From Acidobacteriota bacterium (lineage in GTDB: Bacteria > Acidobacteriota > Thermoanaerobaculia > Multivoradales > Multivoraceae): a stretch of DNA of 62,306 nt. Location of the stretch: NCBI GenBank assembly GCA_003388555.1, contig QQVD01000054.1:1-62306 (forward strand), given 5' to 3'. Every line of letters begins with the position of its first letter. Positions within the stretch are counted from its first letter, which is position 1. The notes beneath the pieces are model-generated. The model had not been told where the DNA came from, ran no database searches, and worked only from the letters and a program-made list of their open reading frames with translations. The position numbers and the translations under genes are program-made. This document shows, in pieces, positions 1-62,306 of this stretch.

Positions 1-56
1 ACGTGCCGCAGCCACCTCCGGGCCCGGTCGGCCGGGGGCGACCTCGCGCCGGCCGC

Positions 57-794
57 TCACGCCGCCAAGGCTCCGCGGCGGCGATCGTGCCGCAGCGCGA
101 TCCACCACTCGACCAGCACCAGGTTGGGCACCCAGGAGAGCCAGGCGACCACCTGGTAGGTGGCCTCGAAGCCGTGGCCGGACGCCATGAAGACCCCGAT
201 CCACAGCCTCAGGGTGACGGCGCCGAAGGTCAGGGCGAAGCTGCGCAGCATCCACTCGCGGTGCACGTCGAAGCGGCGCGCCCGCGCGTGCAGCACGGCG
301 AGGCCCGTCGCCACCAGCCAGAGCACCGCCAGGGTGCCGAACCCGACGTGGGTCACCAGGCCACCGAAGCTGGTCGGCGCGAGCAGCAGGCTGGCGGCAC
401 CGGCGATCAGGATGCTGACCGCGTAGACGTAGCCCAGAACGCGGTGCAGTCGCGGCCGGCGCGCCCGCAGCCAGCTCAGGAACTGGAACGGTCCGACGGC
501 GAGGGCGATCGGACCGAAGACGAAGTGGGCCGCGAAACGCAGCCAGCTCTCACGCAGGAGACCATGGAAGTGCAGCTCCGAGGGCACCGCCTCGGGCCGC
601 GTCGCTCCCGGGTAGAGCACGTCCGCGTCGACCAGCAGGAAGCGCCAGCTCCACACCGCCATGGCCAGCGACAGCACCGCGACCAGTGCCCAGCCGAAGC
701 GGCGCAGGAGCAGCGTCCACCGCCGCCGCGAGCCGAGGCTACGGGTGGTCGCCGAATCCGACTGCGTCTCGCTGGAGAGCGTCTGCTGAAGCAT
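57..794 (-). CDS. DUF2306 family integral membrane protein
   Basis: A 245-residue polytopic membrane protein with about six hydrophobic helices (roughly residues 32-55, 85-107, 118-138, 145-168, 184-204 and 210-232). Two short motifs place it in the DUF2306 (YozB-like) family: HRVLGYVY between helices 2 and 3, and HREWMLRSFALTF before helix 5. Such proteins are inner-membrane proteins of unknown function; the paired histidines hint at cofactor or metal binding, which is an inference. The ATG at 794 has no Shine-Dalgarno, but a TACGCT -10-like hexamer lies 10 nt upstream, so the transcript may be leaderless. It is transcribed away from the small membrane protein gene at 986. Confidence 0.85.
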   Translation of the reverse strand: MLQQTLSSETQSDSATTRSLGSRRRWTLLLRRFGWALVAVLSLAMAVWSWRFLLVDADVLYPGATRPEAVPSELHFHGLLRESWLRFAAHFVFGPIALAVGPFQFLSWLRARRPRLHRVLGYVYAVSILIAGAASLLLAPTSFGGLVTHVGFGTLAVLWLVATGLAVLHARARRFDVHREWMLRSFALTFGAVTLRLWIGVFMASGHGFEATYQVVAWLSWVPNLVLVEWWIALRHDRRRGALAA

Positions 795-804
795 CTGAGG
801 TCGA

Positions 805-810
805 AGCGTA
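805..810 (-). promoter_or_regulatory. Candidate -10 element of the DUF2306 gene
   Basis: TACGCT on the minus strand, ending 10 nt before the ATG at 794. No convincing -35 was found. The spacing would put the transcription start within about 3 nt of the start codon. Confidence 0.35.
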
Positions 811-985
811 CACTCTCATGGGTCGCCACGTCGGTCGGCCGACGGCCTCACCGCGCGGGCCCCATGCCGCGACTGGAACAGAGTGTGGCGGCGGACCGTA
901 GGTGGGAGTGCACCGAGGCCCACAGGCCAGAAAGTGCCCCGAGCGAGCCAACGGGACCGCGCGCCGCTGCCAAGGAGATCCCCGC

Positions 986-1210
986 ATGAAGACCCTCAGA
1001 GCCCTCAAGTTCCTCTTCGTCGGACCGATGGTGCTGCTGCTCCTGGTGGCGATCAACTGGCTGACCACGCCCGGCGACTGGTGGGTGCAGTGGGCCGCTC
1101 TCGGCATCGGGATCGCCTGGGTGGTCAGCTTCTTCCGCGTGCTCACCGCGCTGATCGTCGCCGGCGGCATCGCCGGCTTCCTGGCCATGCTGCGCCAGCG
1201 GTCGGGCTGA
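986..1210 (+). CDS. Small two-helix membrane protein, unknown function
   Basis: A 74-residue protein that is almost entirely two hydrophobic helices (about residues 8-26 and 32-66), with a basic N-terminus (MKTLRALKF) and a basic C-terminal end (MLRQRSG). The ATG is preceded by AAGGAG (972-977) at 8 nt spacing, a strong ribosome site that supports this short gene. I recognise no family. It lies between the divergent DUF2306 gene and the histidine kinase gene and appears monocistronic, because the kinase has its own promoter. Confidence 0.7.
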   Translation: MKTLRALKFLFVGPMVLLLLVAINWLTTPGDWWVQWAALGIGIAWVVSFFRVLTALIVAGGIAGFLAMLRQRSG

Positions 1211-1237
1211 CGCGGGGCGATCCGGCATCCGCGTGCT

Positions 1238-1266
1238 CCGACAGTCGTCGTCGGGCATGCGACAAT
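1238..1266 (+). promoter_or_regulatory. Promoter of the hybrid histidine kinase
   Basis: A -35 CCGACA (1238-1243), a 17-bp spacer ending in TGC (extended -10), and a -10 GACAAT (1261-1266). A start 7 nt after the -10 falls at the GTG at 1273, so the mRNA is predicted to be leaderless. This is the best-formed promoter in the window. Confidence 0.55.
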
Positions 1267-1272
1267 CCGCTC

Positions 1273-2781
1273 GTGGACAACGGTGCGGGCTGCCCTTCGC
1301 TCGGTTCGGCGCTCGCTCAGCTCGAGGGAATGCCGGTCGGCGAGGCGCTCGAGGATCTCCTCGCCAACGCGCCCTTCGGTCTCTACGTGGACGAGCCGAC
1401 TCGCGGCTGCATCTACGCGAACGAGACGCTGCTGGGCATCTTCGGTGTCGACTGGAACGATTTCGCCGGCTTCGGCTGGGCGCGCTTCGTGCTGCCCGAG
1501 GACGCCGAGCGGCTGCAGACGGCGATCGCCGAGTACGAGGAGGAGCGCAGCGTCATCTCGGTGCGCTATCGGGTGCGCGTCGAATCCGAGGTGCGCTGGG
1601 TGCACGCCCACGTCGAGGCGCTTCTGGGTGACGGCGGTCGTCACGTCGGCAGCCTCGGGGTGGTGCGCGACGTGACGCAGGAGGAGAATCGCCGGCAGAA
1701 CGCCCTCGAGGCACAGAAGCTCGAAGCCATCGGGCAGCTGTCGGCGCGCCTGGCGCACGACTTCAACAACCTGCTGACGGTGATGATCACCGGGGTCGAC
1801 CTCATCACGCCGGAGGTCGGCTCCGACAACGGCCGCGAGCAGATCGCCGCGATCTCGACCGCATTCGCGCAGGCCCGGCACCTCACCGGCCAGCTGCTGA
1901 CGCTGTCGCGCGCCCGACTGACCCCGCTGCAGGCCACGCCGCTCGATCGCGAGCTCGGTGAGCTCTGGCGCCTGCTGACCAGCACCGCGGGGGAGGCGAT
2001 GACGGTCGACCTCCACCTCGGTGCGGCGGGCAGCCACGTCGCCCTCGGCAGCACACAGCTGGCGCAGGTCGCGATCAACCTGGTGAGCAACGCCCGCGAC
2101 GCGATGCAGGGTCAGGGGCGCATCGCGGTGCGCACCTACCGTCCCGAGCCGGCGCGCGCACGCCTGGAGATCGAAGACACCGGTACGGGCATGGGGCCCG
2201 AACAACTCGAGCGGGCCACCGAGCCCTTCTTCACCACCAAGGAGGTGGGCCGCGGATCGGGCCTCGGGCTCACCACCGTCCGGGAGCTGGTCGACATGGC
2301 GGGTGGACACCTGGAGATCGACAGTGCCCCCGGTCGCGGCTGCACCGTGCGCATCGATCTGCCAGAGGTGGGTTCCGACGTCTACGTCGAGAAGCGACGT
2401 GAAGCGACGACCGCACTCGCAGGCAGCGGTGTCGTGCTGCTGGTCGAGGACAACGACGCCCTGCGCCAGTCGGTGGGCTACGCCCTGGCGCTCGCCGGCT
2501 ACTCGGTCGTCGCCGCGGCGAACCTCGCCCAGGGACGGGCGCATCTGCATCGCCATCGCGAGCTCGCGGCGCTGGTCTGCGACGTCCTCCTGCCGGATGG
2601 CAGCGGTACCGAGCTGGTCGCCGAGGCACGGGCGCGCCAGCCGGAGCTGCCGATCGTCACGGTGTCGGGCTTCGCCGGCGAGGACGAGGGCGCGGCGACC
2701 CGGCAGGACCGCCGATCGGCCTTCGTCGCCAAGCCCTTCAGGCCGCGCGAGATCCTCGAGGCGATCCTGCGCCTGCAGTGA
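1273..2781 (+). CDS. Hybrid sensor histidine kinase (PAS-HisKA-HATPase-REC)
   Basis: About 502 residues with no membrane segment, so a cytoplasmic sensor. Order: PAS domain (about 25-135), dimerisation helix with the phospho-acceptor His162 in LAHDFNNLL, an HATPase domain with N box NLVSNARDAM, G1 DTGTGM and G2 GSGLGL, then a C-terminal receiver starting VLLVEDND with phospho-acceptor Asp437 (CDVLLPDGSG) and Lys487 (VAKPF). The reading frame is open upstream; GTG at 1273 is chosen because a promoter positions transcription exactly there, with ATG at 1330 as the alternative. No separate response regulator or output gene is adjacent, so it is an orphan kinase with an unknown signal. Confidence 0.9.
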   Translation: MDNGAGCPSLGSALAQLEGMPVGEALEDLLANAPFGLYVDEPTRGCIYANETLLGIFGVDWNDFAGFGWARFVLPEDAERLQTAIAEYEEERSVISVRYRVRVESEVRWVHAHVEALLGDGGRHVGSLGVVRDVTQEENRRQNALEAQKLEAIGQLSARLAHDFNNLLTVMITGVDLITPEVGSDNGREQIAAISTAFAQARHLTGQLLTLSRARLTPLQATPLDRELGELWRLLTSTAGEAMTVDLHLGAAGSHVALGSTQLAQVAINLVSNARDAMQGQGRIAVRTYRPEPARARLEIEDTGTGMGPEQLERATEPFFTTKEVGRGSGLGLTTVRELVDMAGGHLEIDSAPGRGCTVRIDLPEVGSDVYVEKRREATTALAGSGVVLLVEDNDALRQSVGYALALAGYSVVAAANLAQGRAHLHRHRELAALVCDVLLPDGSGTELVAEARARQPELPIVTVSGFAGEDEGAATRQDRRSAFVAKPFRPREILEAILRLQ

Positions 2782-2814
2782 CTACCGTCGAGGCGTCGGC
2801 CGGCGAGCGTCCGA

Positions 2815-4326
2815 TCACTGCTCCGCGGGGGTCTCGGCCGGCGGCATCGAGAAGTGGCCCTCGGCGAACGAGACTCCGGTCTCCACCGCCTCGAGCTCGA
2901 CGGTGGCCACCGGAGCGCCACCCGAGTTCAGAGTGATCGACCTCGGCACCATCAGCCCCGCCTGCTCGGCGTAGAGGGTCAGCAGGGCGTCGATCTGCTG
3001 CTGGGTGCCCATGAACTCGGCGTCGAGACTGAATCGGCGTTCGAGGAAGTCCTCGCCGCCGAGGAAGGCGCGGCGCACCTGCTCGCCCTGCTTCATCTCG
3101 ATGGCGTAGGTCTCGTCGCGGCCGACCGTCTCCACGCCGGTCAGCGACAGGGCCCAGCCGTCGGCCTGGGCCTGCTCGAGGATGCCCCAGAGGAAGCCGC
3201 CGAAGAGCTCGATCAGGTCGGCCGCCTCGGCGGAGAGAGCCTCCGGCGTGGTGATCGCCTGCAGCGGCGAGACGGTCCAGGCCTGTTCGCCGTCGTAGGC
3301 CAGGATCATCTTCGAGCCGGCCATGTCGGCCTCGAGCCGGCTCTTGCCGGGCTTGGCCAGCGAGATCACCAGCGGGATGTTGAGCCCCATGAAGCCCAGC
3401 TTGCCGGTGGCGCGCACCGTCTGCACCCCCTCGGCGCCGCCGCGCGCGGCGAAGTGCCTCTCGAGGATCTGGTCGAGGCTCAGCGAGGCGTCGGCGGTCT
3501 GGCCCGGCATGTAGAAGATCTCGGGGTCGACATCGACGTCGAGCTCGGTGCGGGTGAACTCGAGCTCGGCCCGACCCATCGCCGAGTTGATCACCTGCCG
3601 CTTCGGCACCTTGAGGCCGCCGACCTCGGCGTACTCGACGAAATCGACGGTGACCTCGACCGGCCCCATGCCCTGGTCGGCCGTCTGCACGGTGCGCCTG
3701 AGCAGATGGTCTTCGACGCCGATGTAGAAGGTCTGCTGGCCGCCGCCCTGCAGCGTCGCCTCGATGACATGGGCCTTGCCGAGCGGCGCGCCGAGGTCGA
3801 CCACATCACCGAGCTCGAGCTTCGCCCGCTTGCGCTTCCAGTCGACCAGCACGCCGTCGAAGTCGGCCTGCAGGATGGTGGTCGCGGCGAGGCCCTCGGG
3901 CAGCGGCGCCGGCTTGCTGCTGCCGGTCATCGGATTGACGCCCCAGGCCACCGCGCCGTCGTACGCCTGGATCGACTGCATGCCCTGCATCGACATCTGC
4001 TGGCGGTAGAAGGTGGGGCGCTGACGCCAGATCTCGAACCCCAGCTCCATGCCCTGCGCCTTCGCCACCCCTTCGACGTGCATCGTGTCGACCGCGCGCA
4101 GCACCTCGAGACCACCGCGGGCCTCGTAGTGCCGGGCGAGCAGGTCGGCAAGGGGATCAGCCGCGCCTCCGGCAGTCTCCTGTGCGGCGGCGCCGGCGGA
4201 GACGACGGCGACGAATGTGACGACGGCGAGGAACGCGACCAGGGCACGCGAGCCTCGGCGGGAGGCTCGCGGCGACACGGCGATCGCGGAATGGCACGAC
4301 GGCTCGGCGGAGAGGGCACGGTTCAC
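2815..4326 (-). CDS. Exported protein with two tandem LolA-like domains
   Basis: 503 residues with an N-terminal signal peptide (hydrophobic stretch about 28-46, then AGAAAQE). The mature protein consists of two related halves: each begins with an (I/L)L.RH(Y/F).ARGG motif (about residues 63 and 287), has an AYDG...AW segment about 70 residues later, and ends in a beta-rich stretch. This is the layout of outer-membrane lipoprotein-sorting (LolA/DUF4292-like) folds, so a periplasmic lipid- or lipoprotein-binding role is inferred. The start is GTG with GGAAGAG 5-11 nt upstream. It lies tail to tail with the kinase, with only about 30 bp between. Confidence 0.75.
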   Translation of the reverse strand: MNRALSAEPSCHSAIAVSPRASRRGSRALVAFLAVVTFVAVVSAGAAAQETAGGAADPLADLLARHYEARGGLEVLRAVDTMHVEGVAKAQGMELGFEIWRQRPTFYRQQMSMQGMQSIQAYDGAVAWGVNPMTGSSKPAPLPEGLAATTILQADFDGVLVDWKRKRAKLELGDVVDLGAPLGKAHVIEATLQGGGQQTFYIGVEDHLLRRTVQTADQGMGPVEVTVDFVEYAEVGGLKVPKRQVINSAMGRAELEFTRTELDVDVDPEIFYMPGQTADASLSLDQILERHFAARGGAEGVQTVRATGKLGFMGLNIPLVISLAKPGKSRLEADMAGSKMILAYDGEQAWTVSPLQAITTPEALSAEAADLIELFGGFLWGILEQAQADGWALSLTGVETVGRDETYAIEMKQGEQVRRAFLGGEDFLERRFSLDAEFMGTQQQIDALLTLYAEQAGLMVPRSITLNSGGAPVATVELEAVETGVSFAEGHFSMPPAETPAEQ

Positions 4327-4644
4327 GGGGCTCTTCCTTTCTCGCTGGCCCCTTGGTCGGTGCAGGAACCAGATCGGCGGAGACCGAGGAGCGCCGGCGG
4401 CGCTCGTCAGGTCCGGTTGAATCCGGCAAGGCTATCGCGCCGCCGGTCCTCACGCCGAGCCCGGAAAGCGAGAAGAGAACCGCCCGCCAGGCCGGCGATC
4501 GGCAGCAGGGGCCAGATCGCCGCTCGCGACGACCACGGCGATCGTGCCGCGAACGGGCACGCTACAGTTGCCCGGCCGCGACCCGGTCGCCCCCAGAGTC
4601 TCGCGCCAACGATGCCTGCCGAAGAGGCGGGCCGAGAGGTCCCA

Positions 4645-4881
4645 GTGATCCAGCTCTACTACGACCCCAGATGCCCCTTCTGCCAGCACGTGCTGCAGTA
4701 CCTCGAGGACAACGAGATCCCGTTCGAGCCGAAGATCATCTCGCTCTCCGCCGACTCGCCCACCAAGCGCGAGCTGGTGCGGCTCGGCGGCAAGGCCCAG
4801 GTGCCTTTCCTGGTCGACCCCGAGAACGGGGTCGAGATGTACGAGAGCGGCGACATCGTCGCCTACCTCGAACGGCTCTGA
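4645..4881 (+). CDS. Glutaredoxin-like protein
   Basis: A 78-residue thioredoxin-fold protein. It opens with a beta strand and the redox motif CPFC (YDPRCPFCQHVLQYL), has the cis-proline TxVP-type segment as KAQVPFLVD, and ends with the glutathione-site pattern YESGDIVAYLERL. These are the standard glutaredoxin landmarks, so it should reduce disulfides with glutathione in the cytoplasm. GTG at 4645 is preferred because GAGAGGT lies 4-10 nt upstream; an in-frame ATG at 4612 has no ribosome site. A second glutaredoxin lies at 59327. The genes for making and recycling glutathione are in this window. Confidence 0.8.
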   Translation: MIQLYYDPRCPFCQHVLQYLEDNEIPFEPKIISLSADSPTKRELVRLGGKAQVPFLVDPENGVEMYESGDIVAYLERL

Positions 4882-4972
4882 GAGGCCTCGGCGCTCGGAA
4901 ACAGCGGCCCCGACGGGCCGGCTCGATCTCTCTGACCGAGCTGGTTGCACCGGCGCGGACCCGGATGCGAAC

Positions 4973-6058
4973 ATGCCGTCCGCGATGAGCACCTCTCGAG
5001 CCAGCGCAACGCAGCCTGCGGCGCCCGGTCCCGGCGCCGTGCCCGAGGCCGCGGAAGCTCCGGCGCTCGAGATCCGCGGGCTGGCGAAGACCTACCAACG
5101 CAAGGGCTCGGCCGAGAAGGTCGAGGCGCTCAAGGGGATCGACCTCGAGGTCCGCGAAGGGGAGTTCTACGGCCTGCTCGGGCCGAACGGCGCCGGCAAG
5201 TCGACCTGCATCGGCATCGTCACCACCCTGGTGCGCAAGAGCGCCGGCAAGGTGCGGGTCTTCGGCGTCGACCTCGACACCGACCCCACCGCCCTCAAGC
5301 GGCTGATCGGCCTGGTGCCGCAGGAGATGAACTTCAACCAGTTCGAGAAGCCGCTGCAGATCGTCGCCCAGCAGGCCGGCTACTACGGCATCCCCTGGAA
5401 GCTGGCCAAGGACCGCGCCCTCGAGTGCCTCGACCTGATGGGCCTGCTGGGCAAGAAGGACCAGGTGTCGCGCTCGCTCTCCGGCGGCATGAAGAGGCGC
5501 CTGATGATCGCTCGCGCCCTGGTCCACCAGCCGCGGCTCCTGATCCTCGACGAACCGACGGCCGGGGTCGACATCGAGCTCCGCCGCGCCACCTGGGAAC
5601 TGCTCGAGAAGGTGAACCGGCAGGGGACCACGATCATCCTCACCACCCACTACCTCGAGGAGGCCGAGGCTCTCTGTCGTCGCATCGCGATCATCGACCA
5701 CGGCCTCATCGTCGAGAACACCGACACCCGCACCCTGCTCGCCAAGCTCGCGACCGAGACCTTCGTGCTCGACCTCGCGACGAGCGTCGCCGAGGCACCG
5801 CGACTCGACGGGTTCCGCTGCCGCCTCAGGAGCGACGGCTCGCTGGAGGTCGATGTCGAGCGGGGCCAGACCCTCAACGCCCTGTTCGACCAGCTCGGCG
5901 GCCGCGGCCACCAGGTGGTGAGCATGCGCAACAAGGCCAACCGCCTCGAGGAGCTCTTCGTGCGCATGACCGAGGAGTCGCGGCGGGCGGCGGGAGGTCA
6001 GGACGACACCGCACCGCCTCTTGCCGAAGGCGCCAGCGAAGGAGACTCCCCCTCGTGA
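4973..6058 (+). CDS. ABC-2 exporter ATP-binding protein (YadG-like)
   Basis: 361 residues with a complete ABC ATPase core: Walker A GPNGAGKST (from residue 70), Q-loop GLVPQE, signature LSGGMKRRL (about 169), Walker B LLILDEPTAG (Asp193) and H-switch His226. The 120-residue C-terminal extension resembles that of drug/polysaccharide ABC-2 exporters such as YadG. Its stop overlaps the GTG of the permease gene (GTGA), so the two are translationally coupled and form one transporter. The substrate is not evident. The start may be ATG at 4973 or 4985; neither has a clear ribosome site. Confidence 0.9.
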   Translation: MPSAMSTSRASATQPAAPGPGAVPEAAEAPALEIRGLAKTYQRKGSAEKVEALKGIDLEVREGEFYGLLGPNGAGKSTCIGIVTTLVRKSAGKVRVFGVDLDTDPTALKRLIGLVPQEMNFNQFEKPLQIVAQQAGYYGIPWKLAKDRALECLDLMGLLGKKDQVSRSLSGGMKRRLMIARALVHQPRLLILDEPTAGVDIELRRATWELLEKVNRQGTTIILTTHYLEEAEALCRRIAIIDHGLIVENTDTRTLLAKLATETFVLDLATSVAEAPRLDGFRCRLRSDGSLEVDVERGQTLNALFDQLGGRGHQVVSMRNKANRLEELFVRMTEESRRAAGGQDDTAPPLAEGASEGDSPS

Positions 6059-6837
6059 GCTCGGTGCGGCCCGCCGAGGCCTGGGTCGGCTTCGTCACCA
6101 CGGTGCGCAAGGAGGTCGTCCGTATCCTGCGCATCTGGGCGCAGACGATCCTGCCGCCGGTGATCACCACCACGCTGTACTTCATCATCTTCGGTCCGAT
6201 ACTCGGCGATCGCATCGGTCAGATGGAGGGAGTCACCTACCTGCAGTACGTGACCCCGGGACTGATCATGATGGCGGTGATCACCAACTCCTACCAGAAC
6301 GTCGTGTCCTCGTTCTTCGGCGCCAAGTTCCAGAGCCACGTCGAGGAGATGCTCGTCTCGCCGATGCCGGACTCGGCGATCCTCTTCGGCTACGCCATCG
6401 GCGGCGTCTTCCGGGGCCTGCTCGTCGGGCTGATGGTGTCGCTCACCAGCCTCTTCTTCGCCGCTCTTCCGGTCGCCCATCCCATGCTGACGATCGCCGT
6501 CGCAGTGCTGACCTCGGTGGCCTTCTCGTTCGGCGGCTTCATCAACGCGCTGCTGGCGCGCAACTTCGACGACGTCGCCATCGTGCCGACCTTCGTGCTG
6601 ACGCCGCTGACCATGCTGGGCGGCGTCTTCTACTCGGTCAGCCTGCTGCCGGAACCCTGGCGCAGCGTCTCCTTCGCCAACCCGATCCTCTACATGGTCA
6701 ACGCGTTCCGCTACGGCATCCTGGGCGACTCGGACATCGCGATCGGGCTGTCGCTGCTGATCCTCTCGGGCTTCATCGTGCTCTTCTACGTCGCTGCGCT
6801 GCTGCTGCTCAAGCGCGGCACAGGGCTGCGCGCCTAG
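6055..6837 (+). CDS. ABC-2 type permease (YadH-like)
   Basis: 260 residues with six membrane helices and the ABC-2 permease pattern: an N-terminal cytoplasmic amphipathic segment (VRKEVVRILRIW), helix 1 TILPPVITTTLYFIIFG, the conserved YLQYVTPGLIMMAV region, and the FLTPLTMLGGVFY-type loop here as VLTPLTMLGGVFYSV. This is the membrane half of the exporter whose ATPase precedes it. The GTG start overlaps the ATPase stop and is served by AAGGAG at 6039-6044. The pair is probably a homodimeric exporter (2+2). Confidence 0.9.
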   Translation: MSSVRPAEAWVGFVTTVRKEVVRILRIWAQTILPPVITTTLYFIIFGPILGDRIGQMEGVTYLQYVTPGLIMMAVITNSYQNVVSSFFGAKFQSHVEEMLVSPMPDSAILFGYAIGGVFRGLLVGLMVSLTSLFFAALPVAHPMLTIAVAVLTSVAFSFGGFINALLARNFDDVAIVPTFVLTPLTMLGGVFYSVSLLPEPWRSVSFANPILYMVNAFRYGILGDSDIAIGLSLLILSGFIVLFYVAALLLLKRGTGLRA

Positions 6838-6958
6838 CGCCGCCTCGACAGCAGTCCGGTCGCGGCCAGCTGCCGTAGACTCGTTGCCGCCACCGTGCTC
6901 GGCCCGAGGAAATCGGGCGACATCGGGCGACACCGGGCGGAGTCGACGAGGCGAATCG

Positions 6959-8131
6959 ATGAGCGACGACATTGAGCGATCTCCCCTGCTGCTCACCAAG
7001 GGCCTCGAGGAAGAGGTCTACACCGGCACCCGCGACGGCGAGGTGGTCGGCATGTCGCATCGCGTCGCCGCCGATCTGCCCGGCTTCGCCACCGAGCCCG
7101 ACAGTCGCAACGTCGAGTTCACCACCGCGCCCTACCGCAGCTACGAGATCCTCGTCGACCGGCTGATGACCAAACGCTGCCGGCTGCGCAACTACCTCAA
7201 GGATCAGGGCGACTACACCCTGATCCCCGGCAGCACGCTGTCGCTGGCCGGCAGCGAGGACTTCCAGATCTCGAACCCGCAGAATCCCTACTACCAGCAC
7301 ATCCGCGACCTCTACGGCACCAAGGTCGTCACCGCCAGCACCCACGTCAACATCGGCATCGATGACGCCGAGGAGCTGCTGCGTGCCTACCGGGTGGTGC
7401 GCACCGAAGCGTCGATCTTCCTAGCCCTCTCCGCCTGCTCTCCGTTCCTGCACGGCGAGATCCCGGGCGGCCACTCGATGCGCTGGCTGGTGTTCCCCGA
7501 GACACCGCGCGGTGCTCCCTTCTTCCGCAACCAGCGTCAGTTCGTCGACTGGGTGGAGGCGCAGCTGCGCTCCAAGGTGATGTTCAACCCGCGCCACCTC
7601 TGGTTGTCGATCCGTCCCAACGGGATGGACACGCCCTACGGCATCACCCGCCTCGAGTTGCGCATCTGCGATCGGCTGACACGTCCGCGCATCCTCGCCG
7701 CGGTGGTGGCGCTGCTCGAGGCTCGCGTCTGGCAGGTGCTCGAGGATCCGGCCCTCGATCCGCTGCTGCACCGCGACGAGCAGTGGCTGATCGAGACCTG
7801 CGCCCGCAACGAGCAGGCCGCCGCGCGCGCCTCGCTCGAGTCGCGCCTCGTCGACTGGCGCAGCGGCGCCGAGCGTGACGCCGTCGAGTGGATCCGCGAG
7901 ATCGCCGAGAGCGCTCGCGAGGCCGCAACGGCTCACGGCTTCGAACGCTGGCTCGAGCCGATCGAGGAGATCCTCGCCGAGGGCAATCTCGCCCAACAGT
8001 GGCTGCGCGAGATCGGGCGCGGCAAGACCATCCGCGAGGTCATCGTCGGCGCCATCGAGGAGCTCAACCGGATCGACGCCGAGTATCACCCCGACTGCCC
8101 GTCGCCGGTCGAGTTTATGCCCGTGGGCTGA
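6959..8131 (+). CDS. gshA: Glutamate-cysteine ligase, cyanobacterial type (GCS2 family)
   Basis: 390 residues. It makes gamma-glutamylcysteine from glutamate and cysteine with ATP, the first step of glutathione synthesis. Recalled cyanobacterial GshA proteins share its landmarks almost word for word: GLEEEVYTGT near the N-terminus, EPDSRNVE.TT, GDYTLIPGSTLSL, YGTKVVTAS.H(V/I)NIGI, RHLW.S(I/V)RPNG and RLELRICD. It is therefore the GCS2/cyanobacterial class and not the E. coli class. The ATG is supported by GAGG at 6948-6951. The partner gshB is 8 kb downstream. The last codons (MPVG-stop) recur in degenerate form 165 bp downstream. Confidence 0.9.
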   Translation: MSDDIERSPLLLTKGLEEEVYTGTRDGEVVGMSHRVAADLPGFATEPDSRNVEFTTAPYRSYEILVDRLMTKRCRLRNYLKDQGDYTLIPGSTLSLAGSEDFQISNPQNPYYQHIRDLYGTKVVTASTHVNIGIDDAEELLRAYRVVRTEASIFLALSACSPFLHGEIPGGHSMRWLVFPETPRGAPFFRNQRQFVDWVEAQLRSKVMFNPRHLWLSIRPNGMDTPYGITRLELRICDRLTRPRILAAVVALLEARVWQVLEDPALDPLLHRDEQWLIETCARNEQAAARASLESRLVDWRSGAERDAVEWIREIAESAREAATAHGFERWLEPIEEILAEGNLAQQWLREIGRGKTIREVIVGAIEELNRIDAEYHPDCPSPVEFMPVG

Positions 8132-8400
8132 GGCTCTTCGGCTTCTGTTCGCTGTAGCCGCTGCAAGGTCAGAGCTCTCGCTGTTGCGACGCGTTGCATA
8201 GCCCTACGCCGCAGGTTCTGACTCGTCGACTCCACGCGACGGCGCGCTCCGGTCGACATCGCTCGAGGCGACGTGCGGGTCATGCCTGTCGGTTGAGGCT
8301 CTTCCCGCGCAGTCGGAATGGCCCGGCACCAGGTGACCGCCGATTCGCACCGTGCTGCATAGCCCGCACCAGCGATCCCTGACCACGACACCTCATTCGT
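8112..8400. repeat. Degenerate tandem duplication covering the gshA 3' end
   Basis: Two imperfect copies about 161-165 bp apart. Copy A starts near 8112 and copy B near 8277. Shared blocks are ATGCC.GT.GG.TGAGGCTCTTC (8117 and 8282), AGGT, and TGCATAGCCC (8195 and 8356). In both copies the first block reads as codons M-P-V-G-stop, with every codon after Met changed synonymously. The shared blocks are separated by diverged sequence. Confidence 0.55.
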
Positions 8401-8502
8401 TGCGCTTGCAGAGAGCGATAGATAGAGAGAGGGCATTCGCCTTCTGAACGTGGAAACAGCTCACCCTCGCCGGAGCGGTCGGTGAACGTCCGGCGAGTGC
8501 CG
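8132..8502. other. Intergenic region between gshA and the CSLREA protein gene
   Basis: 371 bp between two convergent genes. Apart from the degenerate duplication described for 8112-8400 I see no convincing gene, tRNA or classic terminator. Short open frames here have no ribosome sites and contain the repeated blocks, so they are not called. Confidence 0.5.
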
Positions 8503-10296
8503 TCAAGAGCTCGTCGAGCTCCAGGCCGACGTGTCACCGTCCTCGAAGCCATCGAAGAACAGATCTCCGTGGCTCTCCACGGCGCCCTTGTCGCACTGAG
8601 CACCACCCGCCCCGTCGCCGTCGAACGGGCGCGTCAGACCGCGCTGATCGACCGCCGGGCACGAGGGTGAGCCGGTGTCCAGCGCAGCGCTGCCCGGTTG
8701 AGGAACGTGCCCCAGGCTCGCCGCACCGGCGAGCCAGCCGCGAGGACCGAGGCCTGTGGGCACGCCGGTCGCATCGCCGACCGTGACGCTGATCGTGCAG
8801 CCCACCGTCGTGGCGACGAGGTTGTAGCCGTTCGAGCTCAGCACGCCGCTGCAGTCATCGGTCAGCGCTCCACGGGCGGCGCCCCTCAGGTTGTCGCCGA
8901 CGACCGAGTTCGTGGTGCTGACCGCGGCTCCGCCAGCGACGAAGACTCCCCCGCCCTCGCCGGTTCCGTCGTCGTCGGCGTCGGCGCGGTTGGCGGCGAT
9001 CGTCACGCTGTCGAGGCTGACCGCACCCACGTCGACGTAAAGACCCGCGCCGTCGAGGTCGCTCTCGTTCCCGCTCAGCGTCACGTTGGTCAGATAGGCG
9101 GTGTCACTCGAGAACTTGTAGATCCCTCCGCCCAGTTCTCCGGCTGTGTTCTCGACCACCGACACGCGGGTCAGCTGCACTTCGCCGCCGGCGATCGCAA
9201 CGCCTCCGCCGCGACCGTTGACGCCGCGTGCCGCGTTCCGGCGCACCAGTGTGTCGCGCACCGTCACGATGCCCTCGTTGATGGTCAAGCCACCCCCGAG
9301 CCCGGCGTTCTCGTTGTCACTCACCACGACCCGATCGAGCTCGGCGAAAGCCGAGAAGATCCGTGCACCGCCGCCGCTCGATCCCTGGTTCCCGATCAAC
9401 GCGACGTCCTCCAGCTCGAGCACGCCGAATCCGACGTCGTACTCGATCCCTCCGATGTTGCCCTGGTTGCCCTCGATCACAGTGCGGCGCACGGTCAGAT
9501 CTCCCTCGATCTGCCCGATACCGGCGCCGTTGGCGCCACCGGCAACCTGGTCGCCATTCGAGGCGATCATGGAGTCCTCGATCGTGACCTCCGTATCGCC
9601 GGCGATCTCGACTCCCTGGATCTCGCAGTCCACGATCGTCGAGTCCCGGATCAGGAGCTCCTGCCCGTCGCCGGGACCTGCCGCGACGCGCAGTCCGACC
9701 CCCTCCTGGTTCGGTCCGGCGAACGCGATGCCGTCGATGATGACGCCGTCGAGGCTCACGTGAGGTTGCGCCGGTGGCAGCGCCGCCACAGTGTTCTGCA
9801 CGTCGATCCCGTAGGTCGTGGCATCGAGCAGCGCCGAGTCCTCGACCACCAGCTTCGTCTCGTCGAGCAGGCGGATCGAGGTGCGGCCCCCTTCGAGCTG
9901 GAGTTGCTGGATCGTCACCTCGCCTGCTCCAGATCCGGCCTGCACGTCGAGCAGGTTCGAGGCCAGGCCGAAGTTCAGGCGTGGGTACGGGATGGAGGCC
10001 CCCGCCAGGGTGACGTCCTGACCGTTCGTCTGCACCACCAGGGTGCCGACCAGGAGGTAGAGGCCAGAGGGCACGAGGATCAGGTCGTCGCCGATGGCGC
10101 CGATGCAGCCCTGATACGGGCTGATGTCGTTCGCGGCCGCGTGCAGTGCCTCCCGGATCGAGCACACCGCGTCGGCGACATTCGAGTCCGACTGCGTCGT
10201 CACCACGATGACGCCAGCCGTCGCCGGCGTGCCGGCAGCCACCAGGTGTACGACGGCGCAGAGCGTCGCAAGGGTTGCACTCAGCTGATCCTTCAT
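8503..10296 (-). CDS. Secreted CSLREA/parallel beta-helix surface protein with DGFE tail
   Basis: 597 residues. A signal peptide (hydrophobic about 5-27, ending TPATA) leads to a CSLREA-type motif, CSIREALHAA, at about residue 44. The body is a long parallel beta-helix of short Asn- and Gly-rich repeats (IRDSTIVDCEIQGVEI, NVTLSGNESDLDGAGLYV), as in polymorphic outer-membrane proteins. It ends in FFDGFEDGDTSAW plus six residues, the tail shared by three other proteins here. An extracellular or surface location is inferred. AGGAGG at 10304-10309 sets the ATG at 10296. It is divergent from the protease gene at 10653. Confidence 0.85.
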   Translation of the reverse strand: MKDQLSATLATLCAVVHLVAAGTPATAGVIVVTTQSDSNVADAVCSIREALHAAANDISPYQGCIGAIGDDLILVPSGLYLLVGTLVVQTNGQDVTLAGASIPYPRLNFGLASNLLDVQAGSGAGEVTIQQLQLEGGRTSIRLLDETKLVVEDSALLDATTYGIDVQNTVAALPPAQPHVSLDGVIIDGIAFAGPNQEGVGLRVAAGPGDGQELLIRDSTIVDCEIQGVEIAGDTEVTIEDSMIASNGDQVAGGANGAGIGQIEGDLTVRRTVIEGNQGNIGGIEYDVGFGVLELEDVALIGNQGSSGGGARIFSAFAELDRVVVSDNENAGLGGGLTINEGIVTVRDTLVRRNAARGVNGRGGGVAIAGGEVQLTRVSVVENTAGELGGGIYKFSSDTAYLTNVTLSGNESDLDGAGLYVDVGAVSLDSVTIAANRADADDDGTGEGGGVFVAGGAAVSTTNSVVGDNLRGAARGALTDDCSGVLSSNGYNLVATTVGCTISVTVGDATGVPTGLGPRGWLAGAASLGHVPQPGSAALDTGSPSCPAVDQRGLTRPFDGDGAGGAQCDKGAVESHGDLFFDGFEDGDTSAWSSTSS

Positions 10297-10652
10297 GGTC
10301 GAACCTCCTGGCGTCGGAATGGTCGTCGGCCTCACGCCTCTCGAGTTCCTACGTGAGTGGTTCCTGCCCGAGGACAGACCTCTTCCGGCACCACACGAGT
10401 CCGCCGGTTCCAGGGTGAGCCGATCCCGTACTGCGGACCGGACGCCCGAGTCGGTTGCGGTACCGAGAACTCGGCACGATCGACTCGCCGGCTCGTTCCA
10501 TATCCGGGTCGCAGTGCCTTGCCGAAGGCGACCCGACCGAGCCCGACGGGTCCGGACCTGCGGCCTCGTGTCGTTGGACAGAGTGAGACCAAGAATTGCC
10601 GCGGTGCGGACCGGTCCGGGCAGATCGGCGCGCCACCGCCAATGGAGGGACC
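10297..10652. promoter_or_regulatory. Divergent promoter region with two perfect palindromes
   Basis: 356 bp between two divergent secreted-protein genes. It contains the palindromes GGTCCGGACC (10549-10558) and CGGACCGGTCCG (10607-10618), which share the CCGG core and flank the likely protease promoter region; a TTGGAC -35-like hexamer lies near 10574. They could be operators for one regulator. No coding sequence is supported here. Confidence 0.4.
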
Positions 10653-12602
10653 ATGCGAACCAACTCCGCCGACGGATCCGCGTTCAAGAGCCCGATCCGA
10701 ACCACTCTTCTCGCCTCGCTCGTGGCTCTCGCGTCCGTCGCGGGCTCGGCCCAGCAGACCGAGGAGTTCGATCAACGCCGACAGCTGCTAGAAGCTCCAC
10801 CGATTCCGATGCCTCGAGGCATCGAGTACTCGGACGCGGAGTCACGCGATCCCGAGATGCGTCGGATCGTCCGCTACGACCCCGAGACGGGCCGCGCCTC
10901 GATCGAGGAGGGCTCGCAGCTGCCGCCGGAGGGCAACCTCTTTGCACCTCCCTACGTGCCTGGAGTCAGCGCCGTGCCCGATCGTGACGATCCCGAGCAT
11001 GCGGAGGCGGAGCTCGATGGTCTGCGTGGCGGCACTCCGCCGACGCCGCTCTCCAACGCGACCACCTACCCGTGGGTCTCGATCGTCAAGCTGGTGATGC
11101 GCTTCGGCAACTTCTTCTACAACTGCAGCGGCTTCGTCTTCGGCGAGTTCCAGGTGGTGACGGCCGGGCACTGCATCTACAACCACGACCCCAACGACGA
11201 CGGCAGCACCGCCGACGCGGCCTGGGCCGACGAGGTCTGGATCTACCCGGCGCAGGGTGACGTCGCTCTGCCGGCCTGGAACGGTGGGCTGGCGCACAGC
11301 AGCGACCAACCGTACGGACCCTCGAAGATGGTCTTCATGCGCAGCTACACAGGCTGGACCGTGAGCCAGAACCTCGACTACGACTTCGGCTCGATCACCC
11401 TGGACCGCCGGATCGGTACCTACACCGGGTGGATGGGCATGGAGGCCACCGTGGCCAGCGCCCTGAACTTCTCGGGCTATCCGACCGAGACCCCCTACGT
11501 GCCGAGCGGAACCCCCCTGCAGTATTTCGGCTTCGACTCGGGCAACGTCAACGGCTCGACCAGCTTCCGCATCGGACTCGACGCCTTCATCTACGGCGGC
11601 CACAGCGGCGGACCCTCCTGGCGCTTCTCGTCACCGAACCGCTGGGTCGAGGGCGTGCACTCGACCTCCAACCGCGTCGGCGCCGCGGAGGACACGCGCC
11701 TGAACCAGACCAACATCGACAACGTGATCGCCTGGGCGCAGGACGACGAGAACGTCCGACCGCCGTTCGCCCGCCCCGAGCTGGTGGAGTACACCCACGC
11801 CTCCGGGCAGAAGGCGATCAGCAAGACCCTGGTCGGACGCGGTGAGCCCATCGTCGTCGACTACAACAACTACAACGCGGGCTTCGCCAACACTGGAACG
11901 ATCACCAACCGGTTCTTCTTCTCCACCAACGGCATCATCAGCGACCTCGACACGTTGGCCGACACCTCGCTGGACGCCGGTTTGAGCCCGAACACCTTTC
12001 GCACCGCCTCCGAAGCGATGACGGTCCCGCCGCTCACTGCGGGGACCTACTACGTCGGCTGGATCAGCTCGAGCGCCGTGCCGGAGTACTCCGGGGACGC
12101 CACCTGCACCAACGACCCGTGCAGCAACGTCGCGATCCTCCCCACCCCGGTGACGGTGGAGAACTGCGACGCCGACGGCTACGAGGACGACGACAGCTCC
12201 GGACAGGCCAACCTGCTGGGTGCCTCGACGCAGTCGCGGTCTCTCTGCGAGACCGGCGACGAGGACTGGGCCTTCTTCAACCTGGCCGAGTCGAGCCAGG
12301 TGATCCTTCAGACCGACGGCCCGGCCGGCGACACCCGCATGTGGTTGCGCAACGCGGGGCTCTCCCAGATCGAGTTCGACGACGACGGCGGACCCGGTCT
12401 CTTCTCTTTGATCGACCGCTTCTGCGGCGTCGATCCACTGCCGGCCGGTCTCTACTACGTCCAGATCGACGAGTTCGGCGACAACAACATCGTGCAGAAC
12501 TACGACCTCGATCTCGACGTCGTAGCCTGCTCCCTGATCGAGATCTTCAGCGACGGCTTCGAGTCGGGTGATCTGTCGGCTTGGGACGCGAGCGTCCCTT
12601 AG
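10653..12602 (+). CDS. Secreted trypsin-like serine protease with PPC-like and DGFESG tail
   Basis: 649 residues. Signal peptide at residues 1-34 (ending GSAQQ), a pro-region to about 130, then a chymotrypsin/V8-fold protease with the full triad: His173 (TAGHC), Asp244 (YDFGS) and Ser318 (GHSGGP). Next come a CARDB-like beta domain (about 380-500), a PPC-like domain (about 505-625, YEDDDSSGQA...YYVQIDEFG...YDLDL), and the tail FSDGFESGDLSAW. It should be an extracellular peptidase. GGAGG at 10644-10648 sets the ATG. The last six codons form an inverted repeat and match the unit of the tandem array that follows. Confidence 0.9.
   Translation: MRTNSADGSAFKSPIRTTLLASLVALASVAGSAQQTEEFDQRRQLLEAPPIPMPRGIEYSDAESRDPEMRRIVRYDPETGRASIEEGSQLPPEGNLFAPPYVPGVSAVPDRDDPEHAEAELDGLRGGTPPTPLSNATTYPWVSIVKLVMRFGNFFYNCSGFVFGEFQVVTAGHCIYNHDPNDDGSTADAAWADEVWIYPAQGDVALPAWNGGLAHSSDQPYGPSKMVFMRSYTGWTVSQNLDYDFGSITLDRRIGTYTGWMGMEATVASALNFSGYPTETPYVPSGTPLQYFGFDSGNVNGSTSFRIGLDAFIYGGHSGGPSWRFSSPNRWVEGVHSTSNRVGAAEDTRLNQTNIDNVIAWAQDDENVRPPFARPELVEYTHASGQKAISKTLVGRGEPIVVDYNNYNAGFANTGTITNRFFFSTNGIISDLDTLADTSLDAGLSPNTFRTASEAMTVPPLTAGTYYVGWISSSAVPEYSGDATCTNDPCSNVAILPTPVTVENCDADGYEDDDSSGQANLLGASTQSRSLCETGDEDWAFFNLAESSQVILQTDGPAGDTRMWLRNAGLSQIEFDDDGGPGLFSLIDRFCGVDPLPAGLYYVQIDEFGDNNIVQNYDLDLDVVACSLIEIFSDGFESGDLSAWDASVP
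12583..12600 (+). terminator. Hairpin inside the last codons of the protease gene
   Basis: GGGACGC (12583-12589), GA, GCGTCCC (12592-12598), then TT and the stop codon. A 7-bp perfect stem is encoded by the final D-A-S-V-P codons. It could act as a terminator or a 3' stabiliser. Similar but weaker stems recur in the downstream repeats. Confidence 0.45.
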
Positions 12603-12932
12603 CCGACAGCTCACCCGCTCTAGAGCAGATCCCGACCGGCTAAGGCCGGTCGAGAACCTGCACGAGTCGGGTGCGCGACGTGAGGGCGGCCTGGGACGCC
12701 AGCCTCCCTTAGCCGACAGCTCACACGCTCTGGAGCTCCATCCCGACCGGCTAAGGCCGGTCGAGAACCTGCACGAGTCGGGTACGCGAGGTGAGGGCGG
12801 CCTGGGACGCCAGCCTCCCTGAGCCGACAGCTCACACGCTCTGGAGCTCCATCCCGACCGGCTAAGGCCGGTCGAGAACCTGCACGAGTCGGGTACGCGA
12901 CGTGAGGGCGGCCTGGGACGCGAGCGTCCCTG
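12601..12932. repeat. Three tandem 110/111-bp hairpin-rich repeats
   Basis: Full units start at 12601, 12711 and 12822 (lengths 110, 111, 111), and a fourth partial unit starts at 12933. Each holds three self-complementary pieces: a TGGAGCTCCA palindrome (absent from unit 1), an 8-bp stem CGACCGGC-TAAG-GCCGGTCG (12633-12652 in unit 1), and a final GGGACGC..GC.TCCC stem. The 3' end of each unit resembles the last codons and stop of the protease gene. There is no continuous reading frame with coding character; short frames merely repeat the unit. Confidence 0.9.
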
Positions 12933-12958
12933 AGCCGACAGCCTCCAGGTCTCGGGAC

Positions 12959-13903
12959 TCAGTCCTCCTGGAAGCCACGCAGCTGCGCCACGCGGGCGAG
13001 GATCAAGGGGTGCGGCGGCGTGGCGACGTCGGGGTCCCTGCCCTCGTACTCGAACTGCTGCAGCACGTACTGCATCGCCGCCAGCCGGGCGCGCATCTTG
13101 TCCTCCGTCTTGACGATGACCCAGGGCGCCTCAGGAGTGTCGGTACGGCGAAAGTTCTCCTCCTTCGCCTCGGTGTAGGCATCCCAACGCTCCTGTGCCT
13201 CACGGTCGATCGGCGACAGCTTCCACTGCTTGAGGGGATGCACGCGGCGTTCACGGAAGCGGCGCGCCTGCTCCTCGCGCGAGACCGAGAGGTAGAGCTT
13301 GATCAGGTGGATGCCGCTGCGCACCAGCATGGTTTCGAAGAGCGGTGCCTGGTGCACGAACTCCTCGTACTCGGCGTCGGTGCAGAAGCCCATCACCTTC
13401 TCCACCCCAGCACGGTTGTACCAGGAGCGATCGAAGAAGACGATCTCGCCGGCGGTCGGCAGGTGGTCGACGTAGCGCTGGAAGTACCACTGGCCACGCT
13501 CCTCCTCGGTCGGCTTGACCAGCGCCACGGCGCGCGCCGCGCGGGGATCGAGGTGCTCGAGGAAGCGCTTGATGGTGCTGCCCTTGCCCGCCGCGTCCCG
13601 TCCCTCCAGCAACACGACGATCCGGGTGCCGGTCTCCTTGACCCAGTTCTGCAGCTTCACCAGCTCGATCTGCAGCGCGCGCTTCTCGCGGTAGTACTGG
13701 CGCACCCCGATCGGCTCGGCGAACGGATAGGCGTTCTCGGCGAAGTAGCGCCGGATCAGCTTCGGGGTGATCGACTGACCCGGCACGAGCGGGCGCGCGT
13801 TGGCGAGCAGCGGCGGCGCCTCGTCGACCTCGAGCGAGTCGATCAGGAAGTCGGTCCATTCCGCCGCCGGATCCGGCGTTTCGGGCGGCTCAGCGTGGTG
13901 CAT
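12959..13903 (-). CDS. ppk2: Polyphosphate kinase 2 family protein
   Basis: 314 residues, a single PPK2 domain. Visible motifs are Walker A GRDAAGKGSTIKRF (about 100-113), Walker B FDRSWYNRAGVEKVMGF (about 160), the lid-loop ERRVHPLKQWKLSPID and the C-terminal W.IV..EDK. Enzymes of this class transfer phosphate between polyphosphate and nucleotides in the cytoplasm; the domain order and length fit class I (nucleoside diphosphate acceptor), though the class is inferred. The ATG at 13903 has no ribosome site, but a TACGAT -10-like hexamer lies 8 nt upstream (13912-13917), so a leaderless mRNA is likely. Confidence 0.92.
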   Translation of the reverse strand: MHHAEPPETPDPAAEWTDFLIDSLEVDEAPPLLANARPLVPGQSITPKLIRRYFAENAYPFAEPIGVRQYYREKRALQIELVKLQNWVKETGTRIVVLLEGRDAAGKGSTIKRFLEHLDPRAARAVALVKPTEEERGQWYFQRYVDHLPTAGEIVFFDRSWYNRAGVEKVMGFCTDAEYEEFVHQAPLFETMLVRSGIHLIKLYLSVSREEQARRFRERRVHPLKQWKLSPIDREAQERWDAYTEAKEENFRRTDTPEAPWVIVKTEDKMRARLAAMQYVLQQFEYEGRDPDVATPPHPLILARVAQLRGFQED

Positions 13904-13911
13904 CGTGGCCC

Positions 13912-13917
13912 ATCGTA
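13912..13917 (-). promoter_or_regulatory. Candidate -10 element of ppk2
   Basis: TACGAT on the minus strand, ending 8 nt before the ATG at 13903. Transcription would begin about 2 nt upstream of the start codon. No clear -35. Confidence 0.4.
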
Positions 13918-13997
13918 GCGACGGCCGATGAAGAAGAGCCGGCCCCCACCCCTGCAGAGGCCCGAGCCGCGGCCGACCCGTCACAGCGCCCAGCCCC

Positions 13998-14141
13998 TGG
14001 ACCCCTCTGCCTCTCTGCCTTCTGCCTCTCTGCCTTCTGCCTCTCTGCCTTCTGCCCTCTTCCTCTCTTCCCTTGTCCCTTGTCCCTTGTCCCTTGTCCC
14101 TTGTCCCCTCTCCCTAACCCCTGACCCCCAACCCCCGGGCC
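13998..14141. repeat. C/T-rich heptamer and 15-mer microrepeat tract
   Basis: A strand-asymmetric tract containing three perfect copies of a 15-mer CTCTCTGCCTTCTGC (14011-14055), five perfect copies of CCCTTGT (14070-14104), then C-runs with the period-7 pattern CCCCTGA/CCCCCAA. It begins immediately 3' of the acyl-CoA dehydrogenase stop and is G-rich in that transcript. A similar tract lies at 62037-62218. Confidence 0.85.
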
Positions 14142-14142
14142 C

Positions 14143-15411
14143 CTACTTGTGGCCGTGCTCGCGCAGCTCGTGCCGGCCGACGACCAGGTGGTGCACCTCG
14201 TCCGGTCCGTCGGCGATGCGCAGGGTGCGCTGTCCGGTGTACATGTCGGCGAGTGGCGTCCACTGGGAGACGCCGGCGGCGCCGTGGATCTGGATCGCCT
14301 CGTCGATGATGCGGCAGACCCGCTCGGGGATCGCCGCCTTCGCCATGTGCACCCAGATGCGCGCTTCCTGGTTGCCGAGCACGTCCATCGCCTTGGCCGC
14401 CTTGAGCACCAGCAGGCGCATCTGCTCGATGTCGATGCGGGCGCGCGAGATCACCTCGATGTTCTTACCCAGCTGGGCCAGCGGCCGACCGAACGCGGTG
14501 CGCGACAGTCCGCGCTCTACCATCAGATCGAGCGCCTTCTCGGCCTGTCCGATCGAGCGCATGCAGTGGTGGATGCGTCCCGGGCCGAGGCGTAGCTGCG
14601 AGATCTCGAAGCCGCGCCCCTCACCGAGCAGGATGTTCTCCTTCGGCACCCGCACGTCGTCGAACACGATGTGCATGTGGCCATGCGGCGCGTCGTAGTC
14701 GCCGAAGACCTTCATGCCATCGAGGATCTTGACGCCAGGAGTGTCGATCGGCACCAGGATCTGCGACTGCTGCCGGTGCGGAGGCCCGTCGGGATTGGTG
14801 CGCACCATGGTGATCATGATCTTGCAACGCGGGTCGCCGGCACCCGAGATGTAGAACTTTTCGCCGTTGATCACCCACTCGTCGCCGTCGAGTCGCGCCT
14901 CGGTGGCGATGTTCTTGGCGTCCGACGAGGCGAGACCCGGCTCGGTCATGGCGAAGGCGGAGCGGATCTCGCCGCGCAGCAGAGGCTCGAGCCACTGCTT
15001 CTTCTGTTCCGGCGTGCCGACCCGTTCGAGCACCTCCATGTTGCCCGTGTCCGGAGCGGCGCAGTTCATGCACTGGGAGGCGAGAGGGTTCTTGCCCAGC
15101 TCGGCGGCGATGTAGGCGTAGTCGAGGTTCTTGAGTCCCTCACCTGTCTCGGAGTCGGGCAGGAAGAAGTTCCACAGCCCGTTCTCGCGCGCCTTCTTCT
15201 TCGCTCCTTCGAGCAGCTCGAGCTGGCCCGGCGCGTAGCTCCACGGATCGTCACGCCCTTCGCCGAGCCGGAAGTACTCCTCGGTGATCGGCTCGACCAC
15301 GTCGCGGATGTACTCGCGGACCTTGCGCAACAGCGGCTTGGCCTGCTCCGACATGCGCAGGTCGAAGAGCTCGGGATTCACGGAGAGCGGATCGACGTCG
15401 AACAGTGACAT
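14143..15411 (-). CDS. Acyl-CoA dehydrogenase (ACAD10/11-like)
   Basis: 422 residues covering the whole acyl-CoA dehydrogenase fold. Landmarks are AFAMTEPGLASSDA (FAD/substrate loop), WVINGEKFYISGAGD, LGPGRIHHCMRSIGQAEKAL, the R..FG.PLAQLGKN segment and the C-terminal IQIHGAAGVSQWTPLADMY...RIADGPDEVHH. It oxidises acyl-CoA to enoyl-CoA with FAD; the RIADGPDEVH ending and length resemble the ACAD10/11 branch, so long- or branched-chain substrates are possible. AGGAGG just upstream fixes the ATG at 15411. A TetR-type operator and a promoter lie about 170-200 bp upstream, overlapping the end of chaC. Confidence 0.92.
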   Translation of the reverse strand: MSLFDVDPLSVNPELFDLRMSEQAKPLLRKVREYIRDVVEPITEEYFRLGEGRDDPWSYAPGQLELLEGAKKKARENGLWNFFLPDSETGEGLKNLDYAYIAAELGKNPLASQCMNCAAPDTGNMEVLERVGTPEQKKQWLEPLLRGEIRSAFAMTEPGLASSDAKNIATEARLDGDEWVINGEKFYISGAGDPRCKIMITMVRTNPDGPPHRQQSQILVPIDTPGVKILDGMKVFGDYDAPHGHMHIVFDDVRVPKENILLGEGRGFEISQLRLGPGRIHHCMRSIGQAEKALDLMVERGLSRTAFGRPLAQLGKNIEVISRARIDIEQMRLLVLKAAKAMDVLGNQEARIWVHMAKAAIPERVCRIIDEAIQIHGAAGVSQWTPLADMYTGQRTLRIADGPDEVHHLVVGRHELREHGHK

Positions 15412-15580
15412 GGCTTCCTCCTGAGGTACTGAGCGGCTGGGCCGCGAGCTGAGCGGCTTCGGGGTGGCCTCGCTCGGGCGCCGGGCTCCGGTCCGATCGT
15501 GGGCCGACCGCCGGCTTGCGCCTGCAGACCTGACGCCGGGGCAGGTTCTACTCGCGCCGAGGACCACACCGAGCTCGAGC

Positions 15581-15614
15581 AGGCTAGCACCAGAGCGACC
15601 GACCGGTCAGTCGG
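15581..15614 (-). promoter_or_regulatory. Promoter and TetR-type operator of the acyl-CoA dehydrogenase gene
   Basis: Minus strand: a 16-bp near-perfect palindrome GACTGACCGGTCGGTC (one mismatch between half-sites) contains a CTGACC -35-like hexamer, followed 18 bp on by TAGCCT (15581-15586) preceded by TGC. The layout suggests repression by steric block. Similar operators are typical of TetR-family control of acyl-CoA genes. A related site lies at 58027. Confidence 0.5.
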
Positions 15615-16272
15615 ATCGACTCGAGGCTTCCCGACGCCGCAACTCCGCCGCCACCGCGAAGACGTGCTCGTCCTCGGCGCCCATCGCGCGCAGCGCCGAC
15701 TCGAGCTCGAGCACGTAGTCACGGTTGGCGCCACTGGGACCGTGCGCCGCGAGAGCCCGGTCGGCGATCTCGCCGACGCTGCTCGGACCGACGTAGTTCT
15801 CGTTGCAGGACGCCGCGACGTAGAGCAGGGCGCAGGCCCGCGGGCCCACCTGACCGCCGACCCCCGAAGCGCCCTCCTCGGGCCAGTACAGGTCGACGAG
15901 GTGCCGCTCGTAGCCTCCCTGTTCCCGCACGTCGAGACGGTCGAGGATCTCGGCCCGATGGTGCGGCGCGATGCGGAAGGCGCGCCCCCAGACCGTGCCC
16001 TCCGGCTCGCGGATCAGCGTCACGACCCGACCCGGGAGACTCGGAGTGCCGCGGTGGTCGGTCGACCCCTGCCAGAAGCGGCGAATGAAACCGCGCACCA
16101 GTGCGGGCCGGCTCTCGACGTACGGGAAGGCCGGCCGCCAGATCAGCGATCCGTAGCCGAAGATCCACTCCGCAGCGGAGCCGATCGACACGCCATGGAC
16201 GGCGCCCTCGTCTGGTTCGCCTGTAACGGTCTCGCGAACCGCCATCTCCTCGCTGCGCGTCTTGCCAGCCAT
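15607..16272 (-). CDS. chaC: ChaC-like gamma-glutamylcyclotransferase
   Basis: 221 residues. The first strand and loop of the fold are clear, FGYGSLIWRPAF at about residue 38, followed by GFIRRFWQGSTDHRGTP, GRVVTLI and GRAFRI, and later the ChaC-specific block YVAASCNENYVGP. ChaC enzymes split glutathione into 5-oxoproline and Cys-Gly in the cytoplasm. An acidic residue in the Y.ER segment (GGYERHLVDLYW) is a candidate for the catalytic glutamate. The ATG at 16272 has no ribosome site, but GAGAAT lies 8 nt upstream. It is divergent from gshB, so glutathione breakdown and synthesis genes sit back to back. Confidence 0.85.
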   Translation of the reverse strand: MAGKTRSEEMAVRETVTGEPDEGAVHGVSIGSAAEWIFGYGSLIWRPAFPYVESRPALVRGFIRRFWQGSTDHRGTPSLPGRVVTLIREPEGTVWGRAFRIAPHHRAEILDRLDVREQGGYERHLVDLYWPEEGASGVGGQVGPRACALLYVAASCNENYVGPSSVGEIADRALAAHGPSGANRDYVLELESALRAMGAEDEHVFAVAAELRRREASSRSD

Positions 16273-16365
16273 CGGAGGGCATTCTCGCCAATGGTGTCTG
16301 GCGACGCCAGGCTCACGGTTCGACTCGCGGCCGTTCAGGCGTCGAAGCGTCGACGGGCCGCGTGA

Positions 16366-16371
16366 TAGCTT
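16366..16371 (+). promoter_or_regulatory. Candidate extended -10 of gshB
   Basis: TAGCTT preceded by TGA (TGnTAnnnT pattern), 11 nt before the ATG at 16383. It predicts a leader of about 5 nt and explains the lack of a Shine-Dalgarno. Confidence 0.4.
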
Positions 16372-16382
16372 GCCCGGCGCCC

Positions 16383-17357
16383 ATGCGCCACCTCTTCATC
16401 GTCGACCCGCTGCAGCTGCTGCAGCCCGAGGCCGACACCACGATCGCCTTCCTGCGCGAAGCCCACCGGCGGGGCCACCACACCGACGTCTGCCAGGTCG
16501 AGACGCTGTCGCTCGAGACCGACGCCCGGCCGGTGGCGGCGGTCGAGAGCATCGCGGTGCCCGCCCGATCCGAGGCTGGCGCCTGGTTCCGCAGCCTGGG
16601 CGATCGGCAGGTGAACGAGCTCGCCGCATACGACGTGGTCTGGATGCGCAAGGACCCGCCGTTCGACCAGAACTACCTGTACGCCACCCACCTGCTCTCT
16701 CTGGTGCCTCGCTCGACGCTGGTGCTCAACGATCCCGCCGCCCTGCGCGACGCCAACGAGAAGCTCTTCGCGCTGCAGTTCCCAGACTTCTGTCCGCCGA
16801 CCAGGGTCAGCCGCTCCATCCCCGAGCTGCTCGAGTTCCGCCAGCGTCTCGGCGGAGAGATGGTGGTCAAGCCCCTCGACGGAGCCGGCGGCGAGGGCGT
16901 CTTCCACATCCGCGCCGACGATCCGAACGCCAAGACCATCCTCGAGATGTCGACCGGCCACGGCAGGCGTTACCTCATGGCGCAGCGCTTCCTGCCCGAG
17001 GTGCGACAAGGCGACAAGCGGATCATCCTCATCGACGGCGAGGCTGCCGGCGCCGTTTTGCGCGTGCCCTCGGCCGGGGAGGCGCGGGCGAACTTCCACG
17101 CTGGCGGCACGGCGCGCAAGACCGACCTCGACGAGCGCGACCGGGAGATCTGCGCCGCCGTCGGCCCCGAGCTCGTCCGCCGCGGCATCCTCTTCGCGGG
17201 CATCGACGTGATCGGCGCCTGGCTGACCGAGATCAACGTCACCTCGCCCACCGGGATCCGCGAGATCGCGCGGTTGGACGACGTGGCGCTGGAGGAGCAG
17301 GTGCTCGACGCGGCGGAACGCTGGTTGGCCGCGCGTCGCGACGCGGCCGGTGGCTGA
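16383..17357 (+). CDS. gshB: Glutathione synthetase
   Basis: 324 residues, close to E. coli GshB (316). N-terminal pattern MRHLFIVDPLQLLQPEADTT matches the MK.GIV.DP....I...KDS type; then VVWMRKDPPFD.NYLYATHLL, RDANEKLFAL, the ATP-grasp loop VVKPLDGAGGEGVF, MAQRFLPEVRQGDKRIILIDGE and the C-terminal FAGIDVIGAWLTEINVTSPTGIREI. It adds glycine to gamma-glutamylcysteine with ATP. Its stop overlaps the GTG of the next gene by 8 bp, so it heads a cluster with the DedA-like membrane protein, a methyltransferase and rtcB. Confidence 0.95.
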   Translation: MRHLFIVDPLQLLQPEADTTIAFLREAHRRGHHTDVCQVETLSLETDARPVAAVESIAVPARSEAGAWFRSLGDRQVNELAAYDVVWMRKDPPFDQNYLYATHLLSLVPRSTLVLNDPAALRDANEKLFALQFPDFCPPTRVSRSIPELLEFRQRLGGEMVVKPLDGAGGEGVFHIRADDPNAKTILEMSTGHGRRYLMAQRFLPEVRQGDKRIILIDGEAAGAVLRVPSAGEARANFHAGGTARKTDLDERDREICAAVGPELVRRGILFAGIDVIGAWLTEINVTSPTGIREIARLDDVALEEQVLDAAERWLAARRDAAGG

Positions 17358-18255
17358 GCAGAGCCAGGTGCCGGTGGCCGCCAACGGTGCCGAGCCGTCG
17401 ACGCGTCCGGGGCGGCGACCGCCGCTCTTCCCACTCTCCCGGCGCGCCAGCTTTGCCGTCGCGGCGGGCCTCTTCCTGGTGGTCGTCCTCTGGGCACTCG
17501 ACGTACAGGGTGCTCTGGCCACCTTCCTGCGCTGGCTCGCCGATCTGGGCTGGGCCTCGCTGCCGCTCTTCTTCGTGCTGCACGTCGCGGCGGTGGTGCT
17601 GCTGATCCCCGGCATCGCCTTCCCGCTCGGAGCCGGCTTCCTCTACGGCCCGGTCGCCGGAACCGTGATCTCCGCCGCCGGCAAGACCCTCGGCGCGGTC
17701 ATCGCCTTCTTCATCGCCCGCTACCTGCTCGACGACAGGGAGACCGAGCCAGCCGGGCCCGCGGCCGGGGCGACGGAGGAGCCCTCGCCGTCGGCCACAT
17801 CGGCCGCCGACGATCGGGCTGATCGGGCGCGGGCTCGACGCCGGCGGATCGCCGAGTTCAAGCGTCGGCATCCCAAGCTGCTGCTCCTCGATCGCCACCT
17901 CCCGGAGGGCGGCTGGCGCGTCGTGATGCTGATCCGGCTGGTGCCGGTGATCCCCTTCAAGCTGTCGAACTACTTCTTCGGCTGGTCGCGATTCCGCCGG
18001 CGCGACTTCGTGCTCGGCACCGCGCTGGGCACCCTGCCCTACTCGTTCACCAACGCCTGGCTCGGTGCGTTGGCGGCGGACCTCAGCGCCCTGACCTCCG
18101 ATCCGCTGCCGCGCGGCCCGGCGGAGTGGGCCCTCTACGGTTTCGGCCTGCTGCTGGCCCTGCTCGCTGCGGCGCTGATCACCCGCCGCGCTCGCCGGAT
18201 CCTGGCGATGGACGAGGAGCCCGCGACCACCGGCCAAGAACGTATGGGAGGATGA
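17350..18255 (+). CDS. TVP38/TMEM64 (DedA-like, VTT domain) membrane protein
   Basis: 301 residues. After a cytoplasmic Pro/Arg-rich N-terminus come a membrane helix (about 34-54), helix 2 (70-95) and the VTT core GAGFLYGPVAGTVISAAGKTLGA..AF..AR, then an inserted charged linker (about 128-165, Ala/Asp/Arg-rich) and the re-entrant motif LIRLVPVIPFKLSNYFFG..R.....F, and a final helix. Relatives in the DedA superfamily move lipid carriers or scramble lipids; the substrate here is not evident. GTG at 17350 overlaps the end of gshB. The linker is longer than usual for the family. Confidence 0.85.
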   Translation: MAEQSQVPVAANGAEPSTRPGRRPPLFPLSRRASFAVAAGLFLVVVLWALDVQGALATFLRWLADLGWASLPLFFVLHVAAVVLLIPGIAFPLGAGFLYGPVAGTVISAAGKTLGAVIAFFIARYLLDDRETEPAGPAAGATEEPSPSATSAADDRADRARARRRRIAEFKRRHPKLLLLDRHLPEGGWRVVMLIRLVPVIPFKLSNYFFGWSRFRRRDFVLGTALGTLPYSFTNAWLGALAADLSALTSDPLPRGPAEWALYGFGLLLALLAAALITRRARRILAMDEEPATTGQERMGG

Positions 18256-18274
18256 CCACCGTGGTGGAGCTGCG

Positions 18275-19081
18275 ATGATCAGACTCTGGAACCGATGGTG
18301 GACCGAGCTGCGCAAGCAGCTCGGTCGCGAGCCTTCTGCCAGCGAGGTCTCGGCTCGCTTCCGCGACCGCGAGCGCGTCTTCAGGGCGCCGCCGATGACA
18401 CCCGAGCTGGTGCGCTCGATCGAGAAGATCTCGCCCCAGTTCCACCTCGCCCCCACCCAGCAGTCGCGCGACTTCTGGGAGCTGACCCAGAACGGCTCGT
18501 GCTGGGGCGAGTTCGATGCCCTCGAACCGCTGCTGCGTGCCCTGGGCACTCCGGCGAAGGTGCTCGAGGTCGGCTGCGGCCTGGGGCGGTCGGCCGTGTT
18601 CTTCAAGAAGAAGCTGCCATGGGGCGAGACGGATCTTCACCTCTACGACTCGGACGGCCCGCGGATCCACTATCCGCGCACCGGGGAGCGCACCGACCGC
18701 TCGTTCTGCGGCGACCTCGGTGCGCTGCGCCAGGTGCTCGAGTTCAACGGCATCGACGGCTACCGCGTCTTCGATGCGCGTGACCTCGACTGCCGACTGG
18801 ACGAGATGCCCGGACCCTACGACCTGGTCTACTCCTTCTACGCTGCTGGCTTCCACTGGTCGCTGGCCGACTTCTGGAAGGAGCTCGACGGCCTGCTGCA
18901 CGAGCGTTCGTTGGGAGTGTTCACCATCCATCGCAACTTCGAGGAGTTCGACGGACTGCGAGCGCTTCCCCATCGCATGGTGCCGTTCGAACGCAGCCTG
19001 GCCAAGGATCGTCCGCTCCGTCTGCTGGTGGTGGCTCGCGACGAGCGGCTGCTCGAGCCGCTGATCGACTCGGGCGACTGA
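18275..19081 (+). CDS. Class I SAM-dependent methyltransferase
   Basis: 268 residues. The Rossmann core is visible: motif I VLEVGCGLGRSAVFF (about 97-111), then LYDSDGP (the acidic end of strand 2), FDARDLDCRLDEMPGPYDLVYSFYAAGFHW (motif post-II and IV), and the strand LGVFTIHRNF. An N-terminal helical region (1-80) contains a conserved-looking SRDFWELTQNGSCWGEFDALEPLL segment that may form the substrate lid. The substrate is unknown; sugar or small-molecule O-methylation is possible. GGAG at 18265-18268 supports the ATG. It is 19 bp after the DedA-like gene and 10 bp before rtcB. Confidence 0.8.
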   Translation: MIRLWNRWWTELRKQLGREPSASEVSARFRDRERVFRAPPMTPELVRSIEKISPQFHLAPTQQSRDFWELTQNGSCWGEFDALEPLLRALGTPAKVLEVGCGLGRSAVFFKKKLPWGETDLHLYDSDGPRIHYPRTGERTDRSFCGDLGALRQVLEFNGIDGYRVFDARDLDCRLDEMPGPYDLVYSFYAAGFHWSLADFWKELDGLLHERSLGVFTIHRNFEEFDGLRALPHRMVPFERSLAKDRPLRLLVVARDERLLEPLIDSGD

Positions 19082-19091
19082 GGCGGGCGTC

Positions 19092-20282
19092 GTGAGCGCG
19101 GCAACTCCGAGGGCGCCCTACCGCATCTGGGGTGACGACCTCGATCCCGAGGCGATCGCCCAGATGGAGCGCGCCTGCGCCCTGCCGGTGGCGCATCGCG
19201 GCGCCCTGATGCCCGACGCGCACCGCGGCTACGGTCTGCCGATCGGCGGCGTGCTGGCGACCCGGGGCGCCGTGATCCCCTACGCGGTGGGAGTCGACAT
19301 CGCCTGCCGGGTGAAGTTGACGGTCGTCGACCTGCCACCGGACGAGCTCGACCAGCCGCGACGCCTCCAGCAGCTGCGCGCCGCGATCGAGAAGGAGACG
19401 CGGTTCGGCATCGGCGCCCGCTTCGAGACCCCGCGGGAGCACCCCGTGATGGACCGCGACTGGACGGTGAGCCCGGTCACCGAGTCGCTCAAGGACAAGG
19501 CACGCAGCCAGCTCGGCACCTCTGGTTCCGGCAACCACTTCGTCGAGTTCGGCGTCTTCGAAGTCGGCGAGCGTGTCGCCGCCGAGCTCGGCGTGCCCGC
19601 CGGACGACACCTCGCGCTGCTCAGCCACAGCGGCAGCCGCGGCGCGGGGGCGGCCGTCGCCTCGCACTACTCGAAGCTGGCGCGGCGCCTGCGTCCCGGC
19701 CTGCCCAAGGAATCGGCGCACCTCGCCTGGCTCGACCTCGACAGCGAGGAGGGTGCGGAGTACTGGGCCGCGATGCAGCTGATGGGCGAGTACGCGGCCG
19801 CCAACCACGCCTGCATCCACCGCGCCCTCCACCAGCGGCTGGGGATGGAGACGCTGCTCGACGTCGAGAACCACCACAACTTCGCCTGGCTCGAGGAGCA
19901 CGACGGAGAGACCCTGGTGGTGCACCGCAAGGGCGCGACGCCGGCGTCGCGCGGCGCGCTCGGCGTGATCCCCGGCACCATGGCCGATCCCGCCTATCTC
20001 GTGCGCGGCCTCGGCCGCGAGTCCTCGCTCGCCTCCGCCGCGCACGGAGCCGGCAGGGTGATGAGCCGCACCGCGGCCAAGAAGCGCCTGCACTGGGACG
20101 ACGCCCACCGCACCCTCGACGAGCGACGGGTCACCCTGATCTCCGCCGGCCTCGACGAGGTTCCGGCGGTCTACAAGCGGATCGACGAGGTGATGGCCGC
20201 GCAGAGCAACCTGGTCGAGACCCTCGGCACCTTTCGCCCGCGGCTGGTCAAGATGGCGCCGGGAGGGCGGGCCGAGGACTGA
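19092..20282 (+). CDS. rtcB: RtcB-family RNA 3'-phosphate ligase
   Basis: 396 residues. RtcB enzymes join 3'-phosphate or 2',3'-cyclic phosphate RNA ends to 5'-OH ends with GTP and Mn2+. Present are GVDIAC (metal Asp and Cys), GTSGSGNHFVEFG, LSHSGSRGAG, ENHHNFAW, VVHRKGATPA and AAHGAGRVMSRT (His about 318); one of the last two motifs carries the guanylylated histidine, by family knowledge. The usual DIGCG is changed to DIACR, and the protein is at the short end for the family. The start is GTG. It ends the gshB cluster; no RtcA, archease or release-factor gene is adjacent, so the repair substrate is unclear. Confidence 0.9.
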   Translation: MSAATPRAPYRIWGDDLDPEAIAQMERACALPVAHRGALMPDAHRGYGLPIGGVLATRGAVIPYAVGVDIACRVKLTVVDLPPDELDQPRRLQQLRAAIEKETRFGIGARFETPREHPVMDRDWTVSPVTESLKDKARSQLGTSGSGNHFVEFGVFEVGERVAAELGVPAGRHLALLSHSGSRGAGAAVASHYSKLARRLRPGLPKESAHLAWLDLDSEEGAEYWAAMQLMGEYAAANHACIHRALHQRLGMETLLDVENHHNFAWLEEHDGETLVVHRKGATPASRGALGVIPGTMADPAYLVRGLGRESSLASAAHGAGRVMSRTAAKKRLHWDDAHRTLDERRVTLISAGLDEVPAVYKRIDEVMAAQSNLVETLGTFRPRLVKMAPGGRAED

Positions 20283-20314
20283 GCCTCAGCCCGCCGCGCC
20301 CCGTCCGGACGACC

Positions 20315-21517
20315 TCAGGGCGTCGGCAGCGGCGGCAGCTCGACCGGCTCGCTGGCGCGCAGCCGCTGCTTCTTCTTGGAGCGCCGCAGGACGAGCACGA
20401 CCGCCGCCAGCGCCAGCGACAACAGCACCCCCGAGAGCAGCGGCCGGTAGGCGAACCACCCCACGGCGATCACCACCAGCGAGAGGCCGGCAGCCAGCGC
20501 GAACGCCGCGAAACCGACCCCGGCGCCGACGAAGCGGCCGACCATGGGCACGACGTCGGCCGCCACGGCGAGCGGCGCCAGGATCAACGAGAAGGCTACG
20601 AAAAGGGCGGCGAAACCGGCGAGCCTGAGAAGCCAGGCCAGACCACGGTTGCGTCGCTGAGCCGCCTGGAACATCTGATCGGCGGGCACGCTGCCGTACT
20701 CGACCAGGGCGATCGAGCCCGAGTCGGTGCCGTGACGGTCGATCGTGCGGTCGACCTGACGGCCGATCACGGAGACCTCGGTCGGGGGCACCATGCGGAA
20801 GCCGATGCGCAGATCGCCGACGCGCGGGCGCTGCGGGTCCTCGCCGGCGTAGAGGTCGCCGCCGTCCACGGCCACCGGCCGCTCCAGGGCGGCCCTGGCC
20901 CGCTCCGCCTCTTCTGCCCCCATCGGCACCATCATCGCCCGACCGATCTGCTGCGCCAGCGCGTCGCCCAGTCGGTACGCACCGATCTCCACGACCGCGG
21001 CGCGCTGGCTGCTCGCGGCCAGCGGGAACGCAGGATTCTGGTGACCGGCCGGCTGTTGGAAGGCCGACGAGCGCACCGCGTCGCCGCGCCACTCCTGCTC
21101 GTACTCGTAGGTGGTCACCTTCTCCACCGAGCCACCGAGCTGCTTGCGCTCCTCGGTGCGCGAGCGCTCGACCCACTGGTACATCTGCACGTCGCGCAGC
21201 AGCGCCAGCGCCTGCACCTCGACACCGAAGGTCTCGTCGCGCAGCGTCTCCGAGGTGCGCGCCTCGCCGACGACGTGCACCAGCCGTCCGTCCGCGGAGC
21301 GCGAGAACGAAGCGGCGTCGATCGAGGTGACCGTTCCCGCTCCTTCCTTCAGCACGCGGTAGCGCTTGACCGAGCGTCCCTCGTTCCAGAACAGGGTGCC
21401 GCAGCCGCCGAGCAGCAGCAGGCCTCCGAAAACGACGCCGCCGAGCGCCGAGCGCAGTCGTCGGCCGTAGCCGACGCGGCTGGTGCGTGTGACCGAGTCG
21501 ACGGATCGAACCATCAT
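20315..21517 (-). CDS. TMEM43-family membrane protein
   Basis: About 400 residues with the TMEM43 (LUMA) layout: one N-terminal membrane helix (about 24-43, with a GCG near its end), a large extracytoplasmic domain of about 250 residues (FWNEGRSVKR, VHVVGEA, LRDETFGVEVQALALLRDVQMYQW.E, YEYEQEW), then three or four clustered C-terminal helices (about 292-375) and a basic tail (RRSKKKQR). Bacterial members have no defined role. Two adjacent ATGs (21517 and 21514) follow GGGAGGGG; the second has the better spacing. It is convergent with rtcB, only 32 bp between stops. Confidence 0.8.
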   Translation of the reverse strand: MMVRSVDSVTRTSRVGYGRRLRSALGGVVFGGLLLLGGCGTLFWNEGRSVKRYRVLKEGAGTVTSIDAASFSRSADGRLVHVVGEARTSETLRDETFGVEVQALALLRDVQMYQWVERSRTEERKQLGGSVEKVTTYEYEQEWRGDAVRSSAFQQPAGHQNPAFPLAASSQRAAVVEIGAYRLGDALAQQIGRAMMVPMGAEEAERARAALERPVAVDGGDLYAGEDPQRPRVGDLRIGFRMVPPTEVSVIGRQVDRTIDRHGTDSGSIALVEYGSVPADQMFQAAQRRNRGLAWLLRLAGFAALFVAFSLILAPLAVAADVVPMVGRFVGAGVGFAAFALAAGLSLVVIAVGWFAYRPLLSGVLLSLALAAVVLVLRRSKKKQRLRASEPVELPPLPTP

Positions 21518-21697
21518 CCCCTCCCTCGTACACGAGCTCGTGCCCCGGGCGGAGGTCGCGCCGGGCGTTTGCCACCGTCACTCCCCGGCAGCAGCCGCCG
21601 AGGTGTCACTGGAGGCGCCGCAGTCGCTCACGAGTCCCGTCGTTTCGTGCTTGCCGAGGAACGATACAACGCCGGCGGCGCGGAGATTCGATGAGGC

Positions 21698-23140
21698 TCA
21701 GCGATCCGTCCCCAGGGCGGTCGAGGACCAGTCCGTCAGGGTGCCGTCCTCGAAGCCGTCGGCGAAGAGCAAACCCTGGGCCTCCAGCCGCAGGGCCTCG
21801 GCGCGCTGTCGCAGCATCGCCAGCAGCTGCGAGTAGGCCGGGTCGTCGACGAGGTCGATCGACTCGTACGGATCCGCGGCCCAGTGGTAGAGCTCGTCCT
21901 GCCCGTGATCGCGGTAACGGATGAGCTTGAACCCCGTGTCGGAGCGCACACCGTAGTGCCGCGGGATCGGTGTCTTCACGCCGGCGAACGAGTGCTCGAA
22001 GAAGAAGTCGTCACGCCAGGCCGGACCGTGCGAGAGCGCGGGTGCCACACCACGCTCGAGCAGAGGCACCAGGCTACGCCCCTGCATCCTGGCGGGCACC
22101 GGCACACCGGCGAGCTCGAGGAAGGTCGGCGCCAGATCGAGATTCAGCACCGTCTCCGGCACCACGCCTGCGCCGCGGCGGGGATCGAAGACCACCAGCG
22201 GCACGCGCAACGACGGCTCGTAGCCCAGCCACTTGCCGGCGAAGCCGCGCTCGCCGACGAAGAAGCCGTTGTCGCTCGACAGCACCACCACCGTGCGCCC
22301 GGCGATGCCGGCGCGAGACACGGCCTCGACGATGCGGCCGACGGCATCGTCGAGGCCGACGATCATCTGCAGGTAGCGCCGCATCATCGGCTCGTAGAGC
22401 TCCTCCGTCCAACGCCACCAGAAGCGTTCGCGATTGAGCGACTGGCGCAGGAACCACGGCTGGGCGGCGAAGAAGGAAGGCTCCCAGGTCGGCGGCGGGA
22501 CGAACGTCGTCTCGGCGAAGAGACCGGCGTGGCGGTCCGGCGGGATGAACTGCAGCGGGTCTTCGTCCTGGGCGTGCGGCGAGTGGAACCAGACGAAGAG
22601 AGCGAAGTCCTCTGCGGCACGGCGCTCGATGAAGTCGACAGCGAGATCGCCGATGTGATCGACGGCGTGCTGCGGTCCCAGGCCCGGAACGTACTCCTGC
22701 ACGATCGACGGGTGACGCGACACCGGCCGGAACTCGTCGAACAGAAGCTCGGCCCGAGGGCCGTCCAGCGCCGCGCCGTCCTTGCCGATCATGCCGGTGA
22801 CCAAGCCATGCCGGCGCAGCAGCCGCGGCACGCTGTGCTCGAGCAACCGCAGGTCGAGGGGTGGCGTCTGGAAGGTGAAGCGGTGCGAGCTCTCGTAGAG
22901 ACCGGTGAGCACGCTGGCGCGGCTCGCCGGGCAGACCGGTGTCGACACGAAAGCGTTCGCGAAGTCGTGACCTGCAGCACGCAGGGCTTCGATGTGCGGG
23001 GTGTGCGTGGCCAGGACCGGCGGCAGGTCGACGCGCCAGTCGTCGGCGAAGAGGAAGACCAGGTTGACTCGCTCGGTGGCGGCGGGCACCGAGGCGGCGT
23101 GCAGCCCGAGGGCCAGGACGAGGAGCGCTCGCAGGATCAG
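21698..23140 (-). CDS. Exported sulfatase with DGFEDG tail (probable CTG start)
   Basis: Sulfatase fold: N-terminal strand VNLVFLFADDWR with metal aspartates, the formylglycine site Cys70 in CPASRASVLTG, GMIGKDG, VVVLSSDNGFFVGERG and the DLAPTFLELAGV block. It should hydrolyse sulfate esters once the cysteine is modified. The only standard start, GTG at 23089, gives a 463-residue protein without a signal peptide. The 17 codons upstream read LILRALLVLALGLHAAS, a good signal sequence beginning with CTG at 23140, just after GAGGG, so a CTG start (480 residues) is proposed. It ends LFADGFEDGTLTDW plus nine residues. Last gene of the S9-gor-sulfatase operon; a sulfatase-maturing enzyme is not in the window. 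Confidence 0.8.
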   Translation of the reverse strand: MILRALLVLALGLHAASVPAATERVNLVFLFADDWRVDLPPVLATHTPHIEALRAAGHDFANAFVSTPVCPASRASVLTGLYESSHRFTFQTPPLDLRLLEHSVPRLLRRHGLVTGMIGKDGAALDGPRAELLFDEFRPVSRHPSIVQEYVPGLGPQHAVDHIGDLAVDFIERRAAEDFALFVWFHSPHAQDEDPLQFIPPDRHAGLFAETTFVPPPTWEPSFFAAQPWFLRQSLNRERFWWRWTEELYEPMMRRYLQMIVGLDDAVGRIVEAVSRAGIAGRTVVVLSSDNGFFVGERGFAGKWLGYEPSLRVPLVVFDPRRGAGVVPETVLNLDLAPTFLELAGVPVPARMQGRSLVPLLERGVAPALSHGPAWRDDFFFEHSFAGVKTPIPRHYGVRSDTGFKLIRYRDHGQDELYHWAADPYESIDLVDDPAYSQLLAMLRQRAEALRLEAQGLLFADGFEDGTLTDWSSTALGTDR

Positions 23141-23146
23141 ACGCCC

Positions 23147-24541
23147 TCAGCCACCCACCGGCGTGCGCATGGTGACGAACTCCTCGGCCGACGTCGGGTG
23201 GATGCCGATCGTGCGGTCGAAGTCCTCCTTGGTGGCGCCCATCTTCATCGCGATCGCCAGGCCCTGCATGATCTCCCCCGCGTCGGCGCCGAGCATGTGG
23301 GCTCCCACCACCCGTCGACTCGCCTTGTCGACCACCAACTTCATCAAGCTGCGCCCTTCGTTCTCGGTCAGCGTGTGTTTCAGCGGCTTGAAGTGGCTGC
23401 GGTAGATCTCCACCGAATCGTCGCCGCAGACCTTCCGCGCCTCCTCCTCGGTGAGCCCGACGGCCCCGATGGGAGGATGCGAGAAGACGGCCGAAGCGAC
23501 CAGCTCGTGGTCGAAAGGTATCGGGTCGTCGTGGAAGAGGGTGCGCACCAGGCACATCGCCTCGTGCAGCGCCACGGGAGTCAGGTTGACCCGGTCGGTG
23601 ACGTCTCCGATGGCGAAGATGTTGTCGACCGAGGTGCGGCCGTACTCGTCGACACAGATGGCGCCGTTCTCTCCCAGTTCCACCCCGGCGTTCTCCAGAC
23701 CGAGGCCGCGGGTGTTCGGCGTACGCCCGATGGCGTAGAGCACCAGATCGGTCGCCAGGCGGTCTCCGCCGGAGAGCCTCGCCTCGAGTCGGCACTCGCC
23801 CCCCGGCGTCTCACGGATCTCCTCGATGATCTCGCCGAAGACGAGTCGGATCCCCTGTCTGCGCATCTCGTCGCGCAACGCCTCGCGCACGTCGCGATCG
23901 AAGCCGCGGAGGAAGAGATCGCGCCGATAGACGAGTGTCGTATCGACGCCGAGCCCGTGCAAGATGCCGGCGAACTCCACCGCGATGTAACCGCCGCCGG
24001 CGACCACCGCGTGCCGCGGCAGCTCGGGAAGGTAGAACATCTCGTTCGACGTGATCGCGTGCTCGACGCCAGGCTCGCTGGGGAGATTCGGCCAACCGCC
24101 GACGGCGATCAGGATCTTCGCGGCGCTGACTTCCCGGCTGACCTCTGCGCCCTCGATCCGCACCGTGTGGCGATCGACCAGCGAACCCCGCCCACGCAGG
24201 ATCTCGACCGATGCGTCCTCGAGCAGTCTCCGGTAGACGCCGTTGAGCCGCTCGATCTCGGCAGTCTTGTTGTCGCGCAGGGTGGGCCAGTCGAACTCGA
24301 GACCGGTGGCGGTCCAGCCGAGGCGCCGTGCGTCGTGCATCTCGCGACCGACCTCGGAAGCGTAGACGAAGAGCTTCTTCGGTACGCACCCGACATTGAC
24401 GCACGTACCGCCCAGCCGGTCCACCTCGACCACAGCGACCCGGGCGCCCGCGGCCGCCGCCATGCGGCTCGCCCGCACTCCCCCCGAGCCGGCGCCCAGC
24501 ACAAGGAGGTCGTAGTCGTACGACGAGCCGCTCGAAGTCAC
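23147..24541 (-). CDS. gor: Glutathione-disulfide reductase
   Basis: 464 residues, a flavin disulfide reductase. FAD fold GAGSGGVRASR, redox pair Cys47/Cys52 in GGTCVNVGCVPKK, NADP(H) Rossmann motif GGGYIAVEFAGILHGLG followed by R residues (YRRDLFLRGFD) that favour NADPH, the second FAD motif FAIGDVTDR and the C-terminal base His448 (HPTSAEEF). It regenerates reduced glutathione. The GTG start overlaps the stop of the upstream S9 peptidase (GTGA), and its own stop is in the same frame as the downstream sulfatase with only six bases between it and the proposed CTG. The glutathione synthesis genes lie 6-16 kb away. Confidence 0.93.
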   Translation of the reverse strand: MTSSGSSYDYDLLVLGAGSGGVRASRMAAAAGARVAVVEVDRLGGTCVNVGCVPKKLFVYASEVGREMHDARRLGWTATGLEFDWPTLRDNKTAEIERLNGVYRRLLEDASVEILRGRGSLVDRHTVRIEGAEVSREVSAAKILIAVGGWPNLPSEPGVEHAITSNEMFYLPELPRHAVVAGGGYIAVEFAGILHGLGVDTTLVYRRDLFLRGFDRDVREALRDEMRRQGIRLVFGEIIEEIRETPGGECRLEARLSGGDRLATDLVLYAIGRTPNTRGLGLENAGVELGENGAICVDEYGRTSVDNIFAIGDVTDRVNLTPVALHEAMCLVRTLFHDDPIPFDHELVASAVFSHPPIGAVGLTEEEARKVCGDDSVEIYRSHFKPLKHTLTENEGRSLMKLVVDKASRRVVGAHMLGADAGEIMQGLAIAMKMGATKEDFDRTIGIHPTSAEEFVTMRTPVGG

Positions 24542-26538
24542 CGTCCGCCCCCAGGCGAACCGGCCGCCGCGGCGTCGTCCGCGGCCGGCTCACGGAGGTG
24601 CTCGGCGAGGAAATCGAGGTAGGCGTTCTGGGCCGCGATCCGGTTGTCCTTGTTGCGGAAACCGTGGCCCTCGTCCTCGAAGACCACGTACTCCACCGGG
24701 GTGCCGTTGGCGCGCGCCGCAGCGACCAGGTCCTCGCTCTCCCGCGGCAGCACCCGCGGGTCGTTGGCGCCCTGCACCACCAGCAACGGCTTGACGATCT
24801 TGTCGCCGTGGAACACCGGAGAGATCGCGCGCAGCCGCTCTGCATCGGCCACCGGGTCGCCGATCTCGGCGATCAGGGCGTCGCGCTGAGGGCCCCACCA
24901 CGGCGGGATGCTCTCCATCGTGCGCACCCAGTTGGTGACGCCGAAGATGTTGATGCCGACGTCGAACACCTGCGGCCGGAAGGCCAGCGCCGCGGCGACC
25001 AGGTAGCCGCCGTAGCTGCCGCCCATGATGCCGATGCGCTCGCCGTCGACCCAGTCGAGACCCTGCAGGTAGCCGACCGCCGCGACGCAGTCGTCGAGAT
25101 CGGCCTCGCCGTGCTTGCGGTCGTCGAGGTGGAAGAAGGTCTTGCCGTAGCCCGAGGAGCCGCGGTTGTTCACCGCGAAGATCCCGTAGCCGTGGTTCAC
25201 CAGGTGCTGCCATTCGGCGCGGTAGCCCTTGCGGCTCTGGCCGCCGGGACCACCGTGCATCGCCAGCAGGACCGGCACCGGACTGTCGGCCGAGGCCTGG
25301 TGCGGGCGGTACAGCACTCCGGGGATCTCGAGCCCGTCGTAGCTGGCGAAGCGCACCACCTCGCCGTCGACCAGGTCCTCCTCGGCGACCTGCTCGCTGA
25401 GCGTCGAGGTGAGGCGCCGCGGCGCCGAGGCCGAGCCGATCTCCCAGACGTAGAGGTTCGAGGGAGACGTGTCGCTGGCGAGATAGAAGGCGAGGGTCTT
25501 CTCGTCGTCGGAGATCACCATGCCGCCGAGATCGCCCTCGCGCGGCAGGGGAATATCGATCTCACGATCCTCCGCCAGGTCGGTCAGCGTGACCGCGGTG
25601 CGGGCGTCCTCGTTGAGCGCCACGGCGCGGTAGCGACCGCCCTCCGAGAAGGCGACGCCGAGCACGTCCCAGTCGGCGGCGACCAGGGTCGTCTGCTCGC
25701 CGGTCGTGAGATCGTGACGGCGCGCCTGACGGAACTCGGTGCCCTCGTCGCTGGCGTAGATCAGAGCCGTCGAGTCGGGGGTGAAACCGAACACCCCGTG
25801 CATCACGTCTCCTTCGTGCGGCGTGATGTGGCGCAGCTCACCGTTGCCCTCGAGGTCGACGAGGTAGAGGTCGGAGTTGGCGTTGCTGATCGCCTTCTCC
25901 GCAGCCACCCATCGGCCGTCGCGACTGACGTCGCTGAGGAAGAGGCCACCCGGGTTCTGCCAGATCAGAGTGCGCTCGTAGTCTTCGACGTCGTAGCGGT
26001 AGAGGTCGAAGACCTGCGGGTCGCGCTCGTTCGTCGACACGAAGAACGACTGGTCGTCGGCGCTCCAGCCGTTGAAGCTCGCCTTGACCGCCTCACCGGG
26101 CGTCAGGTCGCGCACCTCGCCCTCGGGCGTCTGCACATAAAGATGGTTGAGCTCGTTGCCGCCCTGGTCGGCGGTGTAGAGGAAACGATCGTCGGCCGGG
26201 AAGTAGCTGACGCCGAAGGTCGCGCCTTCGGTGCTGGTGAGCTGCTCCGGCTCACCGCCGGCCACTGGCTGGGCGTAGGCCTCGAAAGTGCCGCTACGGT
26301 CGCTCGACAGCAGGATCCTGCTGCCGTCGGCGGAGAACGACGCCCCGCGCACGGTCTCGGTGTCGAAGAAGGTCTCGGCATCGTAGCGGGAGACCTCTCG
26401 CGGCTGGGCGGACGCATCGACCGCGCCATCGCCCGATCCGGAGCAGCCGGCGACGAAAAGCCCGGCGAGCAGGACGACTGCGGTCAACGGCAGTGGGAGG
26501 CGGTGGAGTCGAGTGCGGACTCTGGGGGCGTCGGACAT
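24538..26538 (-). CDS. S9 prolyl-oligopeptidase-family peptidase lipoprotein
   Basis: 666 residues. A lipobox LFVAGC at about residues 24-29 marks a lipoprotein. Residues 50-400 form a WD40-like beta-propeller (repeats such as GASFSADGSRILLSSDRSG and HGVFGFTPDSTALIYASDEG). The C-terminal alpha/beta-hydrolase domain has HGGPGGQ, nucleophile Ser in GGSYGGY, Asp in GANDPRV and His in DEGHGF. It is therefore an active-looking aminopeptidase or oligopeptidase in the periplasm. AGGAG upstream fixes the ATG. First gene of the operon with gor and the sulfatase (overlap with gor). Confidence 0.92.
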   Translation of the reverse strand: MSDAPRVRTRLHRLPLPLTAVVLLAGLFVAGCSGSGDGAVDASAQPREVSRYDAETFFDTETVRGASFSADGSRILLSSDRSGTFEAYAQPVAGGEPEQLTSTEGATFGVSYFPADDRFLYTADQGGNELNHLYVQTPEGEVRDLTPGEAVKASFNGWSADDQSFFVSTNERDPQVFDLYRYDVEDYERTLIWQNPGGLFLSDVSRDGRWVAAEKAISNANSDLYLVDLEGNGELRHITPHEGDVMHGVFGFTPDSTALIYASDEGTEFRQARRHDLTTGEQTTLVAADWDVLGVAFSEGGRYRAVALNEDARTAVTLTDLAEDREIDIPLPREGDLGGMVISDDEKTLAFYLASDTSPSNLYVWEIGSASAPRRLTSTLSEQVAEEDLVDGEVVRFASYDGLEIPGVLYRPHQASADSPVPVLLAMHGGPGGQSRKGYRAEWQHLVNHGYGIFAVNNRGSSGYGKTFFHLDDRKHGEADLDDCVAAVGYLQGLDWVDGERIGIMGGSYGGYLVAAALAFRPQVFDVGINIFGVTNWVRTMESIPPWWGPQRDALIAEIGDPVADAERLRAISPVFHGDKIVKPLLVVQGANDPRVLPRESEDLVAAARANGTPVEYVVFEDEGHGFRNKDNRIAAQNAYLDFLAEHLREPAADDAAAAGSPGGGR

Positions 26539-26995
26539 CGGTGTTCTCCTGTGGATCGAGATTCGGGGCGCGGTGTGCGGAGCGAGGTGCGAGGTGCGAG
26601 GTGCTAGGAGTCCGTCTCGTCGGCGGACCGCGGCGCTCACTGCGAGCGTGGAGTCCCGGCCGTGGGCGGTCGCAGGCTCGCTGGGCGGCTCCGGCCGAGA
26701 TCTCCTCTGCCCTGTCTACGCGGCAGGGGCACTTTGGTGAACGAAATCGGCGCGGGCTCGGGTCGAGTCGGCGGTCTCTGTCGCGACACCCCGACCGGTC
26801 GACCGCCGGGACGAGGCCGAGGCTCGGGGACTTCTGACCGGCCCTACGGTGCACGTCGCCCGCTGGACGGGCGAAACCCTTGCACGCGACGCGAGCCGTC
26901 GCAAGCGAAGCGGGCCCGAAGGACCGGCTTCTGGCCGAGCTGGCGCCCGTCGCCCGTTTGCGCCCCGCTCCCACATCGTGGAAGATGCGCCCCCG
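26539..26995. other. Divergent intergenic region with a period-7 GAGGTGC tract
   Basis: 457 bp between the S9 operon and the DUF368 gene. It holds GAGGTGC repeated three times in tandem within a G-rich stretch (about 26573-26605) and two hairpins, TGCCCTG...CAGGGGCA near 26708-26731 and CGCCCG-CTGGA-CGGGCG near 26858-26874. No gene is supported. A riboswitch was considered but no known consensus fits. Confidence 0.45.
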
Positions 26996-28048
26996 ATGAA
27001 CGTCTCCGAAGCTCCACCGCGCCCTCCTTCCGGCGAAGGGGAACCGTCCGCTGTCGAGCGCCTGCCCAGGGCCGCGATCGCGATCCGTGCCGCCTTCGGC
27101 GGCGTGCTGATGGGGCTGGCCAATCTGGTGCCGGGGATCAGCGGTGGAACGATGCTGCTCGCGGTCGGGATCTATCCGGAGTTCATCGACGCGGTCTCGA
27201 AGGCTTCGACCCTGCGGCTCAGAACCCGCCAGATGATCGTGCTCTTCGGCGTCGGAGGCGGCGCCGCGATCGCCATCCTGCTGCTCGCCGGCCTGCTGCG
27301 CGACCTCGTCGTCGGGCAACGCTGGATCATGTACTCCCTGTTCATCGGCCTGACCCTGGGCGGCGTGCCCCTGGTCCTGCGTCTGCTGCGGCCCATCGCG
27401 CGGTCGGGATGGATCGGCGCGGTCTCCGGCTTCCTCTTCATGGTGGCGCTGGCCTGGGCGCAGGCCACCGGAGCGGGGGCCTCGGCAACCGATGACCGCG
27501 GCCAGTGGCTGCTGCTCTTCCTCGCCGGTCTCGCCGGAGCCAGCGCGATGATCCTGCCCGGTGTCAGCGGTGGCTACCTGCTGCTCCTCATGGGCCAATA
27601 CGTGCCGATCCTGTCCGGCATAGACGACCTGCGGGCGGCCATCGTGGCCCGGGACTTCGGCGCGATGCTGGCTCCGATCCTCGGGGTCGTCGTGCCGGTA
27701 GGGCTCGGGGTAGGCCTCGGCCTGGTGCTGGTGAGCAACGCGATCAAGTGGCTGCTCGCCCATCGGCCGCAGCCGACACTCGGCGTGCTGCTCGGCCTGC
27801 TGCTCGGCGCCGTCGCCGGCCTCTGGCCGTTTCAGGCGGCCGTCGAGCCGATTCCGGGCCAGACCGTGATCGACGGGAGGGTGATCGATGCCGAGCTCCT
27901 TTCCGATCTCGACCCCGCCGACTATCCCCTCGAGCCCTACTCTCCGACCTTCCCCGAGGCTGCCGCGGCGATCTCCCTGATCGTCGCCGGCTACCTGGCG
28001 ACGCACGCCATCAGCCGGCTCGGCGGCAGCCGTGCGCGGGAGCCCTGA
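26996..28048 (+). CDS. DUF368 membrane transporter (PopT-like)
   Basis: 350 residues with eight or more membrane helices. Diagnostic for the family is the duplicated half-helix motif PGxSGG: NLVPGISGGTMLLAVGIY (about 44) and MILPGVSGGYLLLLMGQY (about 187), each preceding similar helices, showing an internal repeat with inverted or parallel topology. DUF368 proteins have been linked to recycling of the undecaprenyl-phosphate lipid carrier across the membrane, which is the likely role. ATG at 26996 follows a cytoplasmic Pro-rich tail; the ribosome site is weak. It is divergent from the S9 operon. Confidence 0.88.
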   Translation: MNVSEAPPRPPSGEGEPSAVERLPRAAIAIRAAFGGVLMGLANLVPGISGGTMLLAVGIYPEFIDAVSKASTLRLRTRQMIVLFGVGGGAAIAILLLAGLLRDLVVGQRWIMYSLFIGLTLGGVPLVLRLLRPIARSGWIGAVSGFLFMVALAWAQATGAGASATDDRGQWLLLFLAGLAGASAMILPGVSGGYLLLLMGQYVPILSGIDDLRAAIVARDFGAMLAPILGVVVPVGLGVGLGLVLVSNAIKWLLAHRPQPTLGVLLGLLLGAVAGLWPFQAAVEPIPGQTVIDGRVIDAELLSDLDPADYPLEPYSPTFPEAAAAISLIVAGYLATHAISRLGGSRAREP

Positions 28049-28088
28049 GGCGCCCGATCGGAAGCCCGGATGCGAAGCCCCGGAGGGC

Positions 28089-28118
28089 GAGACAAACGCT
28101 CCCCGAACGTGCTAACCT
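28089..28118 (+). promoter_or_regulatory. Candidate rpmB promoter
   Basis: GAGACA (28089-28094) as -35, an 18-bp spacer ending TGC, and TAACCT (28113-28118) as extended -10. It predicts a leader of about 185 nt before rpmB. Confidence 0.4.
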
Positions 28119-28311
28119 TTTGCGGCTTGCGACCAAGCGCAGACCTGGATTCCGGTTCCCGCATCGCGAGCAGATAGTCAACGCGACGCTCCCCGACGTT
28201 CAGGGCCCGCCGATGCCCGCGCCGGACCGGGCCCAAGGCGCCGCGCCACGACCAGCCTTCCCGAGCAGCCGCGCTGCTCTTCAGCCCTTCACGCTCTCTG
28301 GAGATTCCGCC

Positions 28312-28551
28312 ATGTCCCGCAAGTGCCAGATCTCGGGCAAGCGCCCGATGAGCGCCCACAACGTCTCGCACGCCCACAACGTCACCAAGCGCTGGCAGCT
28401 GCCCAACGTGCACAGCAAGCGCATCTTCGTTCCCGAGCTGGGACGTCAGGTGCGGCTCAAGGTGTCGACCCGGGCGCTGCGCACGATCGACAAGAAGGGG
28501 CTCGTCGCCTACCTCAAGGACAACGGCCTCACCCTCGCCGACGTCACCTGA
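28312..28551 (+). CDS. rpmB: 50S ribosomal protein bL28
   Basis: 79 residues. The sequence has the L28 signature throughout: MSRKCQISGKRPM, a His/Asn-rich SHAHNVTKRWQLPN, KRIFVPELG..VRLKVSTRALRTIDKKGL. It is part of the large ribosomal subunit. The CxxC zinc pair of the C+ form is absent apart from the single Cys5. GGAG at 28300-28303 supports the ATG. It appears to be transcribed alone, with a promoter near 28113 and a hairpin terminator candidate at 28599; no rpmG is next to it. Confidence 0.96.
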   Translation: MSRKCQISGKRPMSAHNVSHAHNVTKRWQLPNVHSKRIFVPELGRQVRLKVSTRALRTIDKKGLVAYLKDNGLTLADVT

Positions 28552-28598
28552 GTCCGGGCAGCGACGTCCAGGGCGAGCCGCCGATTCGCTCTCCCCAG

Positions 28599-28637
28599 CG
28601 CCGCCGCATCCTCTCTCCCGGTGAGGACGGCGGCGTT
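28599..28637 (+). terminator. Candidate terminator after rpmB
   Basis: CGCCGCC (28599-28605) pairs with GGCGGCG (28629-28635), and an inner CCTC pairs with GAGG; TT follows. No long T-run, so efficiency is uncertain. Confidence 0.4.
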
Positions 28638-28798
28638 GCCGTTCATGGCTTCCGCCTGGCGGGCGCCGGCCGCCCTGAGGCGATGCATGAACCGAGGCTG
28701 CAGAGCCGGGCGACAGCGCCGAACCGCCGCCGGTCCGCCACTGCCTTCGTCCCTTCGCCGCTCCTGACCTCCTTCCCAGCCCTCCCGAGGACCGTCTG

Positions 28799-29779
28799 AT
28801 GACCCAACCCACCCGCGTCGCGATCACCGGAGCCGCCGGTCAGATCGGCTACTCCCTGCTCTTCCGCATCGCCGCTGGAGAGATGCTCGGCCCCGATCAG
28901 CCGGTGAGCCTGCATCTGCTCGAGATCCCTCCCGCGATGGACGCGCTCTCGGGCGTGGTCATGGAGCTGCGCGACTCCGCCTTTCCACTGCTCCACGAAG
29001 TCGTCACATCGAGCGACGCCAACGAGGCCTTCGACGGGGTCGACATCGCCCTGCTGGTCGGAGCCCGGCCTCGCGGACCGGGCATGGAGCGCAAGGACCT
29101 GCTGCAGGCCAACGCGGCGATCTTCTCGGTACAGGGCAAGGCGCTCGATGCCAAGGCCAGCCGCGACGTGCGGGTGCTGGTGGTGGGCAACCCGGCGAAC
29201 ACGAATGCGCTGATCGCCAGCAGGAACGCTCCCAGCCTCGACCGCCGGCAGTTCACCGCGATGACCCGCCTCGACCACAACCGCGCCCTGTCGCAGCTGG
29301 CCGAGAAGACCGGCAGCCACGTCACCGCGATCCGGCGCATGACCATCTGGGGCAACCACTCGGCGACCCAGGTGCCCGACGTCACCCACGCCACCGTCGA
29401 CGGCAAGCCGGCGACCGACCTGGTCGACAACGCCTGGATCAGCGGCGAGTTCATCCCCACCGTGCAGCAGCGCGGCGCGGCGATCATCAAGGCGCGCGGC
29501 GCGTCCTCGGCCGCCTCGGCCGCCGGTGCGGCGATGGATCACGTGCGCACCTGGGTGCAGGGCACCGCGCCGGGTGACTGGGCGTCGATGGCGATCCCCT
29601 CCGACGGCAGCTACGGCATCGCCGAAGGCGTCGTCTACTCCTATCCCGTCACCTGCAGCGGCGGCGACTACGAGATCGTGCAGGACCTCGAGCTGCCCGA
29701 GGACGTGCGCTCGCGCATGCAGGCCTCCGAGGCCGAGCTGCGCGAGGAACGGGACGGCGTCGCGGAGCTGCTCGGCTGA
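28799..29779 (+). CDS. mdh: Malate dehydrogenase
   Basis: 326 residues of the cytosolic-type malate dehydrogenase. N-terminal Rossmann loop [15 protein letters not shown]-specific acidic end LLEIP, active-site loop [14 protein letters not shown] with substrate arginines, VGNPANTNA, and catalytic His in [12 protein letters not shown]. It interconverts malate and oxaloacetate in the TCA cycle. GAGG 9-12 nt upstream supports the ATG. The 247 bp before it contain no gene, only the rpmB terminator candidate. Confidence 0.96.
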
Positions 29780-29843
29780 TCTCGCGCCTCCGTCCGCGTC
29801 GCACCACGGTTCAGCGCAGAGACCCGCCAGGGCACAGAAGGCC

Positions 29844-30371
29844 TCAGGCGGCGCGGCGCATCACCCTGCTGCCGGCCGCCAGGTCGTGCACGCTGCGCCG
29901 TCCGCCCGAGCGCCAGGCGACCACCAGGTAGACCAGCGACGCGGCGTAGGCGACCGCCAGGCCGCCCCAGCTGGTGGTCCCGAAGTGCCCCAGCGCCGGC
30001 ACGACGAGGAAGGCGGAGGCGTGGGTCGTCTCCCACGGCAGCACCTTGATCGCGGTGCGCAGGGCGGCGCGACCCACCGTCAGTCGACTCCCCCTGCCGT
30101 CCTCGACCCGCAGCCCGAGGATCCGCTTGCCCAACGTGCTCCCAGCCGCTGAGGCGTCGCTGGCGGTGAAGTAGACGAACACCGGCAGCGAGAAGTTGAG
30201 CAGCAGCGTGAGGTAGATGCCGCGCGGCGTGCTCGCCGGCTCCATACCGAGAAGCCGCTGCACCAGGAAGCCGAGCGGGGCGAGGACGACGAAGAGCAGG
30301 GCGACGTCGACCAGGTAGGCGAGCACCCGGCGAACGAAGTGCGATCGTGAGCGATCGGCCGCGGTCTTCAC
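29844..30371 (-). CDS. RDD family membrane protein
   Basis: 175 residues with three or four membrane helices: one at about 15-37 preceded by RRVLAYLVDVALL (the RDD segment, with R and D retained), one at 50-68, and a C-terminal pair (about 118-150). The block GSTLGKRILGLRVEDGRG is the classic RDD-family loop. Function unknown; some members are ion antiporters or accessory proteins. GTG start without a ribosome site; a CACACT hexamer is 7 nt upstream. It lies 32 bp downstream of the ECF sigma gene, on the same strand. Confidence 0.85.
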   Translation of the reverse strand: MKTAADRSRSHFVRRVLAYLVDVALLFVVLAPLGFLVQRLLGMEPASTPRGIYLTLLLNFSLPVFVYFTASDASAAGSTLGKRILGLRVEDGRGSRLTVGRAALRTAIKVLPWETTHASAFLVVPALGHFGTTSWGGLAVAYAASLVYLVVAWRSGGRRSVHDLAAGSRVMRRAA

Positions 30372-30403
30372 CAGAGCCAGTGTGCCACGCCGACGTCAGC
30401 ACC

Positions 30404-31015
30404 TCAGCGCTCGGGCTCCGTCGCGCTCGGGCTCCCGTCCAGCTCGCGCTGCAACCAGGCGCGGGCCCAGGCCCAGTCGCGGCGCACCGTTCGGGCAGCC
30501 ACCTCGAGTGCCTCGGCCGTCTCCTCCACCGACAGACCGCCGAAGAAGCGCGCCTCCACCAGCCGCGCGGCGCGCGGATGCACTTCCCCCATCCGGCTCA
30601 GCGCCTCGTCCAGGGCGATGAGGTCGGAGGCGAAACCCTCGACGTCGTCCCCGGCCTGGACCGCCACCACCACGTTCTCGTCGAGCGTCTCCGCCCGCAC
30701 TCCGCCGCCGCGCTTCTTGCGCGCCCGGCGCCGCGCCGCCTGCACCAGCACCTGGCGCATGGCGCGTGAGGCAGCGGCAAAGAAGTAGGCCCGGCCGCGG
30801 CGGGTGACCTGGGTCGAGCCCACCAGGTTGCAGTAGGCCTCGTGGACCAGATCGGTGGTCTGCAGCGTCGCCCGGCCCTCACGGCGCAGCTGGCCGTGGG
30901 CCATGGCCCGCAGCTCGTCGTAGACCAGGGGCAACAAATCCTCGAGGACCCGCTCTCCGTCGACTTCGGACCTCGCGAGCAGATCGGTGATCTCGGAGGG
31001 GGAGCGATCGGGCAA
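30404..31015 (-). CDS. ECF-type RNA polymerase sigma factor
   Basis: About 203 residues. Region 2 runs from LVYDELRAMAHGQL through TDLVHEAYCNLVG and RGRAYFFAAASRAMRQVLV, followed by the basic ARRRARKKRGGG linker; region 4 has PRAARLVEARFFGGLSVEETAEALEVAARTVRRDW. This is the ECF subgroup common in Acidobacteriota and Planctomycetes that accompanies Ser/Thr kinases instead of anti-sigma factors. TTG at 31015 is chosen because AGGAG lies 10-14 nt upstream. The adjoining upstream gene encodes such a kinase, so phosphorylation is the likely control. Confidence 0.88.
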   Translation of the reverse strand: MPDRSPSEITDLLARSEVDGERVLEDLLPLVYDELRAMAHGQLRREGRATLQTTDLVHEAYCNLVGSTQVTRRGRAYFFAAASRAMRQVLVQAARRRARKKRGGGVRAETLDENVVVAVQAGDDVEGFASDLIALDEALSRMGEVHPRAARLVEARFFGGLSVEETAEALEVAARTVRRDWAWARAWLQRELDGSPSATEPER

Positions 31016-31160
31016 CGGGTGAGGCTCCTGGCGGGATTGCGGTTCTGGCTGCGCCTCCAGACGACGGTCGCAGCGTAGCAAGCCGCTCCGTCGCCGAGGA
31101 CCGAGCGGACTCGGGTCTGCGAGGTCTCGTGCAGTCGGCAGCGCCGACGGCTACCGGACG

Positions 31161-34040
<2,880 letters not shown>

Positions 34041-34273
34041 GGCTCTAGTCTTCCATCCCCGTCGTCGCGACATCCAGTCCCAGGCGGAACGGATGCGAGG
34101 GGACCCCGGGCCGCCGCAGAGCGCCGGGCGCCGCGACTCACGGCACGCTGTCGATCCGAGGCGGCTCGGCATCGTCGGGACCGGCACGACGAAACGCAGA
34201 CCTCGGCCCCGCGCGGGGACTCGGTCGACGCACTGCGCCTTCGCTGGCGAAGACGCTTCGGACCGCCAGCGGA

Positions 34274-35443
34274 TCAGGGGAAGACGGTCCACCCCTGCAG
34301 ACCGTTCTCGAAGCCGCTGCGGAAGACCAGCACGCTGCGCCGCGCCGCGAGATCGACGTTGCTGAACCAGTAACCGTCTGGATCGTTCTCCCCGGGCTGG
34401 TAGGGCGCCAGGTCGACGGCGGCCTGCCACGAGAACTCGTCGGCCAGACCGAGGGCCGATGCATCGATGGTCAGCGTCAGCTCGTCGCCGCTGACCGACA
34501 GTTGCGGCACGGCGACTCCGGTGACCTCGAAGTAGGCACCGGTCCAGGTTCGCGCCAAGGCGGTGATCAGACCGTTCGGAGCGAAGTAGGCCGTGAGCAG
34601 GTGATCGTTCCCCAGGGCATCGCCCGTCCCGGCATCGGCGTCGACGTCGAGTCCGACCCGGTAGACCGGCGTGTAGGGAGCGGTCAGCGTAGTCTCGGGA
34701 GCCAACGCCGGCAGATCCGCCGCCAGGCGCAGGGTGACCTGCAGTTGCGGCGCCTGGTAGTCGGCCTCGGCGAACACGATGTCGTAGTAGGAGCTCGGCG
34801 CGTAGGGGAAGGCGCGTGTCCCCTGCGCGACGTATCGACCCCAGCCGTCGGCCGACGGCTGCAGCGGGAACACCGCCGTCCAGGTGTCGGGTGTGCCGCC
34901 GCCCATCGGGAAGTTCAGCCCGAAGGCGAGCGTGGTCTCGGTCGGGCCTGGGTCCTCGAGCTGCCGCACCGTGATGCGCAGCAACGTCTCCTCCGCGCTC
35001 TCCAGGATCGTCGCGCTGGTCAGGTCGTGGATCCCGAGAGGCGTGTCACCTTGCGGATCTCCGACCGTCCCGCCGGTGGTGTTGATGACGCCGACGTCGG
35101 GGAGCAGATCGTAGAAGGGCGTCACCGGATCCGACGACGCCGCCAGCCAGTTGCTGATCAGGGGCGGCAGGAGCACGTCCGGGACCGTCCACTCGATCTG
35201 GTTGCCCGAGATGTCGACCGGACCGCCGAACGGCAGACCGTAGTACGCGGTGGGCGTCAGCACGTCGCCGCTCGGGTCGCTCACCGAAACGACCTGACCA
35301 TCCACTACTGGCGCGACGAGGAGCACGATGATCGGAGCCAAGAGCGCAGCCACCGATCGGCTCCTTCGCCTCGTCGTCGCTACCTCCGCCCACGCGTGCA
35401 TCGACGTACCACTCTCTTTCACGAGCGAACTTCGTCCTTTCAT
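34274..35443 (-). CDS. Secreted protein of unknown function with GFENG tail
   Basis: 389 residues. A signal peptide (about 28-50, ending VVDGQ) is followed by an all-beta body of roughly 320 residues with segments such as SVSDPSGDV, DLTSATI and VYRVGLDVDADAGTG, suggesting a carbohydrate-binding or DOMON-like sandwich; no enzyme motif is visible. The C-terminus VFRSGFENGLQGW plus TVFP is a variant of the DGFESG tail. The final codons contain an inverted repeat (CAGGGG...CCCCTG). GGAG 9 nt upstream supports the ATG. A strong hairpin lies just upstream of the ribosome site. Confidence 0.7.
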   Translation of the reverse strand: MKGRSSLVKESGTSMHAWAEVATTRRRSRSVAALLAPIIVLLVAPVVDGQVVSVSDPSGDVLTPTAYYGLPFGGPVDISGNQIEWTVPDVLLPPLISNWLAASSDPVTPFYDLLPDVGVINTTGGTVGDPQGDTPLGIHDLTSATILESAEETLLRITVRQLEDPGPTETTLAFGLNFPMGGGTPDTWTAVFPLQPSADGWGRYVAQGTRAFPYAPSSYYDIVFAEADYQAPQLQVTLRLAADLPALAPETTLTAPYTPVYRVGLDVDADAGTGDALGNDHLLTAYFAPNGLITALARTWTGAYFEVTGVAVPQLSVSGDELTLTIDASALGLADEFSWQAAVDLAPYQPGENDPDGYWFSNVDLAARRSVLVFRSGFENGLQGWTVFP

Positions 35444-35460
35444 CGAGCGATTCTCCCCAC

Positions 35461-35540
35461 CAGATCTTCGGATCTGCGCCTGTCACCAGCGCCTTCGAAG
35501 GGGACAGGCGCGGAGCGGCGTCCCCAAGGGACAGACCCCG
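35461..35540. repeat. REP-like palindromic cluster upstream of mog
   Basis: It begins with CAGATC-TTCG-GATCTG (35461-35476), a 6-bp stem with a stable UUCG tetraloop. Next GCGCCTGTC (35476-35484) and GACAGGCGC (35503-35511) form a perfect 9-bp inverted repeat that encloses a 10-bp palindrome CCTTCGAAGG. GGGGAC...GTCCCC and AAGGGACAGACCCC follow. The GGGACAG/CTGTCCC words recall REP elements linked to REP-associated transposases in other bacteria (from memory); no transposase is present here. Confidence 0.6.
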
Positions 35541-35553
35541 CTCGCCCGCCGGC

Positions 35554-35559
35554 TAGACT
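35554..35559 (+). promoter_or_regulatory. Candidate -10 element of mog
   Basis: TAGACT, 11 nt before the ATG at 35571, with no Shine-Dalgarno between. Predicted leader about 4 nt. Confidence 0.4.
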
Positions 35560-35570
35560 GGCGGTCGACG

Positions 35571-36161
35571 ATGACCGAACCCACCCCGTCCGACAGCCAG
35601 GCCGCCCGCATCGGCATCCTCACCGTCTCCGACCGCGCTGCCCGCGGCGACTACGAGGACCGCGGCGGACCGGCGATCCGCGAGTACCTGCGCGAGGTCC
35701 TCGAGTCGCCGTTCGAACCGGTCGCAATGGTCGTCGAGGACGAGCAGCGACTGATCGAGGCAGCCCTCGAGGCCCTGTGCGACCGCGAAGCCTGCTGCCT
35801 GGTGGTGACCACCGGCGGCACCGGTCCGGCCGAGCGCGACGTCACCCCCGAGGCGACGCTGGCGGTGTGCGACAAGGAGATGCCCGGCTTCGGCGAGCTG
35901 ATGCGCACGGTGTCGTTGCGCGCGGTGCCGACCGCGATCCTGTCGCGGCAGACGGCAGCGGTCCGCAGCGCAGCGGTCAAGACCGGCGAGGAGGCCGTCG
36001 GCCACGGCACTCTGGTGGTCAATCTGCCGGGCCAGCCGAAGGCGATCGCCGAGTGCCTCGACGCAGTGTTCCCGGCGATCCCCTACTGCATCGATCTCAT
36101 CGGCGGGCCCTACCTCGTCACCAACGAGAAGCGCTGGAGGGCGTTCCGGCCGCGCAGGTGA
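35571..36161 (+). CDS. mog: Molybdopterin adenylyltransferase
   Basis: 196 residues, the length of E. coli Mog. The MoCF fold is clear: IGILTVSDRAARGDYEDRGGPAI at the N-terminus, VVTTGGTGPAERDVTPEATLAVCDKEMPGFGELMR as the substrate loop, then VGHGTLVVNLPGQPKAIAECLDAVFPAIPYCIDLIGG. It activates molybdopterin by adenylylation before molybdenum insertion. No other moa/moe gene is near, but a molybdopterin-binding dehydrogenase subunit is encoded 11 kb away. The ATG is probably leaderless. Confidence 0.93.
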   Translation: MTEPTPSDSQAARIGILTVSDRAARGDYEDRGGPAIREYLREVLESPFEPVAMVVEDEQRLIEAALEALCDREACCLVVTTGGTGPAERDVTPEATLAVCDKEMPGFGELMRTVSLRAVPTAILSRQTAAVRSAAVKTGEEAVGHGTLVVNLPGQPKAIAECLDAVFPAIPYCIDLIGGPYLVTNEKRWRAFRPRR

Positions 36162-36206
36162 CACGCCCGTCCGGCGCCAGCGGGCTGTGCAGACCGCAGC
36201 CCCGGC

Positions 36207-37526
36207 TCACGTCACTCCCAGCAGCTCGACCGCGGTCAACGCCATCACTGCGGTCGCCTCGACCATCGCTGCGAGCGAGCAGGACTCGTCCGGCTGGTGC
36301 GCCTGCTCGAGCTCGCCGGGCCCGTAGGCGACGCAGTGCGGGATGCCGGCGATGCGGTCGAAGTGCTTCTGATCGTAGGTACCCGGGCTCGCCACCTGCT
36401 CGGCGGGTCGGCCCAGCACCCGTTGGATCGACGTTTCGAGAGCCGCGACCAGCGGCGATCCGACCGGCGTGCGGGTGGGCTCGACGCTGAGCAGGTCGAC
36501 GATCTCCACCGTGATCGGAGGCTGTTCGTCGGCGAGCTCGCCGAGCACACCCGTCACCTGGGCGCGCACCTCCTCGAGCTCCTCCTCCGGAACGAAGCGA
36601 CGGTCGACGACCAGCTCGCAGCGATCGGCGACGCACGGCGACTGCAGCAGCGCAGCCGGCTCTTCGCCGCTCGGCACCTGACCGCCCCACAACGAGTTGA
36701 GATTGAGGCTGCCCCGACGCGCTCCCTCCGGCACCACCGGCAGCTCGGTGACCACCTTCGCGGCGAGGGGCCCGAGGCGGTCGCGGACCAGCTCGAGAAC
36801 GCGCGTCATGTCACCGATGGCGCTGTGGCCCAGGAAGGGCATCGAGCCGTGTGCGGTGCGGCCACGGGTGACCAGCCGGAACCAGTAGACGCCACGGTGC
36901 CCGACGCAGATCCGCTGCGGCGAGAACGGCTCGGGGATCACCACCCAGCCCACCCGCAGCGGGTCGAGATGGCCCTGCTCGGCCAGATAGCGCACGCCGG
37001 CCTGGCCGCCCGTCTCCTCGTCGACAGTGGCGCTGACCTCGAGCGGACCGGCCAGGCGCACCCCGGCCCTCCGGATCGCCTCACAGGCGTACACCGCGCA
37101 GGCGAGGCCGGCCTTCATGTCGGCACTGCCGCGGCCCCAGAGCCTCCCGTCGCGCAGCGCGCCGGCGAACGGGTCGACGCTCCAGCCGGCGCCCGCCGGC
37201 ACGACGTCGACGTGGCCGTTGAAGTGCAGCGCCGGCGACGTTCCCGATCCGGCGCGGCTGGCCAGTAGGTTGACCCGCGGATGGCGCGCGGTGTGCTCTG
37301 GACGCCCTTCGGCCACGATCCGACGCGTCTCGAAGCCGCATCGGCTCAGCTCCCCCGTCATCAGCTCGGCGCACTCCGCGTATGCCTCCCCCGGCGGATT
37401 CACCGTCGGCACCCGGACCAGGCGCGCGGCGAAGTCGAAGAGCTCCTCACGCAGATCCTCGACGGCGCGCAGCAGGCGCCGCTCCGCGGCTGGTTGCGAG
37501 CGAGCGAGCGACGCGTCGTCCCCCAT
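36207..37526 (-). CDS. M20 family metallopeptidase (ArgE/DapE-like)
   Basis: 439 residues, a dinuclear zinc hydrolase. N-terminal RLVRVPTVNPPGEAYAE; first metal His and catalytic Asp in HFNGHVDVVP; bridging Asp in GRGSADMKAGLA; catalytic Glu and metal ligand in VDEETGG; a dimerisation domain starting VYWFRLVTRGRTAHGSMPFLGHSAI; and C-terminal metal His in DQKHFDRIAGIP or EQAHQPDE. It removes acyl or peptide groups; the exact substrate cannot be told. The N-terminus has no signal peptide. The ATG at 37526 lies 8 nt after a TACGCT hexamer (37535-37540). It is divergent from the P1 peptidase gene. Confidence 0.9.
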   Translation of the reverse strand: MGDDASLARSQPAAERRLLRAVEDLREELFDFAARLVRVPTVNPPGEAYAECAELMTGELSRCGFETRRIVAEGRPEHTARHPRVNLLASRAGSGTSPALHFNGHVDVVPAGAGWSVDPFAGALRDGRLWGRGSADMKAGLACAVYACEAIRRAGVRLAGPLEVSATVDEETGGQAGVRYLAEQGHLDPLRVGWVVIPEPFSPQRICVGHRGVYWFRLVTRGRTAHGSMPFLGHSAIGDMTRVLELVRDRLGPLAAKVVTELPVVPEGARRGSLNLNSLWGGQVPSGEEPAALLQSPCVADRCELVVDRRFVPEEELEEVRAQVTGVLGELADEQPPITVEIVDLLSVEPTRTPVGSPLVAALETSIQRVLGRPAEQVASPGTYDQKHFDRIAGIPHCVAYGPGELEQAHQPDESCSLAAMVEATAVMALTAVELLGVT

Positions 37527-37534
37527 CGCTTCCT

Positions 37535-37656
37535 AGCGTAGCCGAAGGACGCCAGGTCGGGCGCCGGTACCCCGCACGCCTACGGGTGCGGCGCTTACCG
37601 ATCCGGCAGCTCCGCTCCGTTACGAACGGTCGCGGCGCGACGGACTTCGATAGGGT
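37535..37656. promoter_or_regulatory. Divergent leaderless promoter pair (M20 and P1 peptidase genes)
   Basis: Minus strand TACGCT (37535-37540), 8 nt before the ATG at 37526. Plus strand TAGGGT (37651-37656), 11 nt before the ATG at 37668. Neither gene has a Shine-Dalgarno, so both are predicted to start transcription at or within about 5 nt of their start codon. -35 elements are not obvious. Confidence 0.35.
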
Positions 37657-37667
37657 GCCGCTGCGCC

Positions 37668-38936
37668 ATGTTCTCGCCGCGATCCCGGAGCCCTGCCGCC
37701 AGCCCTCCACTGCTCGCGCTGCCCTTCTCCTGCCTCGTGCTCGCGGCCTTGGCCTGGTCGTGCGATGGGCGCCCCGGGGCAGTCGCAGGAGACGCGCCGG
37801 CGGCCGCAACCGGCCAGGACACCCCACGCGCCGACTCCGGAGGCGAAGTGCAGAGCGACGAGACCGCGGTGGCGAGCGCCACGACCGGACCCGAATCCAC
37901 CGACGGGAATCCACCACCGAGGGGCCTGACCGCGGTCGACGGCATCCTCGTCGGTCACGACACCCTCTCGGAGCGACCGACCGGCTGCACCGTCATCCTC
38001 GCGCCCGCCGGCGCCGTCGGCGCGGTCGACGTACGCGGCGGCGCGCCGGCGACGCGCGAGACCGACCTGCTGCGTCCCGAGAACCTGGTCGACACAGTGC
38101 ACGCCGTGGTGCTCTCCGGCGGCTCGGCATACGGTCTCGACAGCGCATCGGGCGTGATGCGACATCTCGAAGAACGAGGCATCGGCTACCCGGTGCGTGG
38201 CGCCGTGGTGCCCATCGTCGTCGGCGCCTCGTTGCTCGACCTCGGAGTCGGCGGTGACGCGGAGGCCGCGAGCATCCGGCCGGACGGCGAGTGTGGCTAC
38301 CGCGCCGCGGCGGCGGCGAGCGGCGACCCGGTCGCCGAGGGCAGCGTCGGGGCCGGCGCCGGCGCCACCGCGGGCAAGATGCTCGGGCTCGAAAGCGCCA
38401 TCAAGACCGGGGTCGGATCGGCCGACATCGGGCTCGACGACGGTCTGGTGATCGCTGCGCTGGTGGCGGTGAACGCCTTCGGCGACGTGGTGGATCCGGC
38501 CAGTGGGAAGATCGTGGCGGGAGCACGCCGCGTCGCGGACGGCGAGGCGGACGCAGCGGCGGCCGCAGGCTCGCTGGACGGGCCCTTCGCCGACGCCCGA
38601 CGACTCCTGCGTCGCGGCGCGCAGACCGGCGGCGCCGCGCTCGAGAACACGACTCTCGCGGTCGTCGCCACCAATGCCAGGCTCGACAAAGCGCAGGCGT
38701 TCAAGGTGGCGCAGATGGCACACGCCGGCTTCGCCCGGGCACTGGTTCCGGCGCACACGATCTTCGACGGCGACGCCATCTTCGTGCTCGCCACCGGCGC
38801 CCTCCCGGGCGAGGTCGACGACGCGGCGGTGTCGCGCATCGGTGCTCTCGCCGCCGAGGTCGTCGCCGACGCCATCGTGCGCTCGGCGACCCAGGCCACT
38901 GGAGCGGCCGGTATTCCGGCGTTGGGGGACCTGTGA
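37668..38936 (+). CDS. P1 (DmpA/BapA-like) N-terminal nucleophile peptidase lipoprotein
   Basis: 422 residues. A signal peptide ending LAALAWSC (Cys32) suggests a lipoprotein, followed by a 50-residue low-complexity Ala/Thr/Gly linker. The catalytic domain has [72 protein letters not shown] and the self-cleavage site [11 protein letters not shown] (Thr after Asn as nucleophile). Family members are aminopeptidases acting on D- or beta-amino peptides. Its stop overlaps the GTG of the SDR gene. Divergent from the M20 peptidase gene. Confidence 0.9.
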
Positions 38937-39760
38937 GCGACGCCTCGGCGACTTCGCCCTTCTCGCTCGCAGGTCGCTCGGTGGCGGTGATCGGCGGCGG
39001 CGCCGGCATCGGCAGGGCCACCGCCCTCGCCGCCGCCCGCGCCGGCGCTCGGGTCCACTGCCTCGATCTCGACGAGATCGCCGCCGGCGACGCAGCGCGC
39101 GAGGTCGGAGCCGTTGCCGGCCGTGCCGCGGCAGGCTCGGCAGGGGCCATCGACGTCGCCGACCGGGCCAGCGTCGACGAGGCCTTCGCCGCCCTCGACG
39201 CCGAGACCGGAGACGGTGGCGCGCCGCTCTCCGGCGTCGTCTGCACCCCCGGGATCAACGTGCGCAAGCCGCTGGCCCGCTACGAGCAGGACGAGTTCGA
39301 GCGCGTCGTGCGGGTGAACCTGGGCGGCGCCCTCAACGTGCTGCGGGCGGCCGCTCCCCGCCTCGCCCGATCCGGGGGCGGCAGCATCGTCCTCTTCTCG
39401 TCGATCCGCTCGCTGGTGGTGGAGCCCGGTCAGGGCGTCTACGCCGCGACCAAGGCCGGCATCGTGCAGCTCGCCAGGACGGCGGCCGCGGAGTGGGGCT
39501 CGCGCGGCGTGCGGGTGAACGCGGTGGCGCCGGGCGTCGTCGAGACGCCGCTGACGCGACCCATCCGCTCCGACCCTGCCTGGTCGGGCGCCTACGCCAG
39601 CAAGAACGCCCTCGGCCGATGGGCTCGACCCGAGGAGATCGCGGCGCCGACCGTCTTCCTGCTCTCCGACGCTGCCAGCTACGTCACCGGGGCGGTGTTC
39701 TTCGTCGACGGTGGCTGGACCGCGATCGACGGTCGCTTCCAGCCTCCCGGCATGGACTGA
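38933..39760 (+). CDS. Short-chain dehydrogenase/reductase
   Basis: 275 residues, classical SDR. Cofactor loop [12 protein letters not shown] (near residue 20), acidic Asp in HCLDLDE favouring NAD(H), [10 protein letters not shown], catalytic Ser in [10 protein letters not shown], Tyr-x3-Lys in [25 protein letters not shown], and the C-terminal [14 protein letters not shown]. Substrate unknown; the fold resembles 3-oxoacyl-ACP reductase-like and sugar dehydrogenases. GTG at 38933 overlaps the P1 peptidase stop (GTGA) and is served by GGGGGA at 38924-38929, so the two are translationally coupled. Confidence 0.9.
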
Positions 39761-39806
39761 GCGGGGCTCGGCGCGGCCCGTGGTCGCGCCACGGGCCGTC
39801 GACGAA

Positions 39807-41534
<1,728 letters not shown>

Positions 41535-43282
41535 ACGGATCTCCTCACGTGCGCCGCGGGCCGTCTTGGCGGAGACGGCGCCGGCGACTTGGCTGCGATA
41601 GGCGCACCGTCGTGGGGGCGGTGCGGCTCATGTCGATACAAAAAGAAAACTCTGGCGAAGCGACGGGGGTTCGGCTGGGGTCTGTCGTCGGCAGCGCCAC
41701 GGCGGCGTGGATTCGTGATGCCGTGCGTTCGGGACGCCGGACGCGGAGCGCGCGGCGCTCGATGTGGAGGGCAGAAGGAGCGGGCTCGCGCTCACGCGGT
41801 CGGCCATGCCCGAACCGGTAGACGCGCGAGACGCGCGCCCTGTTGCAGGCGCCGCCGAGCGCCGCCTAAGGCGTTCGACGGACCTGAGCGCCCCGGTTCC
41901 GGTCGTCGGACCGGACGGTGTCTTCTTCAGCAGCACTCCAACCTACGAAAGCGGCACGAATCGCGAGGTTCCGACGCCGAGCAATCGAGGTGAGCTGCGT
42001 TGGGGGAGGCAGAGCGCGGGATGCCTCGACTTGCGGACCGTAGCCGCCGGCAGCAGTCGACTGATCGAACCGGGACGGTGTCGGGTCCGCGACACCGCGA
42101 ACCCTGGACCCCAGCCCGGGTGGCGATGCTGAGAACCCACTGCTCCTGCAACACATTCCACCCCTGGGCCGGCTGCGATCTTAACAAGATCCCGACCCGA
42201 CTTCGAAGATCGTCCGGGGTCGGTCGGCGCTGGCGCCCGAGGCCGGACGAAGACGCAACCGACTCCGCCGACCGGAGCAGGGCGGCGAACGGTCCAAAGG
42301 GAGTCGGCGAACCCACCGGGTGCCCGCTCGACAGGTCGGTGATCCGCGGTCGCGACCGAAGGCGTGGAGGAGACGGGAGTGTGCTATGTTGCGCCGCGGA
42401 GAGAGTCCGACCGAGCCCGAGCCGGTCGATGCAACCTCCGCTCTCTCAACGATTTCCGCTTCGTCGCTCAGCGGCTCGCCAGCGAGCCGAGACCGAGCCC
42501 GCAACGCCTCCAGAGGCGCAGCGCCAAGTGCCGGAGGGCACACCCGGGATGCCGACCGTCGTTGGACTGATCGGCCCCGGAGCGCCGGCCGCCCAACCAG
42601 ACGGAGCGCCGATCCGGCGCTCGACGACGGCGCGCAGGCTCTTCACCGATTCCGCTCCTGTGGACACAACGTCTCATCGGCCCCTCGCCTTCGACGCGCC
42701 ACCTCCCGTCCGCCCCCTCGGCGCACGGTCGGAGGGCGCGCCGCGCGCGGCCCGAGGACCCGACTCCAACCCGCCTCGGCTCGCCAGCCTCCGACCTGCG
42801 CAGCACCTTCGCTCCGGCGTTCGTGCCCACGGGTCGAGCCTGTCGCCGACGGCGGCTCGGCCGGTCGTGGGTGCAGGCGTCTCGCGCAGGAGCCGAGGTC
42901 CCCTAACAGGAAGCTCCTTCCCCCACCTGCGCAGCGCAGCGTCGCATCGGATCTGAACCGTCCGAAACGCGTTGCGGCGACCGGCTCGCTCGAGCCTCCA
43001 GCCGCCGCGACGCCAACGGGTCCCGAGCACGACGAAGTCGCAGAGCCGCCGAGCCCTGAGCCCTAGCGGGCGACAGCGGCGGCCGGCTACTTCTTTTCCT
43101 CGTGCCGGCCGAGCCCCCGGGTCGGTCGGGTCCGCCGCCCTCGAGCACCTCTTCACTCCGCGGCTGTCGCCGAGCCGACGAGGCCTCGAGGCCGTCGCTG
43201 CCGCCGTACCTCACCCCGATCCGATGACGGTCGTGGCCGAGGCACGACGACTGCGCCCTTCCCAGACAAGGAAAAAAGCATC
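41535..43282. other. 1.75-kb apparently non-coding divergent region between rpoD and rne
   Basis: The longest gene-free stretch. Open frames exist (one of 318 codons from 42000) but are Arg/Pro/Ser-rich, lack ribosome sites and show no family motif. An A/T-rich island at about 41634-41652 may hold the rpoD promoter. At 42382-42390 TGCTATGTT matches an extended -10 and could start an rne leader of nearly 0.9 kb. A tRNA-Leu-like fragment near 41800-41910 was rejected. I found no RNase P, tmRNA or SRP RNA signature. Confidence 0.5.
42382..42390 (+). promoter_or_regulatory. Candidate extended -10 upstream of rne
   Basis: TGCTATGTT fits TGnTAnnnT. The -35 position (GCGTGG) is poor. If used, the rne leader would be about 885 nt. 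Confidence 0.3.
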
Positions 43283-45703
<2,421 letters not shown>

Positions 45704-45820
45704 TCGGCGTCGCCGCGGCGCTCCGCAGGGCGGCTCGAGCTGGCGCCGGCCTCGACGCCGATCGGCGACCGGACCCAGCAGCGGCGGATCGGGCGGCGGT
45801 GACGCCGCCCGAGCGCCGAC

Positions 45821-46816
45821 TCAGTCCTGCCGCGCCAGCAGCCACCAGCGCATCGTCTCGCTGACGATCTCCGGCGCATCCTGCTGCACGAAGTGGCCGG
45901 CACCCGGAACGGTGACCAGGGTCCAGTCCTTGCTCAGCCACTTCCAGGTGTCGTTGAGGCCGCCGGCATGCAGCGCCGTGTCCTCCAGGCCGTGGAACTG
46001 CAGCACCGGCATCTCGGCCTTGGGACCGGGGTTCTCCTGCACCGCGAACCAGCGGCCGGCGACGTCGCCGGCCGGGTAGTTGGCCTTGTAGTAGTTCAGC
46101 ATGGCGTCGAAGTCGGAGCGCTCGAACGCCTCCACGTAGTGCTTGCGGGCCTCGGGGTCGGTGACCCAGCCGGCGAGGGTCTGCGGCTTCATCGGCATGC
46201 CGAAGAAGGCGCGCGGATCGGAGGCGTCGTACTCGATGAAGTTGCGGGCGTACTCGGAGTTCTTGTACTGCACCGGGTTGGTGGCCAGCTCACGGGCCAT
46301 GCCGTTGGGGTGCGGCAGGTTGAGGATGATCAGGTTCTCGACCACCTGGGGCACGTTGAGCGCCACCTGCCAGGCGACGGCGCCGCCCCAGTCGTGCCCG
46401 ACGACGGTGGCCTTCTCGGCCCCGAGGCTCCTGATCACCGCGACGACGTCGCCGACCAGGTGCTGCATGCCGTAGCTGTCGACGCCCTCGGGCTTGTCGC
46501 TCAGGTTGTAGCCGCGCTGGTCGATGGCAACGACGCGGAAGTCCTGCGCCAGGGCCTCCATCTGATCGCGCCACGAGTACCAGAAGTCCGGGAAGCCGTG
46601 GACCATCACCACCAGCGGCCCCTCGCCGAGCGCCGCATAGTGGATCTTCACCTCGCCGTTCTGGGCGTAGCCGTGCTCCACCCGGTCGATCAGCGGTGCG
46701 TCGACCGCGAGCACAGCGCCAGGTGACGCCACGGCCACCGCGGCCAGCAGCAGCACGGCGAACCCCATCGACCTCACACGGCACACGGCTCTCGGTCTCG
46801 CCATCGAGCGCTCCAT
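45821..46816 (-). CDS. Exported epoxide hydrolase-like alpha/beta hydrolase
   Basis: 331 residues. A signal peptide (hydrophobic 18-37, ending VLAVDA) and an alpha/beta hydrolase domain: oxyanion HGFPDFW (about 73), nucleophile Asp142 in [10 protein letters not shown], a lid domain (about 180-270) with several tyrosines ([18 protein letters not shown]) and catalytic His in [12 protein letters not shown]. An Asp nucleophile in this position is typical of epoxide hydrolases and haloalkane dehalogenases; the lid tyrosines favour epoxide hydrolase. Periplasmic. AGGAGG (46823-46828) sets the ATG. It ends about 120 bp after the convergent rne gene. Confidence 0.88.
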
Positions 46817-46965
46817 CACCCACCTCCTCGCTATCGCGGTCTCTCTCCGTTCGTCGGTGCCGCTCATCATACTCAGCGGTCCGCTGTGACAGGCTCGCGC
46901 CGACGAACACGATCCCGCCCGGATCTCCACGTCAGCGCCGCGCTCACGCATCCCGGAGACCGCCG

Positions 46966-49278
46966 ATGACCACCGCCCCAGCCGACCGAAAGAACAGCCG
47001 CGACTCCACCGGCGCCGAGACCCTGCGCGTAGGCCGCGAGGTCAAGCTGCTCGACGGTCCGGTCAAGGTCCGTGGTGCCCTCGACTTCTGCGCCGATCTC
47101 GAGCTGCGCGGAGTGCTCGAGGCGCGCCTGGTGCTCAGCCCTCACGCCCACGCCAGGGTCGACTCGGTCGACGTCGAGGCGGCACGCCGGGTTCCCGGCG
47201 TGGTGCAGGTGATCACCGCCGCCGAGCTGCCGAGGAAGCGGCCGTCGAGCCGCTCGACGCTGCTGTTGGCCGGCGACCGGGTGCGCTTCGTCGGCCATCC
47301 GGTGGCGCTGGTGATCGCCGAGTCGGAGGCGGCGGCCCAGGACGGCGCCGACGCGGTCGTCGTCGAGTACAGCCCGCTGCCCGCGGTGACCGATCTCGAG
47401 CAGGCGCTCGACCCGCAGGCCCCCGAGGTGTGGCCCGAGGGCAAGCCCGGCGCCTCCGAGGAGGCCGCCGCGCACGGTGCCGCCGGCGGCGGCGGCACCA
47501 AGGACCTCGGCGCCCCCAACGTCGCCAGCCGCACTCCCTTCTCGCGCGGTGATGTCGCCGCAGGGCTCGCCGAGAGCGACGTGGTCATCGAGCGCACCTT
47601 CCGTACCGCCCCGGTGCACCAGGCCTACATCGAGCCGCACGCCACGCTGGTGGTGCCCGATCCGGTCGGGCCCGGTGCCACGGTCTACTCCTCCACCCAG
47701 GCCACCTTCAACGTGCGCGACGCCGTCGCCGCGGCGCTCGGGGTCGAGCACACCCAGGTGCGGGCCGTCGGCACCCCGGTGGGCGGCGGGTTCGGCGGCA
47801 AGTTCGTGCTCTACGAGCCGCTCGTCGCGCTGGCGACGCAGCGGGTCGGGCGGCCGGTGCGCCTGGTGCTCACCCGGATGGAGGAGATGAGCGCCGCGAC
47901 CCCGGCGCCCGAGACCCGGGTGCGCCTCAAGCTCGGCGCCAGGAGCGACGGCACCCTGCACGCGCTCGATGCCGAGATGGTCACCGACAACGGCTGCTTC
48001 CCGGCCTCGATGGGAGTGCTCGCCGGGGTCCTGCTCGGCTCGCACTACAAGTTCCCCCACCTGCGCGTCGAAGGCATCGAGGTGCTCACCCACCGCGCCT
48101 CCACCGGCGCCTACCGCGCCCCCAGCGCGCCACAGGCCGCGTTCGCCCTGGAGAGCGCGATGGACGAGCTGGCGCGCGAGCTGGGCATCGATCCGATCGA
48201 GCTGCGGCTGCGCAACGCCAGCCACCCGGGCGACCCGATGGCGATGGGCGCGCCATGGCCGTCGATGGGGCTAACCGAGGTGCTCGAGGCGGTGCAGTCA
48301 CACCCGCTCTGGCAGCAGCGCGAGCAGATCCGCGCCGAGGGCCGCGGCGTCGGCGTCGCCGTCGGCGGCTGGCCAGGCGGCACCGAGCCGGCGGCGGCCG
48401 CCTGCGCCCTGCAGTCCGACGGCACCGTACAGGTACATCTCGGCACCGCCGACATCACCGGCACCGACACCGGGTTCGCGGCGATCGCCGCCGAGGTCTT
48501 CGGCGTCGAGCCCGACCGGGTGCGCATCGCCAAGGCCGACACCAGCTCGAGCCCCTACGCCGGGGCGTCGGGCGGCTCGAAGACCATCTACACCGTCGGC
48601 CCCGCGGTGATCGAGGCGGCCCAGGAAGCGCGTCGTCAGACGCTGGAGCTCGCCGCCCAGGCGCTCGAAGCCGATCCCGAGGACCTCGAGATCCAGGACG
48701 GCGCCGTGAACGTCAAGGGCTCGCCCGACAAGTCGGTCTCGCTGGCCACGATCGCCTCGCGCACGATGCGCTTCGGCAGTCGCCAGGCGCCCGTCTTCGG
48801 CCAGGGACGTCACGCCCAGCAGATGCCCTCGCCGGGCTCCTGCGCCCAACTCGCCGAGGTCGAGGTCGACGAGGAGACCGGCCACGTCACCCTGCACCGG
48901 TTGGTCGTGGCCCAGGACGTCGGCAAGGCGATCAATCCGTTGCTGGTGCGCGGCCAGATGGCAGGCGGCGCGCTGCAGGGGGTCGGCTTCGCGCTCTACG
49001 AACAGCTCGTCTACGACGAGCAGGGCCAGGTGCAGACGGCGACCTTCAGCGACTACGCGGTACCGCACAGCACCGCGGCGCCGCCCGAGCTCGACCTCAT
49101 CGTCGTCGAGGTGCCTTCGCCGGTCGGGCCGTTCGGCGCCCGCGGCGTCGGCGAGCCTCCGATCATCGCCACCGCCGGCGCGATCGGCAACGCGATCCGC
49201 GATGCGGTGGGGGTACGGCTCGACCACCTGCCGATGACCGCTCCGCGCGTGCTCGCGGCGCTGGCGGAACGAGACTGA
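46966..49278 (+). CDS. Xanthine dehydrogenase family molybdopterin-binding subunit
   Basis: 770 residues. The aldehyde oxidase/xanthine dehydrogenase a/b hammerhead (47-150, [21 protein letters not shown]) leads to the molybdopterin-binding domain: [36 protein letters not shown] (with the AYR motif), [15 protein letters not shown] and the catalytic-Glu motif [10 protein letters not shown] near the C-terminus. It would hydroxylate an aldehyde or N-heterocycle. The 2Fe-2S and FAD subunits that normally accompany it are absent on both sides, so it must pair with distant partners or work differently. GGAG 9-12 nt upstream supports the ATG. Confidence 0.92.
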
Positions 49279-49369
49279 GCGGCACGGGGAGTCCGCTGGA
49301 GACGGCTCCGCAACCGACCTCGTTGCCTGGCCGGCGACGGCTGACGACTCCCGACTCCTCCACCACCCG

Positions 49370-50674
49370 GTGAAACGGCAGACCCGCCTCCGCCTGGTGC
49401 TGCTCGCCGTGGCCTGCCTGCTCGGCGCCGGGGTCGTGGAGCTCGGCGTGCGGCTCCTGCTGCAGCGCACCGTCGACGGACAGCTGCACTTCCGGCGCGC
49501 ACCCATCCGGCCCTACGTGCTGCCGCTCGAGCACACCCGCCGGATGATCGCGGCGTACGAACAGAGGCAGGAGCGAGCCGGCCTCGTGCACGACCCCGAC
49601 CTCGGCTGGACCCTGGCGGCGGGGCGCGGCGGGATCAACGGAGTCGGAGCCCGTGCCGGGGTCGAGCACTCGCACCTGACGCCGCCCGGCGTGCTACGCA
49701 TCGCCGTCTTCGGCGACTCGTTCACCCACGGCGACGAGGTCTCCAGCGAGCAGACCTGGGCCCACGCGCTGCAGGAGGAGCTGCGCGCCGAGGGACTCGC
49801 CGTCGAGGTGCTGAACTTCGGAGTGCCGGCGTTCGCGATCGACCAGGCCTACCTGCGCTGGCGCGATCGGCGGCAGGTGGTCCGACCCGACGTCGTTGTG
49901 CACGGCTTCGTCTACGAGGACGTCTACCGCAACCTCAACGTCTTCCGGACGCTCTACGTCACCTCCAGCGAGCTCCCGTTCACCAAGCCGCGCTTCGTGC
50001 TGAGCGACGGCGGGCTGGAGCTGGTCAACCATCCCGTGATGCCGCTCGATGCGATCGTGCCGACCCTCGAGGCCTTCCCGGACCATCCGCTGGCGCAGCA
50101 CGAGACCTACTACCAGCCGTCGCACTACCTCGCCCGACCGTGGTGGCGTGCGCGGTCGATCGGCCTGGCCGTGGCGGGCCTGCGGAGGCTCGACGTCGGC
50201 CCGCGAGGCGTCCGCCTCGACGACGAGGTGCACTCCGTGCCGACCAGCTTCCACGACCTCGACGGGGAGGCGGCCCAGCTGACCCTGGCGATCTGGCAAC
50301 GTTGGTCGCAGGAGGTGGCTGGCGACGACGCCCTGTTCGTCCTGCTGCACCTGCCGCGCGACAAGGACCTCGAGCGCTTCCGCACCACCGGCCGGATGGT
50401 CTACGAACCGCTGCACGCCGCCGCCGGCGAACGGTTCGTGATGGTCGAGACCCGGGAGGTGCTCGCCGAAGCGACCGCGACCCGGCTGTTCATGCCCCAC
50501 CGTCACTACACTCCGGCAGCGAATCGGTTGGTGGCCCAGCAGCTCGCGGACAGGCTGCTCGACCTCGCCCCGCGCTGGGCCCGACCCTCCGCCGAACCGA
50601 GCCCTGGCGCGCCGCCGGACGGCGCACCCGCTGCGGCGCCGGCGCCGAGGGTCGGCCCGGAGACGCCGCCATGA
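49370..50674 (+). CDS. Membrane-anchored SGNH/GDSL-like hydrolase
   Basis: 434 residues. An N-terminal membrane anchor (about 8-25), a first region with VHDPDLGWTLAAG, then an SGNH core: nucleophile block IAVFGDSFTHGDEVSSEQTWAHALQEEL (Ser in GDSFT), a Gly/Asn strand VLNFGVPAFAIDQAYLRW, a (V/I)VHGFVYEDVYRN segment, and C-terminal HYTPAANRLVAQQLADRL supplying the catalytic His. The fold is shared with lipases, esterases and sugar O-acetyl esterases or transferases; acting outside the cytoplasmic membrane, it may modify envelope polysaccharide. GTG start. Its last codon overlaps the ATG of the next gene (ATGA). Confidence 0.72.
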   Translation: MKRQTRLRLVLLAVACLLGAGVVELGVRLLLQRTVDGQLHFRRAPIRPYVLPLEHTRRMIAAYEQRQERAGLVHDPDLGWTLAAGRGGINGVGARAGVEHSHLTPPGVLRIAVFGDSFTHGDEVSSEQTWAHALQEELRAEGLAVEVLNFGVPAFAIDQAYLRWRDRRQVVRPDVVVHGFVYEDVYRNLNVFRTLYVTSSELPFTKPRFVLSDGGLELVNHPVMPLDAIVPTLEAFPDHPLAQHETYYQPSHYLARPWWRARSIGLAVAGLRRLDVGPRGVRLDDEVHSVPTSFHDLDGEAAQLTLAIWQRWSQEVAGDDALFVLLHLPRDKDLERFRTTGRMVYEPLHAAAGERFVMVETREVLAEATATRLFMPHRHYTPAANRLVAQQLADRLLDLAPRWARPSAEPSPGAPPDGAPAAAPAPRVGPETPP

Positions 50675-52044
50675 GGGCCACCGCCACGAGCCCGACGGCG
50701 CCAGGGAGCGGCACGTCCTCGGCCAGACCCGGCCGGCCGCCTCACCGCTGGCAGCGGCGGAGCGCCAGCGCTGTCCTGGTCCTGGCCCTGGCCGGGTGCG
50801 CGAGGCCCGAGCCAGCGCCGACCCGCCCAGACCTGGCCGCTCCGCCAGGAGCGCCGGCGCTGCGCGTCGGCACCAGCTTCGACTACCCGCCCTTCTCCAC
50901 CCTCGACCAACCGGCGGGCGGCGGCGAGGCGACGCCGACCGGCTTCTCGATCGACCTGGCCCACCGCCTCGCCGCGGCGCTCGGCCGACCGCTCGAGCTG
51001 GTCGACTTCGAGTGGCCGGAGCTGGGCCGGGATATCGCCGCCGGCCGCTTCGACGTCGCGATCAGCGGCGTCACCTGGCGGCCCGAGCGCGCCGCCGTGG
51101 GCCGGATGAGCCGCGCACTCGCCGCCGGAGGCCCCTGCACCGTGGCGCGCTCCGAGCTGACATCGGAACAGATCGCGTCGGCCCGTGTGGCGGTCAACCG
51201 CGGCGGCATCCTCGAGCGCTGGGCACGCTCGCACTGGCCGGACCCGCAGCTGGTGATCACCGGCAACAACCTGCGCCTGCCCGAGCTGCTCGCCACTGGT
51301 GAGGTCGACCTCTTCGTCACCGACCGCTTCGAGGTCGCCCACTTCGCCGCGCCGGCCGACCTGGTGCGCTGCGAGCCGCCGGCCGACCGCAAGGTGATCT
51401 GGATCGCGCCGACGGCAGAGAGCTCGGAGAGTGCCGCGCTCGGCGACGCCATCGACCGCTGGCTCGAGGGCCACGAGGACTTCATCGCCGCGCTGCGCCT
51501 CGAGCACTTCGGCGACCCGATGCCGCGCGACCCGGCGGACCACCTCGTCGACCTGCTGGCGCGTCGCCTCGCCTTCATGCCCCTGGTGGCGCTCGACAAG
51601 CGCTCGCGAGGCCTCGAGATCGAGGACGCGGCGCAGGAGGAGCGCGTGCTCGCCAGCGCCCTCGAGGCGGCGACGGGTGCCGGCCTCTCCCACGACGCGG
51701 CGTCGCGCGCCACCGTCGAGCGCTTCTTCCGGATGCAGATCGAGCTGGCGAAGCAGATCCAGGAGCGCACCCTGGAAGCCTCGGAAACGGCCGCCAGCGG
51801 GGACCCGGAGTCCGCCGGCGACGAGTCGCTTCGCCTCGAGCAGATCCGCCCCGCCCTTCTCGTGCTCGGCGACCAGCTCATCGCCGCCCTGGCATCGACC
51901 TCCACCGCGGAGCTCGAGGCGCTGAGAGGGGACGCCGACCGCATGGCTCCGCTGCGCGAGTGGCTCGCGCAGGAGGACGTCGACCGGCTCTTGCAGGCGT
52001 GTGCGGAGGTCGTGGAGGCGGGCGGAGCGCGGCGGACGGCCTGA
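50671..52044 (+). CDS. Periplasmic lipoprotein: cyclohexadienyl dehydratase-like / AroQ-gamma chorismate mutase fusion
   Basis: 457 residues. Lipobox LALAGC (Cys43). Residues 64-290 form a type II periplasmic-binding fold whose motifs fit PheC: RVGTSFDYPPFS, GFSIDLAHRLAAALGR, FDVAISGVTWRPERA, VAVNRGGILERWAR, DLFVTDRFEV. Residues 300-400 match secreted AroQ-gamma chorismate mutase: LARRLAFMPLVALDKRSRG, IEDAAQEERVLAS, GLSHDAASRATVERFFRMQIELAKQIQ. Together they would turn chorismate into prephenate and then phenylpyruvate outside the cytoplasm. ATG overlaps the SGNH gene stop. The dehydratase role is inferred from motifs, and a mere binding protein is the alternative. Confidence 0.8.
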   Translation: MRATATSPTAPGSGTSSARPGRPPHRWQRRSASAVLVLALAGCARPEPAPTRPDLAAPPGAPALRVGTSFDYPPFSTLDQPAGGGEATPTGFSIDLAHRLAAALGRPLELVDFEWPELGRDIAAGRFDVAISGVTWRPERAAVGRMSRALAAGGPCTVARSELTSEQIASARVAVNRGGILERWARSHWPDPQLVITGNNLRLPELLATGEVDLFVTDRFEVAHFAAPADLVRCEPPADRKVIWIAPTAESSESAALGDAIDRWLEGHEDFIAALRLEHFGDPMPRDPADHLVDLLARRLAFMPLVALDKRSRGLEIEDAAQEERVLASALEAATGAGLSHDAASRATVERFFRMQIELAKQIQERTLEASETAASGDPESAGDESLRLEQIRPALLVLGDQLIAALASTSTAELEALRGDADRMAPLREWLAQEDVDRLLQACAEVVEAGGARRTA

Positions 52045-52401
52045 GGCCGGGAGAGGTCGATGACCGTGCGCATGTAGGAATCCCAACCCCACCCTCGTGT
52101 CGGTGCCGAGGCCACTGAGGTGGTTTGGCAGGACGCAAAGCGTGGACCCCGGATCAAGTCCGGGGTGACAGAAGGGCCATTCCCCAAAGCAGTAGATCCG
52201 CCTCGATCGGGACGCCAGCAGCCCTGAGGGCCCCGAGTCCGAGCACTCCACCGAGCCACCCTCGAACGTCCGCCTTGCTCCTGCGTATCGTTCCCCAGCA
52301 CGATCCGACACCGTTCTTCCGCCCGTCGTCGATTGGCGCGCCGGCAAGCTCCCCAGCGAGCCGCGCGTCCGTCGTCACAGCCTTCCACCTCAGAGGTGAC
52401 C
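52045..52401. other. Intergenic region with one REP-like hairpin
   Basis: 357 bp between the dehydratase-mutase fusion and the PQQ-propeller gene. Apart from the palindrome at 52147 I see no gene or RNA signature. The 3' half is of mixed composition and should hold the promoter of the next gene. Confidence 0.5.
52147..52165. repeat. REP-like hairpin CCCCGGA-TCAAG-TCCGGGG
   Basis: A perfect 7-bp stem (52147-52153 and 52159-52165) with loop TCAAG, set in TGGA...TGACA. I recall very similar 'CCCCGGATCAAGTCCGGGG' words as dispersed repeats in other proteobacterial and metagenomic genomes. Only one copy is in this window. It may also terminate the upstream gene. Confidence 0.6.
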
Positions 52402-54909
52402 ATGTTCCCGATGACTCCCCGCTCCGCCGCTCTCGCCACGCTCGTGCTCGCCGCCACGACCATGCTCGCCGCGCCGGCGCTCGCCGACGACTGGCCCGGT
52501 TTCCGCGGTCCCGACCAGACCGGCGCGATCGACGCTCGCGGGCTCTTCGAGGGAGCCGGCCCGGGACTGGAACGCGCCTGGCAGACAGCTGCGGGGCCGG
52601 CCTACTCGAGTCTGGCGATCAAGGACGGGCGGGTGCTCACCCTGAGCAGCGACGACACCTCGGATCTGCTGGTGGCGCTCGCCGGACGCACCGGCACCGT
52701 CCTCTGGCAGCGAGTCCTCGGGCCGCTGACTCCCGGGCACGACGGTTCGGAGAACGGGCCCTCCTCGACGCCGACGGTGCACGGCGACCGGGTCTACGTG
52801 CTCGCCGCCGACGGCAGGCTGCAGGTGTTCGCGCTCGAGGACGGCGCGCCGCTCTGGCAGGCCGACGTGCACGCCATCGAGGGGCTCGACGAGCCCGACC
52901 TGCCGCCCGGGCACCAGGCGGGCCTCGAGGGCGGGCCCGGGATCCCCTTCTACGGTCACGCCGCCTCGCCGCTGGTGGTCGGCGAGCTGGTGGTGGTCGC
53001 CCGCGGCACCTCACCCGCCGCCACCCTCGCCGCCTACGACCGCGAGACCGGCGGGCTGCGCTGGACGGCGCTGCCTGGCAAGATCGAGTACCAGAGCCCG
53101 ATCGCGGTGCGAGACCAGGCCAGCGGCGAGACCCGGATCGTCTTCTGGCTCGACCAGCAGCTCGCGGCGCTCACCCTGCAGGGCGAGGTGGCCTGGAGCT
53201 GCCAAGCGCCGGAGAACACCAGCGCCAGCCCCATCCCGGTCGAGGACGGCCGCTTCCTGCTGGTCGGCGAGCGCGATTCGACCCTCGTCGATGCCTCCGC
53301 AGCGAGCGCTGCCGCGGTGGCGTCCGACGGGGCGACGCCCGCCGCGGAGGGCGGCGCGGCCTGCGCGACCCTGTGGACGTCGCGCAAGCTCAAGGGCGGC
53401 CTCTCCTCACCGGTGGTACACGAAGACACCATCTACGGCTTCGACCGTGGCTTCCTCACCGCCCTGGATCTCGAGACCGGCGAGACGCTGTGGAAGTCGC
53501 GCCCACCCGGCGGCAACGGCCTGATCCTCGTCGGCGACCGGCTGGCGATCTTCGCCAGCGACGGCCACGTGGTGCTGGCGCGGACGTCGCGCGAGGGCTA
53601 CCAGGAGGAGGCCAGGATCCGCGCCACCGAGCGCCAGAGCCTCACCTGGCCCGCCTTCGCCGACGGCACCCTCTTCGTGCGCGACGCCAAGGGGATCGCC
53701 GCGGTGCGGGTCACCGACCAGCCGATGCAGCTCACCCGACAGGCGCCGCCGCTGATCGACGGCACCCGCCTCGCCGAGCTGATCCGAGCGGCGCAAGCCT
53801 CCGACAGGCCCCAGCTCTGGGTCGACCACCTCTTCCGCAGCCACTCGACCTTCCCACTGCGCGAGTCCCTCGCCACCGGCCAGGGCCAGGAACAGGTCGT
53901 GCACTTTCTCTACCGTGACGGCGACGGCGAGCTCGAGGACGTCGGCCTCACCGGCGCCTGGCTGCCCGGCGGCCAGGAGGTCGGCCTGGCCCGACTCGAG
54001 GGTACCGATCTCTTCTACCGGTCGCTGGTGGTCGATCCGAAGCTGCGTATCGAGTACGGCTTCCGGCTCGACTTCGAGAGCATCGAGGTCGATCCCCTGA
54101 ATCCCCGCCGGGTCCCGGGCCTCTTCGGCGGCCAGCGCTCCGAGCTGTTGCCGGCCGAAGGAACGGACCCCGAGGTGCTGGCGCCCTACCGCGGCGAGCA
54201 TCCGGGAACGGTGGAGACCTTCACTCTCGACAGCGCCGCCCGCGGCGAGGAACGCGAGATCACCGTCTACGTCTCCGCCGGACAACCGGCGGCAGGCACC
54301 GCCCGGCCGCTGCTCGTCTTCGCCAACGGCGACTCCTGGCTGAGGGCTGGCGGGGTCGTCAACTCGCTCGACCACCTGGTGGAGAGCGGCGCGCTGCCGC
54401 CGATGGTGGCGGCCTTCGTGCCGCGCAATCCGCAGGTGTGGTTCCTCGAGGAGGACGGTGCCCTGATGCCCGACATGTCGCGCCTGATCACCGACGAGCT
54501 GCTGCCGCAGATGCGCCGACGCTACGGCGCCGGCACCGAGGCGAAGAGCACGGTGCTGGTCGCCGAGGACTGGACCAGCTCGCTCGCCCTCAACACCACG
54601 CTGGGCCATCCCGAGAGCTTCGGCGCCGCGGCGGTGTTCTCGCTCCCCTACGACATCGGGCGCACCGACGAGCTGTTCGACCTCGCCGCGGCCGCCGCCC
54701 CGGGCTCGGCGCGCATCTTCCTCGGCTGGAACCGCTTCTCGGGCGGCGACGGAGAGGCGACCGCCTTCGGCGCCAGCCGGGCGTACTTCGCGCACCTGCG
54801 GCAGCAGCCGGGGATCGAGGCGCTCGGCGGTGAGCGCTTCGACACCGAGGGTTGGGGCAGCCGGCGGCTGCACGTGCTCGAGGCCTTGCAGGCACTGCTC
54901 GGCGACTGA
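52402..54909 (+). CDS. Exported PQQ-like beta-propeller fused to an esterase-fold domain
   Basis: 835 residues. Signal peptide 1-29 (ending APALADDWPGFRG). Residues 30-440 are a PQQ-type propeller with repeats of DGRVLTL...GTVLWQR, GDRVYVLAADGRLQVFALEDGAPLWQ, AYDRETGGLRW and LDLETGETLWKS. Residues about 490-580 resemble the Fes/enterochelin esterase N-terminal domain (VHFLYRDGDGEL..VGLTGAW), and 600-835 the esterase fold (REITVYVSAGQP, PLLVFANGDSW, LLPQMRRRYG). Where active relatives have GxSxGG, this protein reads VAEDWTSSLAL, so the serine nucleophile is lost. AGAGGT at 52392-52397 supports the ATG. Confidence 0.8.
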   Translation: MFPMTPRSAALATLVLAATTMLAAPALADDWPGFRGPDQTGAIDARGLFEGAGPGLERAWQTAAGPAYSSLAIKDGRVLTLSSDDTSDLLVALAGRTGTVLWQRVLGPLTPGHDGSENGPSSTPTVHGDRVYVLAADGRLQVFALEDGAPLWQADVHAIEGLDEPDLPPGHQAGLEGGPGIPFYGHAASPLVVGELVVVARGTSPAATLAAYDRETGGLRWTALPGKIEYQSPIAVRDQASGETRIVFWLDQQLAALTLQGEVAWSCQAPENTSASPIPVEDGRFLLVGERDSTLVDASAASAAAVASDGATPAAEGGAACATLWTSRKLKGGLSSPVVHEDTIYGFDRGFLTALDLETGETLWKSRPPGGNGLILVGDRLAIFASDGHVVLARTSREGYQEEARIRATERQSLTWPAFADGTLFVRDAKGIAAVRVTDQPMQLTRQAPPLIDGTRLAELIRAAQASDRPQLWVDHLFRSHSTFPLRESLATGQGQEQVVHFLYRDGDGELEDVGLTGAWLPGGQEVGLARLEGTDLFYRSLVVDPKLRIEYGFRLDFESIEVDPLNPRRVPGLFGGQRSELLPAEGTDPEVLAPYRGEHPGTVETFTLDSAARGEEREITVYVSAGQPAAGTARPLLVFANGDSWLRAGGVVNSLDHLVESGALPPMVAAFVPRNPQVWFLEEDGALMPDMSRLITDELLPQMRRRYGAGTEAKSTVLVAEDWTSSLALNTTLGHPESFGAAAVFSLPYDIGRTDELFDLAAAAAPGSARIFLGWNRFSGGDGEATAFGASRAYFAHLRQQPGIEALGGERFDTEGWGSRRLHVLEALQALLGD

Positions 54910-55078
54910 TCCGGCGTCGCCGACGCCGCCCTGCACGAGCACCGCCTCGGATGGCGCGCCTGTGCCCTGTCGATGCGGGCGCGGTGAGCGCTAAGCTGCG
55001 CCCTCCGCTGGCCTGCCCTGCAGAGCCGCGGCCACCGTTCCCGAGTCCGCGAGTCCGCGGCCACGAGGTGCAGACCCG

Positions 55079-55828
55079 ATGATGGAGCTGATCAGCAACC
55101 CGGCGAACTGGACCGCCTTCCTGACCCTGGCGGCACTCGAGCTGGTGCTCGGGATCGACAACATCATCTTCATCACCATCCTGGCCGACAAGCTGCCGCC
55201 CGAGCAGCGCGACCGGGCACGCAGGATCGGCCTCGGCTTGGCGCTGTTCCTGCGCATCGGCCTGCTGGCGATGCTCTCGTGGATCATCGGCCTCACCGCG
55301 CCGCTGTTCACGGTGCTGGCGCAGGAGATCTCGGGGCGCGATCTGATCCTCGTCGTCGGCGGTCTCTTCCTGCTGTTCAAGAGCACCCGCGAGGTGCACC
55401 AGCTGCTCGAGGGCGAGGAGGGTCACCGCTCGGCCAGAGTGCCGGCGACCTTCACCGCGGTGCTGGTGCAGATCATCCTGATCGACGCCGTGTTCTCCCT
55501 CGACTCGATCATCACCGCGGTGGGCATGGTCGACGAGCTGGCGATCATGGTCGCCGCGGTGGTCGTCGCCGTGGCGCTGATGATGGTCGCGGCGGCGCCG
55601 ATCGGCCGCTTCGTCTCGAGGCGCCCCACGATCAAGGTGGTCGCCATGTCGTTCCTCTTCGTCATCGGCGTCATGCTGATCGCCGACGGCTTCGACCACC
55701 ACGTGCCGAAGGGCTACATCTACTTCGCGATGGCGTTCTCGCTGGTCGTCGAGCTGATCAACATGCGGGTGCGCACGGCCGCCAAGCCGGTCGATCTGCG
55801 CGAGCCGATCGCGCCCGAGAGATCGTGA
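55079..55828 (+). CDS. TerC family integral membrane protein
   Basis: 249 residues and seven membrane helices. The two TerC hallmark segments, each with a membrane-embedded acidic residue, are ELVLGIDNIIFITILADKL (Asp27) and LIDAVFSLDSIITAVGMVDEL. The intervening charged loop (STREVHQLLEGEEGH) and the C-terminal YIYFAMAFSLVVELINM also fit. Family members are linked to metal (Mn2+) export and to tellurite resistance; a metal-efflux role is the most likely. Two adjacent ATGs (55079, 55082) are possible starts. Convergent with the SH3 protein gene. Confidence 0.9.
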   Translation: MMELISNPANWTAFLTLAALELVLGIDNIIFITILADKLPPEQRDRARRIGLGLALFLRIGLLAMLSWIIGLTAPLFTVLAQEISGRDLILVVGGLFLLFKSTREVHQLLEGEEGHRSARVPATFTAVLVQIILIDAVFSLDSIITAVGMVDELAIMVAAVVVAVALMMVAAAPIGRFVSRRPTIKVVAMSFLFVIGVMLIADGFDHHVPKGYIYFAMAFSLVVELINMRVRTAAKPVDLREPIAPERS

Positions 55829-55994
55829 CGATCACGGTCGCGTCACGGTCGCGGCTGCACTGCTGCGAGAGGCAGCGGCCACTCCCCGGCTCGGCCGGTA
55901 CCGACCTGGTACCGGCGTGGTCCCGCCGCCCGCAACGCACCGTGACCGCCGGGCGCCCCGGCCAGCAGCGCCACCGAGCTCAGGCATGGCGCGC

Positions 55995-57902
55995 TCAGGG
56001 CTCGGCCGGTCCCGCCGACTCCTCGACGATCCGCCAGCCGTCACCGTCCGCGCTCCGGCGCAGGTCCAGGGTCTTGCGTGTGACGTCCGAGTAGAGGTCG
56101 GAGCGGTACTCCTGCACGAACTCGAGCCGCAGCTCTGCGCTGCTGCGATCTTCGGCCCCCGCCGACCTCACGAGCACCGCCAGGTCGCGCGCCTGGACGT
56201 CGATCCACTCCGGCGCCTCGAGGCGGGCGGCACGCTCCGCGAGCCAGGACGCGGGGCTCTCGCTCTCCCCCCGGTAGTCGTCGACGTAGCGGCCCGCATA
56301 GCCGCCCACGTCGCCGTCCGACCAGGCGCCGAGCCAGTCCTCGAGCCAGGCGCGCGCCTCGGCGGCGAGCTCGGCTGGCGCGGCGACCCATCCCGCCGCG
56401 GCCGGCGAGGCGAGCCCGTCGGGAGACGCGTTCGAGGTCGCGGCATCTCCGCCGCGCGCGGCGCGAACCCCGTCCGCGGCCAGCTCGGCCTCAGCCCTCT
56501 GCAGCCGCTCGAGCAGGGAGCGTCGCTCGCCGTCGAGCGCCTCGACGTGGCGGCTCAGTCGATCGATGGCGCGGGCGCTGGCGAGCTGGATCTCGAGCTG
56601 CGCCGCACGTTCGGCCTCGGAACGCGCCGCGAGTTCTCCCACCTGAGCGCGGAGCCGATCGGCCTCGTACTGCAGACCGGCGACCCGATCGCGCTCCCCT
56701 TCGAGCGCCTCGACCAGCTCCGCGATGCGCAGGGCCTGTTCCTCCGCCGCTGCACCCGACGCGGAACCGGTATCGGCGCCTGCCGCCGCCGGGCCCGAAC
56801 CGCCGGCGCCCGCTTCGAGCTCCGCGATGCGCAAACGCGCGGCACGCAACTCCTCGCGCACCCGCAGCAGCTCGAGCTCGGGCTCGCTGAGCAGGTCCTC
56901 GGGGCCGATGCGGCGGCGCGGCGGAGCCGGCGCATCGGCTTCGGGCGCCTCGACCGGGACCGCCGGTTCCGGGTCAGCCTGCCGGTCCGTTGCTTCGGCC
57001 AGCAGCTGCCGCTGCGCTCCAGGACGCTCGGGCAGGACGGCCCGTACCGCCGGGCCGAGCGAGGGCTCACCAGCGGCTGGCGCGGCGGCGGAATCGAGCC
57101 GCACGATCCAGCGGCTCGCGGACCATCCCTCGAGACTGTCGTCGTCCCAGACCACCCGGAGCCACTCGCCTTCCTGGCCGAGCAGCCGCAGCTCGGCGCC
57201 CTGCGGCACCGCGCCGAGGATCTCGGCCTCGGCGTCCGGCGCAGCCCGCACGTTGAGGCCGCGGAGTGGCTCGACGACGCCGAGAGCAGTCTCCTCCTCC
57301 CGACCTCGACCCGACCGCCCACTGGTACCGACGGGCGGTTCGGGCTCCGTGGAGCGCTCCGGCGACGCCTGCGAAGCACCCCGCCCTGAGTCAGCGACAC
57401 GGCGCGCCGACGAGGTCGCGAGAGCGCCCTGCGCCCCGAGCTCGAGGCGCACGACGTCGCCCTCGGTGATCACCCGGTACTCCACCTGCTCTCGCGGCGT
57501 GACGACCAACCGCACCACCGGCGGGATCGACACGTCGGTGGTCAGCTCGGCACTGTGGTACGGATCACCGTCGGCGCCTTCGCGGCGACGATCCTCCGGC
57601 GCCACCGCGAGATGGTGGCCGATCACCAGCAGCTGGACGCGGCCGCGTTCGTCACGCGAAGCCGAGACGCCCCCGAGAGGGCCGGATCCGCGCAGCGTCA
57701 CCGCGGCGCTGCCGGCCCCGAGGTCCGCGGCGCCTTCGATCGCCCAGGCGACGATTCGCGGCGTCGCGAGGGGCGGATCCGCGACCGCCTGTTGGGCGAG
57801 CGACGACGCGCACACGAGCAACCCGGCGGCTCCCACCGCCAGCCGGGCCAGGCCTGCAGTCCCAGGGCGGGCGCGCGTCCGCTGTCGCTTCGTGGTCGAC
57901 AC
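55995..57902 (-). CDS. Envelope protein: AMIN-like, SH3, coiled coil and NTF2-like C-terminus
   Basis: About 635 residues. A signal peptide (to about residue 38), a beta domain of about 110 residues with VEYRVITEGDVVRLEL (AMIN-like, which in relatives binds envelope glycan), an Arg/Glu/Pro linker, a bacterial SH3 domain (LRGLNVRAAPDAEAEILG...GEWLRVVW...GWSASRWIV), a coiled coil of about 100 residues (EEQALRIAELVEALEGERDRVAGL...) and an NTF2-like domain (WLEDWLGAWSDGDVGGYAGRYVDDY...WRIVEE) resembling the C-terminal domain of Cds6-type proteins. A structural or scaffolding envelope role is inferred. GTG at 57902 is chosen because GGAG lies 6 nt upstream; GTG at 57914 is the alternative. Confidence 0.75.
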   Translation of the reverse strand: MSTTKRQRTRARPGTAGLARLAVGAAGLLVCASSLAQQAVADPPLATPRIVAWAIEGAADLGAGSAAVTLRGSGPLGGVSASRDERGRVQLLVIGHHLAVAPEDRRREGADGDPYHSAELTTDVSIPPVVRLVVTPREQVEYRVITEGDVVRLELGAQGALATSSARRVADSGRGASQASPERSTEPEPPVGTSGRSGRGREEETALGVVEPLRGLNVRAAPDAEAEILGAVPQGAELRLLGQEGEWLRVVWDDDSLEGWSASRWIVRLDSAAAPAAGEPSLGPAVRAVLPERPGAQRQLLAEATDRQADPEPAVPVEAPEADAPAPPRRRIGPEDLLSEPELELLRVREELRAARLRIAELEAGAGGSGPAAAGADTGSASGAAAEEQALRIAELVEALEGERDRVAGLQYEADRLRAQVGELAARSEAERAAQLEIQLASARAIDRLSRHVEALDGERRSLLERLQRAEAELAADGVRAARGGDAATSNASPDGLASPAAAGWVAAPAELAAEARAWLEDWLGAWSDGDVGGYAGRYVDDYRGESESPASWLAERAARLEAPEWIDVQARDLAVLVRSAGAEDRSSAELRLEFVQEYRSDLYSDVTRKTLDLRRSADGDGWRIVEESAGPAEP

Positions 57903-58026
57903 GCTGTTCTCCACTCCTCCTCGATCCGCTCGCTGATCCCCGGCCGGGACACCGAGGCGTTCGCTCGGCGAGAGCTACGATCCTGCCACTGCGGGCGTCC
58001 AGGCGCTCGAGGTATCGCGCTCCCCT

Positions 58027-58047
58027 ACCGATCGGTCGGTCTACAAT
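58027..58047 (+). promoter_or_regulatory. TetR-type operator and -10 of the alcohol dehydrogenase gene
   Basis: ACCGATCGGT is a perfect 10-bp palindrome (58027-58036), extended by CGGT, and is followed 5 nt on by TACAAT (58042-58047), a five-of-six match to the -10 consensus. A bound repressor would cover the spacer. The leader would be about 135 nt. The site resembles the one at 15598-15614. Confidence 0.5.
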
Positions 58048-58190
58048 GCGGCTCCGCACCGCGGCCGACGGTCCTCCCACGACACGCCACCCCCGCCCCA
58101 CCCCAACCACCGAGTCGGCCGCGCCAGCACCCTCTCGTCCCAGGCGAGGCGGCGGACGAAGACGAATCCCGACCGAGGAAGCACCCAGTC

Positions 58191-59279
58191 ATGAAAGCCG
58201 CAGTCCTGCGCGAAGCCCCCGGATCCCTGCAGATCGAAGACGTCTCCATCTCCAAGCCCGGCCCCCGCGAGGTGCTCATCCGCACCCGTGCGGCCGGCCT
58301 GTGCCACAGCGACCTGCACTTCATGGAGGGTCTGTACCCCCATCCGCTGCCGGCGGTTCTCGGTCACGAGTCGGCCGGGGTGGTCGAGCAGGTCGGCGAC
58401 CAGGTCACCTACCTGAAACCGGGCGATCACGTGATCACCTGTCTGTCGGTCTACTGCGGCAACTGCGAGGACTGCCTCACCGGCCACCTCTCATTGTGCC
58501 TGAACAAGGCCGACACCGCCCGCACCCCTGAGCAGGAGCCACGCCTGGCCCAGGGCGACGGACCGATGGGGCAGTTCCTCCACCTGTCGTCGTTCGCCGA
58601 GCAGATGCTGGTGCACGAGAACGCGGTGGTGAAGATCACCGAGGAGATGCCCTTCGACCGTGCCGCGCTGATCGGCTGTGGCGTCACCACCGGGCTCGGC
58701 GCCGTCTTCCACACCGCCGGCGTCGAACCGGGCTCGGACGTCGTCGTGGTCGGCTGCGGCGGCATCGGCCTGGCGGCGATCCAGGGAGCCCGGATCGCCG
58801 GCGCCCAGCGCATCGTCGCGGTCGACCTGATCGACAGCAAGATCGAGCTGGCGAAGAGCATGGGTGCCACCCATGGCATCAACGGCAAGCAGGAGGACCC
58901 GGTCGCCGCGGTGAAGGAGATCACCCACGGCGGCGCCCACTACACCTTCGAGGCGATCGGCAACAAGACGGCCGCGGAGCAGTGCTTCCACATGCTGCGT
59001 CCGGGCGGCACGGCGACGATCATCGGCATGATCCCGGTCGGCCAGAGCGTCGAGCTGCCCGGTCACGCCTTCCTGCAGGAACGCAGGATCCAGGGCTCGA
59101 TGATGGGCTCGAACCGCTTCCGGGTCGACATGCCGCGCTTCGTCGACTTCTACCTCCAGGGCCGCCTCAACCTCGACGACCTGGTGTCGAAGCGGATCTC
59201 CCTCGAGCAGATCAACGAGGGATTCGCCGACATGAAGAAGGGCGAGGTGGCGCGCTCGGTGATCGTCTTCGGCGACTGA
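58191..59279 (+). CDS. Zinc-dependent alcohol dehydrogenase (class III/NDMA-type-like)
   Basis: 362 residues, medium-chain dehydrogenase. Catalytic zinc ligands Cys38 (GLCHSD) and His59 (LGHE); structural zinc Cys89, Cys92, Cys95 and Cys103 (YCGNCEDCLTGHLSLC); a loop typical of class III/NDMA-type enzymes (TARTPEQEPRLAQGDGPMGQFLHLSSFAEQMLVHENAVVKI); coenzyme motif GCGGIGLAAIQGARIAGA with Asp in VAVDLIDSK favouring NAD. It oxidises alcohols to aldehydes; glutathione- or mycothiol-linked substrates are possible but not shown. GAGGAA 10 nt upstream supports the ATG. A TetR-type operator lies in its promoter. Confidence 0.93.
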   Translation: MKAAVLREAPGSLQIEDVSISKPGPREVLIRTRAAGLCHSDLHFMEGLYPHPLPAVLGHESAGVVEQVGDQVTYLKPGDHVITCLSVYCGNCEDCLTGHLSLCLNKADTARTPEQEPRLAQGDGPMGQFLHLSSFAEQMLVHENAVVKITEEMPFDRAALIGCGVTTGLGAVFHTAGVEPGSDVVVVGCGGIGLAAIQGARIAGAQRIVAVDLIDSKIELAKSMGATHGINGKQEDPVAAVKEITHGGAHYTFEAIGNKTAAEQCFHMLRPGGTATIIGMIPVGQSVELPGHAFLQERRIQGSMMGSNRFRVDMPRFVDFYLQGRLNLDDLVSKRISLEQINEGFADMKKGEVARSVIVFGD

Positions 59280-59326
59280 GGGCGCCAGGGGCCCGCGGTC
59301 GCAGCGCCCGCGCCGGGCGAGCGTGC

Positions 59327-59671
59327 TCAGGCGTAGCGCTGCTCGAGGTAACGCACGATGTCGCCGGACTCGTAGAGCCAGCGCACACCGCCCTCCGCCT
59401 CCTCGATGCGCAGGCAGGGCACCTGCTTCGACCCGCCGCCCTCGATCAGCTCGGCGCGGGCCTCGGGATCGGCGCGAATGTCCTTCATCGGGAGGTCGAT
59501 GCCGAGCCGGGACGTCGCCACCCGAACCCGCACGCAGAACGGGCAGCTGGTGAAGTGGTAGAGGACCAGCCCCTGCACCGGCCGACCCGACCGCTCCCCC
59601 CCGCCTTCCTCGGGCGGCGACCCTCCACTACCGGCGAGCCTTCGCACGGCTCTGGCAATGCGCTCGATCAT
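59327..59671 (-). CDS. Glutaredoxin-like protein with N-terminal extension
   Basis: 114 residues. A 33-residue basic then Gly/Glu-rich extension precedes the glutaredoxin fold: GLVLYHFTSCPFCVRVRVATSRLG (CPFC), the cis-proline segment KQVPCLRI and the end YESGDIVRYLEQRY. It resembles the glutaredoxin at 4645 (same YESGDIV.YLE ending) but is clearly a separate paralogue. The extension (MIERIARAVRRLAG) could be an amphipathic helix that binds membrane. GAGGAG about 11-17 nt upstream of the ATG. It is convergent with the alcohol dehydrogenase gene. Confidence 0.8.
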   Translation of the reverse strand: MIERIARAVRRLAGSGGSPPEEGGGERSGRPVQGLVLYHFTSCPFCVRVRVATSRLGIDLPMKDIRADPEARAELIEGGGSKQVPCLRIEEAEGGVRWLYESGDIVRYLEQRYA

Positions 59672-59872
59672 CCTCGTTGCCTCTCCTCGTCCGGGGACTC
59701 AGGCCTCACGGCCGTGGTCGGCGCGACGCCCGCGCCCCGCCAGCATCCCGTTCATACGTCATCTGCCGACGGTCAACCCCTTGCGCCGCGGCGCCCCTAT
59801 GTCATGATCGCATAAATTGCGCTCCGCCATCCTGAGAGGACCACAGGCCACACCCAGCCAAAGGGGAATCCG

Positions 59873-62035
59873 ATGACTCGTTCGCCATACACCGGCCGAT
59901 CCTACCGGGCCTCCGTGACGTTCGCCCTCCTCGTCCTGGCGGCGCTCGCCGCGTGGGCGGTCGAGCCGCCGCGGCCGGTCGCCGACTCGAAGGTGCTCGC
60001 CGTCGTTCCGGAGGGAAGCCTGTCGCCCTCGGCCTCAGCGGTGCTCTCCGACGGTTCCGTCGTGCATGCCTGGGCGTCAGCCCCGGGACAGATCGTCGGT
60101 CAGCTCTGGGTCCAGCGTTTCCTCCCCAACGGCCGCTTCCTGCCGCCGCTCATGGTGACCAGCGGGGTCGATCTGCTGGTGCCGTTCGCCGAGCCCCAGC
60201 TGGCCACCGACGGCGAGCGCCTGGCACTCACCTGGCGAGCCCTCCGGCCGCCGGAGCCGAGCGGCGTGCGGCCTTTCGGCGTCTTCTTCACCCTGCTCGA
60301 CGACCAGATGCAGACCCTCGCGCCGCCGACGCTGGCCAGTGGCATCGGGCCGCGCGACCGCTTCGGCCACCGACTCGCCGTCGACGCCGACCAGGTGATC
60401 GTCGGCTTCACCAGCATCACCGATCTCCCCGACGGGGCCGACGTCTTCGCGCGCCGCTTCGACTGGAGTGGCCAGCCGATCGGCAGCTCGGTGCGCATCC
60501 ACGAGGAGACCTTCGAGGACCAGATCCTCGGCGATCTCGCCATCCTGAGCGGCGGCGACGTCCTGTTCGTCTGGGACGACTTCCGCGGCGGCGAGGCCAG
60601 CCTCGGCGACGTCTGGGGACGGCGTCTCGACGCAGACCTCGAGCCCCTCACCCCCTCCTTCCAGATCAGCCCACCCGAGGGTGGGCTGGGCACCCGGCAG
60701 GATGGCTCGCGCATCGCCGCGCTGCGCCAGGATGCTTTCGTCGTCGCGTGGAACAGCATCAGCGGCGACGGAGAGCCGGCTTCCTCGGCGGTCCTCGTAC
60801 AGCCCTTCGACAGCGGCGGCGCCGCCATCGGCGACCCCTTCGTGCCCTACGAGGACCCGCTGCGCGACCAGCATGACCCGCGGCTGGCGGCGCTCGAGGA
60901 CGGCGGCTTCGTCGTCGCCTGGACCGACGAGTGCCTGTTCGCCCCCTCCTGCTTCGACGCCGGTCCGGTAGCCCCGTCGCGCGACGGCAGTCTCAGCGGC
61001 ATCTACGGGCGCGTCTTCGACGGTCTCGGCAATCCCGCGGCGCCCGACTTCCACATCGCCCCCACTCCCGTCGGACAGCAGATGTGGGTCGACCTGGCCG
61101 CCGCGCCGCTGGCCGACGAGGCGCGGCTCGCACTCGACAACCGCCCCAGCGTCGGCGACGGGCTGGTCGCGAGCTGGTGGACGTCGCCGCTCACTCCCGG
61201 GTCCCCGCCCAACCTCCAGTTCCGCCAGTTCGCCTCGCCGTGCGGACCGGGCCCCCGCCGCGCCTGCGTCGGCGCGCAGGATCGCTTCCAGGTCTCGGCG
61301 CTCTTCCAGCCCCCCGGCGCCGACGCCCCGAGTGCCGGCCGGGTGCGCGACGACGGCGGTCCGCTCGACCCGGACGACGCCTGGGCCGCGTTCTGGTGGT
61401 TCGAGCCCGGCAACCTCGACTTCGCCGTCAAGGTGCTCGACGGCGAAGCGATCACCGGTACCCACTGGGTCTACGGTGCCTCGTTGAGCGACGTCGCCTT
61501 CGAAGTCGAAGTCTTCGACGCCACCTCCGGGCGCCGCCGCCGCTACACCAACCCGGCAGGCACCTTCGCCAGCTTCGGCGACGTCGAAGGGCTGCTCCCG
61601 GCCGGCGTCGTCGGCGCGCCGCTCCTGACCAGCGGCAGCGCGTCGACGAAGTCGCCCGCTTCTGTCGCGTCACCCCTGACACCGCCGATCCCGCCGTCCT
61701 GCATCCCCTCGGCCACGATCTTCTGCATCGCAGACCGGTTCGAAGTCCAGGTCTCCTGGACCGACTTCCTCGGCAACGGTGGCCAGGGAAGGGTGATCGA
61801 GCTCGAGGACGAGACCGTCGGATTCTGGTTCTTCGATCCCGCCGTACCCGACGTCATCGTCAAGGTGCTCGACGGCACCGCGATCAACGATCACTACTGG
61901 GTGTACTACGGCTCGCTGAGCAACGTCGAGTTCGAGATCAGGGTGCTCGACTACCTGCGGATCCAGGAGGCCATCTACAGGAACGACCTCGGTGAGTTCG
62001 CCAGCGCCGGAGACGTCGAAGCTCTCGACCCCTGA
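59873..62035 (+). CDS. Large secreted protein with propeller-like body and duplicated C-terminal module
   Basis: 720 residues. Signal peptide 1-30 (LLVLAALAAWAVEPP). The body (about 40-430) contains repeated blades such as VLSDGSVVHAWAS, LALTWRAL, VIVGFTSITD, DVLFVWDDFRGG, AFVVAWNSISGDG and GGFVVAWTDEC, so a beta-propeller is likely. Two copies of a roughly 110-residue module follow: RFQVSALFQ...FWWFEPGNLDFAVKVLDG...HWVYGASLSDVAFEVEVFD and RFEVQVSWT...FWFFDPAVPDVIVKVLDG...YWVYYGSLSNVEFEIRVLD. Function unknown. AAGGGGA upstream supports the ATG. No enzyme motif is seen. Confidence 0.8.
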   Translation: MTRSPYTGRSYRASVTFALLVLAALAAWAVEPPRPVADSKVLAVVPEGSLSPSASAVLSDGSVVHAWASAPGQIVGQLWVQRFLPNGRFLPPLMVTSGVDLLVPFAEPQLATDGERLALTWRALRPPEPSGVRPFGVFFTLLDDQMQTLAPPTLASGIGPRDRFGHRLAVDADQVIVGFTSITDLPDGADVFARRFDWSGQPIGSSVRIHEETFEDQILGDLAILSGGDVLFVWDDFRGGEASLGDVWGRRLDADLEPLTPSFQISPPEGGLGTRQDGSRIAALRQDAFVVAWNSISGDGEPASSAVLVQPFDSGGAAIGDPFVPYEDPLRDQHDPRLAALEDGGFVVAWTDECLFAPSCFDAGPVAPSRDGSLSGIYGRVFDGLGNPAAPDFHIAPTPVGQQMWVDLAAAPLADEARLALDNRPSVGDGLVASWWTSPLTPGSPPNLQFRQFASPCGPGPRRACVGAQDRFQVSALFQPPGADAPSAGRVRDDGGPLDPDDAWAAFWWFEPGNLDFAVKVLDGEAITGTHWVYGASLSDVAFEVEVFDATSGRRRRYTNPAGTFASFGDVEGLLPAGVVGAPLLTSGSASTKSPASVASPLTPPIPPSCIPSATIFCIADRFEVQVSWTDFLGNGGQGRVIELEDETVGFWFFDPAVPDVIVKVLDGTAINDHYWVYYGSLSNVEFEIRVLDYLRIQEAIYRNDLGEFASAGDVEALDP

Positions 62036-62036
62036 C

Positions 62037-62218
62037 CGGACCCCTGACCTCCGCTCTCTGCCTCTGCCCTCCGCTCTCTGACCTCTGACCCCTAATCCCC
62101 AACCCCTGACCCCTTACACCGTTCCCTACTTTTCCCTTTTCCCTCTTCCCTTTTCCCTCGTCCCTCTTCCCCAACCCCTGACCCCTGACCCCTGACCCCT
62201 AGTCGCTGACCCCCGACC
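62037..62218. repeat. C/T-rich heptamer tract with G-quadruplex potential
   Basis: The same kind of sequence as at 13998-14141 and in the same order: CTCTCTGCC-type words, TTCCCTCTTCCC-type words, then AACCCCTGA and four tandem CCCCTGA heptamers (about 62173-62200). The minus strand reads (GGGGTCA)n, a canonical four-run quadruplex. It fills the whole gap between two convergent gene ends. Confidence 0.85.
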
Positions 62219-62306
62219 CTAGAGCCCGGGCCGCGCCAGCACCTGCACCCAGAGCACCTGCAGCTCACCGTCGATCCAGCCGAACCAGAAGCCGATGCCG
62301 ACGTCC
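62219..62306 (-). CDS. 3' end of an unidentified gene (cut by the window edge)
   Basis: The last 28 codons of a minus-strand frame that runs off the window: the protein ends in ..GFWFGWIDGELQVLWVQ followed by eight residues, then TAG at 62219-62221. Hydrophobic, beta-rich character. Too little to name; it is called only because the frame has high-GC third positions and the tract next to it matches the gene-end tract at 14 kb. Confidence 0.4.
   Translation of the reverse strand, partial: DVGIGFWFGWIDGELQVLWVQVLARPGL

Follow-up and report, generated by a model that had tools for sequence, protein, structure and literature searches.

A short C-terminal tail on many exported proteins of an Acidobacteriota bacterium matches the opening piece of a Cip1-like jelly-roll and may dock onto a separately secreted remainder of that domain

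The DNA analyzed here (the window, a stretch of 62,306 nucleotides from a single contig of an Acidobacteriota bacterium) encodes four proteins with different bodies for which a common C-terminal tail had been proposed from the sequence. The four C-termini all read in the window translations as given by this original prediction. The corresponding features, together with two repeats found at one of the tails, were as follows.

8503-10335, minus strand: right-handed beta-helix protein with a choice-of-anchor Q domain, tail carrier
8506-8568, minus strand: tail GDLFFDGFEDGDTSAWSSTSS of the beta-helix protein (35.2 bits in the tail-profile search, over 8509-8568)
10653-12602, plus strand: secreted trypsin-like protease with a PPC-like region, tail carrier (start 10653 picked by the signal-peptide heuristic)
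12540-12599, plus strand: tail EIFSDGFESGDLSAWDASVP of the protease (stop at 12600-12602; 45.8 bits in the tail-profile search)
12565-12617, plus strand: DNA palindrome covering tail codons of the protease and the bases just past its stop (17-nt arms at 12565-12581 and 12601-12617)
12629-12961, plus strand: three 111-bp tandem units downstream of the protease, with a copy of the 3' part of the tail and the stop
21698-23146, minus strand: sulfatase (PF00884 and SGSH_C), tail carrier (bounds given from the preceding stop)
21701-21775, minus strand: tail GLLFADGFEDGTLTDWSSTALGTDR of the sulfatase (29.1 bits in the tail-profile search, over 21719-21775)
34274-35443, minus strand: secreted protein carrying a divergent tail
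34277-34333, minus strand: divergent tail VLVFRSGFENGLQGWTVFP, the C-terminus of this secreted protein

The protease, the beta-helix protein and the sulfatase end in ...IFSDGFESGDLSAWDASVP, ...LFFDGFEDGDTSAWSSTSS and ...LLFADGFEDGTLTDWSSTALGTDR, respectively, each followed directly by the stop. The fourth tail (SGFENG) is a weak member of the set, absent from the matches listed by the tail-profile search, and its protein had no match in NCBIfam (E up to 10) or Pfam (E up to 1). For the beta-helix protein, the CSLREA label first proposed relies on a match below threshold (17.9 bits for a cut-off of 25), whereas the choice_anch_Q family scores above its own (42.1 bits, cut-off 25). The sulfatase failed our simple signal-peptide rule; a signal-peptide-like stretch, LILRALLVLALGLHAASVPA, is present in its frame (23089-23160, minus strand), directly after the stop of the upstream gene and upstream of both the listed GTG start and the first ATG, GTG or TTG of the frame. 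Over the window DNA as a whole, GFExG was matched four times for 0.5 expected, a number reached in 1 of 100 shuffles.

The tail turned out to be recurrent on a larger scale than had been claimed. In the source genome of the window (G000, 6.8 Mb), the pattern DGFE[S/T..]G gave 91 matches and its reversed control none, and we extracted 85 distinct C-terminal tails from the regions picked by this pattern and from the window. Their consensus is [LIV]F-x-DGFESGD-x-[ST]-A-W-S-x-[TS]-[TV]-P-stop, the stop lying exactly five residues past the Trp in 69 of the 85. Conservation starts sharply four residues ahead of GFE (itself part of the selection), and all synonymous codons are in use at the conserved Gly and Ser positions. 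A tail-profile search of the genome, in which 150 of 403 candidates were scored, gave a list of at least 147 matches with an E threshold of 10, including some short repeats in non-coding DNA. Forty further loci found by the profile were fetched, of which 39 corresponded to C-terminal tails and one to a motif just behind a signal-peptide-like stretch; of these 40 motifs, none of them on the DGFE[S/T]G list, 38 have E or D at the Glu position and 39 an aromatic residue at the Phe position, the profile itself having been derived from DGFE tails. Adding the 85 and the 39 C-terminal copies, at least 124 proteins of this genome end in the tail.

The palindrome at the protease tail is one of several in this genome. 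An inverted repeat between the tail and the post-stop bases scored at least 8 in 17 of 87 source-genome tails (5.2 expected from shuffled downstreams) and at least 10 in 8 of them (0.2 expected), and clear tandem copies were present downstream of 11 of 85 tails. At six loci (L011, L033, L024, L015, L010, and L036), tandem repeats of about 100 bp past the tail gene are exact or near-exact copies of the 3' half of the tail and its stop. TAG stops were also commoner in the tail genes of G000 (38/82) than in other gene-like ORFs (46/174), perhaps in connection with the palindromes. The search of Rfam with the repeat gave two sub-threshold matches that we took as chance. The inverted repeats and tandem copies would be expected if a mobile palindromic DNA repeat were in part translated as the tail. 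However, the palindrome was seen in the source genome alone, its frequency in 101 tails of other species (3 for 2.4 expected) not being above chance, so that it explains neither the conservation of the tail as protein nor its spread. Moreover, the F-x-DGF part lies outside the repeat and the codons vary among tails. We thus rejected the palindrome, which marks about a fifth of the source-genome tails, as the cause of the tail and consider such an origin highly improbable.

In named records, a stricter form of the motif was found, among the matches listed, mostly in Thermoanaerobaculia and other Acidobacteriota. Pattern counts over 148 genomes of the class were patchy, ranging from 0 to 143. 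Within the family of the window, single genomes of the genera g1 to g3 had 91, 81, and 39 matches, and 21 genomes of g4 had 0 to 6. Several of the low counts that we inspected were chance matches in the wrong frame, and a tail-profile check of 16 genomes found no tail in six of them (G064, G070, G117, G012, G098, and G106). We set the boundary between tail-rich and tail-poor genomes, by our own choice, at 10 pattern matches, and the comparisons below cover 147 genomes (43 tail-rich and 104 tail-poor, G087 being left out). Twelve genomes were reached via named loci, most of them with one or two tail matches; the genomes with such low counts include Marinicella, a Kangiella bin, two Gammaproteobacteria bins, and Acanthopleuribacter. 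Higher numbers were obtained for G149 (contig Deltaproteobacteria P_S1_bin.14; 136 matches), G154 (Holophagae bacterium CSMAG_2570; 41) and G155 (20), the coordinates in G149 and G155 being identical to those in the class genomes G056 and G028.

The idea of a common tag on otherwise unrelated, mostly exported proteins was borne out in the source genome: a heuristic signal peptide was found in 73 of the 85 tail ORFs compared to 71 of 275 control ORFs, taken from the same regions with a minimum length of 200 residues. The carriers seen without export were anti-sigma-like membrane proteins with the motif beyond the helix, rather than cytoplasmic proteins. Family scans were performed on 76 of the 85 tail proteins, leaving out nine of at least 1000 residues, and these 76 matched 49 NCBIfam and 60 Pfam families (E 0.01). 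The bodies include, among the matches listed, beta-helices, FG-GAP proteins, subtilases, metalloproteases, a sulfatase, and a dehydrogenase. At the same threshold, choice_anch_Q was matched by 13 of the 76, whereas myxosortase-dependent, rhombosortase-dependent, and LPXTG-anchored peptidase families were matched by two, one, and two proteins, respectively. The family matches support the view that the tail sits in the slot where relatives elsewhere have their C-terminal signals.

This slot and these clients, which are those of known C-terminal signals, and the tightly fixed position of the stop could indicate that some export or anchoring machine reads the tail as a C-terminal signal for sorting or secretion. 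The likeness of the tail to a jelly-roll start (see below) would then reflect its origin, and the stand-alone jelly-roll would be a lectin-like protein kept by the same lineages. The original prediction had suggested sorting, anchoring, or processing in the manner of PEP-CTERM or GlyGly-CTERM. The shared C-terminal tag was retained from this suggestion and the likeness to PEP-CTERM was not, considering the missing helix, an exosortase-like gene that tracks the tail weakly, and motifs that are also non-terminal. The tail indeed has no hydrophobic stretch, as had been noticed at the outset, and mostly ends five residues past the Trp. Membership of the PEP-CTERM, GlyGly-CTERM, or MYXO-CTERM groups, which are marked by a hydrophobic helix plus a basic C-terminus, was not supported, given this lack of a hydrophobic stretch and four tail peptides that, searched alone, had no NCBIfam match; a T9SS C-terminal domain was not supported by the same four peptides or by three with no match in Pfam. 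The search for a co-occurring peptidase or secretion gene, which covered an exosortase-like family and the GspD model, did not yield a partner either. The exosortase-like family PF09721 was found in 34 of the 43 tail-rich genomes and in 63 of the 104 tail-poor ones, a weak association (p 0.036), and the GspD model matched all 147 genomes (one over the cut-off), so that type II secretion does not discriminate between them. PF09721 proteins were found in 97 of the 147 genomes, mostly as single copies, and in none of the 21 g4 genomes. In these g4 genomes, which are almost tail-free, the best secretin matches (E 3e-43 to 8e-40) are weaker than those of most other genomes, which would be in line with a sorting signal. 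On the other hand, the motif was also found behind signal peptides and inside proteins, in a few cases; such positions, in the middle or at the start of a protein, fit a docking strand better than an obligate terminal signal. In the literature searched (titles and beginnings of abstracts, with few subscription papers covered), we found no mention of DGFESG, only unrelated uses of GFESG as judged by titles, and no sorting signal of Thermoanaerobaculia.

The tail matches the start of a Cip1-like jelly-roll that is about 195 residues long, namely a strand, the calcium loop, and a second strand within the first 20 or so residues, and the same motif opens a larger jelly-roll-like domain in other bacteria. 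The two forms meet in the relatives of a dehydrogenase-like tail protein (L041). In many tail-rich genomes these relatives end in the short tail; in G039, G045, G046, G048, and G055 they align through the tail and extend some 180 residues further, making up a whole jelly-roll; and in the tail-poor families f10, f14, and f17 the alignment stops, among the matches listed, at or before the first residue of the tail. G055, with its fused whole-domain relative, is itself tail-rich. Relatives carrying the whole domain at the same place are what one would see if the tails were worn remnants of a lost C-terminal domain, devoid of present function. Nevertheless, sharp conservation at the protein level, with synonymous codons free and the end fixed, on at least 124 proteins, makes such decay scarcely credible.

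The profile of the full domains matched the solved structure of Cip1 (3ZYP) with E=6.9e-6, positions 3-194 of the profile aligning to residues 3-210 of the chain and the motif to residues 3-15. The fold matches of the full domain were jelly-roll lyases and lectins (Z 12.7-16.3 among the matches listed), and AlphaFold models of two full domains had a jelly-roll fold, with medium overall quality and low confidence over the motif (block means 39-58). CBM_4_9 (PF02018) reached 12.2 to 17.4 bits in three full domains, below its cut-off of 25.9, with the match starting near the motif. In the Cip1 structure as described (PMC3764139), strand 1 spans Ile2-Asp4, the calcium loop Phe6-Trp15, strand 2 Pro16-Ser18, and strand 3 Thr27-Asp31. 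Glu7, Ser37, and Asp206, the latter in the last strand, are among the residues whose side chains bind the calcium, and part of the coordination comes from the loop that follows strand 3. Going by this strand layout, the tail would end about where strand 2 ends. In the alignment, the residues of the full domain at the positions of Glu7 and Asp206 are the Glu of the motif and a C-terminal Asp. Three ORFs of more than 2000 residues (G056:C39, G057:C492, and G027:C41) have two or three consecutive jelly-roll matches.

A class-wide search with the domain minus its first piece recovered embedded domains and also a small secreted protein, hereafter the acceptor, in which the signal peptide is directly followed by the jelly-roll from about strand 3 onward. 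It was found in most tail-rich genomes, usually as one stand-alone gene each; the one found in the genome of the window lies at about G000:C55:22275-23048. The acceptor often ends in ...D[ED]F.S.R or ...RTLAP, and the C-terminal Asp, counterpart of Cip1 Asp206, was invariant in 19 of 19 aligned acceptors. The acceptor matched the full-domain profile (best E 1.2e-33) and its own profile matched no solved structure of the PDB up to E=1, so that its link to Cip1 runs through the full domains.

The tail and the acceptor are complementary halves. Among the fetched loci matching the acceptor profile at 1e-8, with the motif scored by script, the GFE..W piece was present in none of the 34 domains lying directly behind a signal peptide compared to 24 of 30 embedded domains (31 by script, minus the misfiled L275, which is plainly stand-alone); variants were visible by eye in some of the six others. 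The strand is thus missing from the acceptor and present in the donor, as in donor-strand partners. A reading of the tail as sorting signal leaves unexplained why the acceptor lacks exactly the piece that the tail provides. Three proteins (L044 of the source genome, L116, and L123) had a whole, more distant domain, motif included, directly behind the signal peptide, hence not every secreted stand-alone jelly-roll is split.

The tail and the acceptor tend to occur in the same genomes. The domain was present in 38 of 43 tail-rich versus 16 of 104 tail-poor genomes (Fisher 4e-17) and, by genus, in 22 of 23 versus 9 of 46 (6e-10), and the stand-alone acceptor in 38 of 43 versus at least 6 of 104 (2e-23), values that are descriptive only since relatedness of the genomes makes them overstate independence and since the comparison was made on a sample in which the acceptor had already come up in many tail-rich genomes. 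The per-genome domain counts are lower bounds based on the scored candidates, and stand-alone acceptors were counted by eye among the matches listed, provided that the match started within the signal-peptide part of the model; in the ten remaining tail-poor carriers, the domains were, among the matches listed, embedded. Within the genus g52, G108 and G110 have both tail and acceptor and G109 has neither. Five tail-rich genomes gave no acceptor match even at E 10 (G030, G049, 70% complete, G050, G093, 79% complete, and G103, which has 96 tail matches at 94% completeness). The same was true of G154 despite its 41 tail matches, and no acceptor was found in G111 (65% complete), which has a tail (L231). 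Conversely, the acceptor was present in G020 and G021 with one and two tail matches. Tail-rich genomes without an acceptor match would again be in line with a sorting signal, an explanation that in addition does not account for the motif-bearing neighbors of the acceptor described hereafter and that we consider unlikely as a whole.

We compared the surroundings of the acceptor gene at the loci L262-L281 and L300-L312. Of 30 loci, 19 to 20 had a sulfatase-family cluster close to it, often beginning like a lipoprotein; three of the cluster members were confirmed by Pfam and some are wrong-frame ORFs. The PF00884 and SGSH_C families are matched by the tail-bearing sulfatase of the window as well. 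A small gene with an anti-sigma layout was found close to the acceptor in L262, L263, L266, and L275 (G062, G063, G026, and G058), that is, for four of 29 distinct acceptor genes (L263 and L304 overlapping), one of them with a degenerate motif. In these genes, zf-HC2 was over the Pfam cut-off in L266 alone, below it in L263 and L262, and absent in L275; close to these genes, a sigma-70 region 2 match exceeded the cut-off in L263 and fell just short of it in L262. Past the membrane helix, three of the four encoded proteins (L263, L266, and L275) carry tail-like motifs:

L266, past the helix: DGFESGRFGIW and GGFESGTLEGW
L263, past the helix: DGFESGSLERL and DFESGGLGGW
L275, past the helix: IFLDGFEPGDLSRW
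L262, past the helix: degenerate SFEGG

A sensor wearing the tag beside the gene of its own socket is what a circuit controlling the supply of the socket would look like; no combination of an anti-sigma factor with a donor strand was found in the literature searched. The same neighbors may be read in another way. Pilus chaperones cap subunits until export, and the acceptor could likewise act as a chaperone in the periplasm, covering the tail up to the export of the client and then staying behind. This variant of docking overlaps with the split-domain model favored below and differs from it in what follows binding. One stand-alone acceptor gene for many clients would suit a chaperone, and the motif-bearing anti-sigma-like protein could sense free acceptor. 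However, no machine that would take over the client was identified and the anti-sigma arrangement was seen in few loci; we regard a chaperone as possible, if doubtful.

We consider it probable, from the sequences, that the tail is a natural, non-covalent split-domain docking tag that plugs into the acceptor as into a socket. The tail, the acceptor, the site of the split, the fused forms, the co-occurrence, and the anti-sigma-like neighbors with the motif together make strong sequence evidence for this predicted docking. In such a model, one half of a Cip1-like jelly-roll, comprising strand 1, the calcium-binding loop, and strand 2, would be carried as the tail, and the other half, from about strand 3 to the last strand, would be secreted as the acceptor. 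The tail-bearing proteins would be exported by the Sec route and, outside the cytoplasm, the tail would insert into the open edge of the acceptor and complete its fold, the Glu of the tail and the C-terminal Asp of the acceptor jointly holding one structural calcium. Both the binding and the shared calcium are predictions of the model. Every client would in this way gain the same jelly-roll module without encoding it. As for the purpose, which is the least certain part, the completed carbohydrate-binding-like domain may serve to hold the clients at the cell surface or in a matrix rather than to help their export. We also lean, with less assurance, toward a more general proposal in which the split of the jelly-roll has produced a proteome-wide tag and socket: strands 1 and 2 with part of the calcium site would be the tag of more than 100 exported proteins, and the remainder a free socket whose supply would be monitored, in some lineages, by an anti-sigma factor wearing the same tag.

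Several known systems share features with this model. The full domain resembles Cip1 of Hypocrea jecorina (3ZYP) and related calcium jelly-rolls in aligning over nearly the whole chain, in its FESG..W start, and in the C-terminal Asp of the calcium site, but here the domain is cut between strands 2 and 3, its first part being the tail of many proteins and the rest a secreted protein of its own. In cellulosomes, dockerins are short calcium-using modules that end many secreted proteins and dock on a cohesin partner. The tail would likewise be a short end module docking on a partner, as predicted here; unlike a dockerin, it has about 20 residues and would join the partner's own fold. No dockerin or cohesin family was among the matches listed in the scans of the 76 tail proteins. 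In the donor-strand complementation of pili, a strand from one protein completes the sandwich of another, as we predict for the tail and its partner, but the clients here are many unrelated enzymes and repeat proteins instead of fiber subunits, and the fold is a jelly-roll instead of an Ig fold. PEP-CTERM, GlyGly-CTERM, MYXO-CTERM, and LPXTG signals occupy the same C-terminal position on similar bodies, whereas the tail has no membrane helix and is poorly tracked by exosortase, the one enzyme family compared. Finally, SpyTag/SpyCatcher is an engineered pair in which a peptide tag completes a split domain, while the tail is natural and its predicted association non-covalent and calcium-linked.

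If the model is correct, it would represent a new way of equipping a large exported proteome with one shared module, at the cost of twenty added residues rather than two hundred. The tail and its partner would then be a naturally evolved, probably calcium-dependent peptide tag system for protein engineering, and an anonymous C-terminal motif becomes testable with one peptide and one purified protein. The tail would also provide a marker, readable from genomes, of the exoproteome that bears it, and would hint at the way in which many poorly studied Acidobacteriota position or retain the enzymes they secrete.
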